From Thermosediminibacter litoriperuensis (GTDB lineage Bacteria > Bacillota > Thermosediminibacteria > Thermosediminibacterales > Thermosediminibacteraceae), in the NCBI RefSeq assembly GCF_008124715.1, contig NZ_VNHO01000003.1, forward strand, positions 1 to 64,000: DNA of 64,000 nucleotides. Reading direction: 5' to 3'. This document shows, in pieces, positions 1-64,000 of this stretch; position 1 is the stretch's first letter; every line of letters starts with the position of its first letter. The notes beneath the pieces were generated by a model. It did not search any database. It was not told where the DNA came from and saw only the letters and a program-made list of their open reading frames with translations. The translations under genes and the position numbers were made by a program.

Positions 1-199
1 TGAGTAGCTTAATTAACACTACCGGGTCAATACTAGGTCTTCCTGTATTTTCGCTATATAGGTCTTTTACTTCATCATAAATGAAATTAAAGTCGATGCT
101 TTCTTCTACTGCCCTAAGGAGATGGTCTTGAGGTACTAAGCTATCGATGCTTACTAATTCTACCTGCTCTATTATTTCTCGATTTTTCTTCGTTAACAT
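1..199 (-). CDS. IS1182-family transposase, N-terminal part (runs off the window)
   Basis: The minus strand from 199 reads without a stop to the window edge, about 66 codons. It begins MLTKKNREII, then shows VELVSIDSLVPQDHLLR, an IDFNFIYDEV segment and GRPSIDPVVLIKLL. This is the conserved N-terminal region (DUF772-like) of IS1182/IS5-type transposases, where PxDHLLR and GRPSxDPxxLIKLL are hallmarks. The catalytic DDE domain would lie outside the window. The ATG follows a GTGGGGCGATGAA stretch that can serve as a ribosome binding site. The full element, its inverted repeats and any target duplication cannot be judged from here. Confidence 0.85.
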   Translation of the reverse strand, partial: MLTKKNREIIEQVELVSIDSLVPQDHLLRAVEESIDFNFIYDEVKDLYSENTGRPSIDPVVLIKLL

Positions 200-273
200 T
201 TCATCGCCCCACAATATTTTTGTATCTTCTTTAATTTTACTAAAAAGCTGATGATTTTTGTACTAGCTTTTGC

Positions 274-310
274 AAAAAAAGACTGTCGACAGTTACTTTG
301 TCGACAGTCT
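274..310 (-). terminator. Rho-independent terminator downstream of the hut operon
   Basis: A perfect 12-bp inverted repeat (280-291 with 299-310, arms agactgtcgaca / tgtcgacagtct, 7-nt loop) is followed on the minus strand by seven U residues (274-280). It sits just past the stop of the last hut gene, so it most likely ends that transcript. Its placement beside the transposase gene means it could also mark or insulate an IS end; the sequence alone cannot separate the two. Confidence 0.75.
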
Positions 311-312
311 GA

Positions 313-332
313 AAGGAGCCTTCCGGCTCCTT
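313..332 (-). terminator. Second stem-loop directly after fchA
   Basis: Arms aaggagcc (313-320) and ggctcctt (325-332) around the tetraloop ttcc give an 8-bp stem six bases beyond the fchA stop codon. Only a short U run follows on the minus strand, so it is probably the weaker half of a tandem terminator with the stem at 280-310. Confidence 0.5.
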
Positions 333-337
333 CCCGT

Positions 338-973
338 TTATTTTTTCGCAAGCTCTTCCTCCACTTTTTGATATAACCTGTCGGCCAGTTCGGTCCCTTG
401 CTTTAAAATGGCCCGGGCTTTCTGCTCCACATCCTCAACAAACTTCGCGTCTTTTAGCGAATTCAAATTTATCTTTACGTTCAGCCATCCGCCATAGAGG
501 GCCGCTTTGAGACATAGCACCCCCACGCCTATATCGCTCAATGCGGACGTGGTCGTATTCCCCAGAGCTTTTTCATGCAGCCTAACGGCTTTGAGGCATT
601 CTTCCATAATTGCCAGCGGAATGACGGTGGCCTCCTTCAGCGCCTCCTCCATCGCTTCGTTCCTCGCCTTTTTCTGCTCTTCGGTTTCCCGGGGCATTTT
701 GAAAACTTCCGCCACCTTGTTAAAGGCTTCGGTGTCCCTGTCCATCAGCGATACCAGCGACTCCTTTATTTTTCCTGCCTCCAGCAATATTTCCTGCAGC
801 AGCGGTTCCCGGTCCTTAAATTTTTCCTTTCCGGAAGTGAGGTTTGCCACCATGGAGGCCAGCGCTATACCCATAGCCCCGGCGAGGGCTGAAGCGGACC
901 CGCCGCCGGGAGCCGGACTTTTAGATGCCAATTCATCCACAAATTCTTTAATGCGGTACTCCGAAAGCAGCAT
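338..973 (-). CDS. fchA: Formimidoyltetrahydrofolate cyclodeaminase
   Basis: This 211-aa protein belongs to the cyclodeaminase/cyclohydrolase (FTCD_C) family. It converts 5-formimino-THF to 5,10-methenyl-THF and ammonia in the cytoplasm, the last step of histidine breakdown that feeds one carbon into folate metabolism. The N-terminal LASKSPAPGGGSASALAGAMG stretch (residues 15-35) is the family signature, and the rest is helical, as expected. Length matches stand-alone FchA, so FtcD and FchA are separate here, unlike the fused animal enzyme. The ATG at 973 follows AGGAGGATCAAA and overlaps the 3' end of hutI by 26 nt, which suggests translational coupling as the last hut gene. Confidence 0.93.
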   Translation of the reverse strand: MLLSEYRIKEFVDELASKSPAPGGGSASALAGAMGIALASMVANLTSGKEKFKDREPLLQEILLEAGKIKESLVSLMDRDTEAFNKVAEVFKMPRETEEQKKARNEAMEEALKEATVIPLAIMEECLKAVRLHEKALGNTTTSALSDIGVGVLCLKAALYGGWLNVKINLNSLKDAKFVEDVEQKARAILKQGTELADRLYQKVEEELAKK

Positions 974-2252
974 TTTGATCCTCCTGCCTTTCCTGTTTTT
1001 GAACTACTACCCGGCCTTTTTTTATTACCGTCCTGACCAGGTTAACCCCGTAATGGTAGAATATAAAATCCAGGTCGGGCGCATCCCAAATAACTATGTC
1101 CGCCAGCTTTCCAACCTCGATGGTGCCGGTGATCGACGCCCTGTTTATGGCTGCTGCGGCATTCAATGTAACCGCTGTCAGAACTTCCTCCGGCGTCATC
1201 CTGTACTTGAGACAGGCAATGTTCATCACCAACTGCAACGACTCGGTCGGTGAAGAACCTGGGTTGAAATCGGTAGCCAGTGCTACGGGTACGCCGGCCT
1301 CTATCATAGTTCTAGCGCGGGCGAAGGATTCTCCGAGGTAAAAGGACGTCCCGGGAAGCAGTACGGCAATAGTCCCCGCTTCTGCCATCGCTCTGATGCC
1401 GTCATCGGTAGCGTAGATAAGGTGCTCCGCCGACAGGGCCCCCACCTCTGCAGCCAGCCTAGCGCCGCCCATCGGCGTGATTTCATCGGCGTGAAGCTTC
1501 GGTACGAGCCCGTGCGCTCTGCCGCATTCCAATATGTACCTGGACTCTTCGATATCGAATACACCTTCTTCGCAGAACACATCGCAAAACTCCGCCAGCT
1601 TATCCCGGGCTACCCTGGGTATCATTTCCTCCACAACCAGTCTGAGGTATTCTTTTTTGTTTTCCCTGTACTCCTCGGGAACCGCGTGGGCTCCCATAAA
1701 AGTGGGCACCACATCCACAGGGTGATACCTGTCCATTTCCTTTATGGCCATCAGGGACTTGAGCTCATCTTCCAGGTTAAGACCGTAACCGCTCTTGGCT
1801 TCGCAGGTGGTCGTCCCGTGTTCGAGCATACGATCGAGAGATTTCATGCCGTTTGCAACGAGCTCATCCAGGGAAGCCTTCCTGGTATTCCTGACGGTGT
1901 TGAGAATTCCGCCCCCCATCTTGAGTATCTCCAGGTATTTCATGCCTTTCAGCTTAAGGGAAAGCTCCTTCTGGCGCCATCCCGAAAAAACCAGATGAGT
2001 ATGCGAGTCTACAAGACCGGGGGTAACCAGTTTACCCCCGGCATCAATTACCACCGTCTTTTCCCCGGGAATAATGTGAGCAAGATTTTCCGCGCTGCCC
2101 ACAACGGTAATTACACCGTCTTTTACGGTAATAAAAGCGTTTTCAATAAACTGTATATCGCTCTGTCCGTCTCCACCTGCGGCGCAATTCCCTACCGGCG
2201 TCGCCAGAACTCCTATGTTTTTTATAAGAAGGTCGGGACTATTACCAGTCAT
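948..2252 (-). CDS. hutI: Imidazolonepropionase
   Basis: A 434-aa amidohydrolase that opens imidazolone-5-propionate to N-formimino-L-glutamate, the third step of histidine degradation. Metal-binding VDSHTHLVFSG (about residues 82-91), the EAKSGYGL substrate loop, KLHADEI and ATDFNPGSSPTESL are all present and match HutI of usual length (about 410-430). Two starts are possible: GTG at 2258 and ATG at 2252. The ATG was chosen because GGAGG lies 6 nt before it but abuts the GTG. The gene lies 20 nt downstream of ftcD and overlaps fchA. Confidence 0.95.
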   Translation of the reverse strand: MTGNSPDLLIKNIGVLATPVGNCAAGGDGQSDIQFIENAFITVKDGVITVVGSAENLAHIIPGEKTVVIDAGGKLVTPGLVDSHTHLVFSGWRQKELSLKLKGMKYLEILKMGGGILNTVRNTRKASLDELVANGMKSLDRMLEHGTTTCEAKSGYGLNLEDELKSLMAIKEMDRYHPVDVVPTFMGAHAVPEEYRENKKEYLRLVVEEMIPRVARDKLAEFCDVFCEEGVFDIEESRYILECGRAHGLVPKLHADEITPMGGARLAAEVGALSAEHLIYATDDGIRAMAEAGTIAVLLPGTSFYLGESFARARTMIEAGVPVALATDFNPGSSPTESLQLVMNIACLKYRMTPEEVLTAVTLNAAAAINRASITGTIEVGKLADIVIWDAPDLDFIFYHYGVNLVRTVIKKGRVVVQKQERQEDQNAAFGVPH

Positions 2253-2272
2253 GCTCACCCTCCATAAAACCT

Positions 2273-3175
2273 TTATTCTGCAATAAGATAATTTTCAAGT
2301 ATCTGCTTGCTGTCGTCGAAATTTTCCAGCTGCAGGTAATATTTAGCCACATCGATGAGAGCTTTCATCGGTGTTATGCCGACGATTTCGCTTCCAATAA
2401 TGTCCACACCGTACCTCCTGGCCTCTATCCTTATTAGCTCGAAAGCCCTGTAAAGGGCGGTCTTCTCGTAATTGGTCATGTTCATGGAGACCTGGGCGAT
2501 ATTTCTATCCTCCAGCATTACGCCTATCGCTCTGACGTTTTTCAGGCCGCCCCCGCTTTCCCGGATGACCTTCGCTATATTTTTGGCAATAGTTATGTCT
2601 GAAGTGTTTAAATTTACATTATAGGCGATCAGCGGCATCCTGGCCCCTACCGCCACCGCACCAGCGGTGGGGTGTATTTCAGGTTTTCCAAAGTCGGGCG
2701 CCCAGGCAGGGTCCTTTATCTTTTCCGCCATGCCTTCGAATTCGCCGCGCCTTATATCGGCTAGGCTTTTCCGCTCGGGCCTCGTCGCCGATTCTTCGTA
2801 CAAAAACACCGGTATCGAAAGTTCACTCGCAATCCTTTCGCCGACTTCCCGGGAAATGTGAACGCATTCCTCCATCGTTATGGCTTTTACGGGCACGAAG
2901 GGTATTACGTCAACCACTCCCATTCTCGGGTGTTCGCCTTTATGCTTTGTCATGTCTATAAGCTGGGCTGCCTTTGCTGCAGAAGCAAAGGCAGCCTCTT
3001 TAACAGCGTCGGGGTCGCCGACGAAGGTAAAAACGCTCCTGTTATGATTCTGGTCAGAAGAATAATCCAGAAGCCGCACGCCCTTTACAGACCTGATGGC
3101 GTCAGCTATGGCCTCTATTACCTCTTTTCTTCTCCCTTCACTGAAGTTGGGTATGCATTCCACAAGTTTGGACAT
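2273..3175 (-). CDS. ftcD: Glutamate formimidoyltransferase
   Basis: A 300-aa stand-alone formiminotransferase that moves the formimino group from N-formimino-glutamate to tetrahydrofolate and releases glutamate. It opens with MSKLVECIPNFSEGRR, the conserved start of the family, and contains HNRSVFTFVGDP and HPRMGVVDVIPFVP, typical of the FTCD N- and C-subdomains. An AAGGAGG site precedes the ATG at 3175. It stands 16 nt after hutU. With FchA downstream it gives the tetrahydrofolate-dependent branch of histidine catabolism, as opposed to the HutG formimidoylglutamase route. Confidence 0.95.
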   Translation of the reverse strand: MSKLVECIPNFSEGRRKEVIEAIADAIRSVKGVRLLDYSSDQNHNRSVFTFVGDPDAVKEAAFASAAKAAQLIDMTKHKGEHPRMGVVDVIPFVPVKAITMEECVHISREVGERIASELSIPVFLYEESATRPERKSLADIRRGEFEGMAEKIKDPAWAPDFGKPEIHPTAGAVAVGARMPLIAYNVNLNTSDITIAKNIAKVIRESGGGLKNVRAIGVMLEDRNIAQVSMNMTNYEKTALYRAFELIRIEARRYGVDIIGSEIVGITPMKALIDVAKYYLQLENFDDSKQILENYLIAE

Positions 3176-3191
3176 GAATTTTGCCTCCTTT

Positions 3192-4841
3192 TTATTTCAG
3201 CATCGGCATTTTTATGCCTTTTTCCTTTGCAGTCTTTATGGCTATCTCGTAACCTGCATCGGCGTGGCGCATTACGCCAGTCCCGGGGTCGTTATTGAGC
3301 ACCCTCGAAATCCTGAACTCGGCGTCGTCGGTGCCGTCGGCCACTACGACTACTCCTGCGTGGATAGAGTAACCTATACCTACACCGCCGCCGTGGTGAA
3401 CAGAAACCCAGGTGGCGCCTGATGCCACGTTTAGGAGCGCGTTCAAGATGGGCCAATCGGCTATGGCGTCGCTGCCGTCTTTCATGGCCTCAGTCTCCCT
3501 GTATGGAGAAGCAACGGAGCCTGTATCGTGATGGTCTCTACCTATGACTATAGGTGCCGAGACTTGGCCTTTTCTCACCATCTCATTGAACGCCAGAGCC
3601 GCTTTTGCCCGTTCTCCATACCGCAGCCAGCAGATCCTGGCCGGAAGGCCTTGGAAAGCAACCCGCTCCCTTGCCAGCTTGATCCAGCGGGCCAGGTGTT
3701 TATCTTCGGGGAAGAGTTCAAGCACTTTCTCGTCGGTCCTGTAAATGTCTTCCGGGTCTCCGGAAAGGGCAGCCCAGCGGAAGGGACCGCTTCCCTCGGA
3801 AAACAGGTCTCTTATAAACTCAGGTACATAACCCAGAATGTCAAAGGCATCGGTTACTCCCTGGTCATAAGCCTGGCGCCTTATGTTATTGCCGTAATCG
3901 AACACCACGGCGCCGCGCTTTTTCATCTCCAGCATCGCCCTAACATGAATCGCCATGCTCTCCTTGGCTTTCGCGATGTACTTTTGGGGATCGGTCTTCC
4001 TGAGTTCGACGGCTTCTTCAAGGGTCATGCCTGCAGGGACGTAACCGTTCAGCGGGTCGTGGGCGGAGGTCTGGTCGGTCACCACATCGGGTATTATTCC
4101 TCTGCGCACCAGTTCCGGGTGCACCTCAGCTGCATTGCCCACAAGTCCGATGGAAATAGCCCTGCCCTCTTCTTTGGCTTTGAGGGCCATATTAAGAGCC
4201 TCATCCAGGTCTTCCACCATGACGTCACAGTACCTGGTCTTAATCCTCTTTTCTATCCTGCTCCTGTCGACCTCGACGACCAGGGCCACGCCTTCGTTCA
4301 TGGTGATCGCTAGAGGCTGAGCACCGCCCATGCCACCCATGCCGGCGGTAAGCACCAGTTTACCTTTAAGCGATCCTCCGAAATATTTATTAGCGCATGC
4401 GGCAAAGGTCTCGTAAGTTCCCTGCACTATGCCCTGGGTGCCTATATATATCCAGCTGCCGGCAGTCATCTGGCCGTACATTGTAAGTCCCTTTTTCTCC
4501 AGCTCCCAGAAATTTTCCCAGGTAGCCCATGCGGGAACCAGCATGGAATTCGATATGAGCACCCTGGGAGCCATCGGGTGGGTTTTGAAAATACCGACTG
4601 GTTTTCCTGATTGGATTAGGAGGGTCTCGTCGTTTTCCAGGTTCCTCAATGATTCGACTATTTTGTCAAAACATTCCCAGTTTCTCGCAGCCTTACCGGC
4701 CCCCCCGTATACAATAAGTTCATCGGGCTTTTCAGCCACTTCAGGATCAAGATTGTTCATAAGCATTCTCAGAGCAGCTTCCTGCTGCCAGCTCTTGCAG
4801 GAGATCTCTTTGCCCCTCGGGGCGCGTATCACTCTGTTCAT
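3192..4841 (-). CDS. hutU: Urocanate hydratase
   Basis: The 549-aa urocanase adds water to urocanate to give imidazolone propionate using tightly bound NAD+. The glycine-rich NAD site [12 protein letters not shown] is at residues 165-176. The conserved [12 protein letters not shown] segment with the active-site cysteine and the [17 protein letters not shown] block near the C-terminus are intact. Length and order match the family (about 550-560 aa). The start ATG at 4841 has GGAGG 8 nt upstream. It is followed by ftcD and preceded by a 199-nt gap holding a stem-loop, so it may have partly independent expression. Confidence 0.97.
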
Positions 4842-4904
4842 TTTTTATACCTCCCGAACAATTTGTTATTATATATATTTCTCGTTTTATTACTTTTACC
4901 CTTC

Positions 4905-4936
4905 GCAAAAATTCCTCTCGACATGGAATTTTTTGC
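4905..4936. other. AT-rich stem-loop between the yjiH-like gene and hutU
   Basis: Arms gcaaaaattcc (4905-4915) and ggaattttttgc (4925-4936) form an 11-bp stem with one bulge and a 9-nt loop. It could slow or partly terminate transcription entering hutU from the yjiH-like gene. The rest of the 4842-5040 gap holds no recognisable gene. A loosely similar sequence (cccttcg..aaatttc ... tttttttgctt) occurs upstream of the yjiH-like gene around 6380-6421, so this may be a degenerate dispersed repeat. Confidence 0.4.
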
Positions 4937-5040
4937 TGAGCTTGAACCTGATAGGAGGGATCCCAACAACTTAGGTTTTTAAAGAGTATACCCTGGTGAT
5001 TTAGAGACTTCTATTAGCTCATCCCCAGCAAGTTAAATTT

Positions 5041-6324
5041 TTACAGCAAGATCATGGCCAGGATTGCCGCAAAAACGATTGAGAAAATGGTCCTCTCTAT
5101 CCATATAACGATTATTTCTGTTATGGTCAGAGGAATCTCCGTAGAGAGGATACAGGGAATCGATGCCGAGAAGAACAGTATAGCTGAAATCGAAACAATA
5201 GCGGTGACAAACCTGGTGACCAGCGGTGCGTTCGCGGTCAGAAGGGCTGGTAGGAACATCTCTGCTACTTCCACCGCGGCAGCTTTAGACGCCAATACCG
5301 GTTCTGGAACTCTGAGCAGCAGCATGAAAGGGTAATAAATCCACCCTATAAAGTCGAATATAGGGGTGTAATTTGCCAGTACAAGGCCCAGAAGCCCTAT
5401 GGACATAATTGTAGGCAGAATTGAAGCCGCCATCCTGAAACCGTCTCTTATGTTTTTTGCAATGCTCTCAAGGATGCCCGGTGCGTCCGCTGCAGCCTTC
5501 AAGGCCTCTTCCCAGGCAACCGCAATGCTGGTGCTTATCTCCTTTTCCGGATTGGGTTCGGTCGCATAACTGTCAGGCTTTCGTGACAGGGGCCAGATCC
5601 TGGCGGTTACCGCCGTCACCGCAAAAGTCACCACAAGGGCTGACCAGAAATAGGTATTCCACATATCCATCAAATTAAGGGTTTTTGCTACTATAATCAT
5701 AAATGTAGCTGAAACCGTCGAAAAACCGGTGGCAATTATCGCCGCTTCCTTGATTGTATATTTACCTTCTTTGAAAACCCTGTTGGTAATCAGCAGGGCT
5801 ATTGAATAGCTCCCCACAAAAGATGCTATCGCGTCAATTGCAGATTTGCCCGGAGTTTTCCAGATCAACCTCATCATGGGTCTTAAAAAAGTACCTACGA
5901 ATTCCATCAGGCCGTACCCTATCAGAAATGCCAGAAACACCGAGCCTACGGGAACTATGAGACCTACTGGCACTACGAGCTTTTCGAAGAGGAACGGGCC
6001 CATGCTGCTTTCCATCATCCATGCAGGGCCAATTTTAAAGTACACCATGAAGGCTATAAGAATGCCCGCCAGCTTAAATACAGAAAAAACCGTATCAACC
6101 TTCGATTTTCTCCAGCTACCGTTTACCCAGGGAAGCAATCCTCCGACTGTAGTGACTGCCACAGCATAAAGCAGGGCAAAGGATGTGAGGTTGGTCCTTA
6201 TCCATGACACGATGTGGTCCAGCGGAATCGATGAACTGCCCTTCCAATTTACCGGGATGAAAAACACGAAGAAGCCAATCGCGCTGAAAACAATAAATCT
6301 CCACGCCGATCTGGTTTTGTCCAT
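5041..6324 (-). CDS. YjiH-like nucleoside-recognition (Gate domain) membrane protein, candidate histidine/urocanate carrier
   Basis: A 427-aa polytopic membrane protein with about ten hydrophobic segments and the Gate/nucleoside-recognition fold seen in YjiH and spore maturation SpmA/B-type proteins (for example GYGLMEFVGTFLRPMMR, then IASFVGSYSIALL). Its substrate is unknown in the family. YjiH-like genes recur inside hut operons of Firmicutes, and here it sits between hutH and hutU, so transport of histidine or a breakdown product is the reasonable inference. ATG at 6324 is preferred over 6330 because AGGAGG lies 7 nt before it. Confidence 0.75.
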   Translation of the reverse strand: MDKTRSAWRFIVFSAIGFFVFFIPVNWKGSSSIPLDHIVSWIRTNLTSFALLYAVAVTTVGGLLPWVNGSWRKSKVDTVFSVFKLAGILIAFMVYFKIGPAWMMESSMGPFLFEKLVVPVGLIVPVGSVFLAFLIGYGLMEFVGTFLRPMMRLIWKTPGKSAIDAIASFVGSYSIALLITNRVFKEGKYTIKEAAIIATGFSTVSATFMIIVAKTLNLMDMWNTYFWSALVVTFAVTAVTARIWPLSRKPDSYATEPNPEKEISTSIAVAWEEALKAAADAPGILESIAKNIRDGFRMAASILPTIMSIGLLGLVLANYTPIFDFIGWIYYPFMLLLRVPEPVLASKAAAVEVAEMFLPALLTANAPLVTRFVTAIVSISAILFFSASIPCILSTEIPLTITEIIVIWIERTIFSIVFAAILAMILL

Positions 6325-6422
6325 CAGCATTCCTCCTAATTTAAGTTTTAATTATATCAATTTACCAAAAAAGATCATAACCCTTCGTAAATTTCAGAAT
6401 AAAATCAGTATTTTTTTGCTTC

Positions 6423-7958
6423 CTAATATAACGGCCCAATCCTGTCTTCAACCCTCTTCACCAGCTCCCCGCTTCGTATAAGCTCTGACAATATTTTTAC
6501 GTCACCGCTCAGAACCCTATCTTCTTCAATGACTGCCACACGCTCCCTTACCGCCTCATAGGCGCGGGCTGTACCCTTACCCAGACTGCCTTTGCCTCCC
6601 ATCTTTTCAAACCGCAGATCTATAGCTTGAGTCGCGCATAAAAGCTCTATCGCCAACACGTTCCTAGTATTTTCCACTATCTTCATGGCCTTTCGCGCGG
6701 CAATGGTCCCCATGCTCACATGATCCTCCTGATTGGCCGATGATGGTATGGAATCCACGCTTGCCGGGAAAGCCAGGGTCTTGTTCTCGGATACCAGAGC
6801 CGCCGCTGTATACTGGCTTATCATAAGACCCGAATTGAGCCCTCCTTCTTTTGTCAAAAACGCGGGCAAACCTTCGTTCAAATAGGGATTTACCAATCTT
6901 TCTATTCTCCGTTCGGAAATGTTCGCCAATTCCGACACTGCAATGCCCATATAATCCATATTTATTGCCACCGGCTGACCGTGGAAATTTCCTCCGGAAA
7001 TAACCTGTTCTTCATCGGGGAAAATCAGCGGATTGTCCGTTGCCGAGTTTATCTCTATTTCTAAAACCTGCCTGACATGGCGCAGCGCGTCCTTTGTCGC
7101 CCCGTGGACCTGGGGAATACATCTTAACGCATACGCATCCTGCACTTTCAGTTCCCCCTGACGGGTTACCAGGGTGCTCCCCCCTATAAGCCGCGCCATA
7201 TTCCTCGCGCATTCGATCTGTCCGGGATGGGGCCTAGCCATATGGATTTTTTCATCAAAAGCGTCTACTATCCCGTTCAGCGCCTCAAAGGTCAAGGCTC
7301 CGCAGATATCAGCCGCCTTCGAAAGGTTACACGCTTCCACCAGGGCGATACAACCTATTGCCGCCATGGCCTGGGTTCCGTTTATGAGCGCGAGGCCCTC
7401 CTTGGCTTCCAACACCAACGGTTTAATCCCTGCCAGTTCCAGCGCCCTTCCTCCAGGAAGAACCCTGCCTTCATAAATCGCCTCACCTTCGCCGAGCATA
7501 ACCAGTACCATGTGAGCCAGGGGCACCAGGTCACCACTGGCCCCGAGCGAGCCCTGACATGGGACAAGAGGCGTAACTCCTTTATTCAGCATTTCAACTA
7601 ATGTCATCATGGTAGAAAGCCTTACTCCCGAGTATCCCTTTGCAAGGGCATTAATCCGGAGCAGCATCATAGCCCTTACTACTTCTTCGGGAAAGTAATC
7701 CCCAACTCCTACCGAATGGCTTCTTATGAGATTTATCTGCAGTTTTTTAACGTCTTCCCGTGAGACAACCACATTGCAAAATTTCCCAAATCCTGTTGTA
7801 ACGCCGTAGACTATCTCCCCTCTTTCTATCATTTTTTCCACGTAGTTTCTTGAATGCTTTATTTTTTCTATGGATTCTGCTGAAAGTTCCACCTTTTCAC
7901 CTTTAATTGCCACTCTTGCTACATCTTCTATGGTGAGATTTTCTCCATTTACTATCAT
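6423..7958 (-). CDS. hutH: Histidine ammonia-lyase
   Basis: A 511-aa HAL/PAL-family lyase that removes ammonia from histidine to give urocanate, the committed step. The GSLGASGDLVPLAHM motif carries Ala-Ser-Gly at 140-142, which cyclise to the MIO electrophile, and the catalytic Tyr lies in YGVTTGFG (residues 51-58). FHGQPVAINMD and the glutamate-rich NQEDHVSMG blocks are also intact. The start follows GGAGGCGAAGGAGAAC. It is the first hut enzyme gene downstream of the symporter, separated from it by a gap with a long inverted repeat. Confidence 0.97.
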   Translation of the reverse strand: MIVNGENLTIEDVARVAIKGEKVELSAESIEKIKHSRNYVEKMIERGEIVYGVTTGFGKFCNVVVSREDVKKLQINLIRSHSVGVGDYFPEEVVRAMMLLRINALAKGYSGVRLSTMMTLVEMLNKGVTPLVPCQGSLGASGDLVPLAHMVLVMLGEGEAIYEGRVLPGGRALELAGIKPLVLEAKEGLALINGTQAMAAIGCIALVEACNLSKAADICGALTFEALNGIVDAFDEKIHMARPHPGQIECARNMARLIGGSTLVTRQGELKVQDAYALRCIPQVHGATKDALRHVRQVLEIEINSATDNPLIFPDEEQVISGGNFHGQPVAINMDYMGIAVSELANISERRIERLVNPYLNEGLPAFLTKEGGLNSGLMISQYTAAALVSENKTLAFPASVDSIPSSANQEDHVSMGTIAARKAMKIVENTRNVLAIELLCATQAIDLRFEKMGGKGSLGKGTARAYEAVRERVAVIEEDRVLSGDVKILSELIRSGELVKRVEDRIGPLY

Positions 7959-8029
7959 GTTCTCCTTCGCCTCCTTTAAATTTTTTATCGATGTAATCTT
8001 TTAACATCATAAAAGCTCCCAAAAAGTCA

Positions 8030-8098
8030 TTAAGGGAACCATCTCCGAAGTTCGATGCTAGATTTCCAAGACTCGAACTTCGAGGAAGGTCCCCTTAA
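8030..8098. repeat. Imperfect 69-bp inverted repeat between symporter and hutH
   Basis: Outer arms ttaagggaacc (8030-8040) and ggtccccttaa (8088-8098) pair with one mismatch, and inner arms cgaagttcga (8046-8055) and tcgaacttcg (8073-8082) pair perfectly, around a 17-nt loop. It could be a processing or attenuation structure in the symporter-hutH transcript, or a small palindromic repeat element. No clear U run follows on either strand. Confidence 0.6.
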
Positions 8099-8135
8099 AT
8101 AAAACCTATTACGGGCTTAGCTAAAGAATGAATTT

Positions 8136-9533
8136 TTATTTTGCCAGTTCATCACTCTTTTTCGGCTGGGTAGCTAATGAGATAATTACAAATATTACCA
8201 GTGATATCAATGCTGCATAGACTTCAACCGGAGCGCCATAAATATTGATCTTCGTCAATATACCTACAAGGGCAATTATAGAACCAGCTATTATGGATGA
8301 TAAAGCACCGGCCCTGGTTGCACCTTTCCAGAGAAGGCCACCCATAACCGGTATGAAGACACCTGCTGTATACATGGTATATGAATAAATCAGTGCATCA
8401 ATTATCCCGGGAACAATAAGGGCGATAATCAGTGAAATTATTCCAATTATAAAAGTGAAATTCCTGGACACAGCAAGGAGCCTTTTTTCTTCCTTTACTC
8501 CATCTACATGAAAGGTTTCTATCCACAGATCCTTTACTATATGGGCGGTAGCTGCCGTGAGCAGCGAATCGGCTGTAGACATGATAGCCGCCAATATGGC
8601 TGCGAGGAATATTCCGCCGATAACGGGGTTCATAAGGTTTTGCAGGACCCAGGGAACTGCGCTGCCAGCATCGTCTATATCGGAAAGGGCCCGGGCACCC
8701 ATACCGATTATTGCAGGGAATAAGCTCAAAATTATCATCACAATACCGCCTGCCAAAGAGCCTATTCTTGCAACTTTTGAATCCCTAGCAGAGAAAAGTC
8801 TCTGATAAAAATCCTGACCAATTAGAGTGTACATGACGGTTGGAAGCAAAATCCACATAATGCTTGAATATCCCATACCCCAAATATTAATATACTGGCC
8901 GGGTACACCTTTATCAGCGACTAAAGATGCAAGCCCTGCCATACCACCGGCTTTTAAAAGAACTATTATGCTTGCCCATACCACTCCTATGGTGGCTACA
9001 ATGACTTGGACAAAGTCAGTTAGTGTGTCAGCCCATAAGCCTCCTGCCATAGTATAAATAATGAAGACTATGGTTGCCAGCACGGCACCGGTATTGCCCC
9101 TTATTCCGACTATGGAGAGAGCACTCCGAGTTGCCATTGTTTGAGCTGCCAAAATTCCTATAAGTGCGATAAGAGAAAGAAGCGCCCCTAGGACTCTGAC
9201 AGTTTTGCCACCGTACCTGTGTTCCAGATAGTCCGGCACGGTATATAAAGCCAGATCTCTAAATTTAGAAGTAAAGAACAGGAAAAGCAAACCTACGCCG
9301 CATGATATCCCGTACCAGGCCCCTGAAAGCCCGTAATTATACCCGTATTCCCCTCCCCCCATAACGGCACCACCGCCAAAGTGCGTCGCCACCAACGTAG
9401 CAGTCAGCAGCCACGGGCCAAGCCTTCTACCGGCCAGCAAAAAATCCGTCATGCCCTTTATGTAATATTTACCGCACCACCAACCAACGACTAACATACC
9501 AGATATATAGAGTATTAAGATAAGCAAAACCAT
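8136..9533 (-). CDS. Sodium:solute symporter (SSS family), likely histidine uptake
   Basis: A 465-aa protein with about 13 hydrophobic segments and SSS-family features: MTDFLLAGRRLGPWLLTATL near the start, the ATHFGGGAVMGG loop, and a central TADSLLTAATAHIVKDL motif that is the usual sodium-site region. Members move sugars, proline, pantothenate or other amino acids with Na+. It is first in the same-strand run leading into hutH, so histidine is the likely cargo by context only. The ATG at 9533 follows GGGAGGATGAAAGA. Confidence 0.85.
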   Translation of the reverse strand: MVLLILILYISGMLVVGWWCGKYYIKGMTDFLLAGRRLGPWLLTATLVATHFGGGAVMGGGEYGYNYGLSGAWYGISCGVGLLFLFFTSKFRDLALYTVPDYLEHRYGGKTVRVLGALLSLIALIGILAAQTMATRSALSIVGIRGNTGAVLATIVFIIYTMAGGLWADTLTDFVQVIVATIGVVWASIIVLLKAGGMAGLASLVADKGVPGQYINIWGMGYSSIMWILLPTVMYTLIGQDFYQRLFSARDSKVARIGSLAGGIVMIILSLFPAIIGMGARALSDIDDAGSAVPWVLQNLMNPVIGGIFLAAILAAIMSTADSLLTAATAHIVKDLWIETFHVDGVKEEKRLLAVSRNFTFIIGIISLIIALIVPGIIDALIYSYTMYTAGVFIPVMGGLLWKGATRAGALSSIIAGSIIALVGILTKINIYGAPVEVYAALISLVIFVIISLATQPKKSDELAK

Positions 9534-9927
9534 TCTTTCATCCTCCCTTCTTAAATTTTTATGTTTTATTTTGTCTTTTATGAGACCGGCTTCCTTGCTT
9601 TTGATCTGGTGTTAAAAATACTACCCTCACGCTGCTTTGGTTAGTTTTCTGTAATTTATAAATTATTTGGTTTATATTTTTAATTTTCTGTAATAATAAA
9701 TTAATATTCTAAATAATAGAACATAATGTTAAGCGTAAACCGGGAAATTTCCGATTCCTTGTCGTTGAAAAATCCACAGATTTAATGAATTTTTTGTTTA
9801 TGCAACATTAGTGATATATATTCTTCAAAATAATGATTTTTTCCTGCTCTCATTATTATTTCTTAACAAATTTTATCGAATTAACATAGTATTATACTGC
9901 CAAAGTTTTTGTAAAGGGGGCTTTAAT
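9534..9927. other. AT-rich divergent intergenic region
   Basis: This 394-bp stretch separates the symporter (leftward) from the peptidoglycan-binding gene (rightward) and must hold both promoters. Around 9650-9720 it is very AT-rich, with a near-repeat ttttctgtaatttataaatta / ttttctgtaataataaatta. I found no convincing -35/-10 pair, sigma-54 site or coding sequence. Confidence 0.4.
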
Positions 9928-10164
9928 GTGCAATCCCGCCAAGCTTTTGGTTCAAGAACATTGCGCAGGGGCATGCGTGGGAGGGATGTGGCCGAACTCC
10001 AGACCAAATTACAGGCCCTTGGATATTATATGGGCCCCATAGACGGCATCTTCGGCCCTTTAACCGAGAGAGCGGTAAGACAGCTCCAGAGGGACAACAA
10101 TATAAGAGTTGACGGCATAGTGGGACCCCAGACTTACGCTGTACTGGACCAGTTAATACCTTAA
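9928..10164 (+). CDS. Small peptidoglycan-binding domain protein
   Basis: A 78-aa protein that is almost entirely one PG_binding_1 domain: LRRGMRGRDVAELQTKLQALG, then GPIDGIFGPLTERAVRQLQ and VDGIVGPQTYAVL. Such domains bind cell-wall peptidoglycan and often sit in spore-cortex hydrolases. Here there is no catalytic domain and no clear signal peptide. The GTG at 9928 is preferred because AAAGGGGG lies just upstream; an upstream in-frame extension is AT-rich and unlike coding sequence. It converges on sspI across a shared hairpin, so a spore role is possible but unproven. Confidence 0.75.
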   Translation: MQSRQAFGSRTLRRGMRGRDVAELQTKLQALGYYMGPIDGIFGPLTERAVRQLQRDNNIRVDGIVGPQTYAVLDQLIP

Positions 10165-10165
10165 A

Positions 10166-10196
10166 AATAGCGGGGTGGAAATTCCACCCCCTTTTA
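10166..10196. terminator. Bidirectional terminator between the PG-binding gene and sspI
   Basis: Arms ggggtggaa (10172-10180) and ttccacccc (10182-10190) form a compact GC-rich stem flanked by A-rich sequence on one side and cttttat on the other. It lies between two convergent stop codons and could serve both genes. Confidence 0.7.
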
Positions 10197-10409
10197 TGTC
10201 CGGTTGATGGCATTCATTATCTTGTCCATCATGCTGTTCCTCTCATTGTCGTTCGACTTCTGCCAGACCACTTCGAACAGAACACCCATTCCGGGGAGAG
10301 CCTGTTCTTCTTTGGTCTGTATGGTTTCGTTTATATATCCTTCCACCTCTTCCTTGGTGCTCCCCGCCAGGTTTTTTATGACCAAATCCCTGATATCAAA
10401 CGCTGCCAT
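10194..10409 (-). CDS. sspI: Small acid-soluble spore protein, SspI family
   Basis: A 71-aa protein matching the length and pattern of Bacillus SspI: an N-terminal FDIRDLVIKNLAGST-type segment, acidic middle, then the diagnostic LPGMGVLFEVVWQKSN and a short charged tail. SspI is a minor spore-core protein made late in the forespore, so the host very likely sporulates. The second ATG (10409) is taken as the start because AAGGAGG lies 7 nt before it, while the upstream ATG at 10415 overlaps the Shine-Dalgarno. Confidence 0.88.
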   Translation of the reverse strand: MAAFDIRDLVIKNLAGSTKEEVEGYINETIQTKEEQALPGMGVLFEVVWQKSNDNERNSMMDKIMNAINRT

Positions 10410-10578
10410 GGCCATTCCTCCTTGGAATTTATTTTCTCAATTTATTAATTCCCTCAATTTAAACCAAAAATACCAATAAAAATGAGGCTCCATGGCCTCA
10501 AAAACTTTTAATTCTGTTTCTGTATTTTTTTACAAAGATTTCTGATTTCCTTCGGCACTTTATTTAAAACTCACCTTT

Positions 10579-11670
10579 TCATTCCATAGATTCCACATTT
10601 GCATTGGCGTCAAAATTTTTTTGCATTGCATGAAGCACCAAAGAAAGCGCTATAACGCCGTATGCTACAAAGGACCTGAAAAATTCACCTATTTGCGGGT
10701 CTCCGAATAGATTTTTTCCGGCATTGGGAGAAACTATAAACAGGGTATGAAACAGAATGGTACCAAGTATGGCGTTGCCTATAGTTGCCCTGGTAACTGT
10801 GGCGCCGCCGACCAAAATCGCCGCAACGGCAAACATACCCACCTGTTCATGGCTGCTGTATGTCTGAAGCGTCCCTATATTTTGTAAAAATATGATCTGC
10901 CCCCATGCGGCAAGAAGGGTCGATATTGTAATGGCCATCAACCTCGTTCTGTCCACATCAATACCCGCCACCTCTGCCACATGCATATCCTGACCGAGCG
11001 CCCGGAAATCCTGACCGATTTTAGTCTTAAGAATGAATTTCGTAAACAAGCATAAAAGTCCTATTATAAAGAGAGAAAATATGGGTATCTTTATTCCCAT
11101 TACATTTATACTTAAAAGGTCGTCTAAGGCATACTGTATGATTGTAAGATCTATAGCGTTCTTTAAGCCTACACCACCCGGTAACACAATTTCGGGGTTT
11201 TTTATAGGAATAATCGTTCCAACAAAAAGTAAAAACACCAGCTGGTATAGACCCATTGCAAAAAAACCTAAAATCAAACTGGTAATCATTTCTTTACCTT
11301 TTGTTCTGTTCAGGATTTTACCAGTGCCGTACCCAAAAAGGAGAGCAAAGGGAATGGAAATTAATGCGGCAAGAAACAAGCCGGTAATCCCGCCTATATT
11401 TAATACTTTTATTGTAATAAGGCCTATTTGTCCCGCCATCGCTCCGATCACAAGGGCAAAATTAAGCCCCATTCCTGCTACTACCGGAATTATGAGGGAC
11501 AAAACCAGGAACAGATTTCTGTCCAATCGATTTACAATTTCGTTTAAAATATAGGGAATGCTTAATTTTGAAGCTATTACACCGCCCAAACATATTATAA
11601 AAAATAAAATGGGTACCGTATTATTCTTTATAAAGTTTATTGCCGCCTTTTGTGAACTATATTTTTTCAT
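10579..11670 (-). CDS. ABC importer permease (BPD_transp_2 type), second subunit
   Basis: A 363-aa inner-membrane permease with about 9-10 hydrophobic segments. It carries the GLNFALVIGAMAGQIG type loop after TM2 and the cytoplasmic motif GQDFRALGQDMHVAEVAGID followed by ILVGGATVTRATIGNAILGT, as in ribose/nucleoside-type (RbsC/NupP/Q) permeases. It starts directly at the stop of the other permease (TAAATG), so the two are coupled and form a heterodimeric pore. The gene is more AT-rich than the metabolic operons on either side. Cargo is unknown. Confidence 0.85.
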   Translation of the reverse strand: MKKYSSQKAAINFIKNNTVPILFFIICLGGVIASKLSIPYILNEIVNRLDRNLFLVLSLIIPVVAGMGLNFALVIGAMAGQIGLITIKVLNIGGITGLFLAALISIPFALLFGYGTGKILNRTKGKEMITSLILGFFAMGLYQLVFLLFVGTIIPIKNPEIVLPGGVGLKNAIDLTIIQYALDDLLSINVMGIKIPIFSLFIIGLLCLFTKFILKTKIGQDFRALGQDMHVAEVAGIDVDRTRLMAITISTLLAAWGQIIFLQNIGTLQTYSSHEQVGMFAVAAILVGGATVTRATIGNAILGTILFHTLFIVSPNAGKNLFGDPQIGEFFRSFVAYGVIALSLVLHAMQKNFDANANVESME

Positions 11671-12708
11671 TTAATCATTCCCCCCCACCTTCGTTAATGC
11701 GTATAAAATAACTCCATTGCTTACTATTATCCTTACTACTTCCGATAGATTGCCTTCAGGCATCATCCTGTTTATGACGGGAAGTGAAATGGTGAGAAGC
11801 GCTTGAAACAAAACGACACCCGCAATAACATTGGAAATGGAAGCCTTTTTAGCTGTAGCCCCGCCTATAAGAATTGCGGATATAGCCGCAAAGGGCATCA
11901 TTAAAGGGCCTATATAAAGCTGGTAAAACCCGTAACTTTGAGCATACACTAATATGCCGATGCCGCCTAAAACCATAGAAAGTATGGTCCCTATGGTCCT
12001 TTGCAAATCCACATTTATACCCGAGGCTTGAGCAAATCTTGGATTGCTGCCCGCCGCCATCATGGCAATACCGGTCTTCGATCTTAAAAACAGCCACATA
12101 AGGAGGCTGCAAAGCGCAAAAAACAAAAGGGTCCCGATTGGCAAATCGATATTCGGTAATTTAATCAAACGATCGAGCACTTTATCGTATTTATTTGCAA
12201 GGGTTATAGTGGTCCTGAGGCCTTTCCCTCCTATCGCCCAAACCATCTCGGGATTTTTAAACGGGAGTAGTAACCAACCTATGCACATTAATGATACCAC
12301 TGAAAATCCCATATATGTGCCAACTGTCATCTCGTCGCCTTTAACTCTATTTAGAAGGATAGAATACAAATACCCGGCCACTACCGAAAAAGGAATAGAA
12401 ATTAAAACTGCAATTAAAAACCCCTTTAAACCTACCATATTCATTTCGATTGTTATGCATCCCGCAAGTAATCCGCATATTATACCTATAGAAAGAGCAA
12501 AATTCAGCCCTGTACCGGAAACAATGCTAGGAACCATTGCAAGTACAAGAACGCTGTTCATACCTATTCTTACAAGAGAGTCCTTTAACAGGCCGTAAAT
12601 GCTTTGCTTCTGAAAGACCGCTATTAAAAGAAGTATTGCAAGTAGAATCGTTATAAATACCTTCGGGTAACCGTATTTATCTATAAGCTTTTTCCATAGG
12701 TTTTTCAT
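11671..12708 (-). CDS. ABC importer permease (BPD_transp_2 type), first subunit
   Basis: A 345-aa paralogue of the downstream permease with the same fold: GTGLNFALSIGIICGLLAGC after the second membrane segment, and TGIAMMAAGSNPRFAQASGINVD before ILIGGATAKKASISNVIAG. Paired permeases of this class partner one double-domain ATPase and one lipoprotein. It overlaps the ATPase gene by 4 nt (ATGA). The substrate cannot be read from the sequence. Confidence 0.85.
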   Translation of the reverse strand: MKNLWKKLIDKYGYPKVFITILLAILLLIAVFQKQSIYGLLKDSLVRIGMNSVLVLAMVPSIVSGTGLNFALSIGIICGLLAGCITIEMNMVGLKGFLIAVLISIPFSVVAGYLYSILLNRVKGDEMTVGTYMGFSVVSLMCIGWLLLPFKNPEMVWAIGGKGLRTTITLANKYDKVLDRLIKLPNIDLPIGTLLFFALCSLLMWLFLRSKTGIAMMAAGSNPRFAQASGINVDLQRTIGTILSMVLGGIGILVYAQSYGFYQLYIGPLMMPFAAISAILIGGATAKKASISNVIAGVVLFQALLTISLPVINRMMPEGNLSEVVRIIVSNGVILYALTKVGGND

Positions 12709-14327
12709 CTCACAGCCTCCTTTGAATGGGATTTGTACTCTCCTGCCATCATCAATCCGAAATTGGTGTCCGAATCGTAAGGACTTAGAATCCCTTCAAT
12801 TTTACCGTTGTAAACTATAGCAATTCGGTCGCATATGGAGCGAAGCTCTCCCAATTCGCTGGAGGTCATAACTATAGTCATACCCCTTTCAACGTTGAGT
12901 TTCACCAGTAAATCCAACACGAGTTTTTTAGCACCTATGTCAATGCCCCTTGTAGGTTCCGAAACGAATAATATATCGGGTTCAAGGGTCAATGCCTTAG
13001 CTATACAGACCTTTTGTTGATTGCCGCCGCTCAACCGCCTCGTTATCTGAGTCGGACCCGTGCACCTTATATCAAGTTCTTTTATGTATTTTAAGGCATT
13101 TTCTCTTATCTTCCTCTCATCCACCAGTCTCGGCCAATTTACACCAAAAAAGGTCTTTAAAAACATTCCTTTTACCTGCATTGCCCCAATTGCTATATTC
13201 AATTCGATTGAATTATCCAGCATCAATCCAACGCCTCTTCTGTCTTCAGAGACAAAAGCCAATCCGTTTTCTATCGCCTTCCTCGTATTATTCAGTTCAA
13301 TTTTTTTGTTGTTTTTATAAACCTCTCCTTTTGCCCTGTAAAGCCCCATTATCCCGTTGGCAATGCCTATTTTCCCCTGACCTGCTAACCCGCCTATTCC
13401 CAAAATTTCTCCCTTAATTATATCCAAATTTACCCCTTTTACCATTTCTCCTGGCATATCTACGTAAAGGTTTCTAATTGACATAATAATTTCTTCGCTT
13501 TTTTCGGCCTTATTTTGCCTTTTTTCCACTCTCTCTATTTTTCTGCCGACCATCATTTGTGCTATTTTTTCAATAGAAGCTTCTTCCCTTTTCATTGAGC
13601 CAACTTTTTCGCCATCTCTCAAAACGGTGATATTATCCGCTACAGCCAAAACTTCATAAAGTCTGTGAGTTATAAACAATATGCCGATACCTTTCGCGGC
13701 TAGCATCTTCATAGCCCCAAGCAATTTTTCCGCTTCACTTTCCGTTAGAACTGCGGTAGGTTCATCGAAAATAAGGAGTTTCACATTTCTTTTATCAATT
13801 TCCCTGGCTATTTCTACAAACTGCTTGTATCCAACGGGCAACCCCGCTATCGGCAGCCACTCATCAACGGTCATCCCGAGTTCGTTTAACGCCTTCCTCG
13901 CATCCCTTCTCATAGCCTCAATGTCTAAGGTCTTTAATTGTGGGCCAAGAAACCTGCTTGCTATGCTATCTTTTAAAATTTCTCTATTCAACTTAATGTT
14001 TTCCGTTATCGTAAAACCGGGTAGGAGCATAAACTCCTGGTGCACCATTCCGATACCGAGTTCCATTGCATCCTTCGGCGATTTTATTTTTACGGTGTTT
14101 CCTTCAAACAATATTTCTCCGCTGTAACCACCAGTGCTGAAAATAACCGGCATGCCGAAAATGATGTTCATCAGGGTTGATTTACCCGCTCCGTTTTCTC
14201 CTACAAGTCCGTGAATTTCACCCGGCCTTACAGAAAGGTTAACCCCTTTTAGAACCTTATTTCCAAAATACTCTTTTTCTATGTTTTTGAGTTCTATAAC
14301 ATATTTTGTGCTGTTATTTTCTCCCAT
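12705..14327 (-). CDS. Double ABC-domain ATPase of a sugar/nucleoside-type importer
   Basis: A 540-aa protein with two fused nucleotide-binding domains as in RbsA/BmpB-type importers. The first has a full Walker A (VGENGAGKST), an unusual signature LPVGYKQ and Walker B LLIFDEPTA. The second has a degenerate Walker A (GLAGQGKIG) but a canonical signature RLSGGNQQ and LFVSEPTRGID. Such asymmetry is normal for this class. The ATG at 14327 follows AAGAGGTGA, and an upstream in-frame codon at 14354 lacks a site. It energises the two downstream permeases. Confidence 0.88.
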   Translation of the reverse strand: MGENNSTKYVIELKNIEKEYFGNKVLKGVNLSVRPGEIHGLVGENGAGKSTLMNIIFGMPVIFSTGGYSGEILFEGNTVKIKSPKDAMELGIGMVHQEFMLLPGFTITENIKLNREILKDSIASRFLGPQLKTLDIEAMRRDARKALNELGMTVDEWLPIAGLPVGYKQFVEIAREIDKRNVKLLIFDEPTAVLTESEAEKLLGAMKMLAAKGIGILFITHRLYEVLAVADNITVLRDGEKVGSMKREEASIEKIAQMMVGRKIERVEKRQNKAEKSEEIIMSIRNLYVDMPGEMVKGVNLDIIKGEILGIGGLAGQGKIGIANGIMGLYRAKGEVYKNNKKIELNNTRKAIENGLAFVSEDRRGVGLMLDNSIELNIAIGAMQVKGMFLKTFFGVNWPRLVDERKIRENALKYIKELDIRCTGPTQITRRLSGGNQQKVCIAKALTLEPDILFVSEPTRGIDIGAKKLVLDLLVKLNVERGMTIVMTSSELGELRSICDRIAIVYNGKIEGILSPYDSDTNFGLMMAGEYKSHSKEAVR

Positions 14328-14378
14328 GCTTGAGTTCACCTCTTGACTAATCAAAATACAAAAAATAGTATTATTAGA

Positions 14379-14407
14379 AGATTGCCGCCTTTTGGCGGCA
14401 ATCTTTT
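14379..14407. terminator. Intercistronic hairpin between DUF3798 lipoprotein and ATPase genes
   Basis: An 11-bp perfect stem (agattgccgcc 14379-14389, ggcggcaatct 14394-14404) with a TTTT loop sits between the lipoprotein stop and the ATPase start. On the minus strand the trailing U run is weak. This fits a partial attenuator or 3'-stabilising hairpin that lets the binding protein be made in excess of the transporter, a common arrangement. Confidence 0.6.
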
Positions 14408-14435
14408 AATGGAAAAAGTCAAAGTCAAACGAAAA

Positions 14436-15584
14436 TTAGAAGGTTATATAATCGCTAAGAATCATGTAGAAATTCTCATGTTTAATTTCCTTACCATCGG
14501 CACCTATTTCAACATAATTGCTGATATCTATCTTTGCATTTTTTGAAACCTCTTCAAAGCATTTCTTCAAAGCTTCGGGATCATTTTTAGATTTTAACTT
14601 GCCTTCCGCATAAAGCTTGGCATATTCTACTGCAGCTGCTGTCGAAAGCATGCTGGCAGGTATGGGCCATGTAGAAAATTTGCCTGTGCCGCCCTTTTCT
14701 GCAATTTTTGCTTTAATTTGTTCTATTACATAATCCACATCCCCTGCTTTGTCAGGAGGTATATTTATACCGAGCGCACCAGGATAACCGTGGAAGGGGC
14801 TTGGGCAGCACTGCTGAACTACCATGGCACCCTGCTCAAGCGCCGTCTTTATTAAAGGTTCCTGCATTCCGCAGTTGGTGCTGAAGAAAACGGTATCCTT
14901 GCCGTACTCCGCAACCTTTCTCGGAATGTCTTCGATAATAAACTGCTGAGCACCGGGTAATCCGGCATCCCCTGTGGGGTCAGGCGCTGTAGCATCAACA
15001 AATTTTATTCCCGCTTTTGCGCATTCTTCCTTTAAAATGTCCCTTCTCCTGGCAAGGAGAGGATACGACATATGTCTCGGGAAGGAGTAATGCACAAAAA
15101 CTTTTGCTCCAAAGTTTTTAGCCTGTTCAACCATCTTGTAACCCATTGAGAGTTCATCGGTTTGAATGACCATATCCGCTTTGTCTGCTATAATATCCTG
15201 TTCTGCGGGGGTTATTGCAATCAATAAAATGTCAGGTCTTTGTTGTCTAACTTTTTCAAAGGCTGCAGCTGCACCTGGAACAGCCTGGTTCATGATCAAC
15301 GCTTTAACATCCTTATCAGACGCAAGAGCAACAGCATTGGCTATAAGCGTCTCCTGTTCTTTCATAAAGTTATCAGGCATCGTTTGAGTTACAATAATAT
15401 CGGGGTACTTTTTCTGGGCCTGTTCTGCCGACCTGAATTCTTCTTCGTTTTGTGAAACAGTATTAGTGTAAATTGCTATCTTATAACTCGAATTTTGAGA
15501 GCTTTGTGTGCCAGTGTTTCCACAAGCCGCCAAACTCAAACAAGTTACGAGAATCAAAATTATTGAAATAGCCCTTTTAAACAT
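14436..15584 (-). CDS. DUF3798 substrate-binding lipoprotein of the ABC importer
   Basis: A 382-aa secreted lipoprotein: a hydrophobic leader ends in LSLAAC with the lipid-anchor Cys at 21, followed by a Ser/Gln-rich linker and a periplasmic-binding-like domain (YKIAIYTNTVSQNEEEF, then DVKALIMNQAVPGA and the VFFSTNCGMQEPLIKTAL block). It matches the DUF3798 family, which resembles type I sugar-binding proteins but has no established ligand. It is first in the operon, upstream of the ATPase and two permeases, so it should deliver the cargo. RBS AGGGGGG precedes the ATG. Confidence 0.82.
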   Translation of the reverse strand: MFKRAISIILILVTCLSLAACGNTGTQSSQNSSYKIAIYTNTVSQNEEEFRSAEQAQKKYPDIIVTQTMPDNFMKEQETLIANAVALASDKDVKALIMNQAVPGAAAAFEKVRQQRPDILLIAITPAEQDIIADKADMVIQTDELSMGYKMVEQAKNFGAKVFVHYSFPRHMSYPLLARRRDILKEECAKAGIKFVDATAPDPTGDAGLPGAQQFIIEDIPRKVAEYGKDTVFFSTNCGMQEPLIKTALEQGAMVVQQCCPSPFHGYPGALGINIPPDKAGDVDYVIEQIKAKIAEKGGTGKFSTWPIPASMLSTAAAVEYAKLYAEGKLKSKNDPEALKKCFEEVSKNAKIDISNYVEIGADGKEIKHENFYMILSDYITF

Positions 15585-15675
15585 TAAGAAAATCCCCCCT
15601 ATTTTTTATTTCATTAATTAAAAACAAAAAATTTATATTCCTGGCATTCACCCCTTCCATATAATAATATTGGTA

Positions 15676-15765
15676 AATTCGCATTCTACGTAATAGTAAA
15701 AATTTCCTTCTTTTATTTTTAATTCATATTCTACATAAAAGTAAAAATTTCCTTCCTTTTCTTTT
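15676..15765. repeat. 45-bp tandem duplication upstream of the DUF3798 operon
   Basis: Two adjacent 45-bp copies start with aattc at 15676 and 15721, agree at about 38 of 45 positions and share attctac.taa.agtaaaaatttccttc. They lie about 90-180 bp upstream of the lipoprotein start. Between them and the gene lies a short AAGGGGTGA-ATG open frame of four codons near 15640. The duplication could double an operator or promoter element. The remaining sequence of this 334-bp gap (15585-15918) shows no other feature. Confidence 0.7.
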
Positions 15766-15918
15766 TGTAATTTTAGATAATCGATTACGCGCGTGTGGAA
15801 AATTTTTAAAAAAAAGCTATAATTGTTTTAGAGAGCGGCCTTAAAGAAATATCACACCGATTAATTCAAAACCTTTTGAGCTTCCGAAAATTCACCATAA
15901 AATAACGGGGGTGGTGTC

Positions 15919-16667
15919 ATGGCAAGAAGGGACCATATCGCAGCTGAAGCAGCGGAAATAATAAAAAATCCCGCAAGACTTTGGTGCTTACGGGCGCGGG
16001 GATAAGTACTGAGAGCGGAATACCTGACTACAGGAGCAAGGGTACCGGACTTTGGGAAAGGTACGACCCTATTCAGAAGGCCAGCCTTTCTGCACTGATT
16101 TCCAACCCCACGGGATTTATTAATTTCAACATCCCCAGGTGGACCAGGTACCTGGAAGCTGAGCCCAACACGGCTCACCTGGTTATAGCCTCGATGGAAA
16201 ACCAGGGACTTATAGAAGGCGTAATAACTCAGAACATAGACGGTCTCCACGTAAAAGCGGGTTCAAAGAACGTGTGGGAAGTGCACGGACACCTTCGCAC
16301 GTGCCACTGCATGGAGTGCGGCAGGTCCTACCCTTTTCAACAATTAACGGGCCAGTTTGAAAAGGGTATAAATCCCCCCAGATGTGAAAGATGCATGGGG
16401 ATGCTCCGCCCCGATGTGGTGCTATTTGAAGACCCCATGGGGAGGGATTATTACCGCGCACTGGAAGCTTTGAAAGGATGCGAACTTCTGATCGTGGTGG
16501 GAAGCAGCCTCCAGGTTTATCCGGTGGCTGATATGCCCAAATATGCAGAAAAGCTGATAATAGTAAACAAAGAACCGACTCCCTGGGACCATAGAGCTAA
16601 TCTGGTTTTCCACTCCATAGCGGGAGAATTTTTCGCGGAACTGGCTAAAGTTTTAAATTTAGAATAA
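15919..16667 (+). CDS. Sir2-family NAD-dependent protein deacetylase, reading frame broken near the 5' end
   Basis: From the TTG at 15981 the frame encodes 228 residues of a sirtuin: GAGISTESGIPDYRS, TQNIDGLH, catalytic His in WEVHGHLRT, the zinc cysteines CMEC and CERC, and VVGSSLQVYPV. The expected N-terminal helix is encoded in another frame: an ATG at 15919 with a GGGGGTGG site reads MARRDHIAAEAAEIIKN and then shifts. One missing base near 15969-15971 (aaaaatcccgc for an expected aaaaatgcccgc) explains the break. It is either a real mutation or a sequencing/assembly error. Translation only from TTG would lack the first helix of the Rossmann fold. Confidence 0.8.
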
Positions 16668-17544
16668 AATCCTTAAATGTGGCTGCATTCGGAGAAAGAG
16701 TCCTTCCTTTCTTAAATACCAGGTAAAAACTCCGGTGAACATCCAGATCCTTTATGTGGTAAACCCTCAGCAGCTTCATTTTCTCATAATCCTCGACAGC
16801 CTTCTTCGATATAACTGAAACTCCAACGCCCTCTTTAACGGCCTGCTTTACCGCCTCGGAACTGCCCAGTTCTGCGACGATGTTGATATCCTCCAGCCGA
16901 AAACCCCTATTTTTTAAAGCCGTTTCAAAAGTCTTTCTGGTGCCGGACTTTTTTTCCCGCAATATAAACCTTTCATGTAGAAAATCGGCAATGTTTACGC
17001 AATTGTCGTTACCTAACGCCCTGCTCCAATTGTACGGCGTTATCAGTACCAGTTCATCGGAAGAAAATGGTACAAACTCCAGGTTTTCACTGTCCGATAC
17101 GGTGCCCGCAATTCCAAGTTCCACCACGCCTTCGGAAACCAGGCCTATCACCTCTCCAGAATCCGCCTGGCGGATTTTCAACACCACACCCGGGTACGCT
17201 CTGTTAAATTCCCTGATAATAGAGGGCAGTATGTAGGCTGCCGGTATTGAACTGGCATATAACTCTAAATCTCCTTCTACAGTCCCCAAGAACCTCTTCA
17301 AATCCATCAGAGCCATTTCCTTGGCAGCAAGGATATTTTTGGCCCTCTCGTACATGATTCTCCCGGCTGGAGTAAGTTCAATATCCTTCCCCCGCCTGTC
17401 AAAAAGCTTTATGTCGAGTTCTTTTTCCAGGGATATTATGTGGGCGCTTATGGTGGGTTGTGTTAAAAACAGGGATTCGGCCGCTTTTGAAAAACTCCTG
17501 TACTCGGCCACCCTGACGAAGGTTTCTAACTGATGAAATTCCAC
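16645..17544 (-). CDS. LysR-family transcriptional regulator
   Basis: A 299-aa regulator with an N-terminal winged helix (residues 1-60, FVRVAEYRSFSKAAESLFLTQPTISAHI) and a periplasmic-binding-like effector domain. It resembles the CysL/selenium-metabolism-associated LysR group, but the ligand is not readable. The start is GTG at 17544 after GGAGG. Its 3' end overlaps the sir2 stop by 23 nt in a convergent arrangement. No obvious divergent target gene lies upstream; sfsA runs towards it, so its regulon is unclear. Confidence 0.88.
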   Translation of the reverse strand: MEFHQLETFVRVAEYRSFSKAAESLFLTQPTISAHIISLEKELDIKLFDRRGKDIELTPAGRIMYERAKNILAAKEMALMDLKRFLGTVEGDLELYASSIPAAYILPSIIREFNRAYPGVVLKIRQADSGEVIGLVSEGVVELGIAGTVSDSENLEFVPFSSDELVLITPYNWSRALGNDNCVNIADFLHERFILREKKSGTRKTFETALKNRGFRLEDINIVAELGSSEAVKQAVKEGVGVSVISKKAVEDYEKMKLLRVYHIKDLDVHRSFYLVFKKGRTLSPNAATFKDFILNLKL

Positions 17545-17601
17545 GAGAATACCTCCGGATAAGTTATTTACCGCTAAATATTATACTATCGATTGTCAGA
17601 C

Positions 17602-17624
17602 AAAAAAATGGGCATAAAAGCCCA
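17602..17624 (-). terminator. Terminator after sfsA
   Basis: On the minus strand TGGGC-TTTTAT-GCCCA (17609-17624) is followed by a run of seven U residues, eleven bases beyond the sfsA stop. It ends the symporter-buk-ptb-DUF6391-sfsA unit. Confidence 0.75.
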
Positions 17625-17634
17625 ATATTTTCGG

Positions 17635-18324
17635 TCATAATTCAACCGGCAGAGGATTGAGCAGCAGTATCTCATTTCGGTCTACTTGGCAGCTGTAGGC
17701 AAATACTTCAACTCCGGCTTCTGCTGCTCTTCTCAGTGCGTCTCCAAATTTTTTGTCCATAGTATCGTTGGGAGAAAACCTGTCCGCATCTTCTCTCTGG
17801 ACTATGAAAAACACCCCGGCCCCGTAGCCTTCTTCTCTGGCTCTTGCAAGTTCCAGCATGTGTTTTGCGCCCCTTTCCGTCGGAGCATCCGGAAACAAGG
17901 CCCTGCCGTTTTCCACCAGGGTCACACCTTTTACCTCGATGTAATAAAAAATTTTCCCCCTGCTGCCCAGACCGATGTCAAAACGGCTTCCACCGTATTT
18001 AACCTCGGGCTTAACGAAATCATAATCAAAACTAAGTATCCGGTCTCTTGAAAGTTCAGAGATTAACAGCCTACCCGGCAAGGAAGAATCCACGGAAACC
18101 AGAGTATCGCCTGTGTATACCATGATCAAATCATACGGATACTTTCTTGCCGGATTCTGCGCTTCCCGCAAAATCACCCTGGCTCCCGGGACCAACAATT
18201 CAGCCAGCCTGCCGCTATTAGGCACGTGTACCTTATGAGGCCTATTGCCGATTTTTACTGCAGCCACAAACCTGTTGAGCCTTTCTTCAAAAGTCGCGTC
18301 AATTTTGATGCCTTCTATTCTCAT
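17635..18324 (-). CDS. sfsA: SfsA family protein (sugar fermentation stimulation protein homologue)
   Basis: A 229-aa protein of the SfsA family. The N-terminal half is an OB-like region with NRPHKVHVPNSGRLAELLVPGA, and the C-terminal half carries the nuclease-like VKPEVKYGGSRFDIGL and YIEVKGVTLVENG segments with the Asp/Glu-Lys pattern of restriction-endonuclease folds. SfsA was named from an E. coli maltose phenotype; its biochemical role remains uncertain (DNA binding or nuclease). It is the last gene of the butyrate kinase operon, 12 nt after the DUF6391 gene. Confidence 0.92.
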   Translation of the reverse strand: MRIEGIKIDATFEERLNRFVAAVKIGNRPHKVHVPNSGRLAELLVPGARVILREAQNPARKYPYDLIMVYTGDTLVSVDSSLPGRLLISELSRDRILSFDYDFVKPEVKYGGSRFDIGLGSRGKIFYYIEVKGVTLVENGRALFPDAPTERGAKHMLELARAREEGYGAGVFFIVQREDADRFSPNDTMDKKFGDALRRAAEAGVEVFAYSCQVDRNEILLLNPLPVEL

Positions 18325-18336
18325 TGCTCTTTTCCC

Positions 18337-19062
18337 CTATACCAGATATCGAAAACGCCTCGATTCAATTTCGGTCCGTACAAAGTATGTCCTGTTGGGG
18401 TTCAAAAAAATCTCAAAAGGAAACCCAAAGGTATAATCCCTGCCAAAAATGTCGACAATCCTGAGATCCCTTACATCCGGATAAGTCGTAAAAAATCTTT
18501 GCAGCGTCCTGCCGAAGGGTATCGCCAGCATATTTGCCAGAAGAAAGGCTACAAGGACGTTTAAAATCGAAAGGTGCCTGTAAAATACCAGCACCAGTAT
18601 AAAAGCCAACGAAAAAATCAGATTTGCGGCCGCCATGGAAGTGCCGCACCGTTGGTGAATTGCAAGATGAATTTCCCCGTTTTTCATGCGGTACAGGGCC
18701 TCTCTTGCCGCGTCCAGCACCTCATAAGCAGGCGGAAGGTCCGGGCCCGATAAGGAAAAACCGTCAGAATAAGCAAGGCCTCCTATGCTCAAAGGCCTGC
18801 CGTACCTCTCTTCCAGCACATTCACCGTAGCATGTTCCAAGCTGTGATTTTTTCTCACTCTCCTGTCAGTGGCGATTTTCAATATCTGCCACGGAATCGT
18901 AATGATATTAAAAATCGAATTGAAAACGAACACGTAGGGCAGCAGAAATAAAAAGCCTATGATGAAAAATGCCATGACCGGCAATAGAAGATAAGGAAAA
19001 AACAGCAGCAGCAAAAACAAAAAAAATAAGAAAGGCATAGGATTGTAATATTCTCCTTTCAA
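18337..19062 (-). CDS. DUF6391 membrane protein
   Basis: A 241-aa protein with an N-terminal hydrophobic block (two to three membrane segments in residues 1-55), a soluble segment with the conserved HSLEHATVNVLEERYG and GGLAYSDGFSL motifs, further hydrophobic segments (about 140-180), and a short tail. The HxxEHAT pattern is typical of DUF6391, whose function is unknown; it recalls metal or protease motifs but no activity is proven. The frame begins with TTG at 19062, overlapping the ptb stop. ATG at 19038 is an alternative, and neither has an ideally spaced RBS. Confidence 0.75.
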   Translation of the reverse strand: MKGEYYNPMPFLFFLFLLLLFFPYLLLPVMAFFIIGFLFLLPYVFVFNSIFNIITIPWQILKIATDRRVRKNHSLEHATVNVLEERYGRPLSIGGLAYSDGFSLSGPDLPPAYEVLDAAREALYRMKNGEIHLAIHQRCGTSMAAANLIFSLAFILVLVFYRHLSILNVLVAFLLANMLAIPFGRTLQRFFTTYPDVRDLRIVDIFGRDYTFGFPFEIFLNPNRTYFVRTEIESRRFRYLV

Positions 19063-19982
19063 TAGATAGATCTTTTTTCCAGCATGGCCCTGGCCATCAA
19101 AAAGGAATTCAGCCGCATCTCGGGCCCATCGGATCTGGAGTTCAACACCACCGGAACTCTTGCCCCCAGCACTAGCCCTCCCGATTTGGCCTTTCCGTGG
19201 AATTTGTAGCTTTTTCCCAGCATATTTCCAGCTTCCAGATTGGGTACCAGCAGCAGGTCGGGGTCCCCGGCCACGGGGGAGCTCGCAAGCTTCTTGCCCT
19301 TTGCGCTGTTAAGGTCGATAGCCACATCGTAAGCCAGAGGTCCGTCGACCATAAAACCCTTTATCTGGCCTCTATCGGCCATTTTTGATAAACACGCGGC
19401 GTCTACAGTCGCCTGCATTTTGGGGTTCACAAGCTCCACTGCCGCCAGTACCGCGACTTTGGGCGTTTCGATTCCCAGGCAGGTAAAAAGAGGCTTTGTG
19501 TTCTCTATTATGGCTTTCTTTTCTTCCAGGGTAGGCAGCGGTATAATGGCGTTATCCGCCACTGCTATGAACTTATGATAGGATTCCATTTCAAACAGCG
19601 TCAGATTGCAGAGTACCTTTGAAGCTTTAATGCCCCTTTCGCTGTCCAGTATTGCCTTAAGATAGTATACCGTTTCAAGCCTGCCCTTTGCCAGAATCTC
19701 CGCTTCACCGTCGGTTATCGCCTTTACCGCCAGGTTCGCAGCTTCCTGGTCGTCGGCGGCTTGCCTTATTTCAACCTTTTCCCTGCTGATTCCCACGTGG
19801 TCCAAGATTTCAACGATTTCAACAGAATTTCCCGTTAGAACGGCAGACTCAACGATGCCGAATTCCATGGCCATTTTGACTCCGCCTACGACCCTGTCGT
19901 CTTCCGCCGCCGCCACAGCAACCCTTACCGGTTTTAATTTTGACACCTTTTCCTGGAGTTCAGCAAAGGTCTTAATAAACAT
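19059..19982 (-). CDS. ptb: Phosphate butyryltransferase (phosphate acyltransferase)
   Basis: A 307-aa member of the phosphate acetyl/butyryltransferase family, exchanging CoA for phosphate on a short acyl group. Conserved features include VRVAVAAAEDDRVV near the N-terminus, ILAKGRLETVYYLKAILD, and the C-terminal DLLLVPNLEAGNMLGKSY. With butyrate kinase immediately upstream it makes ATP from acyl-CoA. It could act on butyryl-, propionyl- or acetyl-CoA; next to the ornithine operon, acyl-CoA from amino acid fermentation is the likely substrate. RBS GGGGGATGTTTAT precedes the ATG. Confidence 0.9.
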   Translation of the reverse strand: MFIKTFAELQEKVSKLKPVRVAVAAAEDDRVVGGVKMAMEFGIVESAVLTGNSVEIVEILDHVGISREKVEIRQAADDQEAANLAVKAITDGEAEILAKGRLETVYYLKAILDSERGIKASKVLCNLTLFEMESYHKFIAVADNAIIPLPTLEEKKAIIENTKPLFTCLGIETPKVAVLAAVELVNPKMQATVDAACLSKMADRGQIKGFMVDGPLAYDVAIDLNSAKGKKLASSPVAGDPDLLLVPNLEAGNMLGKSYKFHGKAKSGGLVLGARVPVVLNSRSDGPEMRLNSFLMARAMLEKRSIY

Positions 19983-19999
19983 ATAAACATCCCCCAGAA

Positions 20000-21118
20000 T
20001 CAGTTTATCCTGCCCGTCAGAGGATCGTAATTAACGGGCCATGTCATATAACTTTCCCTTCCCTGGAGAACTCTGAGAACGCTTTCCGCCAGTGCCTCGT
20101 TTTCGTTGCTGCCGGGGAAGACGTATATATTGCCGAGCCTTCCTACCCTGTTCTTTATATCGCGCACCACTTCTTCGCTGCAGGCGATCCCTCCGGTTAT
20201 AATTATGCCGTCCATATCGAAACATAGCACCGATCCCATTGCCGCGATTTCCTTGCATATCTGGTAGATCATCGCGTCGTAAATTAATTTTGCGTAATCG
20301 TCCCCGTTCTTAATTCTGGCCAGCACCTCACGCAGGTCTTTAGTCCCTAGGTAGGCATAAAGGCCGCCTTCTCCGTAGAGTTTTTTCATGAGCTGCTGTT
20401 TGGTGTACTTGCCGGAAAAACAGGCCTCTATGAGGGGTATGGGCGGAACTCCACCGGCCCTCTCAGGAGTGAAAGGAGCCGACTCCATTCTATTGTCGTT
20501 GTCGACTATCTTCCCCCGGTCCACGGCGGCTATGGAGAAACCCCCGCCGAGATGGGCCACCACACACCTCATATCCTCAAACCGCTTGTTGAGCTGCGCC
20601 GCCAGTTTCCTCACTGTTGCCCTGATGTTCAGCGCGTGTACGAAGCTGAAGCGCGGAAAATCGGGGCTACCGGATATGCGGGCTATCGGCGGAAATTCGT
20701 CGACGGAAACCGGGTCGGCTATAAAAGCTTCCACGTTGTACAGGCGGGCAATGCTGTAAGCCAGCGGAGCCCCCAGATTTGAGGCGTGCTGGTAAACCGG
20801 CCGGTTCAAACTGAAATCCACCAGCTCCTCGTTTATTTTTATGACTCCGCTCGGGAGCGGAGTGAGCATACCTCCCCGGCCGGCGCAGGCCACAATCCTG
20901 GCATTTTCGGGCAGATTTCTTTCGACGAACTCCTTCACCACCTTTTCCCGGTAGCCCAGCTGTTCCGTTATGGAATTGAACGCAGCCAGATCCTGAGCTG
21001 GATGTTCAATATTCTCGCTGGCGACGCATACGAGGCCGTATTCCTGGACCCTGTACAGGGCGCACTTGGTGGATGTGGCCCCCGGATTTACGGTAAAAAT
21101 AAGCCTCGCTTTTTCCAC
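20000..21118 (-). CDS. buk: Butyrate kinase
   Basis: A 372-aa acetokinase-family enzyme that transfers phosphate from butyryl-phosphate to ADP. FTVNPGATSTKCALY at the start is the phosphate-1/adenosine motif. VVAHLGGGFSIAAVDRGKIVDNDN, the central VAHLGGG block and IIITGGIACSEEVV are characteristic. Length matches Buk (about 355-370) and is shorter than acetate kinase. The GTG at 21118 lies inside the 3' end of the symporter gene (31-nt overlap), and ptb follows after 17 nt. Confidence 0.93.
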   Translation of the reverse strand: MEKARLIFTVNPGATSTKCALYRVQEYGLVCVASENIEHPAQDLAAFNSITEQLGYREKVVKEFVERNLPENARIVACAGRGGMLTPLPSGVIKINEELVDFSLNRPVYQHASNLGAPLAYSIARLYNVEAFIADPVSVDEFPPIARISGSPDFPRFSFVHALNIRATVRKLAAQLNKRFEDMRCVVAHLGGGFSIAAVDRGKIVDNDNRMESAPFTPERAGGVPPIPLIEACFSGKYTKQQLMKKLYGEGGLYAYLGTKDLREVLARIKNGDDYAKLIYDAMIYQICKEIAAMGSVLCFDMDGIIITGGIACSEEVVRDIKNRVGRLGNIYVFPGSNENEALAESVLRVLQGRESYMTWPVNYDPLTGRIN

Positions 21119-22515
21119 CGGTCATCCCCCCATCCAGATCTTTTTTCCGCAAAAAAGCCTATTGCTATCAGAACAAACGTTATGATTATCCCCGGCAAAA
21201 GCGGATCAACGGATTCTGGAAGCAAAAATCTCCCGAAAAACACTGAGAGAGGCCCGACTACCATGGCCGACACGGCCAGTTTACTGTTCACTTTCCCCGG
21301 CATAAAGAGTGCGGCGCAAAGCGGAGCGAATACCGTAGCACCTCTTAGCCCCATTGACATGAAGCTCCATTTTAGTATCAGCGATTTTATGTTGCCCGAT
21401 ATGAAGATCAGCGTCATTGCCAGAACCAGTATTATACTGTACCTTGTAACCCTAAGTATGGTCCTGTCACCGGCCTTCTTGTTAAAAAAATACTTGTAGA
21501 TATCCTTTGCCATAATGGTGCTGATCCCCAGCGTCAGCCCGGCGCCGGTGCCGGTGACCGCTATGAGCAGCGTGGCCAGCACCACCTCTCCTATCCATGG
21601 GTTAAAGTAACTCAGCACGAACTGGGGAAACGCCGCTGCTGGATTCAGGCCGGGGTGCTTCATTCTCATATAAAGCCCGATGAGGATGCCTGGAATTCCC
21701 ACGGGCGGAATGAGCAGCGCGCTCAAAAACGCGCCCTTTCTGGCTTCGGATAAACTTTTGCCTGAAACCACCGCCTGGAAATAGGTCTGCGTCGACAGTA
21801 CCCCTATGATGAGGGAGAACCCTGCAGAAAAATCTATCCAAAAACCCCTACCGAAAAGGCTAAAATATGGGAATGCAGGCAATGAGGTCCTTAGTCCTTC
21901 GACCCCACCGGCTCCAGCATAGGCCATCACGCCTCCCAGGATAAGCGATATGTAAATCAGCAGCAGCTTGGCTACCCCAACGATGCCGGTACCCCAAACG
22001 CCTCCGAAAATCACGTATGCGGCCATCAGCGAAACCGCTGCAATTGCTGCTAATAAGGTATTTACTTTAAACATTGAAGTTATGAGGGCGATCGCAGCCA
22101 GCACCTGTGCGACGATGTTCAAAAAAATTCCTATAGAGACGAAAACGCTCGAGATGGGACCTGCTGTGTTTCCGTACTCGCCCATAATTATCTGGGGTAT
22201 CGTCTCCTTATTTGCTTTATAAAAGGGTTCGCAGAACAAAAAGGCAAGTATAAAGCAGCCCAGACCGGCGCCCAGGGTAAACCACCAGGCCGAAAGGCCG
22301 TAGAGATAAGCCAGCTGGGCAGTCCCTATCGTGGAAGCACCCCCTACCAGGGTGCCGGTAATAGTGCCGGCTATGATCCACGCATTCGCCCTCCTGCTGC
22401 CCGTAGAAAAGTCGGAAGAGCTCCTGATATTTTTGCCGGAATATATGCCCAGCAGGGTGATGCCGGCCAGAGTTGCCATGATTCCCAATATATGCTGAAA
22501 ATTTAGACTGTACAC
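21088..22515 (-). CDS. Sodium:solute symporter (SSS family), candidate amino acid carrier
   Basis: A 475-aa transporter with about 12-13 hydrophobic segments. The N-terminal SSDFSTGSRRANAWIIAGTI and GGASTIGTAQLAYLYGLSAWW are typical SSS signatures, and the GLTLGISTIMAKDIYKYF segment corresponds to the sodium-site helix. The start was set at GTG 22515, which follows AAAGGAG by 9 nt; an upstream in-frame extension of 26 codons covers the promoter and is unlikely to be coding. It leads the buk-ptb operon. An amino acid cargo is suggested by context only. Confidence 0.85.
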   Translation of the reverse strand: MYSLNFQHILGIMATLAGITLLGIYSGKNIRSSSDFSTGSRRANAWIIAGTITGTLVGGASTIGTAQLAYLYGLSAWWFTLGAGLGCFILAFLFCEPFYKANKETIPQIIMGEYGNTAGPISSVFVSIGIFLNIVAQVLAAIALITSMFKVNTLLAAIAAVSLMAAYVIFGGVWGTGIVGVAKLLLIYISLILGGVMAYAGAGGVEGLRTSLPAFPYFSLFGRGFWIDFSAGFSLIIGVLSTQTYFQAVVSGKSLSEARKGAFLSALLIPPVGIPGILIGLYMRMKHPGLNPAAAFPQFVLSYFNPWIGEVVLATLLIAVTGTGAGLTLGISTIMAKDIYKYFFNKKAGDRTILRVTRYSIILVLAMTLIFISGNIKSLILKWSFMSMGLRGATVFAPLCAALFMPGKVNSKLAVSAMVVGPLSVFFGRFLLPESVDPLLPGIIITFVLIAIGFFAEKRSGWGDDRWKKRGLFLP

Positions 22516-22564
22516 CCATGAGCTCCTTTCTTCTGAAATTCGAAAATTTTGTAATCTACCTAAT

Positions 22565-22593
22565 AATATACACCTACCGCCGGACTTTATCAA
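22565..22593 (-). promoter_or_regulatory. Sigma-A promoter of the symporter-buk-ptb operon
   Basis: On the minus strand TTGATA (22593-22588), a 17-bp spacer and TATATT (22570-22565) form a near-consensus housekeeping promoter about 50 bp upstream of the symporter GTG. It lies just past the terminator of the ornithine operon, so buk-ptb is a separate transcription unit. Confidence 0.75.
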
Positions 22594-22599
22594 TGAATT

Positions 22600-22637
22600 A
22601 GATAAAAATAAAGAGAGAACCTTTAATCAGTCCTCTC
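22600..22637 (-). terminator. Terminator of the ornithine operon
   Basis: On the minus strand GAGAGGAC (22637-22630) pairs with GTTCTCTC (22620-22613) around a 9-nt loop that contains the stop codon of the GlmL-like gene. It is followed by TTTATTTTT. It separates ord-ort-ora from the buk operon. Confidence 0.75.
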
Positions 22638-23994
22638 CCTCATTCAGACCCAGACTCTTTTTGAGCAGCTTCATTGCATCATCGGGATATTCTCTTGATA
22701 AAACTCCCATAGAAGCCATTATATAATCCCTGTCTATTAACACCCGAGTATTCTCGCCGGGCAGCAGTTTTTTGCCGGCGGTCTTCGACCTGATTTTCTC
22801 CAGAATCCTCCTGCCGCCGGGTAACCTGGTCAGGGCTCCGCCGGTACCGATTATCCACTTCACCCCGGTGAGATCCTTGCCCTCCGCAACCGTATACCTG
22901 CCGGTGGGCCCGTAGAGGTGTTTTATCCCACCTGCATGGCGATTGACGGCAGTGATAGCGGCAATTTCGGTGAGAAATTCAGCCATCCGTACTTCATCTT
23001 CATTTTTCGGCACTGGAGGCTGGACGTCAAGGGCGTGGCTTAAGTTTTCCCCGAACTTTATTCTGACTTCCTCGAATCCTAAAACCTCCACCACATTATA
23101 CCTGTTAACGTAAACCCCCAGATCTCCTTCTACGGTCCTCTTGGCGACGGGTTCTGGGGCTATTAAGATCCTGTTTATCTCTTCCGAACCTTCGGTTACG
23201 GAGTGCACATCCGTTGTAGCCCCGCCCACATCCACCACCATCAGGTCCCCTATATCTTCCTTTAAAAGCACGGCAGCCATCATCACCGCCCCCGGCGTGG
23301 GCACTATGGGACCATCCACCATGGTACGGATTTTCTCCATTCCCGGCGCCACCACTATATGCTCTTCAAAAACCTGCTGAATCACCCTGCGGGCCGGTTC
23401 AACATTGAGCTCGTCAATTCTTGGATACACATTCTCAACGAAGAACACCCTGTTTTTCCCCGAAAAAATTTCCGCCACCTCTTCCCGGGCTGCCACGTTG
23501 CCCGCATAGATCACCGGAATGTCCAGGCCCAGCTCCGCAATCCTCCTGGCGTTTTCTATGACGGTATTCTTTTCCCCGTAATCCACGCCACCCGCCAGCA
23601 GTATTATGTTGGGTTTAATTTTTCTTATCTTATCCAGGTCCGGATGGCTCAAGATACCAGCCGTCATCATGTGTAAAACGGCGCCTGCACCCAGTGCTGC
23701 TTCTTTTGCCGCCTTTGCCGTCATATCGTAGACGAGGCCGTGGACGGTCATCTTGAGGCCTCCTGCTGCGCTGCTGGTGGCCATCATCCTCTTCCACTTT
23801 ACTCCGTCACCCAGTCTTTTCTCCAGATCCTTCACTGCGCCGTCCAGGCCGATGGTAACATCGCCCTGCAGCACAGTCGTCGGGGCAAGCCCCTGCCCCA
23901 CAAATTCGGGACAGGGGGTGCCCATGCCTGCGAAGGCATTTACAAGAGTGGTGGTGCTGCCTATTTCAGCCACAAGTACATCCACTTCTACCAC
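22627..23994 (-). CDS. GlmL/MutL-like protein of the aminomutase operon
   Basis: A 455-aa ASKHA-fold protein of the GlmL/MutL family, which accompanies B12-dependent glutamate and ornithine mutases and is thought to act as a reactivase or chaperone that frees damaged cobalamin. It shows the ATPase-type phosphate motifs VLVAEIGSTTTLVNAF at the N-terminus and VVDVGGATTDVHSV in the middle, plus IIGTGGALTRLPGG near the end. It follows oraE by 17 nt and closes the operon. The GTG at 23994 is preceded by GGAGG at 9 nt. The reactivase role is inferred from family and context. Confidence 0.88.
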   Translation of the reverse strand: MVEVDVLVAEIGSTTTLVNAFAGMGTPCPEFVGQGLAPTTVLQGDVTIGLDGAVKDLEKRLGDGVKWKRMMATSSAAGGLKMTVHGLVYDMTAKAAKEAALGAGAVLHMMTAGILSHPDLDKIRKIKPNIILLAGGVDYGEKNTVIENARRIAELGLDIPVIYAGNVAAREEVAEIFSGKNRVFFVENVYPRIDELNVEPARRVIQQVFEEHIVVAPGMEKIRTMVDGPIVPTPGAVMMAAVLLKEDIGDLMVVDVGGATTDVHSVTEGSEEINRILIAPEPVAKRTVEGDLGVYVNRYNVVEVLGFEEVRIKFGENLSHALDVQPPVPKNEDEVRMAEFLTEIAAITAVNRHAGGIKHLYGPTGRYTVAEGKDLTGVKWIIGTGGALTRLPGGRRILEKIRSKTAGKKLLPGENTRVLIDRDYIMASMGVLSREYPDDAMKLLKKSLGLNEGED

Positions 23995-24011
23995 TTAAAC
24001 GAACCTCCGTT

Positions 24012-26210
24012 TTATGATTTCTTTTTCTCCCTCAATTTTTTAACCAGGAAGCTGGCAACGTGTATTCCCTTTGTACCGCGGCCGAACCCGGCGTCCAGCC
24101 CCGACTCCCTAGCTATATCATCGGTGACTTGAGTCCCCCCGCCTACCAGCACGACCCTGTCTCTGATGCCTTTTTCTACGCACAGTTCGTGGAGTTTCCT
24201 CATGTTTATCCTGTGAATGTCGGCATGGGTTATTATAGTGCTGATAAGTATAGCATCCGCATCGATTTCTATCGCCGCGTCCACCACCTTTTCCACCGGC
24301 ACCGATGTGCCCAGATAGTGACACTCTATTCCGAAACCTTCCAGGCCGCCGTGTTTAATATCTATTATTTCCCGCAGACCTACCGAATGCTCATCCTCAC
24401 CCACGGTGGCAGCAACGATTTTTACAGGATTATCCTTCACAAAATTTATTATTTCCTCCGGCGAAAGCATCTCGGGCTTTTTGGGGATTGTGAGCGACGA
24501 CGGATCGATCGCAAAGGGCACTTTCCCCTTTATCTCCAGATACGTGCCTTCCGATGGGTGCATTATCTCCCTGTGGATGATTTCTGCGTCAACCAGCCCT
24601 AATCTTCTGGCGATTTCCAGACCTGCAGCTTCGGCCACCTCTTCTCCGACCGGCAGGAATATATTCATGCAGACTATTCCATCGGCAAACCACTCAACTT
24701 CGGGTTTTATGAGACCTTTTTCACGAATCTCTTGGGTCTCTTCCAGCCTTACGTGCACGTTGTCCTTCTCATCAAGTTCATCTATATAAGCTATTTTGTC
24801 CGGGTAGCAAAGGGTACATCCTCCGATCAAATCGCAGGGATGTTCGAGGCCCTCCGGCAGATTGTTGTATCCGAAGTGGTGGCATACCGGGGCCAGGTAG
24901 TCCTCATCCCGCTTTACAACGGTCCCCGCTCCCACGCCGCCGTCGATTTTTCTCACAATCCCGTCGCCGTTTCTCTCGGGATAAAATCCCGAGTCTACGA
25001 AAAATCCCATTTCGACGGCCTTGAAGTATCCCCCTGCTTCCAGGATTTCTTCCAGGAACAGCACGGCCCTCTCTTTGAGTTCCCTTACTTTTTCACCGAG
25101 CGGCCCATCTCTTTTTATCTGGACCATCTCGGTTAGGCCGTCCATCCCCACCAGGGCCTGTTTTGCCGTATCCACCGCCTGTATGTTGAAGTAGTGCCAT
25201 GGCACGTTTCTTCCTTCATCCGGGGTAATCGTGCTCTGGATATCAGCACCGGTGAGGCGGGAAATCAGGAGGTTTAGCACATGGGTAACCGTGGCCTCCC
25301 TCGTGCTGGACTCGATGTACTTCGTATTCATTTGAGCCCGCATCCTGAATCCCCTGAAAAGCTCCCTCAGGGCTACAGCGTACGGCAGGTCAAGCCTTAT
25401 GCAGGGTGCCGGAGGCGCCGTCGGAGGCACCGTGGAAAGGCATATGTTTTCCTTCTTCATTCCCACCTTTAGCGAATACATGGCGTTTATGGCGTGCTGG
25501 ACCATGAGCTCGGGCATGACCTTCCAGGCTTCCCTTGCCGTGGCGTTGGCGTTATGGGCCCCGTCAATCTGGATCATACCGGCCCAGGCCATTATATTTT
25601 TGGCAACCGCCGCGTCGACAAAGGAGCGCACCATATTCACATTCCTGTAAAGTACGTTGTACTGGGGGTCCTGGTGGGCACCGTTAACGCCTTCTTCGGC
25701 AAACAGCACCGCCACTTCCGGTCCCGCTACACCGCTTACGTAGGAGTGAAAGTTGATGGGCCTTCCCACCTCGTCCTCTATAATATCCAGGGCTTTTCTG
25801 GTAGCCCTAAGCTGCTTGCGCGTAATGGGAACTCCACCCACGCCTTCCGGAGTACCCTCGATAAGGCCGTCAAAGTGGCTCTGCCCCGCGGTCCTGATGA
25901 CCATAATGTGATCGGCTCCGTGCCAGGCCGCCATGCGCATCCTGCGTATGTCGTCCTCGAACCTGCCGGAGGCTATCTCGGTCGTGATGACATAATCGGG
26001 CTGAGGATCTATACCGCCGAAATACTTAGCTGCAGGCAGCGGAATGCTGTTTTTCAGGCTCTTCGAAGTCTCCCGGTACTCGAAGGGGCCTATTTTTTGA
26101 TTTTCTACCTTCTCCCTCCAGTGCCATCCCCGCCGCCGGGGCCGGTATTTTTCAAGGTCTTTCAGTATTTCCTCTATATTGAGCTTTTCATTTTTTTTAA
26201 GTTCCATCAT
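24012..26210 (-). CDS. oraE: D-ornithine 4,5-aminomutase, large (E) subunit
   Basis: The 732-aa catalytic subunit moves the terminal amino group of D-ornithine to C4, giving (2R,4S)-2,4-diaminopentanoate, using PLP and adenosylcobalamin. The TIM-barrel region fills roughly residues 90-430. The C-terminal Rossmann domain has the base-off B12 motif DEHSVG (axial His about 608) and, eleven residues on, the PLP lysine in IDIKHGG (about 619). The same His-Lys spacing is reported for the Clostridium sticklandii enzyme (H618/K629). GTSVPVEKVV and VVLVGGGTQV finish the B12 fold. Its ATG overlaps the oraS stop (ATGA). Confidence 0.96.
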   Translation of the reverse strand: MMELKKNEKLNIEEILKDLEKYRPRRRGWHWREKVENQKIGPFEYRETSKSLKNSIPLPAAKYFGGIDPQPDYVITTEIASGRFEDDIRRMRMAAWHGADHIMVIRTAGQSHFDGLIEGTPEGVGGVPITRKQLRATRKALDIIEDEVGRPINFHSYVSGVAGPEVAVLFAEEGVNGAHQDPQYNVLYRNVNMVRSFVDAAVAKNIMAWAGMIQIDGAHNANATAREAWKVMPELMVQHAINAMYSLKVGMKKENICLSTVPPTAPPAPCIRLDLPYAVALRELFRGFRMRAQMNTKYIESSTREATVTHVLNLLISRLTGADIQSTITPDEGRNVPWHYFNIQAVDTAKQALVGMDGLTEMVQIKRDGPLGEKVRELKERAVLFLEEILEAGGYFKAVEMGFFVDSGFYPERNGDGIVRKIDGGVGAGTVVKRDEDYLAPVCHHFGYNNLPEGLEHPCDLIGGCTLCYPDKIAYIDELDEKDNVHVRLEETQEIREKGLIKPEVEWFADGIVCMNIFLPVGEEVAEAAGLEIARRLGLVDAEIIHREIMHPSEGTYLEIKGKVPFAIDPSSLTIPKKPEMLSPEEIINFVKDNPVKIVAATVGEDEHSVGLREIIDIKHGGLEGFGIECHYLGTSVPVEKVVDAAIEIDADAILISTIITHADIHRINMRKLHELCVEKGIRDRVVLVGGGTQVTDDIARESGLDAGFGRGTKGIHVASFLVKKLREKKKS

Positions 26211-26596
26211 ACCACCTTCCCTGCAGATGCAGCGCTTATTTTCACAGCCATCGCCCGGTCGATCTCATCCCAACCATCGCCTTTGGCCAGTCTTTCCCCG
26301 GCTTCCTTAATGGTGATGTTTTTATAGAGAGCATATTTCAGGACTACGTGACCCGCTCCCTTGCCCAACAGGCCCTTCTCCACGCATTTTTCCACTATGG
26401 CTTTGGCAGTCAGGCTGTCGAACCCCATCCGGAGCAGTACGGACCTTTCTATCGACGGGGATGTATGGGTCCGCGCCAGTTCTATCAGAGGCTCTACTAT
26501 TTTCTCCGTGAGCTCCCAGAACCTTTTTTCGAGTTCTTCTTCGGTAAGATGCGAAAGATGCTTGCGCCTTATTTCAAAATCATCCTTACGCTGCAT
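26207..26596 (-). CDS. oraS: D-ornithine 4,5-aminomutase, small (S) subunit
   Basis: A 129-aa protein, similar in length to the approximately 121-aa OraS of C. sticklandii. It is predicted to be mostly helical, with a charged N-terminal half (DFEIRRKHLSHLTEEELEKRFW) and a conserved hydrophobic block GHVVLKYALYKNITIKEAGERLA. OraS stabilises OraE and is needed for activity. It lies 12 nt after ortB and overlaps oraE by 4 nt, which fits 1:1 production of the heterotetramer. Confidence 0.95.
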   Translation of the reverse strand: MQRKDDFEIRRKHLSHLTEEELEKRFWELTEKIVEPLIELARTHTSPSIERSVLLRMGFDSLTAKAIVEKCVEKGLLGKGAGHVVLKYALYKNITIKEAGERLAKGDGWDEIDRAMAVKISAASAGKVV

Positions 26597-26608
26597 TTTC
26601 CTACCCCC

Positions 26609-28027
26609 TTAGATTGAAATCCCCAGCTCTTCCGCAACCATTCTCACATAGTCCTCAATAGTCTTGGTGTCTTCCGCCAGAAATCTAATGTCTTCCCCGG
26701 TCAACTTCTGGACTTTGTAATGTTTTATACAGTTGGAAATATAGGATTTTCTAAGGGCATCCAGGTTGACTTCCTTTACCCTGATCTGGGCCGGGTGCTC
26801 GGGAATTACTATCCTCTCTCCCGGCTTATCGCCGGCGGGGTCTCCCCGGCGCACTTCTACGCCCATTTCTGTCGCAAAGGTGAGCTGCGCCGACGGAAGT
26901 TTACCCGCTCCTGTGTACTCGGTTTCCTGGACGACGATGACCTGATCTTCGTCCATCTCTCGGGCTATTGCAAAAGCGGCGGCCAGTGATGTGTTGCCCG
27001 CCGGGCCTCGCTCCATCCCCTCGAGCTGAGCCAGAGCTTCTGTCATGTAAAAGACCTCGCCCTGGCTTACAGTCACGTACCTGTCCAGATAGCGCAGCGA
27101 TCTGGCGGCGTTTCTGGGCACATCGGCCCTGTCGGGCCATGTGGCAAAGGGAACTCCAAATCCCGTATGGCCGGTGGTGAAGGATTTCCTGTTGAAATCC
27201 CTGTCGCTGGCCATGTGAAGCCCGGTAAGATCGACGCTGGCTCCTATAATCTTGGTATTTCTGCAGCCTGCTTTCAAAAGGCCTCTGGCGGTACCGGTCA
27301 CGTTACCTCCACCCGCGTGGGTTATCACCACCGCATCCGGGTCCCTGCCGGTAGCCGCCCTTACCTGTTCGGCCACCTCGTAGCCCAGGGTCTCGATCCC
27401 GGCTATGCCGAAGGGCGTATAGAGCGAAGCATTAAAATATCCCGTTTCCTCAAGGAGGCAGAGAAAAGTATAGAAGAGCTCCGGCCCCACCGAAAGCTGG
27501 ATTACTTCGGCACCAAATGCTTCGCACTTTCTGCCCTTTTCCAGTATCTCGGGCTGTCCCCTGCCTTCACTGTCGAAAACTTCCTGGACCACTATGCAGT
27601 TCAGACTCCTCATGGCAGCCTGTGAGGCCACCGCCGCACCGTAATTACCGCTGGTGGCGGCTATCACCCCTTTAAAGCCGAGTTTTTGGGCCCTGTAGAC
27701 AGAAACCGAAGCCCTCCGGTCCTTGAAACTGCCCGATGGATTGCAGGCCTCGTCCTTTATAAAAATCCTGGCGCCCTTGCCGGGCGGTGCCAGCTTCCGG
27801 GCGAGCTTGGTGAGGTTTTTAAGCTCGATCAGCGGGGTATTGCCCACTCCCGTCTCGGCCTGTATTTTTCTTATTTCATCTATGGTGTAACCCACTTCCC
27901 TCATCATGCGCTCGTAGTCGAAAGCTATGCCGCCCGATTCAAAGACCTGGTAATCAATCCCCACCGCTTTTTTCATAATCTCGTTTTTTCTGGCCATTAC
28001 GGCCTCGTAACTAATGTCCCGGGTCAC
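26609..28027 (-). CDS. ortB: 2-amino-4-ketopentanoate thiolase, beta subunit
   Basis: A 472-aa PLP fold-type II protein related to threonine synthase. The PLP lysine lies in CNPSGSFKDRRASVSVYRA (around residue 100), the phosphate loop is THAGGGNVTG, and ATSGNYGAAVASQAA is conserved. With OrtA it cleaves 2-amino-4-oxopentanoate with CoA to acetyl-CoA and alanine, the step that makes ornithine fermentation energy-yielding. The GTG at 28027 overlaps the ortA stop (GTGA), with GGAGGTGA 6-7 nt upstream. Confidence 0.95.
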   Translation of the reverse strand: MTRDISYEAVMARKNEIMKKAVGIDYQVFESGGIAFDYERMMREVGYTIDEIRKIQAETGVGNTPLIELKNLTKLARKLAPPGKGARIFIKDEACNPSGSFKDRRASVSVYRAQKLGFKGVIAATSGNYGAAVASQAAMRSLNCIVVQEVFDSEGRGQPEILEKGRKCEAFGAEVIQLSVGPELFYTFLCLLEETGYFNASLYTPFGIAGIETLGYEVAEQVRAATGRDPDAVVITHAGGGNVTGTARGLLKAGCRNTKIIGASVDLTGLHMASDRDFNRKSFTTGHTGFGVPFATWPDRADVPRNAARSLRYLDRYVTVSQGEVFYMTEALAQLEGMERGPAGNTSLAAAFAIAREMDEDQVIVVQETEYTGAGKLPSAQLTFATEMGVEVRRGDPAGDKPGERIVIPEHPAQIRVKEVNLDALRKSYISNCIKHYKVQKLTGEDIRFLAEDTKTIEDYVRMVAEELGISI

Positions 28028-28329
28028 CGGCCGTCACCTCCAAGTATCTTCCTCAGCTCCATGCCTATTGTGAGGAGTTCGGGCACGGGTCTGCCAAAGC
28101 CGTGATCGTATTCGGGATTTACTTTCACCAGCCTGCCCTTCACCCTCCTGCCTATCAGGGTTTCGATCTCCACTTCGTCACCGATGCAGGCGTCATGGGT
28201 GAGAAAACCCTTTAACCTGAGTTCCAGCGGCACTTTCTTCGTATCGTCCGGCAGGTGAGGCGATCTTTCCTCGGGCCCGAGGACCACCCTGTGAATCTGG
28301 ACCCACGTTCCTTTAGCAACATCAGGCAT
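28024..28329 (-). CDS. ortA: 2-amino-4-ketopentanoate thiolase, alpha subunit
   Basis: A 101-aa small protein with the OrtA pattern: GTWVQIHRVVLGPEERSPHLP, then LELRLKGFLTHDACIGDEVEIETLIGRRVKGRL and a terminal YDHGFGRPVPELL. It is the partner of OrtB; neither is active alone in characterised systems. It overlaps ord by 8 nt and ortB by 4 nt, so the three are tightly coupled. Confidence 0.94.
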   Translation of the reverse strand: MPDVAKGTWVQIHRVVLGPEERSPHLPDDTKKVPLELRLKGFLTHDACIGDEVEIETLIGRRVKGRLVKVNPEYDHGFGRPVPELLTIGMELRKILGGDGR

Positions 28330-29374
28330 TATTCACACCCCCCCTTACGAATTTTCTTATGTCTCCCATCAGGGCCGCCGGGACCGGCAGGTCTTTCATG
28401 GTTACAAGACCCGGGTTAGCGTTGATAACCTTAGGAATCATATTGACAGCAATAGCAATGGTCCCTATGCCTCCGGGGATTTCGGGTTTTATCGCCAGGC
28501 TTATGTTGGGAGTACCCTCAATTTCGATGTAGTCGCCGGTTTCAACATTTTCCAGCTCCGGCCTTATCTGCTGGGGATGCTCCAGCACTATTACCGGCTC
28601 GCCCTTTCTGAAGCCTATGCCGGTGTGTTTGCAGCCCGCCACCATGCCCGGCTCGACCCTGGCATATGGGGTTTCCCTGTAGACGCTGGAAACGATGGGC
28701 TCTCTTGTCTGTCTGATCTCATCGATTTCAAGTCCTAAAGCTTCGGAGATCAGGCTTATGGACTCCGGAAAACCGATGTGGCCCACAATGGTCCCTTCCT
28801 CAAGGCCCCTCCGGAACTCATCCACGGTGGTGCCTACGCCCTGGGTCCTCATCACCGTGGTCCCGAAGGGAGAAAGGTCGTTTATTCTTCTCGCGGTGAT
28901 TTTCTTAATATCCATGCAGACACCGCTCAGGGCAATGATGAGTGTATCCAGCACGAATCCGGGATTGATACCGGTGCCCAGCACTGTCACGCGGTGGTCT
29001 TTCGCCATTTTGTCTATTTTTGCAGCAAGCTCAGGTTCCCTGTATGCCGGATAAGCCATCTCCTCGGCGATGGTGATTACATTTTTACCGCTTTCTATGA
29101 TCCTCTGCAGTTGGGGATAAACCTCTCTGGTGAAAGAAGAGGTGGCAAGCAGCACGATATCGGCGGGCTGCTTTAAAACGGTTTGCGGGTCGGAAGTAAC
29201 CGTCACCCCGGTTTTTATGTCCAGATCCAGCACTTCGCCCAGGTCCTTGCCGCTCTTTTCCGGCCTGGAGGCTATGGCTCCGACTATCTCCATACCTTTT
29301 TTCTGCAAAATCATCCTGGCCATGCCTCCGCCCATGGCGCCGAGGCCCCAGACGATGACTTTTATGTTTTCCAT
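28322..29374 (-). CDS. ord: 2,4-diaminopentanoate dehydrogenase
   Basis: A 350-aa Rossmann-fold dehydrogenase that oxidatively deaminates (2R,4S)-2,4-diaminopentanoate at C4 to 2-amino-4-oxopentanoate using NAD(P)+. The dinucleotide loop VWGLGAMGGGMARMIL is at the N-terminus, followed by a DapB-like fold with VLGTGINPGFVLDTLIIALSG. The start is set at ATG 29374, 8 nt after AGGAG; an in-frame GTG at 29383 would lie on the Shine-Dalgarno. It is first in the ornithine operon and lies about 50 nt downstream of a sigma-54 promoter. Confidence 0.94.
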   Translation of the reverse strand: MENIKVIVWGLGAMGGGMARMILQKKGMEIVGAIASRPEKSGKDLGEVLDLDIKTGVTVTSDPQTVLKQPADIVLLATSSFTREVYPQLQRIIESGKNVITIAEEMAYPAYREPELAAKIDKMAKDHRVTVLGTGINPGFVLDTLIIALSGVCMDIKKITARRINDLSPFGTTVMRTQGVGTTVDEFRRGLEEGTIVGHIGFPESISLISEALGLEIDEIRQTREPIVSSVYRETPYARVEPGMVAGCKHTGIGFRKGEPVIVLEHPQQIRPELENVETGDYIEIEGTPNISLAIKPEIPGGIGTIAIAVNMIPKVINANPGLVTMKDLPVPAALMGDIRKFVRGGVNNA

Positions 29375-29422
29375 ATATAACACTCCTTTGATTTAGTTTT
29401 TAATTAACCAAATATATATAAA

Positions 29423-29438
29423 AGCAAACTTTATGCCA
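29423..29438 (-). promoter_or_regulatory. Sigma-54 (-24/-12) promoter of the ord-ort-ora operon
   Basis: The minus strand reads TGGCATAAAGTTTGCT, an exact match to the RpoN consensus TGGCAYRNNNNTTGCW with correct GG-to-GC spacing. It lies about 50 nt upstream of the ord ATG with nothing in between. A RocR-like sigma-54 activator is encoded 4.6 kb upstream in the same direction. Confidence 0.85.
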
Positions 29439-29549
29439 ATACTTTTTAAAACCTTATACCAATACTTTTGTGGCTCTGGGATATAAAGGAGAATCAAAAG
29501 AACGACAAAATACCTTTAAATCCTTATCTTTGATCCTAAATGCATATAT

Positions 29550-29561
29550 GACATAGTTGTC
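29550..29561. promoter_or_regulatory. Candidate activator-binding dyad upstream of the ord promoter
   Basis: A perfect inverted repeat GACA-TAGT-TGTC lies about 115 bp upstream of the -24 element, a normal distance for a sigma-54 enhancer site. A similar half-site pair, TGTC-N6-GACA, occurs before nhaC. Half-site orientation and spacing differ, so this is only suggestive. Confidence 0.35.
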
Positions 29562-29606
29562 TAATTCTAGGTATAGTTTTTTACTTTTACTGCAATATTT
29601 TTTGCG

Positions 29607-29638
29607 CAAAAAAATTACCCTCATTATAAAGGGTAATT
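29607..29638 (-). terminator. Terminator after the small broken gene
   Basis: Arms aattaccct (29613-29621) and agggtaatt (29630-29638) form a 9-bp stem, followed on the minus strand by a run of about six U residues (29613-29608). It lies downstream of the small frameshifted frame at 29682-29878 and upstream of the ord control region, which it insulates. Confidence 0.7.
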
Positions 29639-29681
29639 TAAAAAGAGTATCTTAGATTTTTATTTATTTACAAATTCTTTA

Positions 29682-29878
29682 TTAGAGAAGAAATCTAGCA
29701 ATTTGTGCCCTGCTGGTAGTATCCAAGGCTTCAGCCTGTTTTAGGAACCAAAACACTGCGCGGTAGATCTCCAGCATGCGGCTCATTTTCTCCAGCTCAC
29801 ATTTGTTAGGGAAAAGAGCTTTATTTTCAGGTTATTGTCTGCATATAATATATCCTCCGGTCTTCTAAATTTTACCAT
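29682..29878 (-). pseudogene. Small frameshifted gene of unknown function
   Basis: An ATG at 29878 reads MVKFRRPEDILYADNNLKIK in one frame. After a single-base slip near 29820 (AAAATAAAG) a second frame continues NKCELEKMSRMLEIYRAV, then FWFLKQAEALDTTSRAQIA to a TAA at 29682-29684. Restoring one base gives a continuous 65-residue protein with amphipathic helices. The composition looks like real coding sequence, but I do not recognise the family and see no good ribosome binding site, so it may be a decayed remnant or a sequencing error. Confidence 0.4.
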
Positions 29879-29888
29879 AAGCGGAGAT

Positions 29889-29938
29889 TAAAAACAAACC
29901 GCCATTCATCCTCCAGTTCAACTGGGGGATGAATGGCG
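29889..29938 (-). terminator. Long-stem terminator after nhaC
   Basis: A 19-bp stem (29900-29918 with 29920-29938, one mismatch, essentially no loop on paper, so a 4-5 nt loop in practice) is followed on the minus strand by GGTTTGTTTTTAA. It lies about 70 nt past the nhaC stop and most likely ends that transcript. The stem is unusually long for an ordinary terminator. Confidence 0.7.
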
Positions 29939-30009
29939 AAGATTGTTGTAAAATCCTCTCCTTTATAGCAATGTTTTTGTCCCCTTATTGTTTGGCTACC
30001 CCATCGACA

Positions 30010-31395
30010 TCATTCATCCTCTCGAAGCTTTTCAATTGTAAAACCTGTAAAGCCGTATATTATCGAAATAACGGGGTTGATATAGTTCAGGAATGCCCAG
30101 GGACCGTAAGCGAAAGCCGAGATCCCCAGCACCCCCTTTATAAAGGCACCACAAGTGTTCCACGGGATTAACGCTGATGTAAGCGTTCCCGAATCCTCCA
30201 GGGCTCTTGAAAGATTCTTCGGGTGAAGCCCCCTCTCCCTGTAAGCTCTGGAGTACATCCTTCCGGGCAGTACTATCGATATATACTGTTCGGGCAGGAG
30301 CATGTTACTGGCTATGCATGTCAAAATGGTGGTGCTTATCAGAGCTCCTGCGCTCTTAACTTTTCTTAGCAGAGCTTCCAGCAGAACCTCCAGCTGGCAG
30401 GTTTTTTCCATAATGCCTCCGAACATCATTGAGGCCACCACCAGGGAAATGGAGTACATCATGGACGTCAAACCACCGGCGCTCAGCAGTTCGTCGATCA
30501 TCTGGTTACCGGTTTGGCTCACGAAGCCCGAATACCCTGCATTGATGATCTCACCCAAGTCCGCATGCTGGAATGCGAGAGCTTCCAGGGCACCCAGAAT
30601 CACGCCTGCAGCGATGCCGGGTATGGCGGGAACCTTGAGGGCCACGCAGAGAATTACCGTCAGAGGTGGTATAAGGAGCAGTGGGGTTATTGTAAATTGA
30701 GCTGCCAAAGCGCTCTTTATGGCATTTATTTCGTTTACATCTATGGAACCGCCGCTGAACCTGAAGCCTATTACCGTATAGATAGCAGCGGCAATGGCAT
30801 AACTTACGCCGGTCGTGTAGATCATGTGCTTTACATGGGTAAAGACATCGGTTCCGGCTACCGCCGGGGCAAGGTTGGTAGTATCGGAAAGCGGTGACAT
30901 CTTATCACCGAAATAGGCTCCAGAAATTATCGCACCGGCGATCAAAGCCGGAGGCATGCCCAAGCCCTGCCCGATACCCATGAGGGCTATACCAATAGTG
31001 CCGACCGTTCCCCAGGAGGTACCGGTGGCCAGTGAAACCACCGAACAGATCAGTAGTGTAGCAAGTAGAAATACTTTGGGAGTCAGCAGCCCCAGACCGT
31101 AGTAAATCATCGCAGGTACTACGCCGGCTACTATCCATACGCCGATCAACACACCGATAATGGTCAATATTATGACTGACTGCAGGGCCTGATATATGCC
31201 TTCCATCATGCCCTTTTCGATATATTCCCAGCTGTACCCCGCCCGGACGGCAACGATGCTTGCGAAAATAGAACCTATCAACATAGGCACATGTGGGTCG
31301 GTATGGTATTTCACGAGGGATACGGCCATGATAACGATGAGTCCTAATACCGAAAATAAGGCCTCGTAGAGATATGGTTTTCTCGGAGTTTTCAT
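30010..31395 (-). CDS. NhaC-family antiporter, likely linked to ornithine metabolism
   Basis: A 461-aa transporter with 11-12 hydrophobic segments of the NhaC family (LIGSIFASIVAVRAGYSWEYIEKGM, then GTSWGTVGTIGIALMGIG and MSPLSDTTNLAPAVAGTD). NhaC proteins are annotated as Na+/H+ antiporters, but members next to amino acid genes may exchange amino acids or amines. Between orr and ord, under its own sigma-54 site, an ornithine-related or Na+/H+ role is plausible and not proven. The ATG follows GGGAGGTTAATTGA. Confidence 0.85.
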   Translation of the reverse strand: MKTPRKPYLYEALFSVLGLIVIMAVSLVKYHTDPHVPMLIGSIFASIVAVRAGYSWEYIEKGMMEGIYQALQSVIILTIIGVLIGVWIVAGVVPAMIYYGLGLLTPKVFLLATLLICSVVSLATGTSWGTVGTIGIALMGIGQGLGMPPALIAGAIISGAYFGDKMSPLSDTTNLAPAVAGTDVFTHVKHMIYTTGVSYAIAAAIYTVIGFRFSGGSIDVNEINAIKSALAAQFTITPLLLIPPLTVILCVALKVPAIPGIAAGVILGALEALAFQHADLGEIINAGYSGFVSQTGNQMIDELLSAGGLTSMMYSISLVVASMMFGGIMEKTCQLEVLLEALLRKVKSAGALISTTILTCIASNMLLPEQYISIVLPGRMYSRAYRERGLHPKNLSRALEDSGTLTSALIPWNTCGAFIKGVLGISAFAYGPWAFLNYINPVISIIYGFTGFTIEKLREDE

Positions 31396-31433
31396 TCAAT
31401 TAACCTCCCATAATTTATTTGCTATTTTTTTAT

Positions 31434-31449
31434 TGCAATTTATATACCA
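31434..31449 (-). promoter_or_regulatory. Sigma-54 (-24/-12) promoter of nhaC
   Basis: The minus strand reads TGGTATATAAATTGCA, which matches TGGCAYRNNNNTTGCW except for T in place of C at position 4. GG and GC are correctly spaced, and it lies about 40 nt upstream of the nhaC ATG. Confidence 0.75.
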
Positions 31450-31498
31450 AAAATCGTTATGGAGCCCCTCCTTAAAATTGCATTGAACCTTAAAAAAA

Positions 31499-31536
31499 TA
31501 GACCACTAGGTCTAAAAAGAAGTGTCAGAAACGACA
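31499..31536. promoter_or_regulatory. Candidate activator-binding dyads upstream of nhaC
   Basis: Two inverted repeats lie 50-90 bp upstream of the -24 element: TAGACC-ACTA-GGTCTA (31499-31514) and TGTC-AGAAAC-GACA (31523-31536). Either could bind the RocR-like activator. The second shares its TGTC/GACA half-sites with the dyad before ord. Confidence 0.35.
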
Positions 31537-31572
31537 AATTTTTTTGCAGTTGATTATAAAATTTTTGCTATA

Positions 31573-32640
31573 TCAGACCGTAATCTTCTCTACATAAGGC
31601 GAAGTCATGAGGCTGAGCATGGCGCCGTAAGACATCCTGAACTCCACAACCGAACCCACTTTTATGTCCCTCTTTGCTCGGGTGACGTCGAGCAAAAGAT
31701 GGTCGCTGCTTGCACCCAGGATCTCTATGGAATCATCTAAAGGAATAAGCCCTTCTATCCTGCAATCCTGCTTGCCCAAAGCGGCTATGGCTCTCTTCAT
31801 CGGTCCCCGATCTTCAAAAACCGTTATATTTCCGAAGGCGTCCCGGCCTATCTCGCCGATGGGCCTGGAAGGTTTTACTTTTACCTCTATTATTTCGGCT
31901 TTCAATACCATTGTCCCCTGGGATGTCCCCGGCACGTTCCGGCAGTTAGTGGAATCGGTTCCAAGGAATATGCCTTCGCCGATTCTCAACTGGTTCACGC
32001 CGGGAGGTATCCGCCCGTTTTCCACTAACTTCAGCGTGGCCGTATTGCCTCCGGAAATGGTTTTGACCCTGACCCCGTACCTTTTTTCAATATCCCTGGC
32101 CAGGTCCACCAGAATCCTGGTGTTCTCATAACTGGGCAGCACCCCGCCATAGCATCCGACATTCGTCCCCAGGCCTTCAAATTCCACACCGGGCATTTCG
32201 AGAATCCGTTCCACGACCTCAGGCACATCCTCGGGCATCACTCCTTCTCTGAGATCACCCACATCCACCATCAGGATGACCCTGTGGGTTTTACCCAGAG
32301 CCCGGGCCCTTTCCGAAATCATGCCTATCACTTCCGGTTCGGAATTGAAACTCCCATCAGCCCACCGCACCACTTCTTCAACTTCGGAAGGCATGGGTAT
32401 CCTTATGAGATATATTGGCATGTCCAGCCCGGAGCACTTCATATTCTTTATATTTTTTATGCGGGAATCCCCGAGCTTCTTGACACCCCCGTCCATCATC
32501 GCACTTACCACCGGCAGCATGGCACAGACGCCCTTGGTGATTCCCATCACCTCTATGCCGGATCTCCCGCATAAATCTACAATGTATCTTGTGTTTTCCC
32601 GGATCAGCGACAGATTAATTTCGACCCTAGGATAAGTCAA
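31573..32640 (-). CDS. orr: Ornithine racemase (alanine racemase fold)
   Basis: A 355-aa PLP enzyme of the alanine racemase N-terminal fold that interconverts L- and D-ornithine, supplying the D-isomer needed by OraSE. The PLP lysine is in VMGITKGVCA (about K36). VILMVDVGDLREGVMPED and the C-terminal GSVVEFRMSYGAMLSLMTSPYV are consistent with Orr rather than cell-wall Alr. TTG at 32640 is chosen because GGAGGTGA lies 5-6 nt upstream; the frame continues upstream but through the promoter and the regulator's 3' end. It stands between the activator gene and nhaC. Confidence 0.88.
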   Translation of the reverse strand: MTYPRVEINLSLIRENTRYIVDLCGRSGIEVMGITKGVCAMLPVVSAMMDGGVKKLGDSRIKNIKNMKCSGLDMPIYLIRIPMPSEVEEVVRWADGSFNSEPEVIGMISERARALGKTHRVILMVDVGDLREGVMPEDVPEVVERILEMPGVEFEGLGTNVGCYGGVLPSYENTRILVDLARDIEKRYGVRVKTISGGNTATLKLVENGRIPPGVNQLRIGEGIFLGTDSTNCRNVPGTSQGTMVLKAEIIEVKVKPSRPIGEIGRDAFGNITVFEDRGPMKRAIAALGKQDCRIEGLIPLDDSIEILGASSDHLLLDVTRAKRDIKVGSVVEFRMSYGAMLSLMTSPYVEKITV

Positions 32641-32667
32641 CGCGATCACCTCCGACAAATTATTTAT

Positions 32668-32683
32668 TGCAATTTTTATTCCA
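32668..32683 (-). promoter_or_regulatory. Sigma-54 (-24/-12) promoter of orr, overlapping the activator's stop codon
   Basis: The minus strand reads TGGAATAAAAATTGCA, matching the RpoN consensus except for A in place of C at position 4. It overlaps the last codons and stop of the regulator gene and lies about 30 nt upstream of the orr TTG, so orr can be activated by the protein encoded just before it. Confidence 0.7.
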
Positions 32684-34094
32684 TATTCAGCTTTTTCATC
32701 CTGTACCGGAGGGTCTGTCGCTTGACTTTCAATCTGCCGGCCGCCTTTGTCACGTTGCCGTTGCATTCTTTTATGGTCCTATTAATGATTTCTCGTTCAA
32801 TCTTGTTAAGTATCTCGTCCAGAGAATATTCCTCTGATTGCACAAAAGCATGAAGATCCGCCCCGGTTTTTTCCGACTTTCTGCCCATGTAATCGGTAAT
32901 GTAAAACGGCAGGTGTTCTTCTTCGATAAAAGACTCATCTCCTATCATATTCATAGAACCCTCAACGGCGTTTTCCAGTTCCCTTACGTTGCCGGGCCAG
33001 TCGTATTCCATAAAAATGCGCTTGACAGCCGGGGAAATGTCAACCACATTCCTGCTCAATTTTTTGTTGAATTTATCTATAAAGTGGCGGGTGAGGAGAA
33101 TTATGTCCTCTTTCCTTTCCCTCAGGGGCGGAATTTTCACACAAACGACCCCCAACCGGAAAAAGAGATCTTTCCTTATTACTCCCTTTTCTACGGCCTG
33201 CAGCGGATCTTCATTGGTCGTAGCGATTACCCTTACATCCACCGGTATGGTCCTGGTATCGCCAACTCTCCTCACACAACCTTCCTGCAGTACTCTCAAA
33301 AGTTTGGCCTGAAGGTTTATACCCATGGAATTAATTTCATCCAGCAGCAGGGTGCCTCCGTCGGCCTGCTCAAAAAGCCCGGGCCTATCCACTGCACCGG
33401 TAAATCCCCCTTTTACAGTGCCAAACAATATGCCTTCCAGAAGGCTTTCGGGGAGTGCTGCACAGTTCTGCGCAATAAAAGGCCTTCCCTTTCTCGGGCT
33501 GGCGTTGTGGATGCTCTGGGCGAACAGCTCTTTTCCTGTACCCGTTTCCCCGAATATGAGCACCGAAGATGAGGTCATGGCGGCTTTCCTCGCCATATTG
33601 ATCGCTTTCGTAATCGCCGGACTTTCGCCGATGATGTCTTCAAAGGTAAACCTGGTAAACGGATGGGGCATTTCCCGTGAAACTTTTATTTTTGTAGAAT
33701 CCTGTAAAAACACCACCTTTTCTGACATTTCCCTGAGTTTGGTGATATCTTTGGCGATTTCCACAGCTCCCATTATTTTATTGCCTTTCTTCAGCGGCAG
33801 AGTGGTGTTGATGGTGGTTATCCGCTGCCCCCTGTAGTTAAAATACGTTTGCACGCGATCGACGATAGCTTCTCCCGTTTTCAGCACCCGAAATATGGTG
33901 CTGGTCTCGCGATTCAGTGAGGGGAACACCTCCAGCAGGTTCCTGCCTATGACGGCGACGGGGTCAAGCCTCTCCAGCCTGCCCATGGCCGCATTATAAA
34001 AAACCGTATTCCCCTCGCGGTCTACTATATGGATGCCCACATCCAGACTGTCCAGTATCTCATTGTAAAACTCGTTCAGAAATCCGGCGGACAT
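32676..34094 (-). CDS. PAS-domain sigma-54-dependent activator, RocR-like
   Basis: A 472-aa enhancer-binding protein. A PAS domain (about residues 5-120) precedes an AAA+ sigma-54 interaction domain with Walker A GETGTGKE (182-189), the sigma-54 contact loop GGFTGA (229-234; most family members have GAFTGA) and Walker B LLLDE (249-253). A Fis-type helix-turn-helix closes the protein (NGNVTKAAGRLKVKRQTLRY). The sequence around FGTVKGGFTGAVDRPGLFEQ is reminiscent of RocR, the arginine/ornithine-responsive activator of Bacillus. Three sigma-54 promoters lie downstream at orr, nhaC and ord, so it is the probable activator of ornithine catabolism, with ornithine as a candidate PAS ligand. Confidence 0.9.
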   Translation of the reverse strand: MSAGFLNEFYNEILDSLDVGIHIVDREGNTVFYNAAMGRLERLDPVAVIGRNLLEVFPSLNRETSTIFRVLKTGEAIVDRVQTYFNYRGQRITTINTTLPLKKGNKIMGAVEIAKDITKLREMSEKVVFLQDSTKIKVSREMPHPFTRFTFEDIIGESPAITKAINMARKAAMTSSSVLIFGETGTGKELFAQSIHNASPRKGRPFIAQNCAALPESLLEGILFGTVKGGFTGAVDRPGLFEQADGGTLLLDEINSMGINLQAKLLRVLQEGCVRRVGDTRTIPVDVRVIATTNEDPLQAVEKGVIRKDLFFRLGVVCVKIPPLRERKEDIILLTRHFIDKFNKKLSRNVVDISPAVKRIFMEYDWPGNVRELENAVEGSMNMIGDESFIEEEHLPFYITDYMGRKSEKTGADLHAFVQSEEYSLDEILNKIEREIINRTIKECNGNVTKAAGRLKVKRQTLRYRMKKLNME

Positions 34095-34119
34095 CTTTTT
34101 CTTCCACCCCTTGTAGATT

Positions 34120-34497
34120 CTACCTCACCCTGTCGCAGACACTTTCCCAGTCACATCCCCGGCAGAAAAACGAAAACCAGTCCTCCGGCGCCGACATTAT
34201 TTTTTCTCTGAGTTCCAACCACTTTACTCTTTGTCCCACGCCGATTTTCAGGAAACTCAGAGCGTTACCGTCAAGTTGCCTGATTTCTTCGTCAGCGCCC
34301 TCCTTATGGGCACACCGGTTTTCCGAAAGGTACGGGCACGCCCTGCACACATCGTCGGGCCCGCCTACCACTTCGATTTCCTCACCGCGGCAGGCCCTCT
34401 CAACCAATTCCCTCAGGTTATCAACAAATTCCCTGTTGTAACCCTCACCCTGGAAAAAATGCAGGCATATAAGATGATGTCCCCTGAACCTTATCAT
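34120..34497 (-). CDS. DUF1284 cysteine-rich protein
   Basis: A 125-aa protein that begins MIRFRGHHLICLHFFQGEGY, the hallmark of DUF1284. Cysteines occur at VCRACPYLSENRCAHK and in FFCRGCDWESVC near the end, a pattern that suggests iron-sulfur or zinc binding; the family has no assigned function. Its ATG overlaps the thioredoxin-like gene's stop (ATGA), and the sigma-54 activator follows after 25 nt. Confidence 0.85.
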   Translation of the reverse strand: MIRFRGHHLICLHFFQGEGYNREFVDNLRELVERACRGEEIEVVGGPDDVCRACPYLSENRCAHKEGADEEIRQLDGNALSFLKIGVGQRVKWLELREKIMSAPEDWFSFFCRGCDWESVCDRVR

Positions 34498-35027
34498 CCT
34501 TCACCATCCTCTGTTCTCTTTGAACCTTCAATTATTTCAAGAAAATCACCGGCTATAACCTCCGCATATTTGCCCTGCCTGTAGTCCCTACGGGCCACTA
34601 TTATGTCCGGCTGGTATCCCCTGGCGTAGATGTCTTTTAACATTTGGGGAATCTCAACAAAAGCGCCGAGTTCTTCGAATTCCTCGTTCATGAAAATGAA
34701 GGTGGGTATCCTGGGCTTGCCTTCATACTTATAGTTCTCCAGGAAATCCTCATAGCCTTCTCTCGGCAGTATGGTAAAATCTATCAATCCATTGATTTCG
34801 GTAATTTTCACCAGAACCGGCAGACTGACTATACAGTCGGGGCACCAGGGTTCGGCGAAAACCAGCACGCGGACTTTTTTAGCTATTTTCTCAATCCGTT
34901 CCAGCGTCTTTTCTGAAAGTTTTATATCCTCGTAGCATTTCTCGAATTCCCGTCTGTATTTTTGGTCAGCCTTTTCCAAAAATTCGCTGTATTTTATACC
35001 TTTTTCATACAATTCTCTGATCAACAT
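34494..35027 (-). CDS. Thioredoxin-like protein (thioredoxin_9 type)
   Basis: A 177-aa thioredoxin-fold protein with a helical N-terminal extension (about 45 residues) and the active-site motif WCPDC (Cys62 and Cys65) in VLVFAEPWCPDCIVSLP. The cis-Pro segment PRIPTFIFMNEE follows. It is probably a cytoplasmic disulfide reductase; no signal peptide is seen. ATG 35027 follows AGGAGGTGG and is preferred over an in-frame codon at 35081. It is coupled to DUF1284. Confidence 0.85.
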   Translation of the reverse strand: MLIRELYEKGIKYSEFLEKADQKYRREFEKCYEDIKLSEKTLERIEKIAKKVRVLVFAEPWCPDCIVSLPVLVKITEINGLIDFTILPREGYEDFLENYKYEGKPRIPTFIFMNEEFEELGAFVEIPQMLKDIYARGYQPDIIVARRDYRQGKYAEVIAGDFLEIIEGSKRTEDGEG

Positions 35028-35144
35028 AAAGTATCCACCTCCTGTTTCATTATAACATACTTCCCATGCCGGTGAAATCAAAATTGTATTATTAAAAGTT
35101 GTATGTTAAGATAAAGGTAAACATAGCCGCAGGAGAAAATTGCC

Positions 35145-36494
35145 ATGGAGCTGAATTTAAAAATTCCCGGTATCGTAAAGGAAATATGTCTTGAATTTAA
35201 TGCCCGGGGCCATCAAGCTTTTGTCGTGGGAGGTGCTCTCAGGGACATAATACTCGGGCGCGAAAGCCCCGATTACGATATAGCCACCGATGCTTTCCCG
35301 GAAAGGATTGCTTCCATATTTCCCGACGCAATTCCTTACGGCAATTTCGGCACAATGCTTTTACTCCGTGGTAATACAAAGATTGAAGTGACACCCTTTA
35401 GGGACGACGCCCCCGGCAGAAAACCAAATTATACTTTCGGAGGCACGATTTATACCGACCTGGCCCGCAGGGATTTTACCATAAATTCCATGGCCTACGA
35501 CCCTATCGCCGGCGGATTCATCGACCCCTTCGGAGGCCTCAACGACCTGAAAGCGCGTACAATCAGGTGCACCGGCTCGACGAGGAGGATCTGGGAAGAC
35601 CCCCTTCGAGCCTTGAGAGCCGCCAGGTTTCAGGCCCAGCTGGGTTTTACCATAGAACCGTCTACACTGTATTCCCTCAAAGCCTACGCACCAATGCTGG
35701 CCACTATTTCCCGGGAAAGGATAAGAGACGAACTGTCGAAGCTAATCACATCCGATCATCCCTTTGACGGCCTGGTGACTTTGGTGGTTACCGGGCTCAT
35801 GAACTACATAATACCCGAACTCATGGAAGGCATGGGGATGAGGCACCATAACAAACCCGCCGACGTCCTGGAACACAACCTGCTGGCCTGCAAGTACGTC
35901 AAGAACTCCTTTCACCTCCGCCTGGCGGCCCTGCTCCACGATGTGGGAAAACCCAGATGTGCCGTGAAGGGTGAAAAAGGACTCGAATTTCCCGGTCATC
36001 ATCTCAAGTCCGTAGAAATGGCAAAGCACATACTGAACAACCTGAGATTCGACAGTAGGACAATCAAAAAAGTGCTGCTGTTGATAGAGCACCATATGTT
36101 CGTATACTCGCCGGATTCCCCTCTCTCGGAAGCAAGGCGGCTGATTTCCAGGGTAGGCTGGGAAAACATATACGACCTCATAGAACTCAGGATGGCTGAC
36201 CGGCTAGCCAGCGGTTTCAATGAGGCCGCAGGTCCCGGTTTAAAGAAACTTATAAACGACCTGGAAGCGCTGAAAAAGGAAAACTCCGATTACAAAATCA
36301 AGGACCTGGCCGTATCCGGAAAAGACCTCGTCGAAACTCTAGGAATCCGGCCAGGACCTATAGTGGGCAAACTACTGAACAGGCTTCTGGATGATGTTAT
36401 TGAAAACCCGGAACTAAATAGCAAACGGACTTTACTGGAACTTGCTGAAAAGTATTTAAAGGAGGAGTCATATGAGGATAGGCATTATCAGTGA
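35145..36494 (+). CDS. cca: CCA tRNA nucleotidyltransferase with HD domain
   Basis: A 449-aa class II nucleotidyltransferase. The head domain has VVGGALRDIILG and the catalytic acidic pair DYD (about 43-45), then RRDFTINSMAYD and the EDPLRALRAARF segment that recognises tRNA. An HD phosphohydrolase domain follows (ALLHDVGKP near residue 265). The enzyme adds or repairs the 3' CCA of tRNAs. It has an AGGAG site 10 nt before the ATG and overlaps the next gene by 23 nt. Confidence 0.93.
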   Translation: MELNLKIPGIVKEICLEFNARGHQAFVVGGALRDIILGRESPDYDIATDAFPERIASIFPDAIPYGNFGTMLLLRGNTKIEVTPFRDDAPGRKPNYTFGGTIYTDLARRDFTINSMAYDPIAGGFIDPFGGLNDLKARTIRCTGSTRRIWEDPLRALRAARFQAQLGFTIEPSTLYSLKAYAPMLATISRERIRDELSKLITSDHPFDGLVTLVVTGLMNYIIPELMEGMGMRHHNKPADVLEHNLLACKYVKNSFHLRLAALLHDVGKPRCAVKGEKGLEFPGHHLKSVEMAKHILNNLRFDSRTIKKVLLLIEHHMFVYSPDSPLSEARRLISRVGWENIYDLIELRMADRLASGFNEAAGPGLKKLINDLEALKKENSDYKIKDLAVSGKDLVETLGIRPGPIVGKLLNRLLDDVIENPELNSKRTLLELAEKYLKEESYEDRHYQ

Positions 36495-37020
36495 CACGCA
36501 CGGCAGCCCCGCGGCTTTCCGGAAGGCGCTGGATGTCCTGGGCAGGTGCGACTTCGTGCTCCATGCCGGCGACGTACTTTACCACGGTCCCAGGAATCCT
36601 CTACCCGAGGGCTATAACCCGAAAGAGCTGGCAGAAGTTATAAACAGCATCGATATTCCTTTGCTGATAGCCGCCGGAAACTGCGATGCACCCATTGACC
36701 AGATGCTAATCTCAGTCCCCATCCAGTCGCCTTACACGATGCTCTGCTTTGATAACCGCCGGCTGCTCCTAACCCACGGCCACGAGATAAATGAAGAAAG
36801 GCTCGAAGAACTTGCAGCCAGGTGGAAGGTTGACATCCTGGTCACCGGCCACACCCACGTGAAGAACATAAAAAAATTGCCCGGCCTCACCCATATAAAC
36901 CCCGGGTCATGCTCGCTGCCCAAAGACGAAATACCCTCGGTAGGGTTGATAGACGGTTCACGGGTTTTATTGATCAACCTTGATACCGGTCAGACGCTGC
37001 AAACAGAAGAATTAGATTGA
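36472..37020 (+). CDS. YfcE-type metallophosphodiesterase
   Basis: A 182-aa calcineurin-like phosphoesterase with all metal motifs: ISDTHGS (8-14), HAGDVL, AGNCD, LTHGHE and GHTHVK, then the conserved NPGS. YfcE/MJ0936-type enzymes hydrolyse phosphodiesters in vitro, with physiological targets unknown. It overlaps cca, with AAGGAGGAGTCAT before its ATG, so it is translationally coupled to it. Confidence 0.9.
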   Translation: MRIGIISDTHGSPAAFRKALDVLGRCDFVLHAGDVLYHGPRNPLPEGYNPKELAEVINSIDIPLLIAAGNCDAPIDQMLISVPIQSPYTMLCFDNRRLLLTHGHEINEERLEELAARWKVDILVTGHTHVKNIKKLPGLTHINPGSCSLPKDEIPSVGLIDGSRVLLINLDTGQTLQTEELD

Positions 37021-37057
37021 GTATAAGCCATACCGACAGGTTATTTAACCCGGCCGC

Positions 37058-37123
37058 TAAAGCCCGGAGGTTCCTGCATTCCGGGTTTGGCGATTTTTCC
37101 CGCCGGGAGCGGCCGGGCTTTAA
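37058..37123. terminator. GC-rich stem-loop region between yfcE-like gene and purD
   Basis: The arms aaagcccgg (37059-37067) and ccgggcttt (37113-37121) enclose further GC-rich inverted segments in the gap between two convergent genes. It probably ends one or both transcripts, although no long U run is present. Confidence 0.45.
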
Positions 37124-37152
37124 GTAGACGGTATCCTTTATTTAGGCAAATA

Positions 37153-38406
37153 TTAAAGTCCTATATCCTTTCTGTAATGCATCCCGTCAAAGCGGATCCT
37201 CGAAACCGCCTGGTAGGCGGTTTCCCTTGCCTCTTCCTCTGTCCTCCCCAGAGCAGTCACCCCCAGCACCCTTCCGCCCGCCGTGATTATTTTGCCGTGC
37301 TTTAAGGCAGTACCCGCGTGAAAAACCATCGCGCCTTCTCTTTCGGCATCTTCGATCCCGGCAATTTCCTTCCCTTTTTCGTAGTCCCCCGGATAGCCCG
37401 CCGATGCCAGTACGACGCAGACGGCCTTTTCGCCGGTCCAATTTATGCTGCATTCGGAAAGCCTGCCTTCAATAACGGCTTCTATAATGTCGACCAGGTC
37501 GGTTTTCAACCTGGGTACCACCACCTGGGTCTCCGGATCGCCGAACCTGCAGTTGAATTCCAGCACCTTCGGACCTTTAGAAGTCAGCATTAGGCCCGTA
37601 TAGAGTACCCCTTTGAAGGGAATGCCTTCCAGACGCATTGCTTCAAGAGTTTTTCTGATTATGTTTTTATTTACGTATTCCGAAATATCGGGAGTATAAT
37701 AATACGCCGGAGAGACAGCCCCCATGCCCCCGGTATTGGGTCCGCGATCTTTATCGTAAGCCCTTTTGTAATCCCTGCTGCACTCCATGGGCACGGCAGT
37801 AACTCCGTCGCAGAAAGCCAGCACTGTAACCTCGCGCCCTTCCAGAAACTCCTCGATGACCACCCGCCTGCCGGAATCGCCGAAGATTCCGTCTTTCATT
37901 ATCGACTTCACGGCGGCGAGAGCTTCTTGCCTTTCCCGGGCCACTACAACGCCCTTACCGGCGGCAAGACCTTCGGCCTTGACCACCAGCGGAGTTTCCG
38001 AATCATGGATATACCGGACGGCTTCCCCGAGATCGTCGAATACCCGGTAGTCCGCCGTGGGGATACCGTATTTTTTCATGAGTTCCTTGGCAAACACTTT
38101 GCTCCCCTCAATTTTCGCGGCCGCTTTCGCAGGCCCGAATATCCTGAGCCCCCGATTTTCGAACTCATCGACTATACCCGTAACCAGCGGAACTTCCGGG
38201 CCTACCACGGTAAGGTCAATGCCCTCCTTCTCCGCGAAACCGGCAAGGCCTTTTACATCTTCGGCCTTTATATTAACGCATTCGGCCAGCGCCGCTATGC
38301 CCGCATTGCCCGGTGCGGAAAAGATCTTTTTCACCCTGGGGCTCCGGGCAATCTTCCAGACCAGGGCGTGTTCCCTGCCGCCGCCGCCAACTACCAGCAC
38401 CTTCAT
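37153..38406 (-). CDS. purD: Phosphoribosylamine-glycine ligase
   Basis: A 417-aa ATP-grasp ligase joining phosphoribosylamine and glycine (purine step 2). Landmarks are MKVLVVGGGGREHALVWK, the LVVKAEGLAAGKGVVVA ATP-binding strand, RGPNTGGMGA and EFNCRFGDPETQ. Its length is normal. It is the last gene of the purine operon, 20 nt after purH. Confidence 0.97.
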   Translation of the reverse strand: MKVLVVGGGGREHALVWKIARSPRVKKIFSAPGNAGIAALAECVNIKAEDVKGLAGFAEKEGIDLTVVGPEVPLVTGIVDEFENRGLRIFGPAKAAAKIEGSKVFAKELMKKYGIPTADYRVFDDLGEAVRYIHDSETPLVVKAEGLAAGKGVVVARERQEALAAVKSIMKDGIFGDSGRRVVIEEFLEGREVTVLAFCDGVTAVPMECSRDYKRAYDKDRGPNTGGMGAVSPAYYYTPDISEYVNKNIIRKTLEAMRLEGIPFKGVLYTGLMLTSKGPKVLEFNCRFGDPETQVVVPRLKTDLVDIIEAVIEGRLSECSINWTGEKAVCVVLASAGYPGDYEKGKEIAGIEDAEREGAMVFHAGTALKHGKIITAGGRVLGVTALGRTEEEARETAYQAVSRIRFDGMHYRKDIGL

Positions 38407-38425
38407 CCCTTATATCCCCCCTCTT

Positions 38426-39982
38426 TCAGTGCTTGAAATGCCTTACGCCGGTAAACAGCATTGCTATACCTCTTTCATCGCCGGCTCTGATGGATTCCTC
38501 ATCCCTCACGGAACCTCCGGGCTGAATTATGGCGGTAATTCCGGCGGCTGCCGCGGCTTCCACCACGTCCGGGAAGGGGAAGAAGGCATCCGACGCCAGT
38601 ACGGCACCCCTTGCCCTTTCGCCGGCCTGAGCTATGCTCTGCCGGGTCGGCCATATGCGGTTTACCTGACCCATTCCTATTCCCACGGTGACCCTGTCTT
38701 TCGCCAGCACAATAGCGTTGGATTTAACGTGTTTTACCACCTTCCAGGCAAACATAAGATCCCTCATCTCCGCTTCGGTGGGGGGCCTTTTGGTTACAAC
38801 CTTTAGGTTTTTTTCGTCAAAGTCCTTTACGTCAGGTTCCTGGACCAGCAGGCCGCCGCTCACCCTTTTGAGGTCCCAGCCGCGGTTCTGCCTTCCGGTC
38901 ATATCCACTTCAAGAAGCCTCAGGTTTTTCCTGGCCTTCAGGATTTCAAGGGCGTCCGGGTTAAACCCGGGAGCTATTACGATTTCTAGGAATATCTTGG
39001 AAATTTCTTCAGCCGTAGCCGCATCAACGGGCCGGTTCAGCGCCACGATCCCGCCGAAAATGGAGACCGGATCAGCGGCGTATGCCTTTAAATAGGCTTC
39101 ATGCAGATCAGCCCCGCAGGCGACTCCACAGGGATTCGTATGCTTTACCGCCACGGCACAGGGTTCTCCAAATTCGAGGACCAGGGCCAGGGCTGCGCCG
39201 GCGTCGTTTATGTTGTTGAAGGACAGTTCCTTGCCAGCCAGTTTCTTCGCCCCGGCTATGCCGGTTGGATCCCTCATATCCCTGTAAAAGGCCGCCATCT
39301 GATGGGGATTTTCCCCGTATCTGAGATCCCGCAACTTTTCAAAAGCAAGCGTAAGGTTTTTTGGAAAAACGCTTCCGGTACTTCCTTTTTCCTGTCCTTC
39401 AATGGTACCCCTTAGATATTCCGAAATCACTGCATCGTAATGGGCGGTATGTTCGAAGGCCTTTATAGCCAACTGCCTGCGAAAACTGCCGCCGACATCC
39501 CCTTTCTGTTTCAACTGATCGAGCACCACCGGGTAATCTCCGGGGTCGCATACCACTATGACGTGCTCGTGGTTTTTGGCAGCGGAGCGCAGCATGGCCG
39601 GTCCGCCTATATCTATGTTTTCAACGGCTTCTTCAAAAGTGACGCCGGGCCTTTCGATGGTTTGTTTGAACGGGTAAAGATTTACAGCCACCAGATCGAT
39701 GGGCTGAATGCCGAGCTCCTCGATCTCTTTCAGGTGTATATTGTTATTCCGAAGAGCCAGTATACCGCCGTGGATTTTGGGATGAAGCGTTTTAACCCTG
39801 CCGTCGAGTATTTCTGGAAAACCGGTCACTTCCAATATCTTTGTAACTCCGACGCCGTTTTCTTCCAGAGTTTTTGCGGTTCCTCCGGTTGTGATAATTT
39901 CCACGCCCATTTCAAAAAGGCCCCTGGCAAAATCCACTACACCGGTTTTATCCGATACGGATATCAAAGCCCGCCTGATCAT
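38426..39982 (-). CDS. purH: Bifunctional AICAR transformylase / IMP cyclohydrolase
   Basis: A 518-aa enzyme for the last two purine steps. The N-terminal IMP cyclohydrolase domain begins [17 protein letters not shown] and includes [15 protein letters not shown]. The transformylase domain contains [24 protein letters not shown] and the C-terminal [25 protein letters not shown]. It starts on the purN stop (TGATG overlap) with AAGGAGGAGTT upstream. Confidence 0.97.
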
Positions 39983-40617
39983 CAGAACTCCTCCTTTCTT
40001 ATTAAAACCCTCCTGCCCACCACCTGAAGCCTGTTTTCCGCATAGAGCTTTATTGCTTCGGGCAGGAGCTCGTGTTCGACCCTTAACACTCTGGCGGCCA
40101 GACTTTCGGGGGTATCGTCGTCTTCCACCGCAACGGCCTTCTGAAGAATAATCGGCCCCGTATCGGTTCCCTCGTCCACGAAATGGACCGTGGCGCCGGT
40201 CACCTTGACCCCGTACTCCAGAGCTGCCCTGTGGACCCGAGTGCCGTAAAAACCCCTGCCGCAGAAAGATGGTATCAGTGAGGGGTGAATGTTGATTATT
40301 CTGCCGGAAAAGGCTCTTACAAAATGGAGGGAAAGCACCTTTATGAAACCGGCCAGTACCACGAGATCCACTCCTGCCCCATTTAGTAACTTAATCATCT
40401 CTTCTTCGTACTCTTCGGTACCACCGTAATCCTCCGGCCGAACGACGAAGGTCCTTATGCCGTGGTTTTTCGCCCTTTCCAGGGCGTACACCCCGTCCCT
40501 GCTGGATATGACTACCTCGACGGCGGCCTTTAAGTATCCCGATTCAATGCTGTCTATTACCGCCTGAAGATTTGTCCCGTTTCCCGAAACCAGGACTCCA
40601 AGCCTTAACGCCGGCAA
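39982..40617 (-). CDS. purN: Phosphoribosylglycinamide formyltransferase
   Basis: A 211-aa 10-formyl-THF-dependent GAR transformylase. [17 protein letters not shown] at the start, [11 protein letters not shown], and [18 protein letters not shown] with the catalytic Asn/His/Asp set are intact. The TTG at 40617 after GGTGGGGTGG is chosen because it gives the family length; an upstream in-frame Met would add a poorly conserved tail inside purM. It overlaps purM by 13 nt. An active folate enzyme here fits the one-carbon supply from the hut pathway. Confidence 0.93.
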
Positions 40618-41642
40618 AATACCACCCCACCTTCGCCTTTGCATATTTCGCCAATGTTCCAGACTTTCAATCCCCGGTTCCGGCATATTTTCAGTACTTT
40701 TTCGGCTTCATCTTCCGGTGCCACAATTACAAAACCTATACCCATATTAAAAGTCCTGTACATCTCCATTTTCTCCACATTTCCCATTTTTTGAAGGATC
40801 GAAAATATTGGCGGGATATCCCAAGACCCCTCGTTTATCCTTAATTCCAGTCCTCCGGGCAGGATACGGGGCAGGTTTTCGACAAGGCCCCCTCCGGTTA
40901 TGTGGGCCATGCCGTGGATCTCCAATCCCGCCAAGTCCCTCACGACAGCAGCGTAAATTCTCGTAGGTGTCAGGAGTTCTTCGCCTACGGTCCGCCCCAG
41001 TTCATCAATGTAGGTGTTTATGGTAAGGCCCCCCCGGTCAAAAAGTATTTTTCTCGCCAGCGAGTAGCCGTTGCTGTGCAGGCCCGACGAGGTGATACCC
41101 AAGACTATATCCTTCTCTTTTATCTTCGACCCGTCGATTATCCTGTCTTTATCCGCCACTCCCACGGCAAAACCGGCCAGGTCGTACTCGTTCTCGCCGT
41201 AAAACTCCGGCATTTCGGCGGTCTCGCCGCCCACAAGGGCGCACCCGGCTTCCCTGCAACCCTGTGCCACGCCTTTCACGATGCCGGCTATCTTCTCGGG
41301 GACGAGTTTCCCGGTGGCGATATAGTCCAGGAAAAACATCGGCTCGGCGCCGTGGACCAGGATGTCGTTGACGCACATGGCCACGCAATCTATGCCTACG
41401 GTGTCGTGTTTGTCCATCATAAAAGCTATTTTGAGTTTGGTTCCCACTCCGTCCGCCCCCGACACCATCACCGGCCGCCGGTACCTTTCCACATCGAGCT
41501 CGAAGAAACCTCCGAAGCCGCCGATGTCTCCCAGAACCCCGCATCTATGGGTGGATTTGATGTGGGGCTTTATAAGTTCAACGGCCCTGTTGCCCTCATC
41601 CACATCCACCCCGGCTTCCCTGTAGGTCATCTTTTTATCCAT
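40605..41642 (-). CDS. purM: Phosphoribosylformylglycinamidine cyclo-ligase (AIR synthetase)
   Basis: A 345-aa ATP-dependent cyclase of purine step 5. [14 protein letters not shown], the [17 protein letters not shown] phosphate loop, [13 protein letters not shown] and [13 protein letters not shown] are canonical. An AGGAGAG site precedes the ATG, and the gene lies 12 nt after purF. Confidence 0.97.
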
Positions 41643-41654
41643 AGGCCATCTCTC

Positions 41655-43061
41655 CTAACACTTTTCAAATAAATACTTCTTGCCTTCCCTGGGCACCTGC
41701 AGCGGATAATCACCGGAAAAGCAGCCGGTGCAAAAGTTATCCGCACCAAGCCCGGTGGATTTTACGAGCCCTTCGAGACTCAGATAACCCAGACTGTCGG
41801 CGCCTATGAACTTTCTTATGTCATCCACGGTGTAGCTGGCAGCTATGAGTTCCCTGCGGGTAGACGTATCTATGCCGAAATAACACGAAAACCCTATTGG
41901 GGGAGAGCTCACCCTGACGTGGACCTCTTTTGCTCCGGCGTCTTTCAGCATCTTCACTATCTGGCCGCTGGTGGTCCCCCTCACTATGGAATCGTCCACC
42001 ATCACCAGACGCTTGCCCTTTATTACATCCTTCAGGGCGTTGAGCTTTAACCTCACCCCCAAGCTCCTCAACCGCTGGCTCGGCTGTATGAAGGTCCTGC
42101 CTATATACCTGTTTTTGATCAAACCAAATCCTAAGGGTATACCCGAGGCGGCGGCGAAACCCATAGCCGCCACCGTGCCGGAGTCAGGCACGCCTATAAC
42201 CAGGTCCGCATCGGCCGGATGTTCAACAGCAAGGTTTCGACCGGCCTCCCAGCGGGCCGTGTGTACGTTTACCCCGTCTATGGTACTGTCCGGCCGGGCA
42301 AAATAGACGAACTCGAAGATGCAAAGGGAACGCCTCGCAGGACCCTTATACCTTACGCTCCTGAAGCCGTCCCGGTTTATTATCACTATCTCTCCCGGCT
42401 CGACATCCCTTACGAATTCAGCCCCGATGGTGTCAAAGGCGCAGCTTTCGGAGGAAATAATGTAGGAGCCGTTGTACCTCCCCAGGCCCAGGGGGCGCAA
42501 ACCGTGGGGGTCCCGCACACCTATGAGGCTGTCTTCGGTCATTATAGCCAGAGCATACGACCCTCTGATCCGGTCCATGCAGCCCTTTACGGCCTTGATA
42601 AGATCCCCGGAAGCTTCCCTGGCTATGAGGAAAGCGATTACCTCGCTGTCAACGGTAGTCTGGAATACGGTGCCGCTCTCTTCAAGCTCCCGCCTGATAT
42701 CATCCGCATTAACCAGATTACCGTTGTGAGCCACCGCCAGGGCCCCCTTCCTGTACTTAACCACCAGGGGTTGAGCGTTGTTCAGCGTGTTGGCCCCCGT
42801 GGTGGAGTACCGTACATGCCCGATGGCTATGTGCCCCGAAAGGCTGTCGAGAATCTTTTCGTTGAACACTTCGGATACGAGTCCCAGACCCCTGTAGTAA
42901 TTGATACCTTTCCCGGAACTGACGGCGATGCCGGCGCTCTCCTGTCCCCTGTGCTGTAATGCGTAAAGGCCGTAGTATACGGTCCTGCTTATCGCCGGAT
43001 CCTCATGATTTGAATATATTCCAAGAACTCCGCACGCTTCCTTGAGTTTGTCATCCATCAT
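41655..43061 (-). CDS. purF: Amidophosphoribosyltransferase
   Basis: A 468-aa enzyme for the first committed purine step. After a short propeptide the catalytic Cys follows (EACGVLGIY, Cys10). [12 protein letters not shown] and the PRPP loop [13 protein letters not shown] are present. Cysteines in the C-terminal [12 protein letters not shown] segment match the 4Fe-4S form found in Bacillus. The ATG overlaps the purL stop. Confidence 0.97.
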
Positions 43062-45271
43062 TCTTCAACCTTCCGTTTTATCGAATCGTGCCAGACACAG
43101 GTCATCTTTTCAAGTGAAACGCTTAGTCTACCTGTAATACTTCCATCGTTTTTGACCGTTATATCCATGCGCTCCGGGTAAACAAACCCCAGCACGGTGA
43201 TCTCCACGCCCAGTTCCTCTGCCAGCTCTATTAAAGTTGAAAGGTTTTTTTGCGGTAGACTTGCGATTATCCTCGACTGGCCTTCACCGAAAAGCAGGGC
43301 GTCAGCCCTGAAACCGGTATGAATCTCACCTTTAAACCCCAGGCCGCCGGCTATACAGCTTTCGGCCAGCGCAACGGCAAGCCCCCCTTCGGATATGTCG
43401 TGGGCTGAGCTTAGAAGCCCCAGTTCAATGGCCTTCAGGCAGCACTGCTGTACCCTTTTCTCCCTCTCCAGCTCGACCCTCGGAGGCCTGCCTCCCTGAA
43501 TTCCGAAAATTTGCTTCAGGTATTCGGAGGCGCCGAGTTCGTCGGTATTAAGGCCCAATAGAACCACCACATCGCCTTCTTTTTTAAAGGCCATGGTGCA
43601 ATGCCTTTCCACGTCTTCCAGCAGCCCGACCATACCCACCACGGGAGTCGGGAAAACGGCCCTTTCTTTCGTCTCATTGTAAAAGCTCACGTTGCCGCTT
43701 ATAACCGGGGTGCCCAGGGCTTTTGCTGCATCGGAAATACCGTCTATGCATTTTTCGAACTGGTAAAATATCTCGGGTTTTTCCGGGGTGCCGAAATTAA
43801 GGCAGTCGGTTACGGCTAAAGGTCGGGCGCCGCTCACTACCAGATTTCGTGCGGCTTCGGCCACCGCCTGCTTGCCCCCCTCGTAAGGATCCAGGTAGCA
43901 GTAAAGTCCGTTGCAGTCCGTCGTCAGGGCGATTCCCTTGCGGGTGCCTTTTATCCTTAGCACGGCCGCGTCGGAACCGGGAGATACCACTGTGTCGGTG
44001 CGGACGGTGTGGTCGTACTGTTGGTAAACCCAGGCTTTGCTAGCGATATTTGGGGAGGAAAGAAGCCTCAAAAGCACTTCATTTAGATTCGAGGGCATTT
44101 CCAACCTGGAGTAATCTATATCCGTATTGTCTATATAAGCCGGCCTCCTGCCTTCCCGCTTCATCACCGGCGCACCATCCGCCAGAGACTTGACCGGAAC
44201 TTCGGCTGCCACCCGGCCGCTTTCCAGCACCCTCAGCATGCCGTCGCCAGTCACCGTGCCTATTTTTACGGCGTGCAGGTCCCATTTTTCGAAGATCTTC
44301 TGTACATCCTCTTCATGCCCCTTCTCCACTATGACCAGCATGCGCTCCTGGGATTCCGAAAGCATTACTTCATACGGCGTCATCCCTTCCTCCCGCCTGG
44401 GAACCAGGGCTACGTCCAGCTCTATACCCGTGCCCGCCCTGGCGGCCGTCTCCGAACAGGCGGAAGTCAAGCCGGCGGCACCCAGGTCCTGAATTCCCAC
44501 AACCCACCTGTTCTTCCGTAGTTCAAGGCAGGCCTCCAAAAGCAGCTTTTCCATAAACGGATCTCCCACCTGCACCGACGGCCGCTTCGAGGTGGAATCC
44601 TCCGAAAGCTCTTCGGAAGCGAAACTGGCCCCGTGGATGCCGTCCCGGCCCGTGGCCGAACCCACCAGCATCACCGAATTGCCCACGCCTGCAGCTCTCC
44701 CCCTGACGATCTCTTCGTGGCGGATTATTCCCACGCACATGGCGTTGACCAGGGGATTATCCCTATATGCTTCGTTGAAGTAAACTTCACCGCCTACGGT
44801 GGGTATTCCCATGCAGTTGCCGTAATCGGCTATGCCCGAAACCACGCCTTTCAATAGATATTTTACCCTGGGGTCGTCCGGTTCGCCGAATCTCAGGGAA
44901 TCCAGCAGGGCTACCGGCCTTGCTCCCATTGCGAATATGTCGCGAATTATTCCTCCCACACCGGTGGTGGCACCCTGATAGGGTTCCACCGCCGACGGAT
45001 GGTTGTGGCTTTCAATCTTCATTACCACTGCCAGATTATCGCCTATATCGACAATGCCGGCATTCTCACCCGGCCCCTGGAGCACGTGGCCCCCCTCGGT
45101 GGGAAATCGTTTCAGCACCGGCCTGGAATTTTTATAGCTGCAGTGCTCGGACCACATGACGCCGTACATGCCCAGTTCCACGTTATTGGGCTCCCGCCCC
45201 AGCGTCTTTACGATTTCCTCGTACTCGTAGTCCGACAGCCCCAGTTTTTTTGCATCATCCCTGCCTGCCAC
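43058..45271 (-). CDS. purL: Phosphoribosylformylglycinamidine synthase, large subunit
   Basis: A 737-aa PurL of the small, three-component type that needs PurS and Pur[42 protein letters not shown] and [17 protein letters not shown] are diagnostic. It starts with GTG at 45271 (RBS GGGGAGG) inside the end of purQ and overlaps purF. Confidence 0.97.
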
Positions 45272-45974
45272 TCTTTACCCTCCCCTCGAAGTAATCCAGG
45301 ATCGACTCGAAGAGCTTTCTGCCGCCGGTGTTTCCCAGAATCTCTTCGGCACAACGCTCCGGATGGGGCATCATGCCGAGGATATTCTTGCCTTCATTGA
45401 GTATGCCCGCAATGTTTTCAAGGGAACCGTTGGGGTTGGCATCGCCGGTCACCATGCCGTTCCTGTCGCAGTAGTAAAACGCGATCCTGCCTTCGGCCTT
45501 CAACCTTTCTATAGTTTCCCTGCCGGCGTAGTAATTGCCCTCCCCGTGGGCTATGGGCATTCTTACGACCTCACCCCGCCTGTACAGGTTCGTAAAGGGC
45601 GTATCCACGGTCCCGACTTTCAGATACACATCGTGACAGTGAAATTTAAGATCCTCGTTTCTCATCATGGCTCCGGGCAGAAGGCCGGACTCCAGGAGGA
45701 TCTGAAACCCGTTGCATATACCCAGGATCAGCTTTCCTTTTTCGGCTGCCCTGTAGACGCTGGCCATGGCCGGCGAAAACCTGGCAATCGCCCCGACCCT
45801 GAGGTAATCTCCGTAGGAGAAGCCCCCCGGCAGTATTATCAGATCAAAATCGTCCGGTGAGAAGCGATCTTTGTGAAATACGTACTCGGCAGGCTGCCCC
45901 AGGACGTTCCTCCACACGTGATAGCAGTCGATATCGCAGTTTGAGCCGGGAAAAACGATAACAGCGCACTTCAT
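45255..45974 (-). CDS. purQ: Phosphoribosylformylglycinamidine synthase, glutaminase subunit
   Basis: A 239-aa class I glutamine amidotransferase with the nucleophile Cys in [18 protein letters not shown], the opening [15 protein letters not shown], and the His/Glu pair in [12 protein letters not shown]. It supplies ammonia to PurL. It overlaps purS (ATGA) and purL. Confidence 0.97.
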
Positions 45975-46225
45975 AAGTTTTCCTCCGCTATCTCAAAAGT
46001 GAAGTCTTCGATAACCGGATTCGCCAGGAGCTTCTCGCACATCTCCCGAACGGCCCGGTCCGCGGCTTCCCTGTCTTCTGCTTCTAAAGTTATCTCTATC
46101 AGTTTTCCGGCGCGCACGTCTTTCACTCCCTTGAATCCCAGTTGATTTAAAGCCCCTTTGATGGCGGTGCCCTGCGGGTCGAGCACGCCGGGCTTAAACC
46201 TCACGTGAATTCTTGCAAGATACAT
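45971..46225 (-). CDS. purS: Phosphoribosylformylglycinamidine synthase, PurS subunit
   Basis: An 84-aa PurS that bridges PurQ and PurL ([23 protein letters not shown] is typical). ATG 46225 lies 7 nt after GGAGG; a GTG one codon earlier is the alternative. It is separated from purC by about 80 nt. Confidence 0.94.
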
Positions 46226-46307
46226 CACAATTCCTCCATCGATTTTAATTTTAGGGGGTAACAGCCCAGTGCCTTCGTGTCTTGGCCGCTACCATGCTAT
46301 AAAATTT

Positions 46308-47012
46308 TCATACTTTAACCCTGCTCAGTATTTCCTTATAGGCTTCCTCTACCCGGCCCAGATCCCTGCGGAAGCGGTCCTTGTCCAGTTTTTCCCGGGT
46401 CTTTGCATCCCAGAAGCGGCACGTATCGGGTGATATTTCATCGGCCAGGAGTATTTCGCCGCCGAATCTCCCGAATTCCAGCTTAAAATCCACCAGGACA
46501 ATGCCCTTATTTATAAGGTACTCCTTTAAAATCTCGTTGACCCTGAAGGAGGTTTCTTCGATGAATCTGATCTCATCTTCTGCGGCAAGGTCCATCGCCA
46601 GGACGTGGTAAGTGTTTATCATGGGATCGCCAAGCTCGTCGCTTTTATAACAGAATTCGAGCACCGGCCTTTTGAGCTCCAATCCTTCTTCTAATCCAAG
46701 CCTTTTCGCCATGCTTCCCGCAGCGATGTTTCTCACGATAACCTCCAGCGGCAGGATATTCACCGCTTTGACCAGCATTTCTCTATCGCTCAAAAGCTTT
46801 ACAAAGTGGGTTTTTATACCGTTTTTTTCGAGAAGCTCGAATAACACCGCCGAAATTTTATTGTTGAGTTCGCCTTTGTCCCGGATGGTCCCCCTCTTTT
46901 GTCCGTTGAAGGCCGTAGCATCGTCCTTGAACTCCATCACGAACAGCTTCTCATCGTCGGTGCGGTATACCCTTTTTGCCTTGCCTTCGTAAACCATGGC
47001 CGTTTTTTTCAT
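46308..47012 (-). CDS. purC: SAICAR synthetase
   Basis: A 234-aa enzyme that joins aspartate to [37 protein letters not shown] and [30 protein letters not shown] are canonical. It overlaps the purE stop by 4 nt. Confidence 0.97.
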
Positions 47013-47512
47013 ACATTCTTCACCTCATCCTTTATTTTTTCATCTTTTACCACTACTTCCCGGGCCATGCTCTCCCTGTATTCTTTAAGCTTTGCCTTCA
47101 AGCCCGGGTCATTCAAAGCCATTATTTCCACAGCCAACAGGGCCGCGTTCTTCGCGCCGTCGATCGCCACGGTGGCCACAGGTACACCCGGGGGCATCTG
47201 GACTATTGAAAGCAGGGCATCCAAGCCGTCAAGGGCACTCGACTTTATCGGAACCCCTATGACCGGAAGCGTGGTAAGGGCGGCTATAACACCGGGCAGA
47301 TGGGCCGCCTTTCCCGCTCCAGCGATAACCACGCTGAAACCTTGGGTTTCGGCGTTTTTTGCGAACTCCATCGCCCGCTCGGGGGTACGGTGAGCCGAAA
47401 TCACCGAAACCTCAAACTCCACCCCGAACTTCCTTAAAATATTCAGAGCATCCTTCATAACACCATAGTCGGAATCGCTGCCCATTAAAATTGCCACCTT
47501 TTTATTTTCCAT
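47009..47512 (-). CDS. purE: N5-carboxyaminoimidazole ribonucleotide mutase / AIR carboxylase
   Basis: A 167-aa PurE with the signature [29 protein letters not shown] and [18 protein letters not shown]. No purK follows, although it does in Bacillus (purEKBCSQLFMNHD); purB is also missing here. Either purK is elsewhere or PurE uses CO2 directly as a class II enzyme. RBS GGGGG precedes the ATG, and the riboswitch-terminator leader lies just upstream. Confidence 0.95.
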
Positions 47513-47530
47513 ATTGTCCCCCTCGTTCTC

Positions 47531-47564
47531 ATAAAAATAAAAGGTAGAGAGGAAACTCTCTACC
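47531..47564 (-). terminator. Riboswitch-controlled terminator of the pur operon
   Basis: On the minus strand GGTAGAGAG-TTTC-CTCTCTACC is followed by TTTTATTTTT. It lies 40 nt past the aptamer and 20 nt before purE, so it is the off-state expression platform. Confidence 0.9.
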
Positions 47565-47603
47565 TAAAGAAGCCATAAAGGGTTCAGGGTAATAGCCGGC
47601 CAA

Positions 47604-47675
47604 CCCTTATAGCCAGGACGGTTTACGGCCGCCCGGTAGAGACTTCCAGGCCCTATTCCTGGAATTATATAAGGG
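47604..47675 (-). ncRNA. Purine riboswitch aptamer, guanine type
   Basis: The minus strand carries the aptamer. P1 arms CCCTTAT / ATAAGGG close the structure, followed by TATAATT and the P2 hairpin CCAGGAATAGGGCCTGG. The invariant J2/3 segment GTCTCTACC and a P3 hairpin GGGCGGCCGTAAACCGTCC come next. The base after P3 that pairs with ligand is C (GGCTATAAGG), as in guanine/hypoxanthine sensors; adenine types have U. Binding should favour the terminator at 47531-47564 and shut off pur expression. Confidence 0.9.
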
Positions 47676-47714
47676 ACTTGCTCTTTTATTAAATTTGTTC
47701 ACAACTCTACTTAC

Positions 47715-47743
47715 ATAATATCATATATCCCTTCAATAATCAA
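47715..47743 (-). promoter_or_regulatory. Sigma-A promoter of the pur operon
   Basis: On the minus strand TTGATT (47743-47738), a 17-bp spacer and TATTAT (47720-47715) place the start near 47707, about 30 nt before the riboswitch. No PurR-type box was evident. Confidence 0.75.
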
Positions 47744-47789
47744 CAGTTTTTCCGAACATTTATAACGTATACTGTTGATATCGTACGTA

Positions 47790-47822
47790 TCTTAATTAAA
47801 ATACCGGCCGTTCAAGGCCGGT
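47790..47822 (-). terminator. Terminator after the aminotransferase gene
   Basis: On the minus strand ACCGGCC-TTGAAC-GGCCGGT is followed by ATTTTAATT, starting two bases beyond the aminotransferase stop. Confidence 0.8.
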
Positions 47823-47823
47823 C

Positions 47824-48987
47824 TTATATTTCCTTCAAAAAAGCACTGATTCTCTCTACTGCCTCTTCGAGGTTTGCCATCGAAGCAGCATAGGCTATTC
47901 TTATAAAGCCCTGGCCGGTCTCCCCGAAGGCGCTGCCGGGAACCACAGCCACCTTTTTCTCCTTCAGGAGCCTCTCGGCGAATTCCTCCGACGAAAGGCC
48001 GGTATTTATTATAGACGGGAAAATGTAAAAGGCGCCCTTCGGTTCGAAGCACTCAAGCCCCATATTTTTCAAGCTGTTAAAAAGGTAGATCCGCCTTTTG
48101 TCATACTCGCTGCGCATAAGTTCTATATCGGCGTCACCGTTTCTCAGAGCTTCTATGGCCGCATACTGTCCCATGGTGGGAGCGCAGGTCACACTGTACT
48201 GGTGGACTTTCAGCATTTCCGCCGCCAGGCCCTGAGGAGCCGCGATGTATCCGAGCCTCCAGCCGGTCATCGCATAGGCCTTTGAAAAGCCGTTTATAGT
48301 CACCGTTCTCTCGCGCATTCCCGGAATCGTCGCAAAAGCCGTGTGCCTGACGCCGTAGGTGAGCTCTGCGTATATCTCATCGGTAACCACGATGAGATCG
48401 TGCTTTTCGGCAATTCGAGCGATGTCCTCCAGCTGTTTGCGGTTCATGACCGCTCCTGTAGGGTTATTGGGATAAGGCAGTATCAGTACCTTTGACCTGG
48501 GGGTTATGTACCTTTCCAGTATATCGGGTTTCAGGACGAATTCGTCCTCCTGATGGGTAGGCACGGAAACCGGCCTGCCCCCTGCGAGAATCGTGCAGGG
48601 TTTATACGCTACAAAAGAGGGTTCGGGGATGAGCACTTCGTCCCCCGGGTTTAACAACGTCCTCAAGGCCACGTCGATTGCTTCACTGGCGCCTATCGTG
48701 ACTATTATTTCCGTTTCCGGAGCGTACTGAAGCCCGAAACGGCGTTTCAGATAATCAGCTATCGCGCGGCGAAGTTCCATCAGGCCGGGATTGGGAGTAT
48801 AGGAAGTTTTTCCCTCGTCGAGAGCCCTTTTCGCCGCACCGCATATGTGGGAAGGAGTGACGAAATCGGGCTCTCCTATGCACAGGGATATTGCTTCAGG
48901 CATCTGGCTTACCAGATTAAAAAAATGCCTGATGGTGGAAATCCGGACTTCTTTAACACTTTCCGATACGTATTTTTTGTAATCCAC
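47824..48987 (-). CDS. Class I/II pyridoxal-phosphate aminotransferase
   Basis: A 387-aa fold-type I aminotransferase resembling PatA/AraT-type enzymes. ISLCIGEPDFVTPSHI, the substrate loop PYPNNPTGAVM, VTDEIYAELTYG and the PLP lysine in NGFSKAYAMTGWRLGY are present, with Arg in GFIRIAYAAS near the end. The substrate is probably an aromatic or acidic amino acid. It is a GTG start with GAGAGGAG upstream, a single gene with its own terminator. Confidence 0.88.
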   Translation of the reverse strand: MDYKKYVSESVKEVRISTIRHFFNLVSQMPEAISLCIGEPDFVTPSHICGAAKRALDEGKTSYTPNPGLMELRRAIADYLKRRFGLQYAPETEIIVTIGASEAIDVALRTLLNPGDEVLIPEPSFVAYKPCTILAGGRPVSVPTHQEDEFVLKPDILERYITPRSKVLILPYPNNPTGAVMNRKQLEDIARIAEKHDLIVVTDEIYAELTYGVRHTAFATIPGMRERTVTINGFSKAYAMTGWRLGYIAAPQGLAAEMLKVHQYSVTCAPTMGQYAAIEALRNGDADIELMRSEYDKRRIYLFNSLKNMGLECFEPKGAFYIFPSIINTGLSSEEFAERLLKEKKVAVVPGSAFGETGQGFIRIAYAASMANLEEAVERISAFLKEI

Positions 48988-49012
48988 GGAAACTCCTCTC
49001 CCTTCTTTTGTG

Positions 49013-49043
49013 ACGCGTAACAGCAGTCACCTGCCGTTACGCA
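49013..49043. other. Stem-loop between nth and the aminotransferase
   Basis: Arms gcgtaac (49015-49021) and gttacgc (49036-49042) with complementary inner bases form a hairpin just past the nth stop. No U run follows, so it may stabilise the message or weakly end it. A sequence like its left part (gtgacgc.taacag) recurs upstream of the nitroreductase near 53003. Confidence 0.4.
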
Positions 49044-49048
49044 GCAAA

Positions 49049-49744
49049 TCAAGATTTATTTCTATCGTATTCATATGCATAATAGCGGCACAAATCTTTC
49101 AGAACGCAATTTTGACATTTTGGTTTCCTGGCCGTGCAGACGCGCCGCCCGTGATTGATAAGCCAGTGATGGGCCCTTATCCAGTATTCCCTTGGTACCT
49201 TTACAGTCAGGTCCTTTTCAACACCCAGGGGATCCTTTCTGTCGGAAAAACCCAGGCGCCTGGCCACCCTGAACACATGGGTATCCACCGCAAAGGCCGG
49301 TTTCCCAAAGGCGTTGGCCAGAATTACGTTGGCGGTCTTACGGCCCACGCCTGGCAGTTTAATGAGCTCGTCAAATTCATCCGGGACTCGGCCGCCGTAT
49401 TTTTCCATGATTATACGGGAAGTCTCGATTATGTTTTTGCTCTTGCTCCTGAAGAGGCCGCACTCCTTTATGTCTTCCTCCAGTTCATGGCGCTTGGCGC
49501 CGGTAAAGTCTTCCGGTCCTTTATATTTTTTGAAAAGCTTCGCGGTGACCTGATTTACCCGCCGGTCGGTGCACTGGGCGGAAAGTATTGTGGCCACGAG
49601 GAGCTGGAACGGGTTCTCGTATCTCAGGGCCGTGGTCGCTTTCGGATAAGACTCCTCAAGCAGGGCAAGTATCTTCCGGATGCGCTCTTTTTCCTCTTCG
49701 CTGATCCGAATATTGCCGTTTAAATCCTTTTCCCTCATAGCCAT
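49049..49744 (-). CDS. nth: Endonuclease III
   Basis: A 231-aa DNA glycosylase/AP lyase for oxidised pyrimidines. The FQLLVATILSAQCTDRRVNQV opening, the helix-hairpin-helix LPGVGRKTANVIL, the catalytic Asp in AVDTHVFRVARRLG and the 4Fe-4S cluster C-X6-C-X2-C-X5-C near the end (CTARKPKCQNCVLKDLC) are all intact. ATG 49744 or the second ATG six bases on could start it. It is followed by the aminotransferase and preceded by nfo with 8 nt between, forming a small DNA repair operon. Confidence 0.95.
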   Translation of the reverse strand: MAMREKDLNGNIRISEEEKERIRKILALLEESYPKATTALRYENPFQLLVATILSAQCTDRRVNQVTAKLFKKYKGPEDFTGAKRHELEEDIKECGLFRSKSKNIIETSRIIMEKYGGRVPDEFDELIKLPGVGRKTANVILANAFGKPAFAVDTHVFRVARRLGFSDRKDPLGVEKDLTVKVPREYWIRAHHWLINHGRRVCTARKPKCQNCVLKDLCRYYAYEYDRNKS

Positions 49745-49752
49745 CCCTATCT

Positions 49753-50589
49753 TCAGCCATTTTCTTTGCTCATTTCTTTTAAAATCTCTATCTCTTTTTT
49801 GTAGTTTTCCATACCCCCGGGGGTCTCCAGCAAAAAGGGCCTGCCTTTTAAGGCAGGGTGAGTTATAACTCTTTTTACGGTTTCAAGGCCGAGTAGCCCT
49901 TCGCCCAGGTTGGCATGCCGGTCCTTACGGCTGGCCAAACCGAATTTACTGTCGTTCAGGTGCACAGCTTTAATTTTATCTAGCCCCAGCACCCGGTCAA
50001 ATTCCTTCAGGACCTCGTCTAGGCGGTCCTTAACATCATATCCGGCACCGTAAAGGTGGCAGGTGTCTATGCACACACCGAAGGCATGGGGAATTCCGGT
50101 TTTATCCATTATATCGTACAACTGCTCAAAGGTATATCCCACCTCGCTGCCCGAACCGGCCATAGTCTCTAAAAGCACCATCACCTTTTCCTCGCCCGTA
50201 ACGACCTCTTTTAAGACCGACGCAATTCTTTCAATACCTGCTTCCACTCCGTCACCCAGGTGGCTTCCCGGATGTATCACGAGGTATGGAGCTCCCACCT
50301 TTTCAAGCCTCTCCAGGTCTTCCCTTAGCACCCTCCTTGTGAAATCCGCCGTCTCCTTTTTATTAGCCGCCATGTTCACGGTGTAGGGCGCGTGGGCCAC
50401 CATGGGCCCGAAGTTTTCCTTCTCCCGCAGTTGTAAGGACTTTTTGACATCGATTTCGTCAAGGGCCTTAACGGCGCCTCCCCGCGGATTCCGGGTGAAA
50501 AACTGAAGGGTGTTGGCTCCGATGGAGAGGGCTTCTTTCAATGCATTTTGGTAACCCTTTGAAATCGATATATGGGCGCCGAAAAGCAT
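49753..50589 (-). CDS. nfo: Deoxyribonuclease IV (AP endonuclease family 2)
   Basis: A 278-aa TIM-barrel endonuclease that cuts abasic sites using zinc. MLFGAHISISKGYQNAL, LVIHPGSHLGDG, CIDTCHLYGAGYD and HLNDSKFGLASRKDRHANLGEG are the zinc-ligand motifs. ATG 50589 is chosen because AAGGAG lies 8-9 nt upstream; an in-frame ATG seven codons earlier lies within the dipeptidase end. Paired with nth it provides both steps of base excision repair. Confidence 0.94.
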   Translation of the reverse strand: MLFGAHISISKGYQNALKEALSIGANTLQFFTRNPRGGAVKALDEIDVKKSLQLREKENFGPMVAHAPYTVNMAANKKETADFTRRVLREDLERLEKVGAPYLVIHPGSHLGDGVEAGIERIASVLKEVVTGEEKVMVLLETMAGSGSEVGYTFEQLYDIMDKTGIPHAFGVCIDTCHLYGAGYDVKDRLDEVLKEFDRVLGLDKIKAVHLNDSKFGLASRKDRHANLGEGLLGLETVKRVITHPALKGRPFLLETPGGMENYKKEIEILKEMSKENG

Positions 50590-50606
50590 TGCAAATTCTC
50601 CTTTCC

Positions 50607-51602
50607 TCATTTGCTCTGCACCTGTTCGTATACCCTGATGAAGTTCTTCCCTAATATTTTTTCGATATCTTCATCGGAGTAACCTCGGTATACGAGGCCA
50701 CGGGTAATATTCCAAAACTTTTCACAGGATTCCAATCCTGGAACCTCACCGCTAAAACCGTCGAAGTCGGAACCAAGGCCGGCACAGTCCACTCCTCCGA
50801 TGTTGACTATATAATCGATGGCGTCCAGTGCCTTTTCCAGGTTCCCTCCTTCACCGCCGTAGCTAGCAAAGTAAAAGCTCACTCCGATAACTCCGCCTTT
50901 TTCCGCTACGGCCTTAATCTGGTTGTCATCAAGGTTCCTTGGTATATCCATGAATTTCCTCGGAAGCGAGTGGGAGACGATGACCGGCTTTGTGGCCGTT
51001 TCCATGGCATCCCAAAAACCCCGGGGGGATATGTGGGCCAGGTCTACAATCATTCCCAGCCTCTCCATTTCCTTTATAACCTCGACTCCAAAACTCGAAA
51101 GGCCTCCTCCGCTCCTGATATCGCCCGCACCGTCGGCAATCGGGTTTCTATTGTTCCAGGTCAGAATCAGCGAGGAAACTCCCAGTTCCCGGTATATTTC
51201 AATCATATCAAGGTCTCCCTGAAGGGCTTCACCGCCTTCTATACTTATCAATGCAGCGATCTTCCCTTCCGCCGCAGCTTTTTTAATGTCACCGGCGGAC
51301 CTGGCCAGGATCACGTCCCCAGCGTTTTTCTCGAACTCGCGCTTTAAGGCGGCAATCCCTTTTAGCGTAGCGTGGACCGCATCGCCGTACCATTCGGGCC
51401 GTACGAACACCGAAAATACCTGGGCTTTAATTCCCCCGCCTTTGAGCCTGGGTATATTTATATGACCCTCCTGCGACCTTTCTCCGAGAGTTCGCTTGCC
51501 GTCTAACACCTGAAGGATGGTGTCGCAGTGGGCGTCGAAAACGATGCTCTCCCTGTGGAGCCTCAAGGCTCTCTGTTCTTGTTCTTCGCTAAGCTGAAAC
51601 AC
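50607..51602 (-). CDS. Membrane dipeptidase (peptidase family M19)
   Basis: A 331-aa zinc dipeptidase. Metal ligands occur in VFDAHCDTILQVLDG (HxD), SIEGGEALQGD (Glu), VDLAHISPRGFWD and VIVSHSLPRKF, and the C-terminal CAGLGSDFDGFSGE is typical. Bacterial members are cytoplasmic and cleave dipeptides, some with D-residues. It starts with GTG at 51602. It fits amino-acid-based nutrition and sits upstream of nfo and nth. Confidence 0.92.
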   Translation of the reverse strand: MFQLSEEQEQRALRLHRESIVFDAHCDTILQVLDGKRTLGERSQEGHINIPRLKGGGIKAQVFSVFVRPEWYGDAVHATLKGIAALKREFEKNAGDVILARSAGDIKKAAAEGKIAALISIEGGEALQGDLDMIEIYRELGVSSLILTWNNRNPIADGAGDIRSGGGLSSFGVEVIKEMERLGMIVDLAHISPRGFWDAMETATKPVIVSHSLPRKFMDIPRNLDDNQIKAVAEKGGVIGVSFYFASYGGEGGNLEKALDAIDYIVNIGGVDCAGLGSDFDGFSGEVPGLESCEKFWNITRGLVYRGYSDEDIEKILGKNFIRVYEQVQSK

Positions 51603-51774
51603 GGAATTATAACTCCCCTCTCTCTCCGGGTTATTAACTTATATTTTAACTTAATTAATTCGATTTTTCTATATATAAATCATTGACACTATTCTTCTAT
51701 CAAAAAAGTTATCTATTTGTAACTGAATTAACTTGGACGTCAGCAGCGACCGCTTACTAATATGTGACAAAATA

Positions 51775-51816
51775 TATAAAAAACCCCTTAACCCCCTTAA
51801 CGGGGCGAGAGGTTTT
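51775..51816 (-). terminator. Terminator after the PHP gene
   Basis: On the minus strand AAAACC...CCCC-GTTAA-GGGG...GGTTTTTT forms a stem followed by a U run, immediately past the PHP stop codon. Confidence 0.65.
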
Positions 51817-51819
51817 CCC

Positions 51820-52680
51820 TTAATATATATGAATCCCATCGAGCTTTAATTGCGATAAGCGGATATCGGGAGTCCCCAAACATCTACCGGCGACAAACTC
51901 CCCGTGACAATCCGAACCGCCGGTCACCAAGAGATTATTCGATTTGCATATTTCAAGACAGTATCGGGTGATTTCTGGACTATTCTCAGGATGATAGCAT
52001 TCTATACCTCTAATCCCCTCGCCGATCATGAATGCAATTAAAGCCTTATAATCCTTATCATAAAACGATGCACCCGGGTGTGCTAATACCGGAACCCCTC
52101 CGGCCATGCAAATCGCTTTTATCGCTTCGCCGGGAGAAGCAAATTCGAGTTTTTCAAAAGGATTTCCCCAGTCGTTGAATAAATTGAAAAAGTCTTTATA
52201 GCTTCTGCATAACTTTTTATCGATCAAGTAATTTAAAGCTTTCCATCCTCCTCTCTCCGGATTATTTTTATATTTTTTATATTCATCGAAACAAACAATC
52301 GGAAACTTCCTTTCGAGATATTTTATGCTTTCATCATCCTTTTCCTCCATTAATTCTCGGTTTCTTTTCAGTAGCGTCTGCAGCTCTTTGTTTTCAGGTT
52401 GGATTCCCAAACCCAGAATATGATAATTCCGGTTGTTATAAGTAGTATTAACCTCCACTCCATTTATAAATTTGAGCCCATGTTTCTTAGCTAATGCAGC
52501 GGTTTCATCAAGATTTTCCGTGGTATCATGGTCCGTTACGGCAAAAAGTTTAATACCTGCGCTTAGCAGCTTTTTTAGCAGGGTTTTTGGTCTCCAAGTG
52601 CCATCGGAAGCTGTTGTATGAATGTGCAAATCCACTTTTATATCGTCAGTTTTCCATTCCCCATAAAACGTATTGTTCAC
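51820..52680 (-). CDS. PHP-domain phosphoesterase
   Basis: A 286-aa PHP protein: VDLHIHTTASDGTWRP, FAVTDHDTTENL, FINGVEVNTTYNN, VLAHPGASF and TGGSDCHGE are the metal motifs of the TrpH/YciV-type RNase AM and AMP-phosphatase group. Substrate could be 3',5'-nucleotide phosphates or short RNA. It is noticeably more AT-rich than the dipeptidase next to it. The start is GTG at 52680 after GGAGG. Confidence 0.88.
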   Translation of the reverse strand: MNNTFYGEWKTDDIKVDLHIHTTASDGTWRPKTLLKKLLSAGIKLFAVTDHDTTENLDETAALAKKHGLKFINGVEVNTTYNNRNYHILGLGIQPENKELQTLLKRNRELMEEKDDESIKYLERKFPIVCFDEYKKYKNNPERGGWKALNYLIDKKLCRSYKDFFNLFNDWGNPFEKLEFASPGEAIKAICMAGGVPVLAHPGASFYDKDYKALIAFMIGEGIRGIECYHPENSPEITRYCLEICKSNNLLVTGGSDCHGEFVAGRCLGTPDIRLSQLKLDGIHIY

Positions 52681-53050
52681 TTATTAATCCTCCGATTTCC
52701 TAAGATAAGCGTTTTACAGTCAGATCAACCGAAATATAAATAGCCCCAAAACCAAAAAGAGAAGAAGGAAAAAAAAGCTAAAGGGCGAATCAATTATCAT
52801 CATACACAAATTTAAAGCAACAAGCAATACTAATACCTCAATTCAAAAAACAGGCCGTATAATAGATGAACAGTTATTTTACAGTGCTCGTTTTAAAGTC
52901 GTATCCGAATTACCCATGGTTGAAACATTTTCTCTTAACCAGCCGTTATATGACGTTATTATATGATATATTATTAGGGAGTGCTTTTTTCGTATTTTTC
53001 TGGTGACGCATAACAGTATTGAAGTCTATTTTCAAGAGGAGGGAAATATT
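52681..53050. other. AT-rich intergenic region with a possible hydrophobic micro-ORF
   Basis: This 370-bp gap divides the PHP gene (leftward) from the nitroreductase (rightward). On the minus strand a TTG at 52827 with GAGGT 7 nt upstream opens a 35-codon frame ending at 52720, rich in Leu, Phe and Ile (SPFSFFFLLLFLVLGLF), which could be a one- to two-pass membrane peptide or simply a T-rich artefact. Nothing else is recognised; very AT-rich sequence around 52950-52980 may hold the nitroreductase promoter. Confidence 0.3.
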
Positions 53051-53605
53051 TTGAACGAGGTCATCAATGTCATAAAAACCCGCAGGAGCATCCGGCGGTT
53101 CAGGCCGGAACAGATAAAGGAGGAGGAAATACAAACGATCATCGAGGCAGCGATCCACGCCCCCAGCGGACACAACGAGCAGCCCTGGCATTTTACCGTA
53201 ATACAGGATAGGGAACTTATAGACCACTTCAGCCGTGTGACGAAAAAGGTCATGGCCGAATCGGAAATAGAATGGATAGCGGCCATGGGACGCAATGAGA
53301 AACTGCACATTTTTTACAATGCGCCCACGATAATCGTGGTATCGGGCAGGAAGAATTCATATTCCGCCCTGATCGATTGCAGCGCTGCCACGCAGAACAT
53401 GCTGCTGGCCGCCCACAGCCTCGGACTGGGTTCGTGCTGGATAGGCCTGACCAGTTTTCTGTTTAAAATTGAGGAAGAGGTGAAAAAACTTTCGCTGCCG
53501 GACGGGTACGAGCCATATTTCACCGTGGCCCTGGGCTATCCTGACCCAGCAAAGCAACCGCGCCCCATTGAAAGAAGAAGGAACGTCGTAAACTACATAA
53601 GGTAA
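53051..53605 (+). CDS. Nitroreductase family protein
   Basis: A 184-aa FMN-dependent oxidoreductase. VINVIKTRRSIRRFRPEQI holds the FMN phosphate arginines, APSGHNEQPWHFTVI is conserved, and AHSLGLGSCWIGL and LALGYPDPA-like segments follow. Physiological substrate unknown. TTG 53051 is taken because GAGGAGGG lies 7 nt upstream; the frame extends 16 codons further but without a site. It is monocistronic. Confidence 0.88.
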   Translation: MNEVINVIKTRRSIRRFRPEQIKEEEIQTIIEAAIHAPSGHNEQPWHFTVIQDRELIDHFSRVTKKVMAESEIEWIAAMGRNEKLHIFYNAPTIIVVSGRKNSYSALIDCSAATQNMLLAAHSLGLGSCWIGLTSFLFKIEEEVKKLSLPDGYEPYFTVALGYPDPAKQPRPIERRRNVVNYIR

Positions 53606-53727
53606 CGCCAAAGCATTAAACTTGACCGTGAATGAAATCAAAAAGGCCCGGGATCGTTATATGTTCAGCTAACTCATAGCCATAATGATCACTTGGATGA
53701 TGTATAAAAATTCATGGGGGGTCATAT

Positions 53728-54597
53728 ATGTTAAGAACCAACATTGAAAAAACGGTAATTCAATCGGTTCAGGGAAAAATCCATCATCCCATTGCCGCAT
53801 CACCTTTTAGAATAGGATATGATGGAAGCGTAAATATACTGCCGGCTACCGGAGGTATTACATACAATGTGAGCCTCGGCGACCCCGCTTTCGGGTTGTC
53901 CGGCGACCATATAGAACCGGGCGTTTCCATTAGAAACGAAGATAAAAACGAAAACAATGCCCTCATGATGCTGTCATGCATCGGAAATGATGCAAGGGTA
54001 GTAACCGGCGACGCAAAAGGTGCAAAAGGGGTTGTTATAGGAAAACACGGAGGAATCGAGCACGTCATTCTCCAATTTAAAAAAGAAGACATGGAAAAAA
54101 TGGCGGTAGATGATAAAATACTCATCAAAGCCTGGGGACAGGGTCTAAAACTTCTCGACTACCCTGAGATCGTGGTAATGAACATTGATCCCCGCCTGTT
54201 CTTAAACATACCTATAATTGAAGAAAACGGCATACTTAAAGTCCCCGTAGTTGCCGAAGCCCCGGCACACCTTATGGGTTCGGGCCTCGGTGCGGCGACA
54301 GCTTTCAGCGGAGACTACGATATAATGACCGGCGACAAAGACGAAATCTTAAATCTTGGCCTTGACCAGTTAAGATTCGGCGATTTGGTTTTACTGAAAG
54401 ATTGCGACAACACCTACGGAAGAGGATATTTAAAAGGAGCCGTAACCATCGGCATAGTAATACACAGCGATTGCGTCAAGATGGGTCACGGACCGGGCAT
54501 CACCACCATCATGACCTGCAAAACAACCAAAATTAAAGGAATAATAGATAAGAACGCTAATATAATGAATTATATCGATTATTTGAATTTGGAATAG
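53728..54597 (+). CDS. DUF4438 protein
   Basis: A 289-aa protein of the DUF4438 family. It shows HHPIAASPFRIGYDGSVNILP at the start, GDHIEPGVSIRNED, VIGKHGGIEHVILQFKKEDM, MGSGLGAATAFSGDYDIMTGD and the C-terminal GHGPGITTIMTCKTTKIKG. The family has a solved fold but no known activity; conserved His/Glu/Asp residues hint at metal binding. An RBS GGGGGG precedes the ATG. A 45-nt decayed copy of its 3' end lies at 57113-57157. Confidence 0.85.
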   Translation: MLRTNIEKTVIQSVQGKIHHPIAASPFRIGYDGSVNILPATGGITYNVSLGDPAFGLSGDHIEPGVSIRNEDKNENNALMMLSCIGNDARVVTGDAKGAKGVVIGKHGGIEHVILQFKKEDMEKMAVDDKILIKAWGQGLKLLDYPEIVVMNIDPRLFLNIPIIEENGILKVPVVAEAPAHLMGSGLGAATAFSGDYDIMTGDKDEILNLGLDQLRFGDLVLLKDCDNTYGRGYLKGAVTIGIVIHSDCVKMGHGPGITTIMTCKTTKIKGIIDKNANIMNYIDYLNLE

Positions 54598-54650
54598 GTT
54601 TTTCTGCCAATAAATAAAGAGTCTTTTAAGAGACTCTCAGATTGTAGACA

Positions 54651-54693
54651 AACACCGCTTTTTGGATACACAGCCTAAAAGCGGTGTTTTTTT
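54651..54693 (+). terminator. Terminator after the DUF4438 gene
   Basis: Arms aacaccgctttt (54651-54662) and aaaagcggtgtt (54677-54688) form a perfect 12-bp stem with a 14-nt loop, followed by a U run. A smaller inverted repeat gagtct/agactc lies just upstream (54619-54636). The A-rich left flank lets it also work leftward for the ABC permease. Confidence 0.85.
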
Positions 54694-54709
54694 CCCTCTA
54701 TAATAACCA

Positions 54710-55495
54710 TTATGTATGATCAGTGTACTCCCACCAAATTATTGTCAATGCATAGCAAACTGCACAAGTAAAAGCCAATATCAAATAGCTCCATATGTTC
54801 AATAGACTTTTAAACTCACCAAGAGCACCGCTGTATAAGCCGGGAATTAACCAGGGGAAGTAATAACGTAGATTGGTAATAGCAATAAATTGATCCAAAA
54901 TCAAAGTTAACACTAAAAAACCTAAAGCTGCTAAATAACCTTTACTCCACAATGCAAAAAGTGAAATCGGTGTACCTAATGCCATAGCTAATAAAGCAGT
55001 GATAAAATAGATCTTGATGTTTTCATAGAAAACTTTATACTCCCAATTAGTTAAGTTCAATGCTTTCCCTATTATAATCCCTAAAATTAAATTAGAAATT
55101 GCTAAACTAGAACACCAGATAATATAAACAAAAAGTTTCGCATTTAATATTTTAGCACGAGAAACCGGCAATGAGAGTAAATCTCTCACCGTTCTGTCCA
55201 CGTACTCCCTTCCAAAGATATAACTTGCAACAAAACCGAACACTATTATTCCTCCAAATCCTACCACTTGCGATAAAAAAGAAAAATAAGAATTCCAATC
55301 GGCAGAAAAGGTCAGTATAGCGGCTTTAGAACTTATAATTCCTAATTTATGAGTTAATATTGGGTTTTGCAAAATTATTATCATAAGGCAGCCCATAATG
55401 GGTCCCAAAGCGAAAGCAGCAAAACTAATCCATATTGCGTTCGAATGCTTTAGTTTCAATAGTTCCGCAATAAATGCTCTTTTTAGCCCCTTCAT
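54710..55495 (-). CDS. ABC-2 type exporter permease
   Basis: A 261-aa integral membrane protein with six hydrophobic segments and the bacitracin/lantibiotic-immunity-type ABC-2 pattern (FAALGPIMGCLM-like first helix, then SYIFGREYVDRTVRDLLSLPVSRAKIL). It should pair with the adjacent ATPase to export a drug, lipid or peptide. The ATG follows GAGGAGGGTTAATGT right after the ATPase C-terminal fragment. The gene is AT-rich relative to flanking genes. Confidence 0.85.
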   Translation of the reverse strand: MKGLKRAFIAELLKLKHSNAIWISFAAFALGPIMGCLMIIILQNPILTHKLGIISSKAAILTFSADWNSYFSFLSQVVGFGGIIVFGFVASYIFGREYVDRTVRDLLSLPVSRAKILNAKLFVYIIWCSSLAISNLILGIIIGKALNLTNWEYKVFYENIKIYFITALLAMALGTPISLFALWSKGYLAALGFLVLTLILDQFIAITNLRYYFPWLIPGLYSGALGEFKSLLNIWSYLILAFTCAVCYALTIIWWEYTDHT

Positions 55496-55498
55496 ACA

Positions 55499-55651
55499 TT
55501 AACCCTCCTCGTTGCTTATGGTTCTTATGAAGAAGGATTCCAAATCCTCTTCAAAAACATATAAGGTTCTTGGAGGCAAACCGGCATTAACCAAACATTT
55601 ACAAATAATTTCAGGATCACTTATTGCTTTGTAATCGTATATTTCAATCAT
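55499..55651 (-). CDS. Detached C-terminal fragment of the exporter ATPase
   Basis: A 50-codon frame starts MIEIYDYKAI and ends with the DLESFFIRTISNEEG block. This is the usual C-terminus of BcrA-type ATPases (the ..LEEYFL.. segment). Its ATG overlaps the ATPase stop codon as ATGA, so it is either made as a separate peptide by coupling or is the end of an ATPase split by a frameshift. It has no separate Shine-Dalgarno beyond AAGG. Confidence 0.65.
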   Translation of the reverse strand: MIEIYDYKAISDPEIICKCLVNAGLPPRTLYVFEEDLESFFIRTISNEEG

Positions 55652-56406
55652 CCTTCATCATTAATACTTGAAAAAATACTATTATTTTTTAGCAATTCTA
55701 CAGCTTTCATATTATCACGAGTTTCTACTATTAATTTCTTTAAAACCTGTTGCTCTAATTGTTCCGATTCTAATTCTTTAATAAGCCTGCCCTTATGTAT
55801 AATGCCGATTTTTGTGGCCAATTTAGCAATCTCGTTTAAGATATGACTGGAAATAAAAATAGTGGTTCCTCGTTTAGAAAGTTCTACAAGTATCTGCCGA
55901 ATCTCTATAATCCCCGCCGGGTCCAATCCATTCATAGGTTCGTCTAAAATGAGTAGTTTGGGTTCATGCATTAGTGCTTTTGCCAATCCCAATCGCTGTA
56001 GATTGCCCAATGATAGATATTTGGCCTTAGTATTTCGATAATCCGAGAGTTTTAATCTTTCAATAACGTTGTCTATTAACTTGTTATCGGTTAATTTTCG
56101 TAAATGAAAATACACTTCAAGGTTTTCTCTAACCGTAAGGTTAGGATATGAATGAGTAGTTTCGACTAAGTATCCCACATTATTCCACTGATTAAAATTT
56201 TTACTTATATCTTTTCCAAACAGCAACACAGTCCCCTGTGTTGGCTTTATCATTCCGAGTAACATTCGTATCGTAGTAGTTTTCCCGGCACCATTTAACC
56301 CTAAGAAACCATATATTTCTCCAGGCTCTATTTTAAGTGAAATATTATTAACCGCAATCAAATTCCTAAATTTTTTTGTGAAATTATGCACCTCGATTAC
56401 TTTCAT
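55648..56406 (-). CDS. ABC exporter ATPase, lacking its usual C-terminus
   Basis: A 252-aa ATP-binding subunit: Walker A GLNGAGKT (36-43), signature LSLGN in KYLSLGNLQRLGLAKAL, Walker B LLILDEP and an H-loop in FISSHILNEIA. It stops at NDEG* where homologues continue for about 50 residues; those residues follow in another frame (55499-55651). The core should still bind and hydrolyse ATP. It overlaps the TetR gene by 23 nt. Confidence 0.85.
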   Translation of the reverse strand: MKVIEVHNFTKKFRNLIAVNNISLKIEPGEIYGFLGLNGAGKTTTIRMLLGMIKPTQGTVLLFGKDISKNFNQWNNVGYLVETTHSYPNLTVRENLEVYFHLRKLTDNKLIDNVIERLKLSDYRNTKAKYLSLGNLQRLGLAKALMHEPKLLILDEPMNGLDPAGIIEIRQILVELSKRGTTIFISSHILNEIAKLATKIGIIHKGRLIKELESEQLEQQVLKKLIVETRDNMKAVELLKNNSIFSSINDEG

Positions 56407-57019
56407 TTTTCAATCCTCCATTCCAATTGTCATTCCCCTTAAATATCTGTTCTGCCAATCCTGTAACCAACAGCTTTATAGCTTCGTGATAATATTCACC
56501 TATTTGTTTTTCATACAATGTTGTAATAAAAACCGCTCTTAAAGCTGCTGAAATAGTATTAATATCACCGCTCTCCTCGATTTCCAATACCTTTAGCAGG
56601 TTTTTTATAAAGATAGAATCAAAAGAGTGATGTTTTTTAATCACTTCATCCGGCAGCTTTCTCAAAATAATCTCTATTTCATTGCCTTGGATAAGATTAA
56701 TCAAAGAAGAATTTTTTACGAGCACAAATGCTTCAAAAATAGCATCAATAAATTTGGTTTTAGGGTCAGAATCTTTTTTAGACAGATTTTCCATTAATTG
56801 ACTCAATATTGCGTGCTGAATCTTTTCTACAACTTCAAAAAATAACATCTCTTTTGAACCGTAAAATATATAAAACGCTCCCTTTGAAATTCCTGCCATT
56901 TTAGTGAGTTGTTCCACGCTGGTTTTCTTAACCCCAAATTTCTGCAAACACTCTTCAGCTGCGGCTAGTAATCTACTCTTAATTAGAGCTTTTTCCCTTT
57001 CAGAAAACGCAGCAGGCAT
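56384..57019 (-). CDS. TetR/AcrR-family regulator of the exporter
   Basis: A 211-aa repressor with the TetR helix-turn-helix at residues 25-55 (CLQKFGVKKTSVEQLTKMAGISKGAFYIFYG pattern, shown in part) and a variable ligand domain. ATG 57019 follows AAAGGAGGTATATA; the in-frame extension upstream overlaps the operator and is rejected. It leads the exporter operon and probably represses it. It is AT-rich like the exporter genes. Confidence 0.88.
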   Translation of the reverse strand: MPAAFSEREKALIKSRLLAAAEECLQKFGVKKTSVEQLTKMAGISKGAFYIFYGSKEMLFFEVVEKIQHAILSQLMENLSKKDSDPKTKFIDAIFEAFVLVKNSSLINLIQGNEIEIILRKLPDEVIKKHHSFDSIFIKNLLKVLEIEESGDINTISAALRAVFITTLYEKQIGEYYHEAIKLLVTGLAEQIFKGNDNWNGGLKNESNRGA

Positions 57020-57039
57020 TATATACCTCCTTTTAAAAT

Positions 57040-57069
57040 ATATGACCATTTTTATATTCACGGTCATAT
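57040..57069. promoter_or_regulatory. Probable TetR operator
   Basis: A perfect inverted repeat ATATGACC-N14-GGTCATAT lies between the TetR start codon and the promoter, its distal half touching the -10 box. This position fits autorepression by the regulator. Confidence 0.7.
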
Positions 57070-57096
57070 TGTATCATTGTTTATATAAAATATCAA
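57068..57096 (-). promoter_or_regulatory. Sigma-A promoter of the TetR-ABC operon
   Basis: On the minus strand TTGATA (57096-57091), 17 bp and TACAAT (57073-57068) form a good housekeeping promoter. The -10 box overlaps the operator half-site. Confidence 0.75.
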
Positions 57097-57112
57097 CGAA
57101 TAACTTACATTG

Positions 57113-57157
57113 CCGGGTATTATCACCATCATAACCTGCAAAACAACTAAAATTAAA
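57113..57157 (+). pseudogene. 45-nt remnant of a second DUF4438-like gene
   Basis: This stretch matches 54493-54537 of the DUF4438 gene at 40 of 45 positions and keeps the reading frame (PGIITIITCKTTKIK against PGITTIMTCKTTKIK). All five differences are C-to-T or G-to-A changes relative to the intact gene. No matching sequence was seen on either side, so it looks like the stub of a paralogue lost during the event that placed the TetR-ABC cassette here. Confidence 0.7.
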
Positions 57158-57229
57158 CCTCCGCTGTATAAAATTATCCGGCCGGGACAAAAATATCCTT
57201 AAACAATAATGAAGGATCGGAGCAGAACC

Positions 57230-58210
57230 ATGATTTCGACCGTGAATACCAACATAGAGGATATCCCCCAGATATCCAAGGAAATGAAACTCATAGAAAG
57301 GGAACTAATGCGGGTGATCGAGGAAAGCGATGAACCGGTCCGCGGTATACTGAGAGACTTCTTCGCCGGTGGAAAGCGGCTCAGGCCCAAGCTAGTACTG
57401 CTTTCGGGACTTTGCTTTTCTCCTGTAAACACGAAAATGATCTATTCGGCCGTAGCCGCCGAATTGATACATACCGCGTCTCTGATACACGACGATGTGA
57501 TAGACCGGTCCGATTACAGGCGAAACCGCCCCACAATAAATTATGTTTACGGCAACCATACTGCCGTCCTTGCCGGTGACTTCGTTTTCGCCAAAGCTTT
57601 TGAAGTGCTCTGCAGGTACAACCTGAATCGATGCATGGGGTACCTGGTTGACGCCATCCAGGAAATGTGCGCGGGCGAGATCATGCAGGCTCGTGATAGT
57701 CCGGACAAAACGGTTGATGAAGATCACTATTTCAGGACCATAGAAAAAAAAACGGCGTCGCTTATCGCAGCCTGCTGCAAATCAGGCGCCGACTGCGGCA
57801 AAGCCGGTGAGGTGCAGATAGAAAAAATGGGGCTTTTCGGCCTGTATCTGGGTTACGCCTTCCAGATAGTAGACGATATACTGGACGTAACCGGCGATAC
57901 AAGCGAGATGGGAAAACCCGTAGCCCACGACCTGGAAGAGGGAAAAATAACCCTGCCCTATATATATCTTCTGCAGGACAGCGTGTTGGGGGCTAAATAC
58001 CGGGATATTCTGTCGGACAGAAAACTGGCGGCCGGTATGAAGGCCCAGATCATCCGTGATCTCAAGCAGTCGGCTGCTATCACGAAGACCTATGCAAAGG
58101 CTGAAGAATGCGTTAAAAAGGCCAGAGAAATCTTGGACGGGCTGCCCGATTCAATTTACAAGGAGATATTGACAGACCTTTCCGGGAAGGTAATAAAAAG
58201 GAACAGGTGA
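57230..58210 (+). CDS. Long-chain (E)-polyprenyl diphosphate synthase, HepT/IspB type
   Basis: A 326-aa isoprenyl synthase. GGKRLRPKL (48-56), the first aspartate motif LIHDDVIDRSDYRR (88-92 DDVID) and the second QIVDDILDVTGD are intact. No bulky residue precedes the first motif (ELIHTASLIHDD), as in hepta- and octaprenyl enzymes, so products of C35 or longer are likely. The ATG at 57230 has GGAG 7 nt upstream. It converges without a gap on a DUF2600 terpene cyclase, which would use a C35 substrate. No HepS partner is encoded nearby. Confidence 0.88.
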   Translation: MISTVNTNIEDIPQISKEMKLIERELMRVIEESDEPVRGILRDFFAGGKRLRPKLVLLSGLCFSPVNTKMIYSAVAAELIHTASLIHDDVIDRSDYRRNRPTINYVYGNHTAVLAGDFVFAKAFEVLCRYNLNRCMGYLVDAIQEMCAGEIMQARDSPDKTVDEDHYFRTIEKKTASLIAACCKSGADCGKAGEVQIEKMGLFGLYLGYAFQIVDDILDVTGDTSEMGKPVAHDLEEGKITLPYIYLLQDSVLGAKYRDILSDRKLAAGMKAQIIRDLKQSAAITKTYAKAEECVKKAREILDGLPDSIYKEILTDLSGKVIKRNR

Positions 58211-59275
58211 TCAAAGCCTGTTCGTTTTTCTTAGCTGGGAGCAAACACCGTGCATCAACCTGGCATAATATCCGCACCAGTTTAAGAGCTCCGCCGTGAC
58301 CAGCTTGCGCCCGCCGGTGTAGGCTTTCGGATCCGACAGGTACATGGCCATGAGGCCGTCCACGACCGTGCTGTGAAAAACGGGATATCTTAATTTTGCC
58401 GATTCTTCCAGGGAATTTTGGTAAAACAACTTCAACCGTTCTAAACATTTTATCTCATTGGTGTAGTAACTTACGAAATTCAGATCGCCGCCATCCTTAT
58501 CCTCATCCAAGTCGATGTAATAGTCCAGCAGGATGTGCAGGCCGCAGATCCAGGGAAAATACGATTGAAATATTTTCCAGGCCTCAAGGTTGTCCAGTTC
58601 CGGATCGGCGGCAGCCGCCACCAGCATGAAAATTCCCAGCGTAGAACCCGCGGCTGCGGAAAACTCCCACCCGCTGATTTCGGGAAAGTAATCCAGGTAG
58701 TTGCTGAACCACCCGGCCATTCTGCATTCCCTGATTTCCGGCGCCAGGTGTTTGTATACCTGTAGGTCCGAGTAAAGCCTCGCCAGAAAGAGAATCTTCT
58801 CCCTTATTATGGTATAAGAGGGCAGAGTGGATACAAATTTTTTGCACTCACTGACCAATAACGTAAGGTACCCGCCATCGTTTCTGTAAGGGTAATACTT
58901 GTAATAATCGTTGTAACTCTCCCCCGGAAGCAGGGCATCGATCATGGCCAGGTGAAGCTGCCTGAAAGCCTCTTCTTCCATAACTCCTGCCCTATCGCAT
59001 AAATTGTCCAGGTAATCGCTAATTGTCTGGTATGATACTATGAAATGAACCATGTCCTTTTGCGAAACACCGGGGTACAGAGCGTATACGCTGCCGCCCT
59101 GGCAATGAAACTTCTTTTTCTTTATGCTCTCCAGGGCCTGGCGGCTTAACACCGGATCCGGAATTCTTTCCGCAAGGCTGGTATACTTTTTTAGTTCGAC
59201 ATCTACTATCGGAAATATCCTGTTAATAAATTTATACAGAAGGCTGAAACGGTAAAAGCAGTCTTTCAGAACCAT
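58211..59275 (-). CDS. DUF2600 terpene synthase, tetraprenyl-beta-curcumene synthase type
   Basis: A 354-aa all-helical protein of the DUF2600 family, whose characterised member YtpB of Bacillus cyclises heptaprenyl diphosphate to tetraprenyl-beta-curcumene on the way to sesquarterpenes. The metal-binding region SDYLDNLCDRAG and a second acidic cluster DYYIDLDEDKDGGDLNF are visible, along with YLTLLVSECKKFVSTLPSY. The gene has CCGGAGGATCT before its ATG and ends one base from the prenyl synthase stop. A role in membrane or spore terpenoids is inferred from Bacillus. Confidence 0.85.
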   Translation of the reverse strand: MVLKDCFYRFSLLYKFINRIFPIVDVELKKYTSLAERIPDPVLSRQALESIKKKKFHCQGGSVYALYPGVSQKDMVHFIVSYQTISDYLDNLCDRAGVMEEEAFRQLHLAMIDALLPGESYNDYYKYYPYRNDGGYLTLLVSECKKFVSTLPSYTIIREKILFLARLYSDLQVYKHLAPEIRECRMAGWFSNYLDYFPEISGWEFSAAAGSTLGIFMLVAAAADPELDNLEAWKIFQSYFPWICGLHILLDYYIDLDEDKDGGDLNFVSYYTNEIKCLERLKLFYQNSLEESAKLRYPVFHSTVVDGLMAMYLSDPKAYTGGRKLVTAELLNWCGYYARLMHGVCSQLRKTNRL

Positions 59276-59447
59276 AGATCCTCCGGAAAGTCGTTATTCT
59301 CCTTCCTATTATTTGCCAATATAGGGTTAAATATAATTTTACTTCAAAAACTTTACGGAGGAGCAGCTTTTTACAGTTTTTAAATTATAAAAAAGCAGCT
59401 TAAATTCAATAATATTAATTGTAAACTCAGAAGTCAGGAGTGTTTTT

Positions 59448-61634
59448 ATGCTGAAAAGACAGGTCGCATTTTTCCTCCTAATATTTAATTTTGTGCTTTT
59501 TTCATCCCCCGTCGCCGCCGATACCGGTTCTTCCCGCAAGCTGGCGGTTATGATTGTGCTGGACCGCATAAACCTGGAGGACCTGGATGGAGATTATCCG
59601 AACATCCACGGGCTTATGGACCGGGGTGTCACTGCCCTAATGAACACCAGGACTGCCGGTTATTACGATCCCGCCAGCTGCTACCTTACTCTCGGAGCCG
59701 GAACCAGAGCCCATGCCGGCGGCAAAGGCAAAGAGGCCCTGATGGCCTTCGAAGAATATAAAGTCGCGGACGCAGGCAGCACCTTTGAAATGTTCACCGG
59801 TATTGCCGTGCCCCGCAGTGCCATAGTGGAACTGGATATTCCCGCCATAATTTCGGAAAGCAAAAAACAGAACCACGAGATAATACCGGGGCTCCTGGGG
59901 GAGCTCTTGAAAAACAACGGCATACCCGTATCAATTCTGGGTAACGCGGACACGCCTTCGGAAAAAAACAGGCTGGCGGCACTGATAGCAATGGATACTA
60001 CCGGTGTAGTATACTCGGGGTATGTGGGCGGGGATCTCAACAAAAAAGACGGCAAAAGCCCTTTTTTCGTAAAAACCGACTACGAAAAACTTTACGCGAA
60101 ATTTGATGAATTAAAGGAAAAGGGCGGTCTTATAGTAATCCAGCTGGGCGATACCGTCAGAGCCAACGACTGCATCAACCTCGTTACGCCGGAAGTGTAC
60201 GAACACTATCGGAGGAAGGCTCTGAAGGAGGCCGACGAATTCATCGGAAGGGTAGCGGCGGCTATGGACCTTAAAAAGGACCTGCTGATGATCGTAACGC
60301 CATTCCCGTCCCACCGGGGGTACGCAGAACGCAACCTGCTCACTCCGTTCATAGCCGCCGGCCCCAAGATGGCCCCGGGCCTGGCGCGATCCGCCACCAC
60401 CCGCCGACCCGGCATAATCTCAAACATCGACATTGCCCCTACGGTGCTGGCTTTTTTCCGAATCCCGGTACCGGCGGTGATGCTGGGCAATCCCGTGGAA
60501 AGTATAGATTTTTCAGGGACCTACGATTACCTCCTCGATACCAACAGGAAAGCGATTTATACATACGTCCAAAGACCCTATCTTATAAAGTCGTATGTAG
60601 CCATGCAGATAGCGGTCTCCATAGCATTCCTGCTGTTCATTTACTTTAAAAGGAACTGGCTCGCTTTCGCGAAGCCATTTATCCTTGCAAACATGGCGGT
60701 ACCGCTGGTTTTCCTTGTGCTTCCGCTGTTTCCGGGGGAAACTTTGTTTTACAGGTACGCCTGGACCTTTATCATCACCGCGGCAGCAGTGTCCATCGCT
60801 ATTAGCTTTAAAAGTACCCTTGGCTCCATTGCTTTTATATGCCTGCTCACTGCATCGGCAATAACCGCCGACCTGGTATCCGGTGCACGGCTTTTAGGAA
60901 CTTCGGTACTGGGACATGATCCTCTGGCGGGGGCCCGCTATTACGGCCTGGGCAACGAATACATGGGCGTACTCGTAGGTTCGACCGCCATCGGTATTAC
61001 CGCTCTTCTGGACGAAATTAAGATTAAAAATCGCCTCACGTCGCTTGCAGTAGGCCTTTTCGTATTCGGCTTACTCTTTTACCTCATATCATCCCCGTTT
61101 TTCGGAAGCAACGTGGGCGGGGCTATCAGCGCCTACGGAGCCTTTTTGACCACTCTGATTTTGCTTTCCGGCTCAAGGCTTAACCTGAGGACCTTCGGCG
61201 GCATTGGGGCCGGGATGGCGGTTATGATCGCGCTCCTGTTTTTCTGGGCAACCGTAGCAGGTCCGCCCAGTCATATCAGCCAGACGGTGGCGCTGATGAA
61301 AGAAATGGGAATAGAGCCTGTATTCTCGATAATAACCCGGAAACTCTCTATGAATTACAGGTTGTTCAGATACACACCCTGGACCCGGGCGCTCATCACA
61401 ACCATCGCGGTCATAATTTCCCTTTCTTTCAGGCCTCCCGATACCATGAAGAAAATTTTCAGCAAGTACCGGCAGCTTTACGCCGGATTTTTAGGTGCCA
61501 GCGTCGGTTGCATTCTGGCGTTTATTTTCAACGATTCAGGTATCGTAGCAGCAGGAACCATGGCAATTTTCCTGGGGTTGCCGGTTTTGCTGCTGATAGC
61601 CGAAGAAATAACAGTTCACCGGCAGGTCGATTGA
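59448..61634 (+). CDS. Large membrane protein with alkaline-phosphatase-superfamily ectodomain
   Basis: A 728-aa protein. A signal peptide (residues 1-24) is followed by an extracellular domain to about 370 with alkaline phosphatase/sulfatase features: VMIVLDRINLEDL, a DPASCYLTLGAGTRA nucleophile region, MIVTPFPSHRGYAERNLLTPF, and SNIDIAPTVLAFF as in phosphotransferase-fold enzymes. The C-terminal half has about ten hydrophobic segments, with the conserved GARYYGLGNEYMGVLVGSTA. Similar proteins occur in anaerobic Firmicutes but I know no function; envelope phosphotransfer is a guess. The next gene starts two bases after its stop. Confidence 0.7.
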   Translation: MLKRQVAFFLLIFNFVLFSSPVAADTGSSRKLAVMIVLDRINLEDLDGDYPNIHGLMDRGVTALMNTRTAGYYDPASCYLTLGAGTRAHAGGKGKEALMAFEEYKVADAGSTFEMFTGIAVPRSAIVELDIPAIISESKKQNHEIIPGLLGELLKNNGIPVSILGNADTPSEKNRLAALIAMDTTGVVYSGYVGGDLNKKDGKSPFFVKTDYEKLYAKFDELKEKGGLIVIQLGDTVRANDCINLVTPEVYEHYRRKALKEADEFIGRVAAAMDLKKDLLMIVTPFPSHRGYAERNLLTPFIAAGPKMAPGLARSATTRRPGIISNIDIAPTVLAFFRIPVPAVMLGNPVESIDFSGTYDYLLDTNRKAIYTYVQRPYLIKSYVAMQIAVSIAFLLFIYFKRNWLAFAKPFILANMAVPLVFLVLPLFPGETLFYRYAWTFIITAAAVSIAISFKSTLGSIAFICLLTASAITADLVSGARLLGTSVLGHDPLAGARYYGLGNEYMGVLVGSTAIGITALLDEIKIKNRLTSLAVGLFVFGLLFYLISSPFFGSNVGGAISAYGAFLTTLILLSGSRLNLRTFGGIGAGMAVMIALLFFWATVAGPPSHISQTVALMKEMGIEPVFSIITRKLSMNYRLFRYTPWTRALITTIAVIISLSFRPPDTMKKIFSKYRQLYAGFLGASVGCILAFIFNDSGIVAAGTMAIFLGLPVLLLIAEEITVHRQVD

Positions 61635-61635
61635 A

Positions 61636-62751
61636 ATGCAGAAGATAAAACTCCTAGAACTGGTCCGGGACTCCGAAGGTGGCATGAAGCGCCACGTGGA
61701 ACAGCTCCTTTGGGGTTTCGATAAAGCTAAATTCGACATATTCCTCGCCCTTTCGGACGACAACCCGGATACCTGGAATCTGGAGAAATTAAACGTAAAA
61801 GTCCACAGCATTAAACTGGGGGACCGACGTAGCCCAATAGCGGTGTGTAAATCCCTTTTTGACATCGTTAAGCTTATCAAAAAAGAGGGGATAGAAATAA
61901 TACACGCCCATGGGCTGGCCGGGGCTATAATGGGCACTACTGCCGCCTTTTCCGCCGGCACCCCCGCAATCGTAACCACGGTGCACAATTTCCCGAAAAA
62001 CACTTTTTTAAGCCGCACTGCGGGGTATTTGTTGAGGTACAATCACAAAATAATAACCGTGTCGTACCGGATGGCTCGTGAGATCAGCAGAATGTGGGGC
62101 ATTCCCCCGGGAAAAATCGAGGTCATCTACAACGGTGTAGACCCCTATCTTATTGCAAAATACCAAGGGAACGACGATGAATGCCGGCAAAAACCCGTAG
62201 CGATTCTGAACATATCCCGCCTCATCCCCGAAAAGGGAGTTGACGTATTCCTCAAGGCCTGCGCCATCCTGGTCGAAAGGTTTTCCGGCGAGGACATAGA
62301 AACAGTTTTTTATATAGCCGGAAACGGCCCTCTGGAACGGGAGCTCAAGGATCTGGCAAAAGGCCTGGGGCTGGAAGGAAGGGTGAATTTCCTGGGGTTC
62401 TGCTGGGATATATACCGGATAGTGGGCAATTCAGATATGCTGGTGCTCTCCTCGCGCAGCGAGGGTTTGAGCCTTTCGCTGCTGGAGGCCATGGCCATGG
62501 GAAAGCCGGTCATAGCAACGGACGTTGGGGGAAATCCGGAAATAGTAAAACACGGGGTAACCGGCATACTGGTGCCGCCCGATAACCCCCGTGCCCTTGC
62601 GGAAGCCATGGAATACGTTATAAGAAACCCCGGTGATGCGGGGAAAATGGCCCGGACAGCCCACCGAATGGTAATGGAACACTTCACCCATGAGCACATG
62701 ATAGAGGCCGTACAGAATCTCTTTATTTCCTTGGTAAATCAGAGTGGATAG
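61636..62751 (+). CDS. GT4-family glycosyltransferase
   Basis: A 371-aa GT-B fold glycosyltransferase. An N-terminal acceptor domain (ELVRDSEGGMKRHVEQLL, then IIHAHGLAGAIMGTTAAF) precedes a donor-binding domain with NISRLIPEKGVDVFLKAC, FYIAGNGPLEREL and the E-x7-E retaining motif SEGLSLSLLEAMAMGKPVIA. Donor and acceptor are unknown. It starts immediately after the phosphatase-like membrane protein, so both likely act on the same envelope polymer or lipid. Confidence 0.88.
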   Translation: MQKIKLLELVRDSEGGMKRHVEQLLWGFDKAKFDIFLALSDDNPDTWNLEKLNVKVHSIKLGDRRSPIAVCKSLFDIVKLIKKEGIEIIHAHGLAGAIMGTTAAFSAGTPAIVTTVHNFPKNTFLSRTAGYLLRYNHKIITVSYRMAREISRMWGIPPGKIEVIYNGVDPYLIAKYQGNDDECRQKPVAILNISRLIPEKGVDVFLKACAILVERFSGEDIETVFYIAGNGPLERELKDLAKGLGLEGRVNFLGFCWDIYRIVGNSDMLVLSSRSEGLSLSLLEAMAMGKPVIATDVGGNPEIVKHGVTGILVPPDNPRALAEAMEYVIRNPGDAGKMARTAHRMVMEHFTHEHMIEAVQNLFISLVNQSG

Positions 62752-62769
62752 AACTTTGTTAAATTTTTA

Positions 62770-62798
62770 TTGATCTTTTCTCCAGTTTATGTTATTAT
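62770..62798 (+). promoter_or_regulatory. Sigma-A promoter of nikR
   Basis: TTGATC, a 17-bp spacer and TATTAT place a start about 40-45 nt before the nikR ATG. No clear NikR palindrome (GTATGA-N16-TCATAC) is seen here. Confidence 0.6.
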
Positions 62799-62845
62799 AA
62801 TCGTAGCATGAAAATCTGAAAAAGTAACATCTTCGGGAGGCTGCC

Positions 62846-63253
62846 ATGGCGGATACCACTAGATTCGGAATTTCCATGAGCCAGGACTTACTGGATAAAT
62901 TCGACAGAATGATACAGAAAAAAGGCTATACCAACCGTTCGGAAGCTCTGAGGGACCTGGTAAGAAACGCCCTCATAGAAGACATGTGGGAAAAAGACAC
63001 CGGTACCCTCGCCGGCACCATAACAATTATTTACGACCACAACAGCCACGGAATTACCGACACCCTTACCCACATGCAGCATCACTTTCATCACCTGATA
63101 ATATCCACCGTACACGTGCACTTCGATGAAAAAAACTGCTTGGAAGTCCTCATAGTAAAGGGCATGGCGCAAGAGATTAAAAAACTCCACGAAAAACTTT
63201 CTTCCCTGAAGGGCGTAAAACATTCCAGGCTGTCCGTAACGGGCATTATTTGA
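62846..63253 (+). CDS. nikR: Nickel-responsive regulator NikR
   Basis: A 135-aa ribbon-helix-helix/ACT protein. The N-terminal RFGISMSQDLLDKFDRMIQ and GYTNRSEALRDLVR form the DNA-binding domain. The C-terminal domain has the square-planar nickel ligand set as His, His, His, Cys (about H79, H90, H92, C98) in MQHHFHHLIISTVHVHFDEKNC. It is a repressor of nickel uptake; the target is not readable, but an ECF-type S component follows. GGGAGG precedes the ATG. Confidence 0.92.
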   Translation: MADTTRFGISMSQDLLDKFDRMIQKKGYTNRSEALRDLVRNALIEDMWEKDTGTLAGTITIIYDHNSHGITDTLTHMQHHFHHLIISTVHVHFDEKNCLEVLIVKGMAQEIKKLHEKLSSLKGVKHSRLSVTGII

Positions 63254-63274
63254 TTTACGGCAGATTAATTTTTT

Positions 63275-63289
63275 TAACATAGCGTGTTA
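63275..63289. promoter_or_regulatory. Inverted repeat between nikR and the ECF gene
   Basis: TAACA-TAGCG-TGTTA, with a further GTGTTAC about 20 nt downstream, lies in the short intergenic region. It could be a NikR operator or another regulatory site; the known E. coli sequence does not match. Confidence 0.3.
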
Positions 63290-63341
63290 CGTTATCTTTT
63301 TTGTGTGTTACCTAAAAATAAATGTTCAGGGGGAATGTATA

Positions 63342-63890
63342 ATGGAAAATAAAATCAAAGACATCGCAGCCGCGGGCCTTCTGGTCGCCGCGGGAATACT
63401 GCTGCCGATAGCCTTTCACACTTACAAGCTGGGAGGGCCAGTGTTTCTACCCATGCATATCCCTGTACTGCTGGGGGGCTTCATGCTGTCGAAAAACCTG
63501 GCAGCCCTGATAGGGATTTCAACCCCCTTTTTAAGTTTCGTCCTTACATCGATGCCCTCTCCACCCGCCGTCTTTGCCATGATGGCCGAACTAGCTACAT
63601 ACGGATTTGTAAGTTCGTTTTTTTACCGCCACCGAAAATGGGGTATATACCCGGCCCTTGCCGGAACAATGCTTTCCGGAAGAATTGCCTCTATAGTTGC
63701 CAACTGGTTAATCATTGCCTGCATATTAGAAAAGCCCCTTAGCTTGGCGAAAGTAATGACGTCGCTTTTCATAACCGGCCTGCCGGGAATTCTTATTCAG
63801 CTCATCCTCATCCCCTTAATAGTGAAACTGGTCGAATCCCGAACCCCATTACAGGGGCAGGCCAGCGCTGCCGGTGGGGAAAGGAGGTAA
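63342..63890 (+). CDS. ECF transporter S-component-like membrane protein
   Basis: A 182-aa protein with six hydrophobic segments and the short-loop pattern of ECF S components (IAAAGLLVAAGILLPIAFH, LPMHIPVLLGGF, and a Pro-rich SPPAVFAMMAE). It lacks EcfA and EcfT here, so it would use a shared energy-coupling module. Next to nikR, a nickel or cofactor substrate is possible. ATG 63342 follows GGGGGAATGTATA; an upstream in-frame Met is rejected for lack of a site. Confidence 0.75.
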   Translation: MENKIKDIAAAGLLVAAGILLPIAFHTYKLGGPVFLPMHIPVLLGGFMLSKNLAALIGISTPFLSFVLTSMPSPPAVFAMMAELATYGFVSSFFYRHRKWGIYPALAGTMLSGRIASIVANWLIIACILEKPLSLAKVMTSLFITGLPGILIQLILIPLIVKLVESRTPLQGQASAAGGERR

Positions 63891-63894
63891 AAAC

Positions 63895-64000
63895 ATGCCG
63901 GAATCTTTACGCCGGTTTTTCAACGATTTAGCCCCCGAATGGGATGGTAAAGTGAATCATTCCCCCGAAAAGATAAGGTTTATATTAAAGCTTACAGGAA
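63895..64000 (+). CDS. Class I SAM-dependent methyltransferase-like protein, N-terminal part
   Basis: A frame opens at ATG 63895 after AAGGAGGTAAAAAC, overlapping nothing and 4 nt after the S component stop. The first 35 residues (MPESLRRFFNDLAPEWD, then PEKIRFILK) look like the start of Methyltransf_11/25 proteins, which begin with a short helix before the SAM-binding loop. The gene runs off the window, so the assignment rests on little sequence. Confidence 0.5.
   Translation, partial: MPESLRRFFNDLAPEWDGKVNHSPEKIRFILKLTG

Follow-up and report, generated by a model that had tools for sequence, protein, structure and literature searches.

The window, a stretch of 64,000 nucleotides from Thermosediminibacter litoriperuensis, carries a conserved two-gene module in which a 728-residue membrane protein is followed by a GT4 glycosyltransferase. 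The membrane protein combines an ectodomain of the alkaline phosphatase (ALP) fold, with its metal site lost, and a polytopic membrane half, and it belongs to a widespread family of about 730 residues. As our best, still tentative explanation, we propose that in endospore formers it serves as a polymerase or ligase of GT-C_B-like kind, which acts on a lipid-linked envelope glycan, carries an inactive ALP domain and has the GT4 as its partner. The computed basis of this proposal is the metal-less ectodomain, the mostly outward-lying invariant residues of the membrane half, the retained GT4 and a GT4 paralogue beside a Wzy_C gene; the step that is catalysed, its substrate and the link to spores are what we infer.

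The 728-residue protein is encoded on the forward strand at 59448..61634, with an ATG start, an upstream AGGAG and a stop codon at 61632-61634. An N-terminal signal or anchor helix precedes the ectodomain (residues 28-354; 59529..60509, forward strand) and the membrane half (residues 356-728; 60513..61631, forward strand). The AlphaFold2 model has a mean pLDDT of 92.1 and a pTM of 0.89, and the membrane half modelled alone gives 93.3 and 0.92. A polytopic C-terminal half had been described by the sequence-only reading, but with about ten helices, while the model contains 12 long ones. The GT4 was also recognized there, at a spacing of two bases; in fact only one base separates the stop codon of the first gene, ending at 61634, from the ATG of the second (61636..62751, forward strand, 371 residues). 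The partner matches PF00534 (3.5e-45) and PF13439 (4.6e-24) and contains the E-x7-E motif as EGLSLSLLE, so that it shows both the Pfam domains and the motif of a GT4; it also adjoins the family gene in relatives and has a paralogue in a csaB locus.

For the 728-residue protein, no Pfam or NCBIfam family exceeded its cut-off in either half, 47 relatives, when scanned, matched sulfatases and metalloenzymes no better than weakly (best E 7e-5), and a literature search, judged by titles and the openings of abstracts, found no paper on the family. The protein is no chance reading frame: 80 relatives were kept from one scan, and strong matches (E < 1e-30) occur in 235 of 398 genomes of the phylum (260 matching genomes minus 25 weak ones). 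A family carried by over half of the genomes sampled from its phylum is without a Pfam or NCBIfam model above cut-off.

The ALP-superfamily fold predicted for the ectodomain was borne out. VIA superimposed residues 28-354 on iPGM (1o98) with a Z-score of 23.8 and an rmsd of 2.8 Å over 249 residues, and Z-scores of 21-24 were obtained against iPGM, PafA, ENPPs and others. Foldseek matched the domain with PH0037, LtaP, LtaS, YejM and ENPPs, LtaS and LtaP being among the top rows, and in hhalign the iPGM profile matched the last 100 residues of the ectodomain at 94.6%. Enzymes of this superfamily possess a two-metal His/Asp site and a Ser/Thr nucleophile, a combination that the ectodomain lacks. 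In the 47-row family alignment, His does not reach 30% in any ectodomain column. The DH pair of iPGM aligns with Phe286-Pro287, a position that forms a conserved P-x-P in the family, and the last His ligand of iPGM (the His462 equivalent) falls in a gap, with no His in the family. Most of the Asp ligands are lost, Asp235 (kept in 43/47) and Asp39 (32/47) being remnants. Thr/Ser81 is kept in 46 of 47 sequences, its match to the nucleophile column being uncertain, and Thr318 is the sole invariant polar residue of the domain. Judged by its sequence, the ectodomain is probably a non-catalytic relative of these enzymes, and we call it a pseudo-phosphatase. The sequence-only reading had named loss of the metal ligands on structural alignment as a finding that would overturn it. 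That loss extends through the 47 sequences, and an active phosphatase or phosphotransferase was rejected on the missing DH pair and His ligands.

The membrane half, by contrast with the ectodomain, holds all the invariant polar residues of the protein but one. Across the 47 sequences these are Asp475, Arg497, Tyr499, Asn503, Tyr505, Asn555, His609, Lys632, Asn695 and Asp696, and most of them sit in loops predicted to be outside. Four such loops can be delineated, all on the forward strand: the motif GARYYGLGNEYMG (residues 495-507; 60930..60968) with Arg497, Tyr499, Asn503 and Tyr505; GSNVGG (residues 553-558; 61104..61121) with Asn555; Ser608-His609 (61269..61274) with His609; and NDSG (residues 695-698; 61530..61541) with Asn695 and Asp696. 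Their predicted location follows from the ectodomain lying outside, the alternation of the helices and the positive charges of the other loops. Arg631-Lys632 (61338..61343, forward strand; Arg631 kept in 44/47) belongs to a charged segment that could face either side of the membrane. According to the excerpted text of Meitil et al. (PMC10920833), all the families of lipid-pyrophosphate-sugar transferases treated there have their conserved residues on the outer face, typically arginines together with a His or an acidic residue. The 728-residue family has this pattern in common with them, in that Arg497, His609 and Asp696 are present in 47/47 sequences in predicted outer loops; by analogy these residues may be catalytic.

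Might the protein instead be no enzyme at all? As a regulator or scaffold, its ALP domain would sense or bind an envelope glycan or lipid and its membrane half would signal to another enzyme, as proposed for YejM/PbgA. We regard this as unlikely: the lost metal site and the match of the ectodomain fold with YejM agree with it, but the strongest conservation falls on the polar and charged outer-loop residues of the membrane half, a pattern expected more often where catalysis or transport takes place, and the precedent itself is disputed, Mg-dependent phosphatase activity of YejM being reported in the excerpted text of PMC7576196.

Comparison of folds is suggestive of a resemblance between the modelled membrane half and the WaaL and RodA/FtsW proteins. 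Eight of the top ten VIA rows are structures of WaaL, RodA, FtsW or other SEDS proteins, led by WaaL (7tpg; Z 9.3, 266 residues aligned), with RodA (6bar, Z 9.2, together with 6bas, 6pl5, 6pl6 and 8tj3) and FtsW (8bh1, Z 8.0; 8p1u, Z 7.2) after it. Designed helical barrels appear in the same list with Z-scores of 8.4, 7.6 and 6.8, the first two making up the rest of the top ten, and later rows are mostly GPCRs (Z ≤5.7); as VIA itself warns, helical bundles can reach a Z-score of about 9 without kinship. FtsW is also the top Foldseek row (E 0.17, probability 0.85). In hhalign, the membrane half gave a probability of at most 2.5% against Wzy_C, SEDS and DUF5693 profiles, whereas in the positive controls two Wzy_C subgroups found each other at 100% and one found SEDS at 52%, where the GT-C_B clan (WaaL, SEDS, GT-C1) was represented solely by proteins of PF04932 and PF01098 taken from related genomes. 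Homology to Wzy_C, SEDS or DUF5693 thus finds no support in the profile comparison, and the likeness to WaaL and SEDS proteins is structural and tentative. Searching the PDB sequences with a profile of the membrane half returned only chance matches (nucleoside diphosphate kinase, best E 0.31), and a BFVD fold search returned no match with E < 0.001.

A flippase or transporter for a lipid-linked glycan completed by the GT4 would also account for a polytopic protein that has a GT4 of the cytoplasm as its partner and for the many conserved glycines and polar residues in the 47-row alignment. We think it quite improbable: neither a transporter nor a PIG-N type protein is prominent in the lists from Foldseek and VIA, in which either could still be missed. 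Very improbable, too, is a phospho-group transferase whose metal site has been remodelled, be it like LtaS, like EptA or like the GPI-ethanolamine-phosphate (PIG-N) enzymes, since the shared fold, the high-ranking LtaS and LtaP, the residual Asp39, Asp235 and Thr/Ser81, and an order of ectodomain before many helices that we take to resemble PIG-N stand against the want of any well-populated His column, a DH pair replaced within P-x-P, an absent last His, a window protein with no family match over the Pfam cut-off and no PIG-N type match among the 47 members.

The pairing with a GT4, which the sequence-only reading had noticed at one locus, proved to be a conserved module. One scan of species genomes left 80 loci, or 81 with the window. 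Of the 73 whose flanks are long enough, 50 have a GT4 adjoining the family gene, upstream in 43 and downstream in 7, and 23 have none of this kind. A script had counted a same-strand GT4 of one cluster in 47 loci (40 upstream, 7 downstream) and none in 26, with 8 loci cut by a contig end; in three of the 26 (L013, L020 and L042) the upstream GT4 overlaps an over-long start, hence the count by hand. The two genes overlap by 4 bases in 13 of the 40 upstream cases found by the script. In a second sample of 20, partly sharing species with the first, the GT4 was adjacent in 14 (13 upstream, 1 downstream). The family gene and a GT4 form a two-gene module in which the GT4 can stand on either side.

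Departures from this arrangement fall into several kinds. Syntrophomonas-like genomes have two tandem family copies and no GT4; in Syntrophomonas wolfei the two copies share one frame of about 1480 residues (L082:5914-10356), and comparable fused open frames of 1494 and 1486 residues are found in G015 and G134. At the expected GT4 position in Thermovorax subterraneus (L003:8370-9563) lies a frame with a weak, below-cut-off match of the Cas12f1-like (TnpB-type) kind (PF07282, 2.8e-4), perhaps a mobile element at the module. In four loci of Halanaerobiales (L039, L071, L076 and L077) the family gene stands without a GT4 between a short gene, which we take to be IreB-like, and an FtsA-like gene (PF14450 in L077).

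The company of the module supports the envelope-glycan context suggested earlier. A Wzz-type gene comes after the pair in two loci, identified by Pfam in L019 and by clustering and sub-cut-off NCBIfam matches in L047, where it is followed by GalU, RmlB and RmlA, each over its NCBIfam cut-off. A profile of 33 upstream GT4s, run against the genome of T. litoriperuensis, matched the window GT4 best (322 bits) and, second, a GT4 on another contig (299 bits). The latter belongs to a locus (C4, L205:10007-16765) with the order Wzy_C, GT4, DUF5693, CsaB and TagA, CsaB scoring above its cut-off, and the order Wzy_C, GT4, DUF5693 recurs in G362. GT4s of this subfamily thus accompany either a 728-residue family protein or a Wzy_C protein. 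In the GT4 tree, the window GT4 and four other downstream partners form one group (100/100); its deep order, including the closeness of the window GT4 to those of csaB loci, is not fixed. The csaB locus is of the type for secondary cell wall polymers that has been studied in Paenibacillus and B. anthracis, as described in the excerpted text of PMC6030368. Membership of the csaB system itself was considered for the 728-residue family and rejected: among 61 genomes DUF5693 is found in 38 and the family in 43, and the patterns are not shared. The DUF5693 proteins, encoded after a GT4, form a membrane family that is itself uncharacterised, and a literature search on the term found no paper.

Which known systems come closest? 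WaaL O-antigen ligase and Wzy_C proteins (PF04932; CAZy GT121 and polymerase families) are likewise polytopic, have invariant Arg and His in outer loops, supply the top structural row, and adjoin the GT4 paralogue in the same genome. The 728-residue protein differs from them in having an N-terminal ALP-fold ectodomain and other motifs, with no detectable sequence or profile similarity. RodA and FtsW (SEDS; PF01098, GT119), the second-best structural group, differ in the same respects: no profile similarity, no such ectodomain and different motifs. iPGM, LtaS, YejM and other ALP-superfamily proteins share the fold of residues 28-354, whereas the ectodomain has lost the metal-ligand His and most Asp residues. 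DUF5693 (PF18949) of csaB loci has, by eye, an extracytoplasmic part and C-terminal helices, and its gene comes immediately after one for a GT4 from this subfamily, but its profile similarity to either half is not above chance in hhalign. WpaA and WpaB of Bacillus anthracis are Wzy/WaaL-clan proteins thought, according to the excerpt of PMC6030368, to help assemble the secondary cell wall polysaccharide. They are PF13425 proteins, and the csaB locus in the genome of the window has a Wzy_C protein of its own. We know of no ALP domain in WpaA or WpaB.

We propose that the pair may build an extracytoplasmic glycan from a lipid carrier. On the cytoplasmic side, the GT4 would extend a lipid-linked precursor by a sugar. 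Once the precursor has been flipped, the membrane half would act in the manner of WaaL or SEDS (GT-C_B) enzymes, its Arg and Lys residues holding the lipid pyrophosphate and His609 or an acidic residue such as Asp696 activating the acceptor for polymerisation or ligation of the glycan. The ALP-fold domain would be non-catalytic and may bind or position the polymer or acceptor. In favour of the polymerase or ligase we count the VIA and Foldseek rows, the outer-loop residues, the pattern described in the excerpt of PMC10920833, the adjacency and Wzy_C-locus paralogue of the GT4, and the Wzz loci; against it, a Z-score of 9 within chance for helical bundles, the negative hhalign result, the 23 of 73 loci lacking an adjacent GT4 of this kind and the failure to find sigma-E or sigma-G type promoters upstream in 70 loci. 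If correct, the protein would represent a new architecture among lipid-linked glycan enzymes. More doubtful is a stronger version, in which the family would be a class of its own, and a new one, among the polymerases or ligases of extracytoplasmic glycans: a GT-C_B-like membrane enzyme with a captured, dead phosphatase-fold module that reads glycan or acceptor, and with a dedicated GT4, making an envelope glycan of endospore-forming, Clostridia-like Bacillota.

The carriers are many spore-forming, Clostridium-related bacteria. SpoIVA occurs in 336 of the 398 genomes, and the family is found in 229 of these compared with 6 of the 62 without SpoIVA (odds ratio 20, Fisher 1.6e-18, a test that ignores phylogeny); among those six genomes are two with a completeness of just 61% and 75%. 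By these counts, uncorrected for phylogeny, the distribution is tied to endospore formation. In a control of 61 genomes, DUF5693 occurs in four of the seven lacking SpoIVA and the 728-residue family in none of them. The SpoIVA link suggests that the product may be made in, or for, endospores; should the protein prove to be a polymerase or ligase, this tie would imply that endospore formers carry out a step of glycan synthesis not yet described. SpoIVA lies 4-35 kb from the family gene on the same contig in at least 21 genomes (by eye, among the rows listed) and far away in others, which indicates a shared neighbourhood rather than an operon. A crude scan of 70 upstream regions with consensus sequences gave no clear sporulation promoter signal (sigma-E 0, sigma-G 0, sigma-K 2, sigma-H 3). 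The excerpted text of a sporulation paper (PMC3533761) does not mention 'alkaline phosphatase' or 'glycosyltransferase'. Five further genomes (G152, G179, G204, G277 and G301; family f87) match the full-length profile at E 1e-12 to 1e-20, above the usual iPGM background, and these sequences are possible divergent relatives.

Outside the module, a polyprenyl diphosphate synthase nearest to HepT (57209..58210, forward strand; Pfam/NCBIfam) is convergent with a DUF2600 gene (58211..59275, reverse strand; PF10776, 3.3e-136), together spanning 57209-59275. We take DUF2600 to be the YtpB/tetraprenyl-beta-curcumene synthase family, and the pair suggests a C35 terpene. The sequence-only reading had attached meaning to this terpene neighbourhood. 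Prenyl diphosphate synthase and quinone genes do recur near the family gene in other lineages, with SpoIVA in some, but DUF2600 is a neighbour in just 5 of the 81 loci, and a terpene-pathway partner was rejected on that ground; the surroundings look less like a pathway than like a neighbourhood of ancestral origin. On the other side of the module, at 62846-63890, a NikR regulator is followed by the substrate-specific component of an ECF transporter, which may be a NikR-controlled gene for the uptake of nickel or a cofactor.
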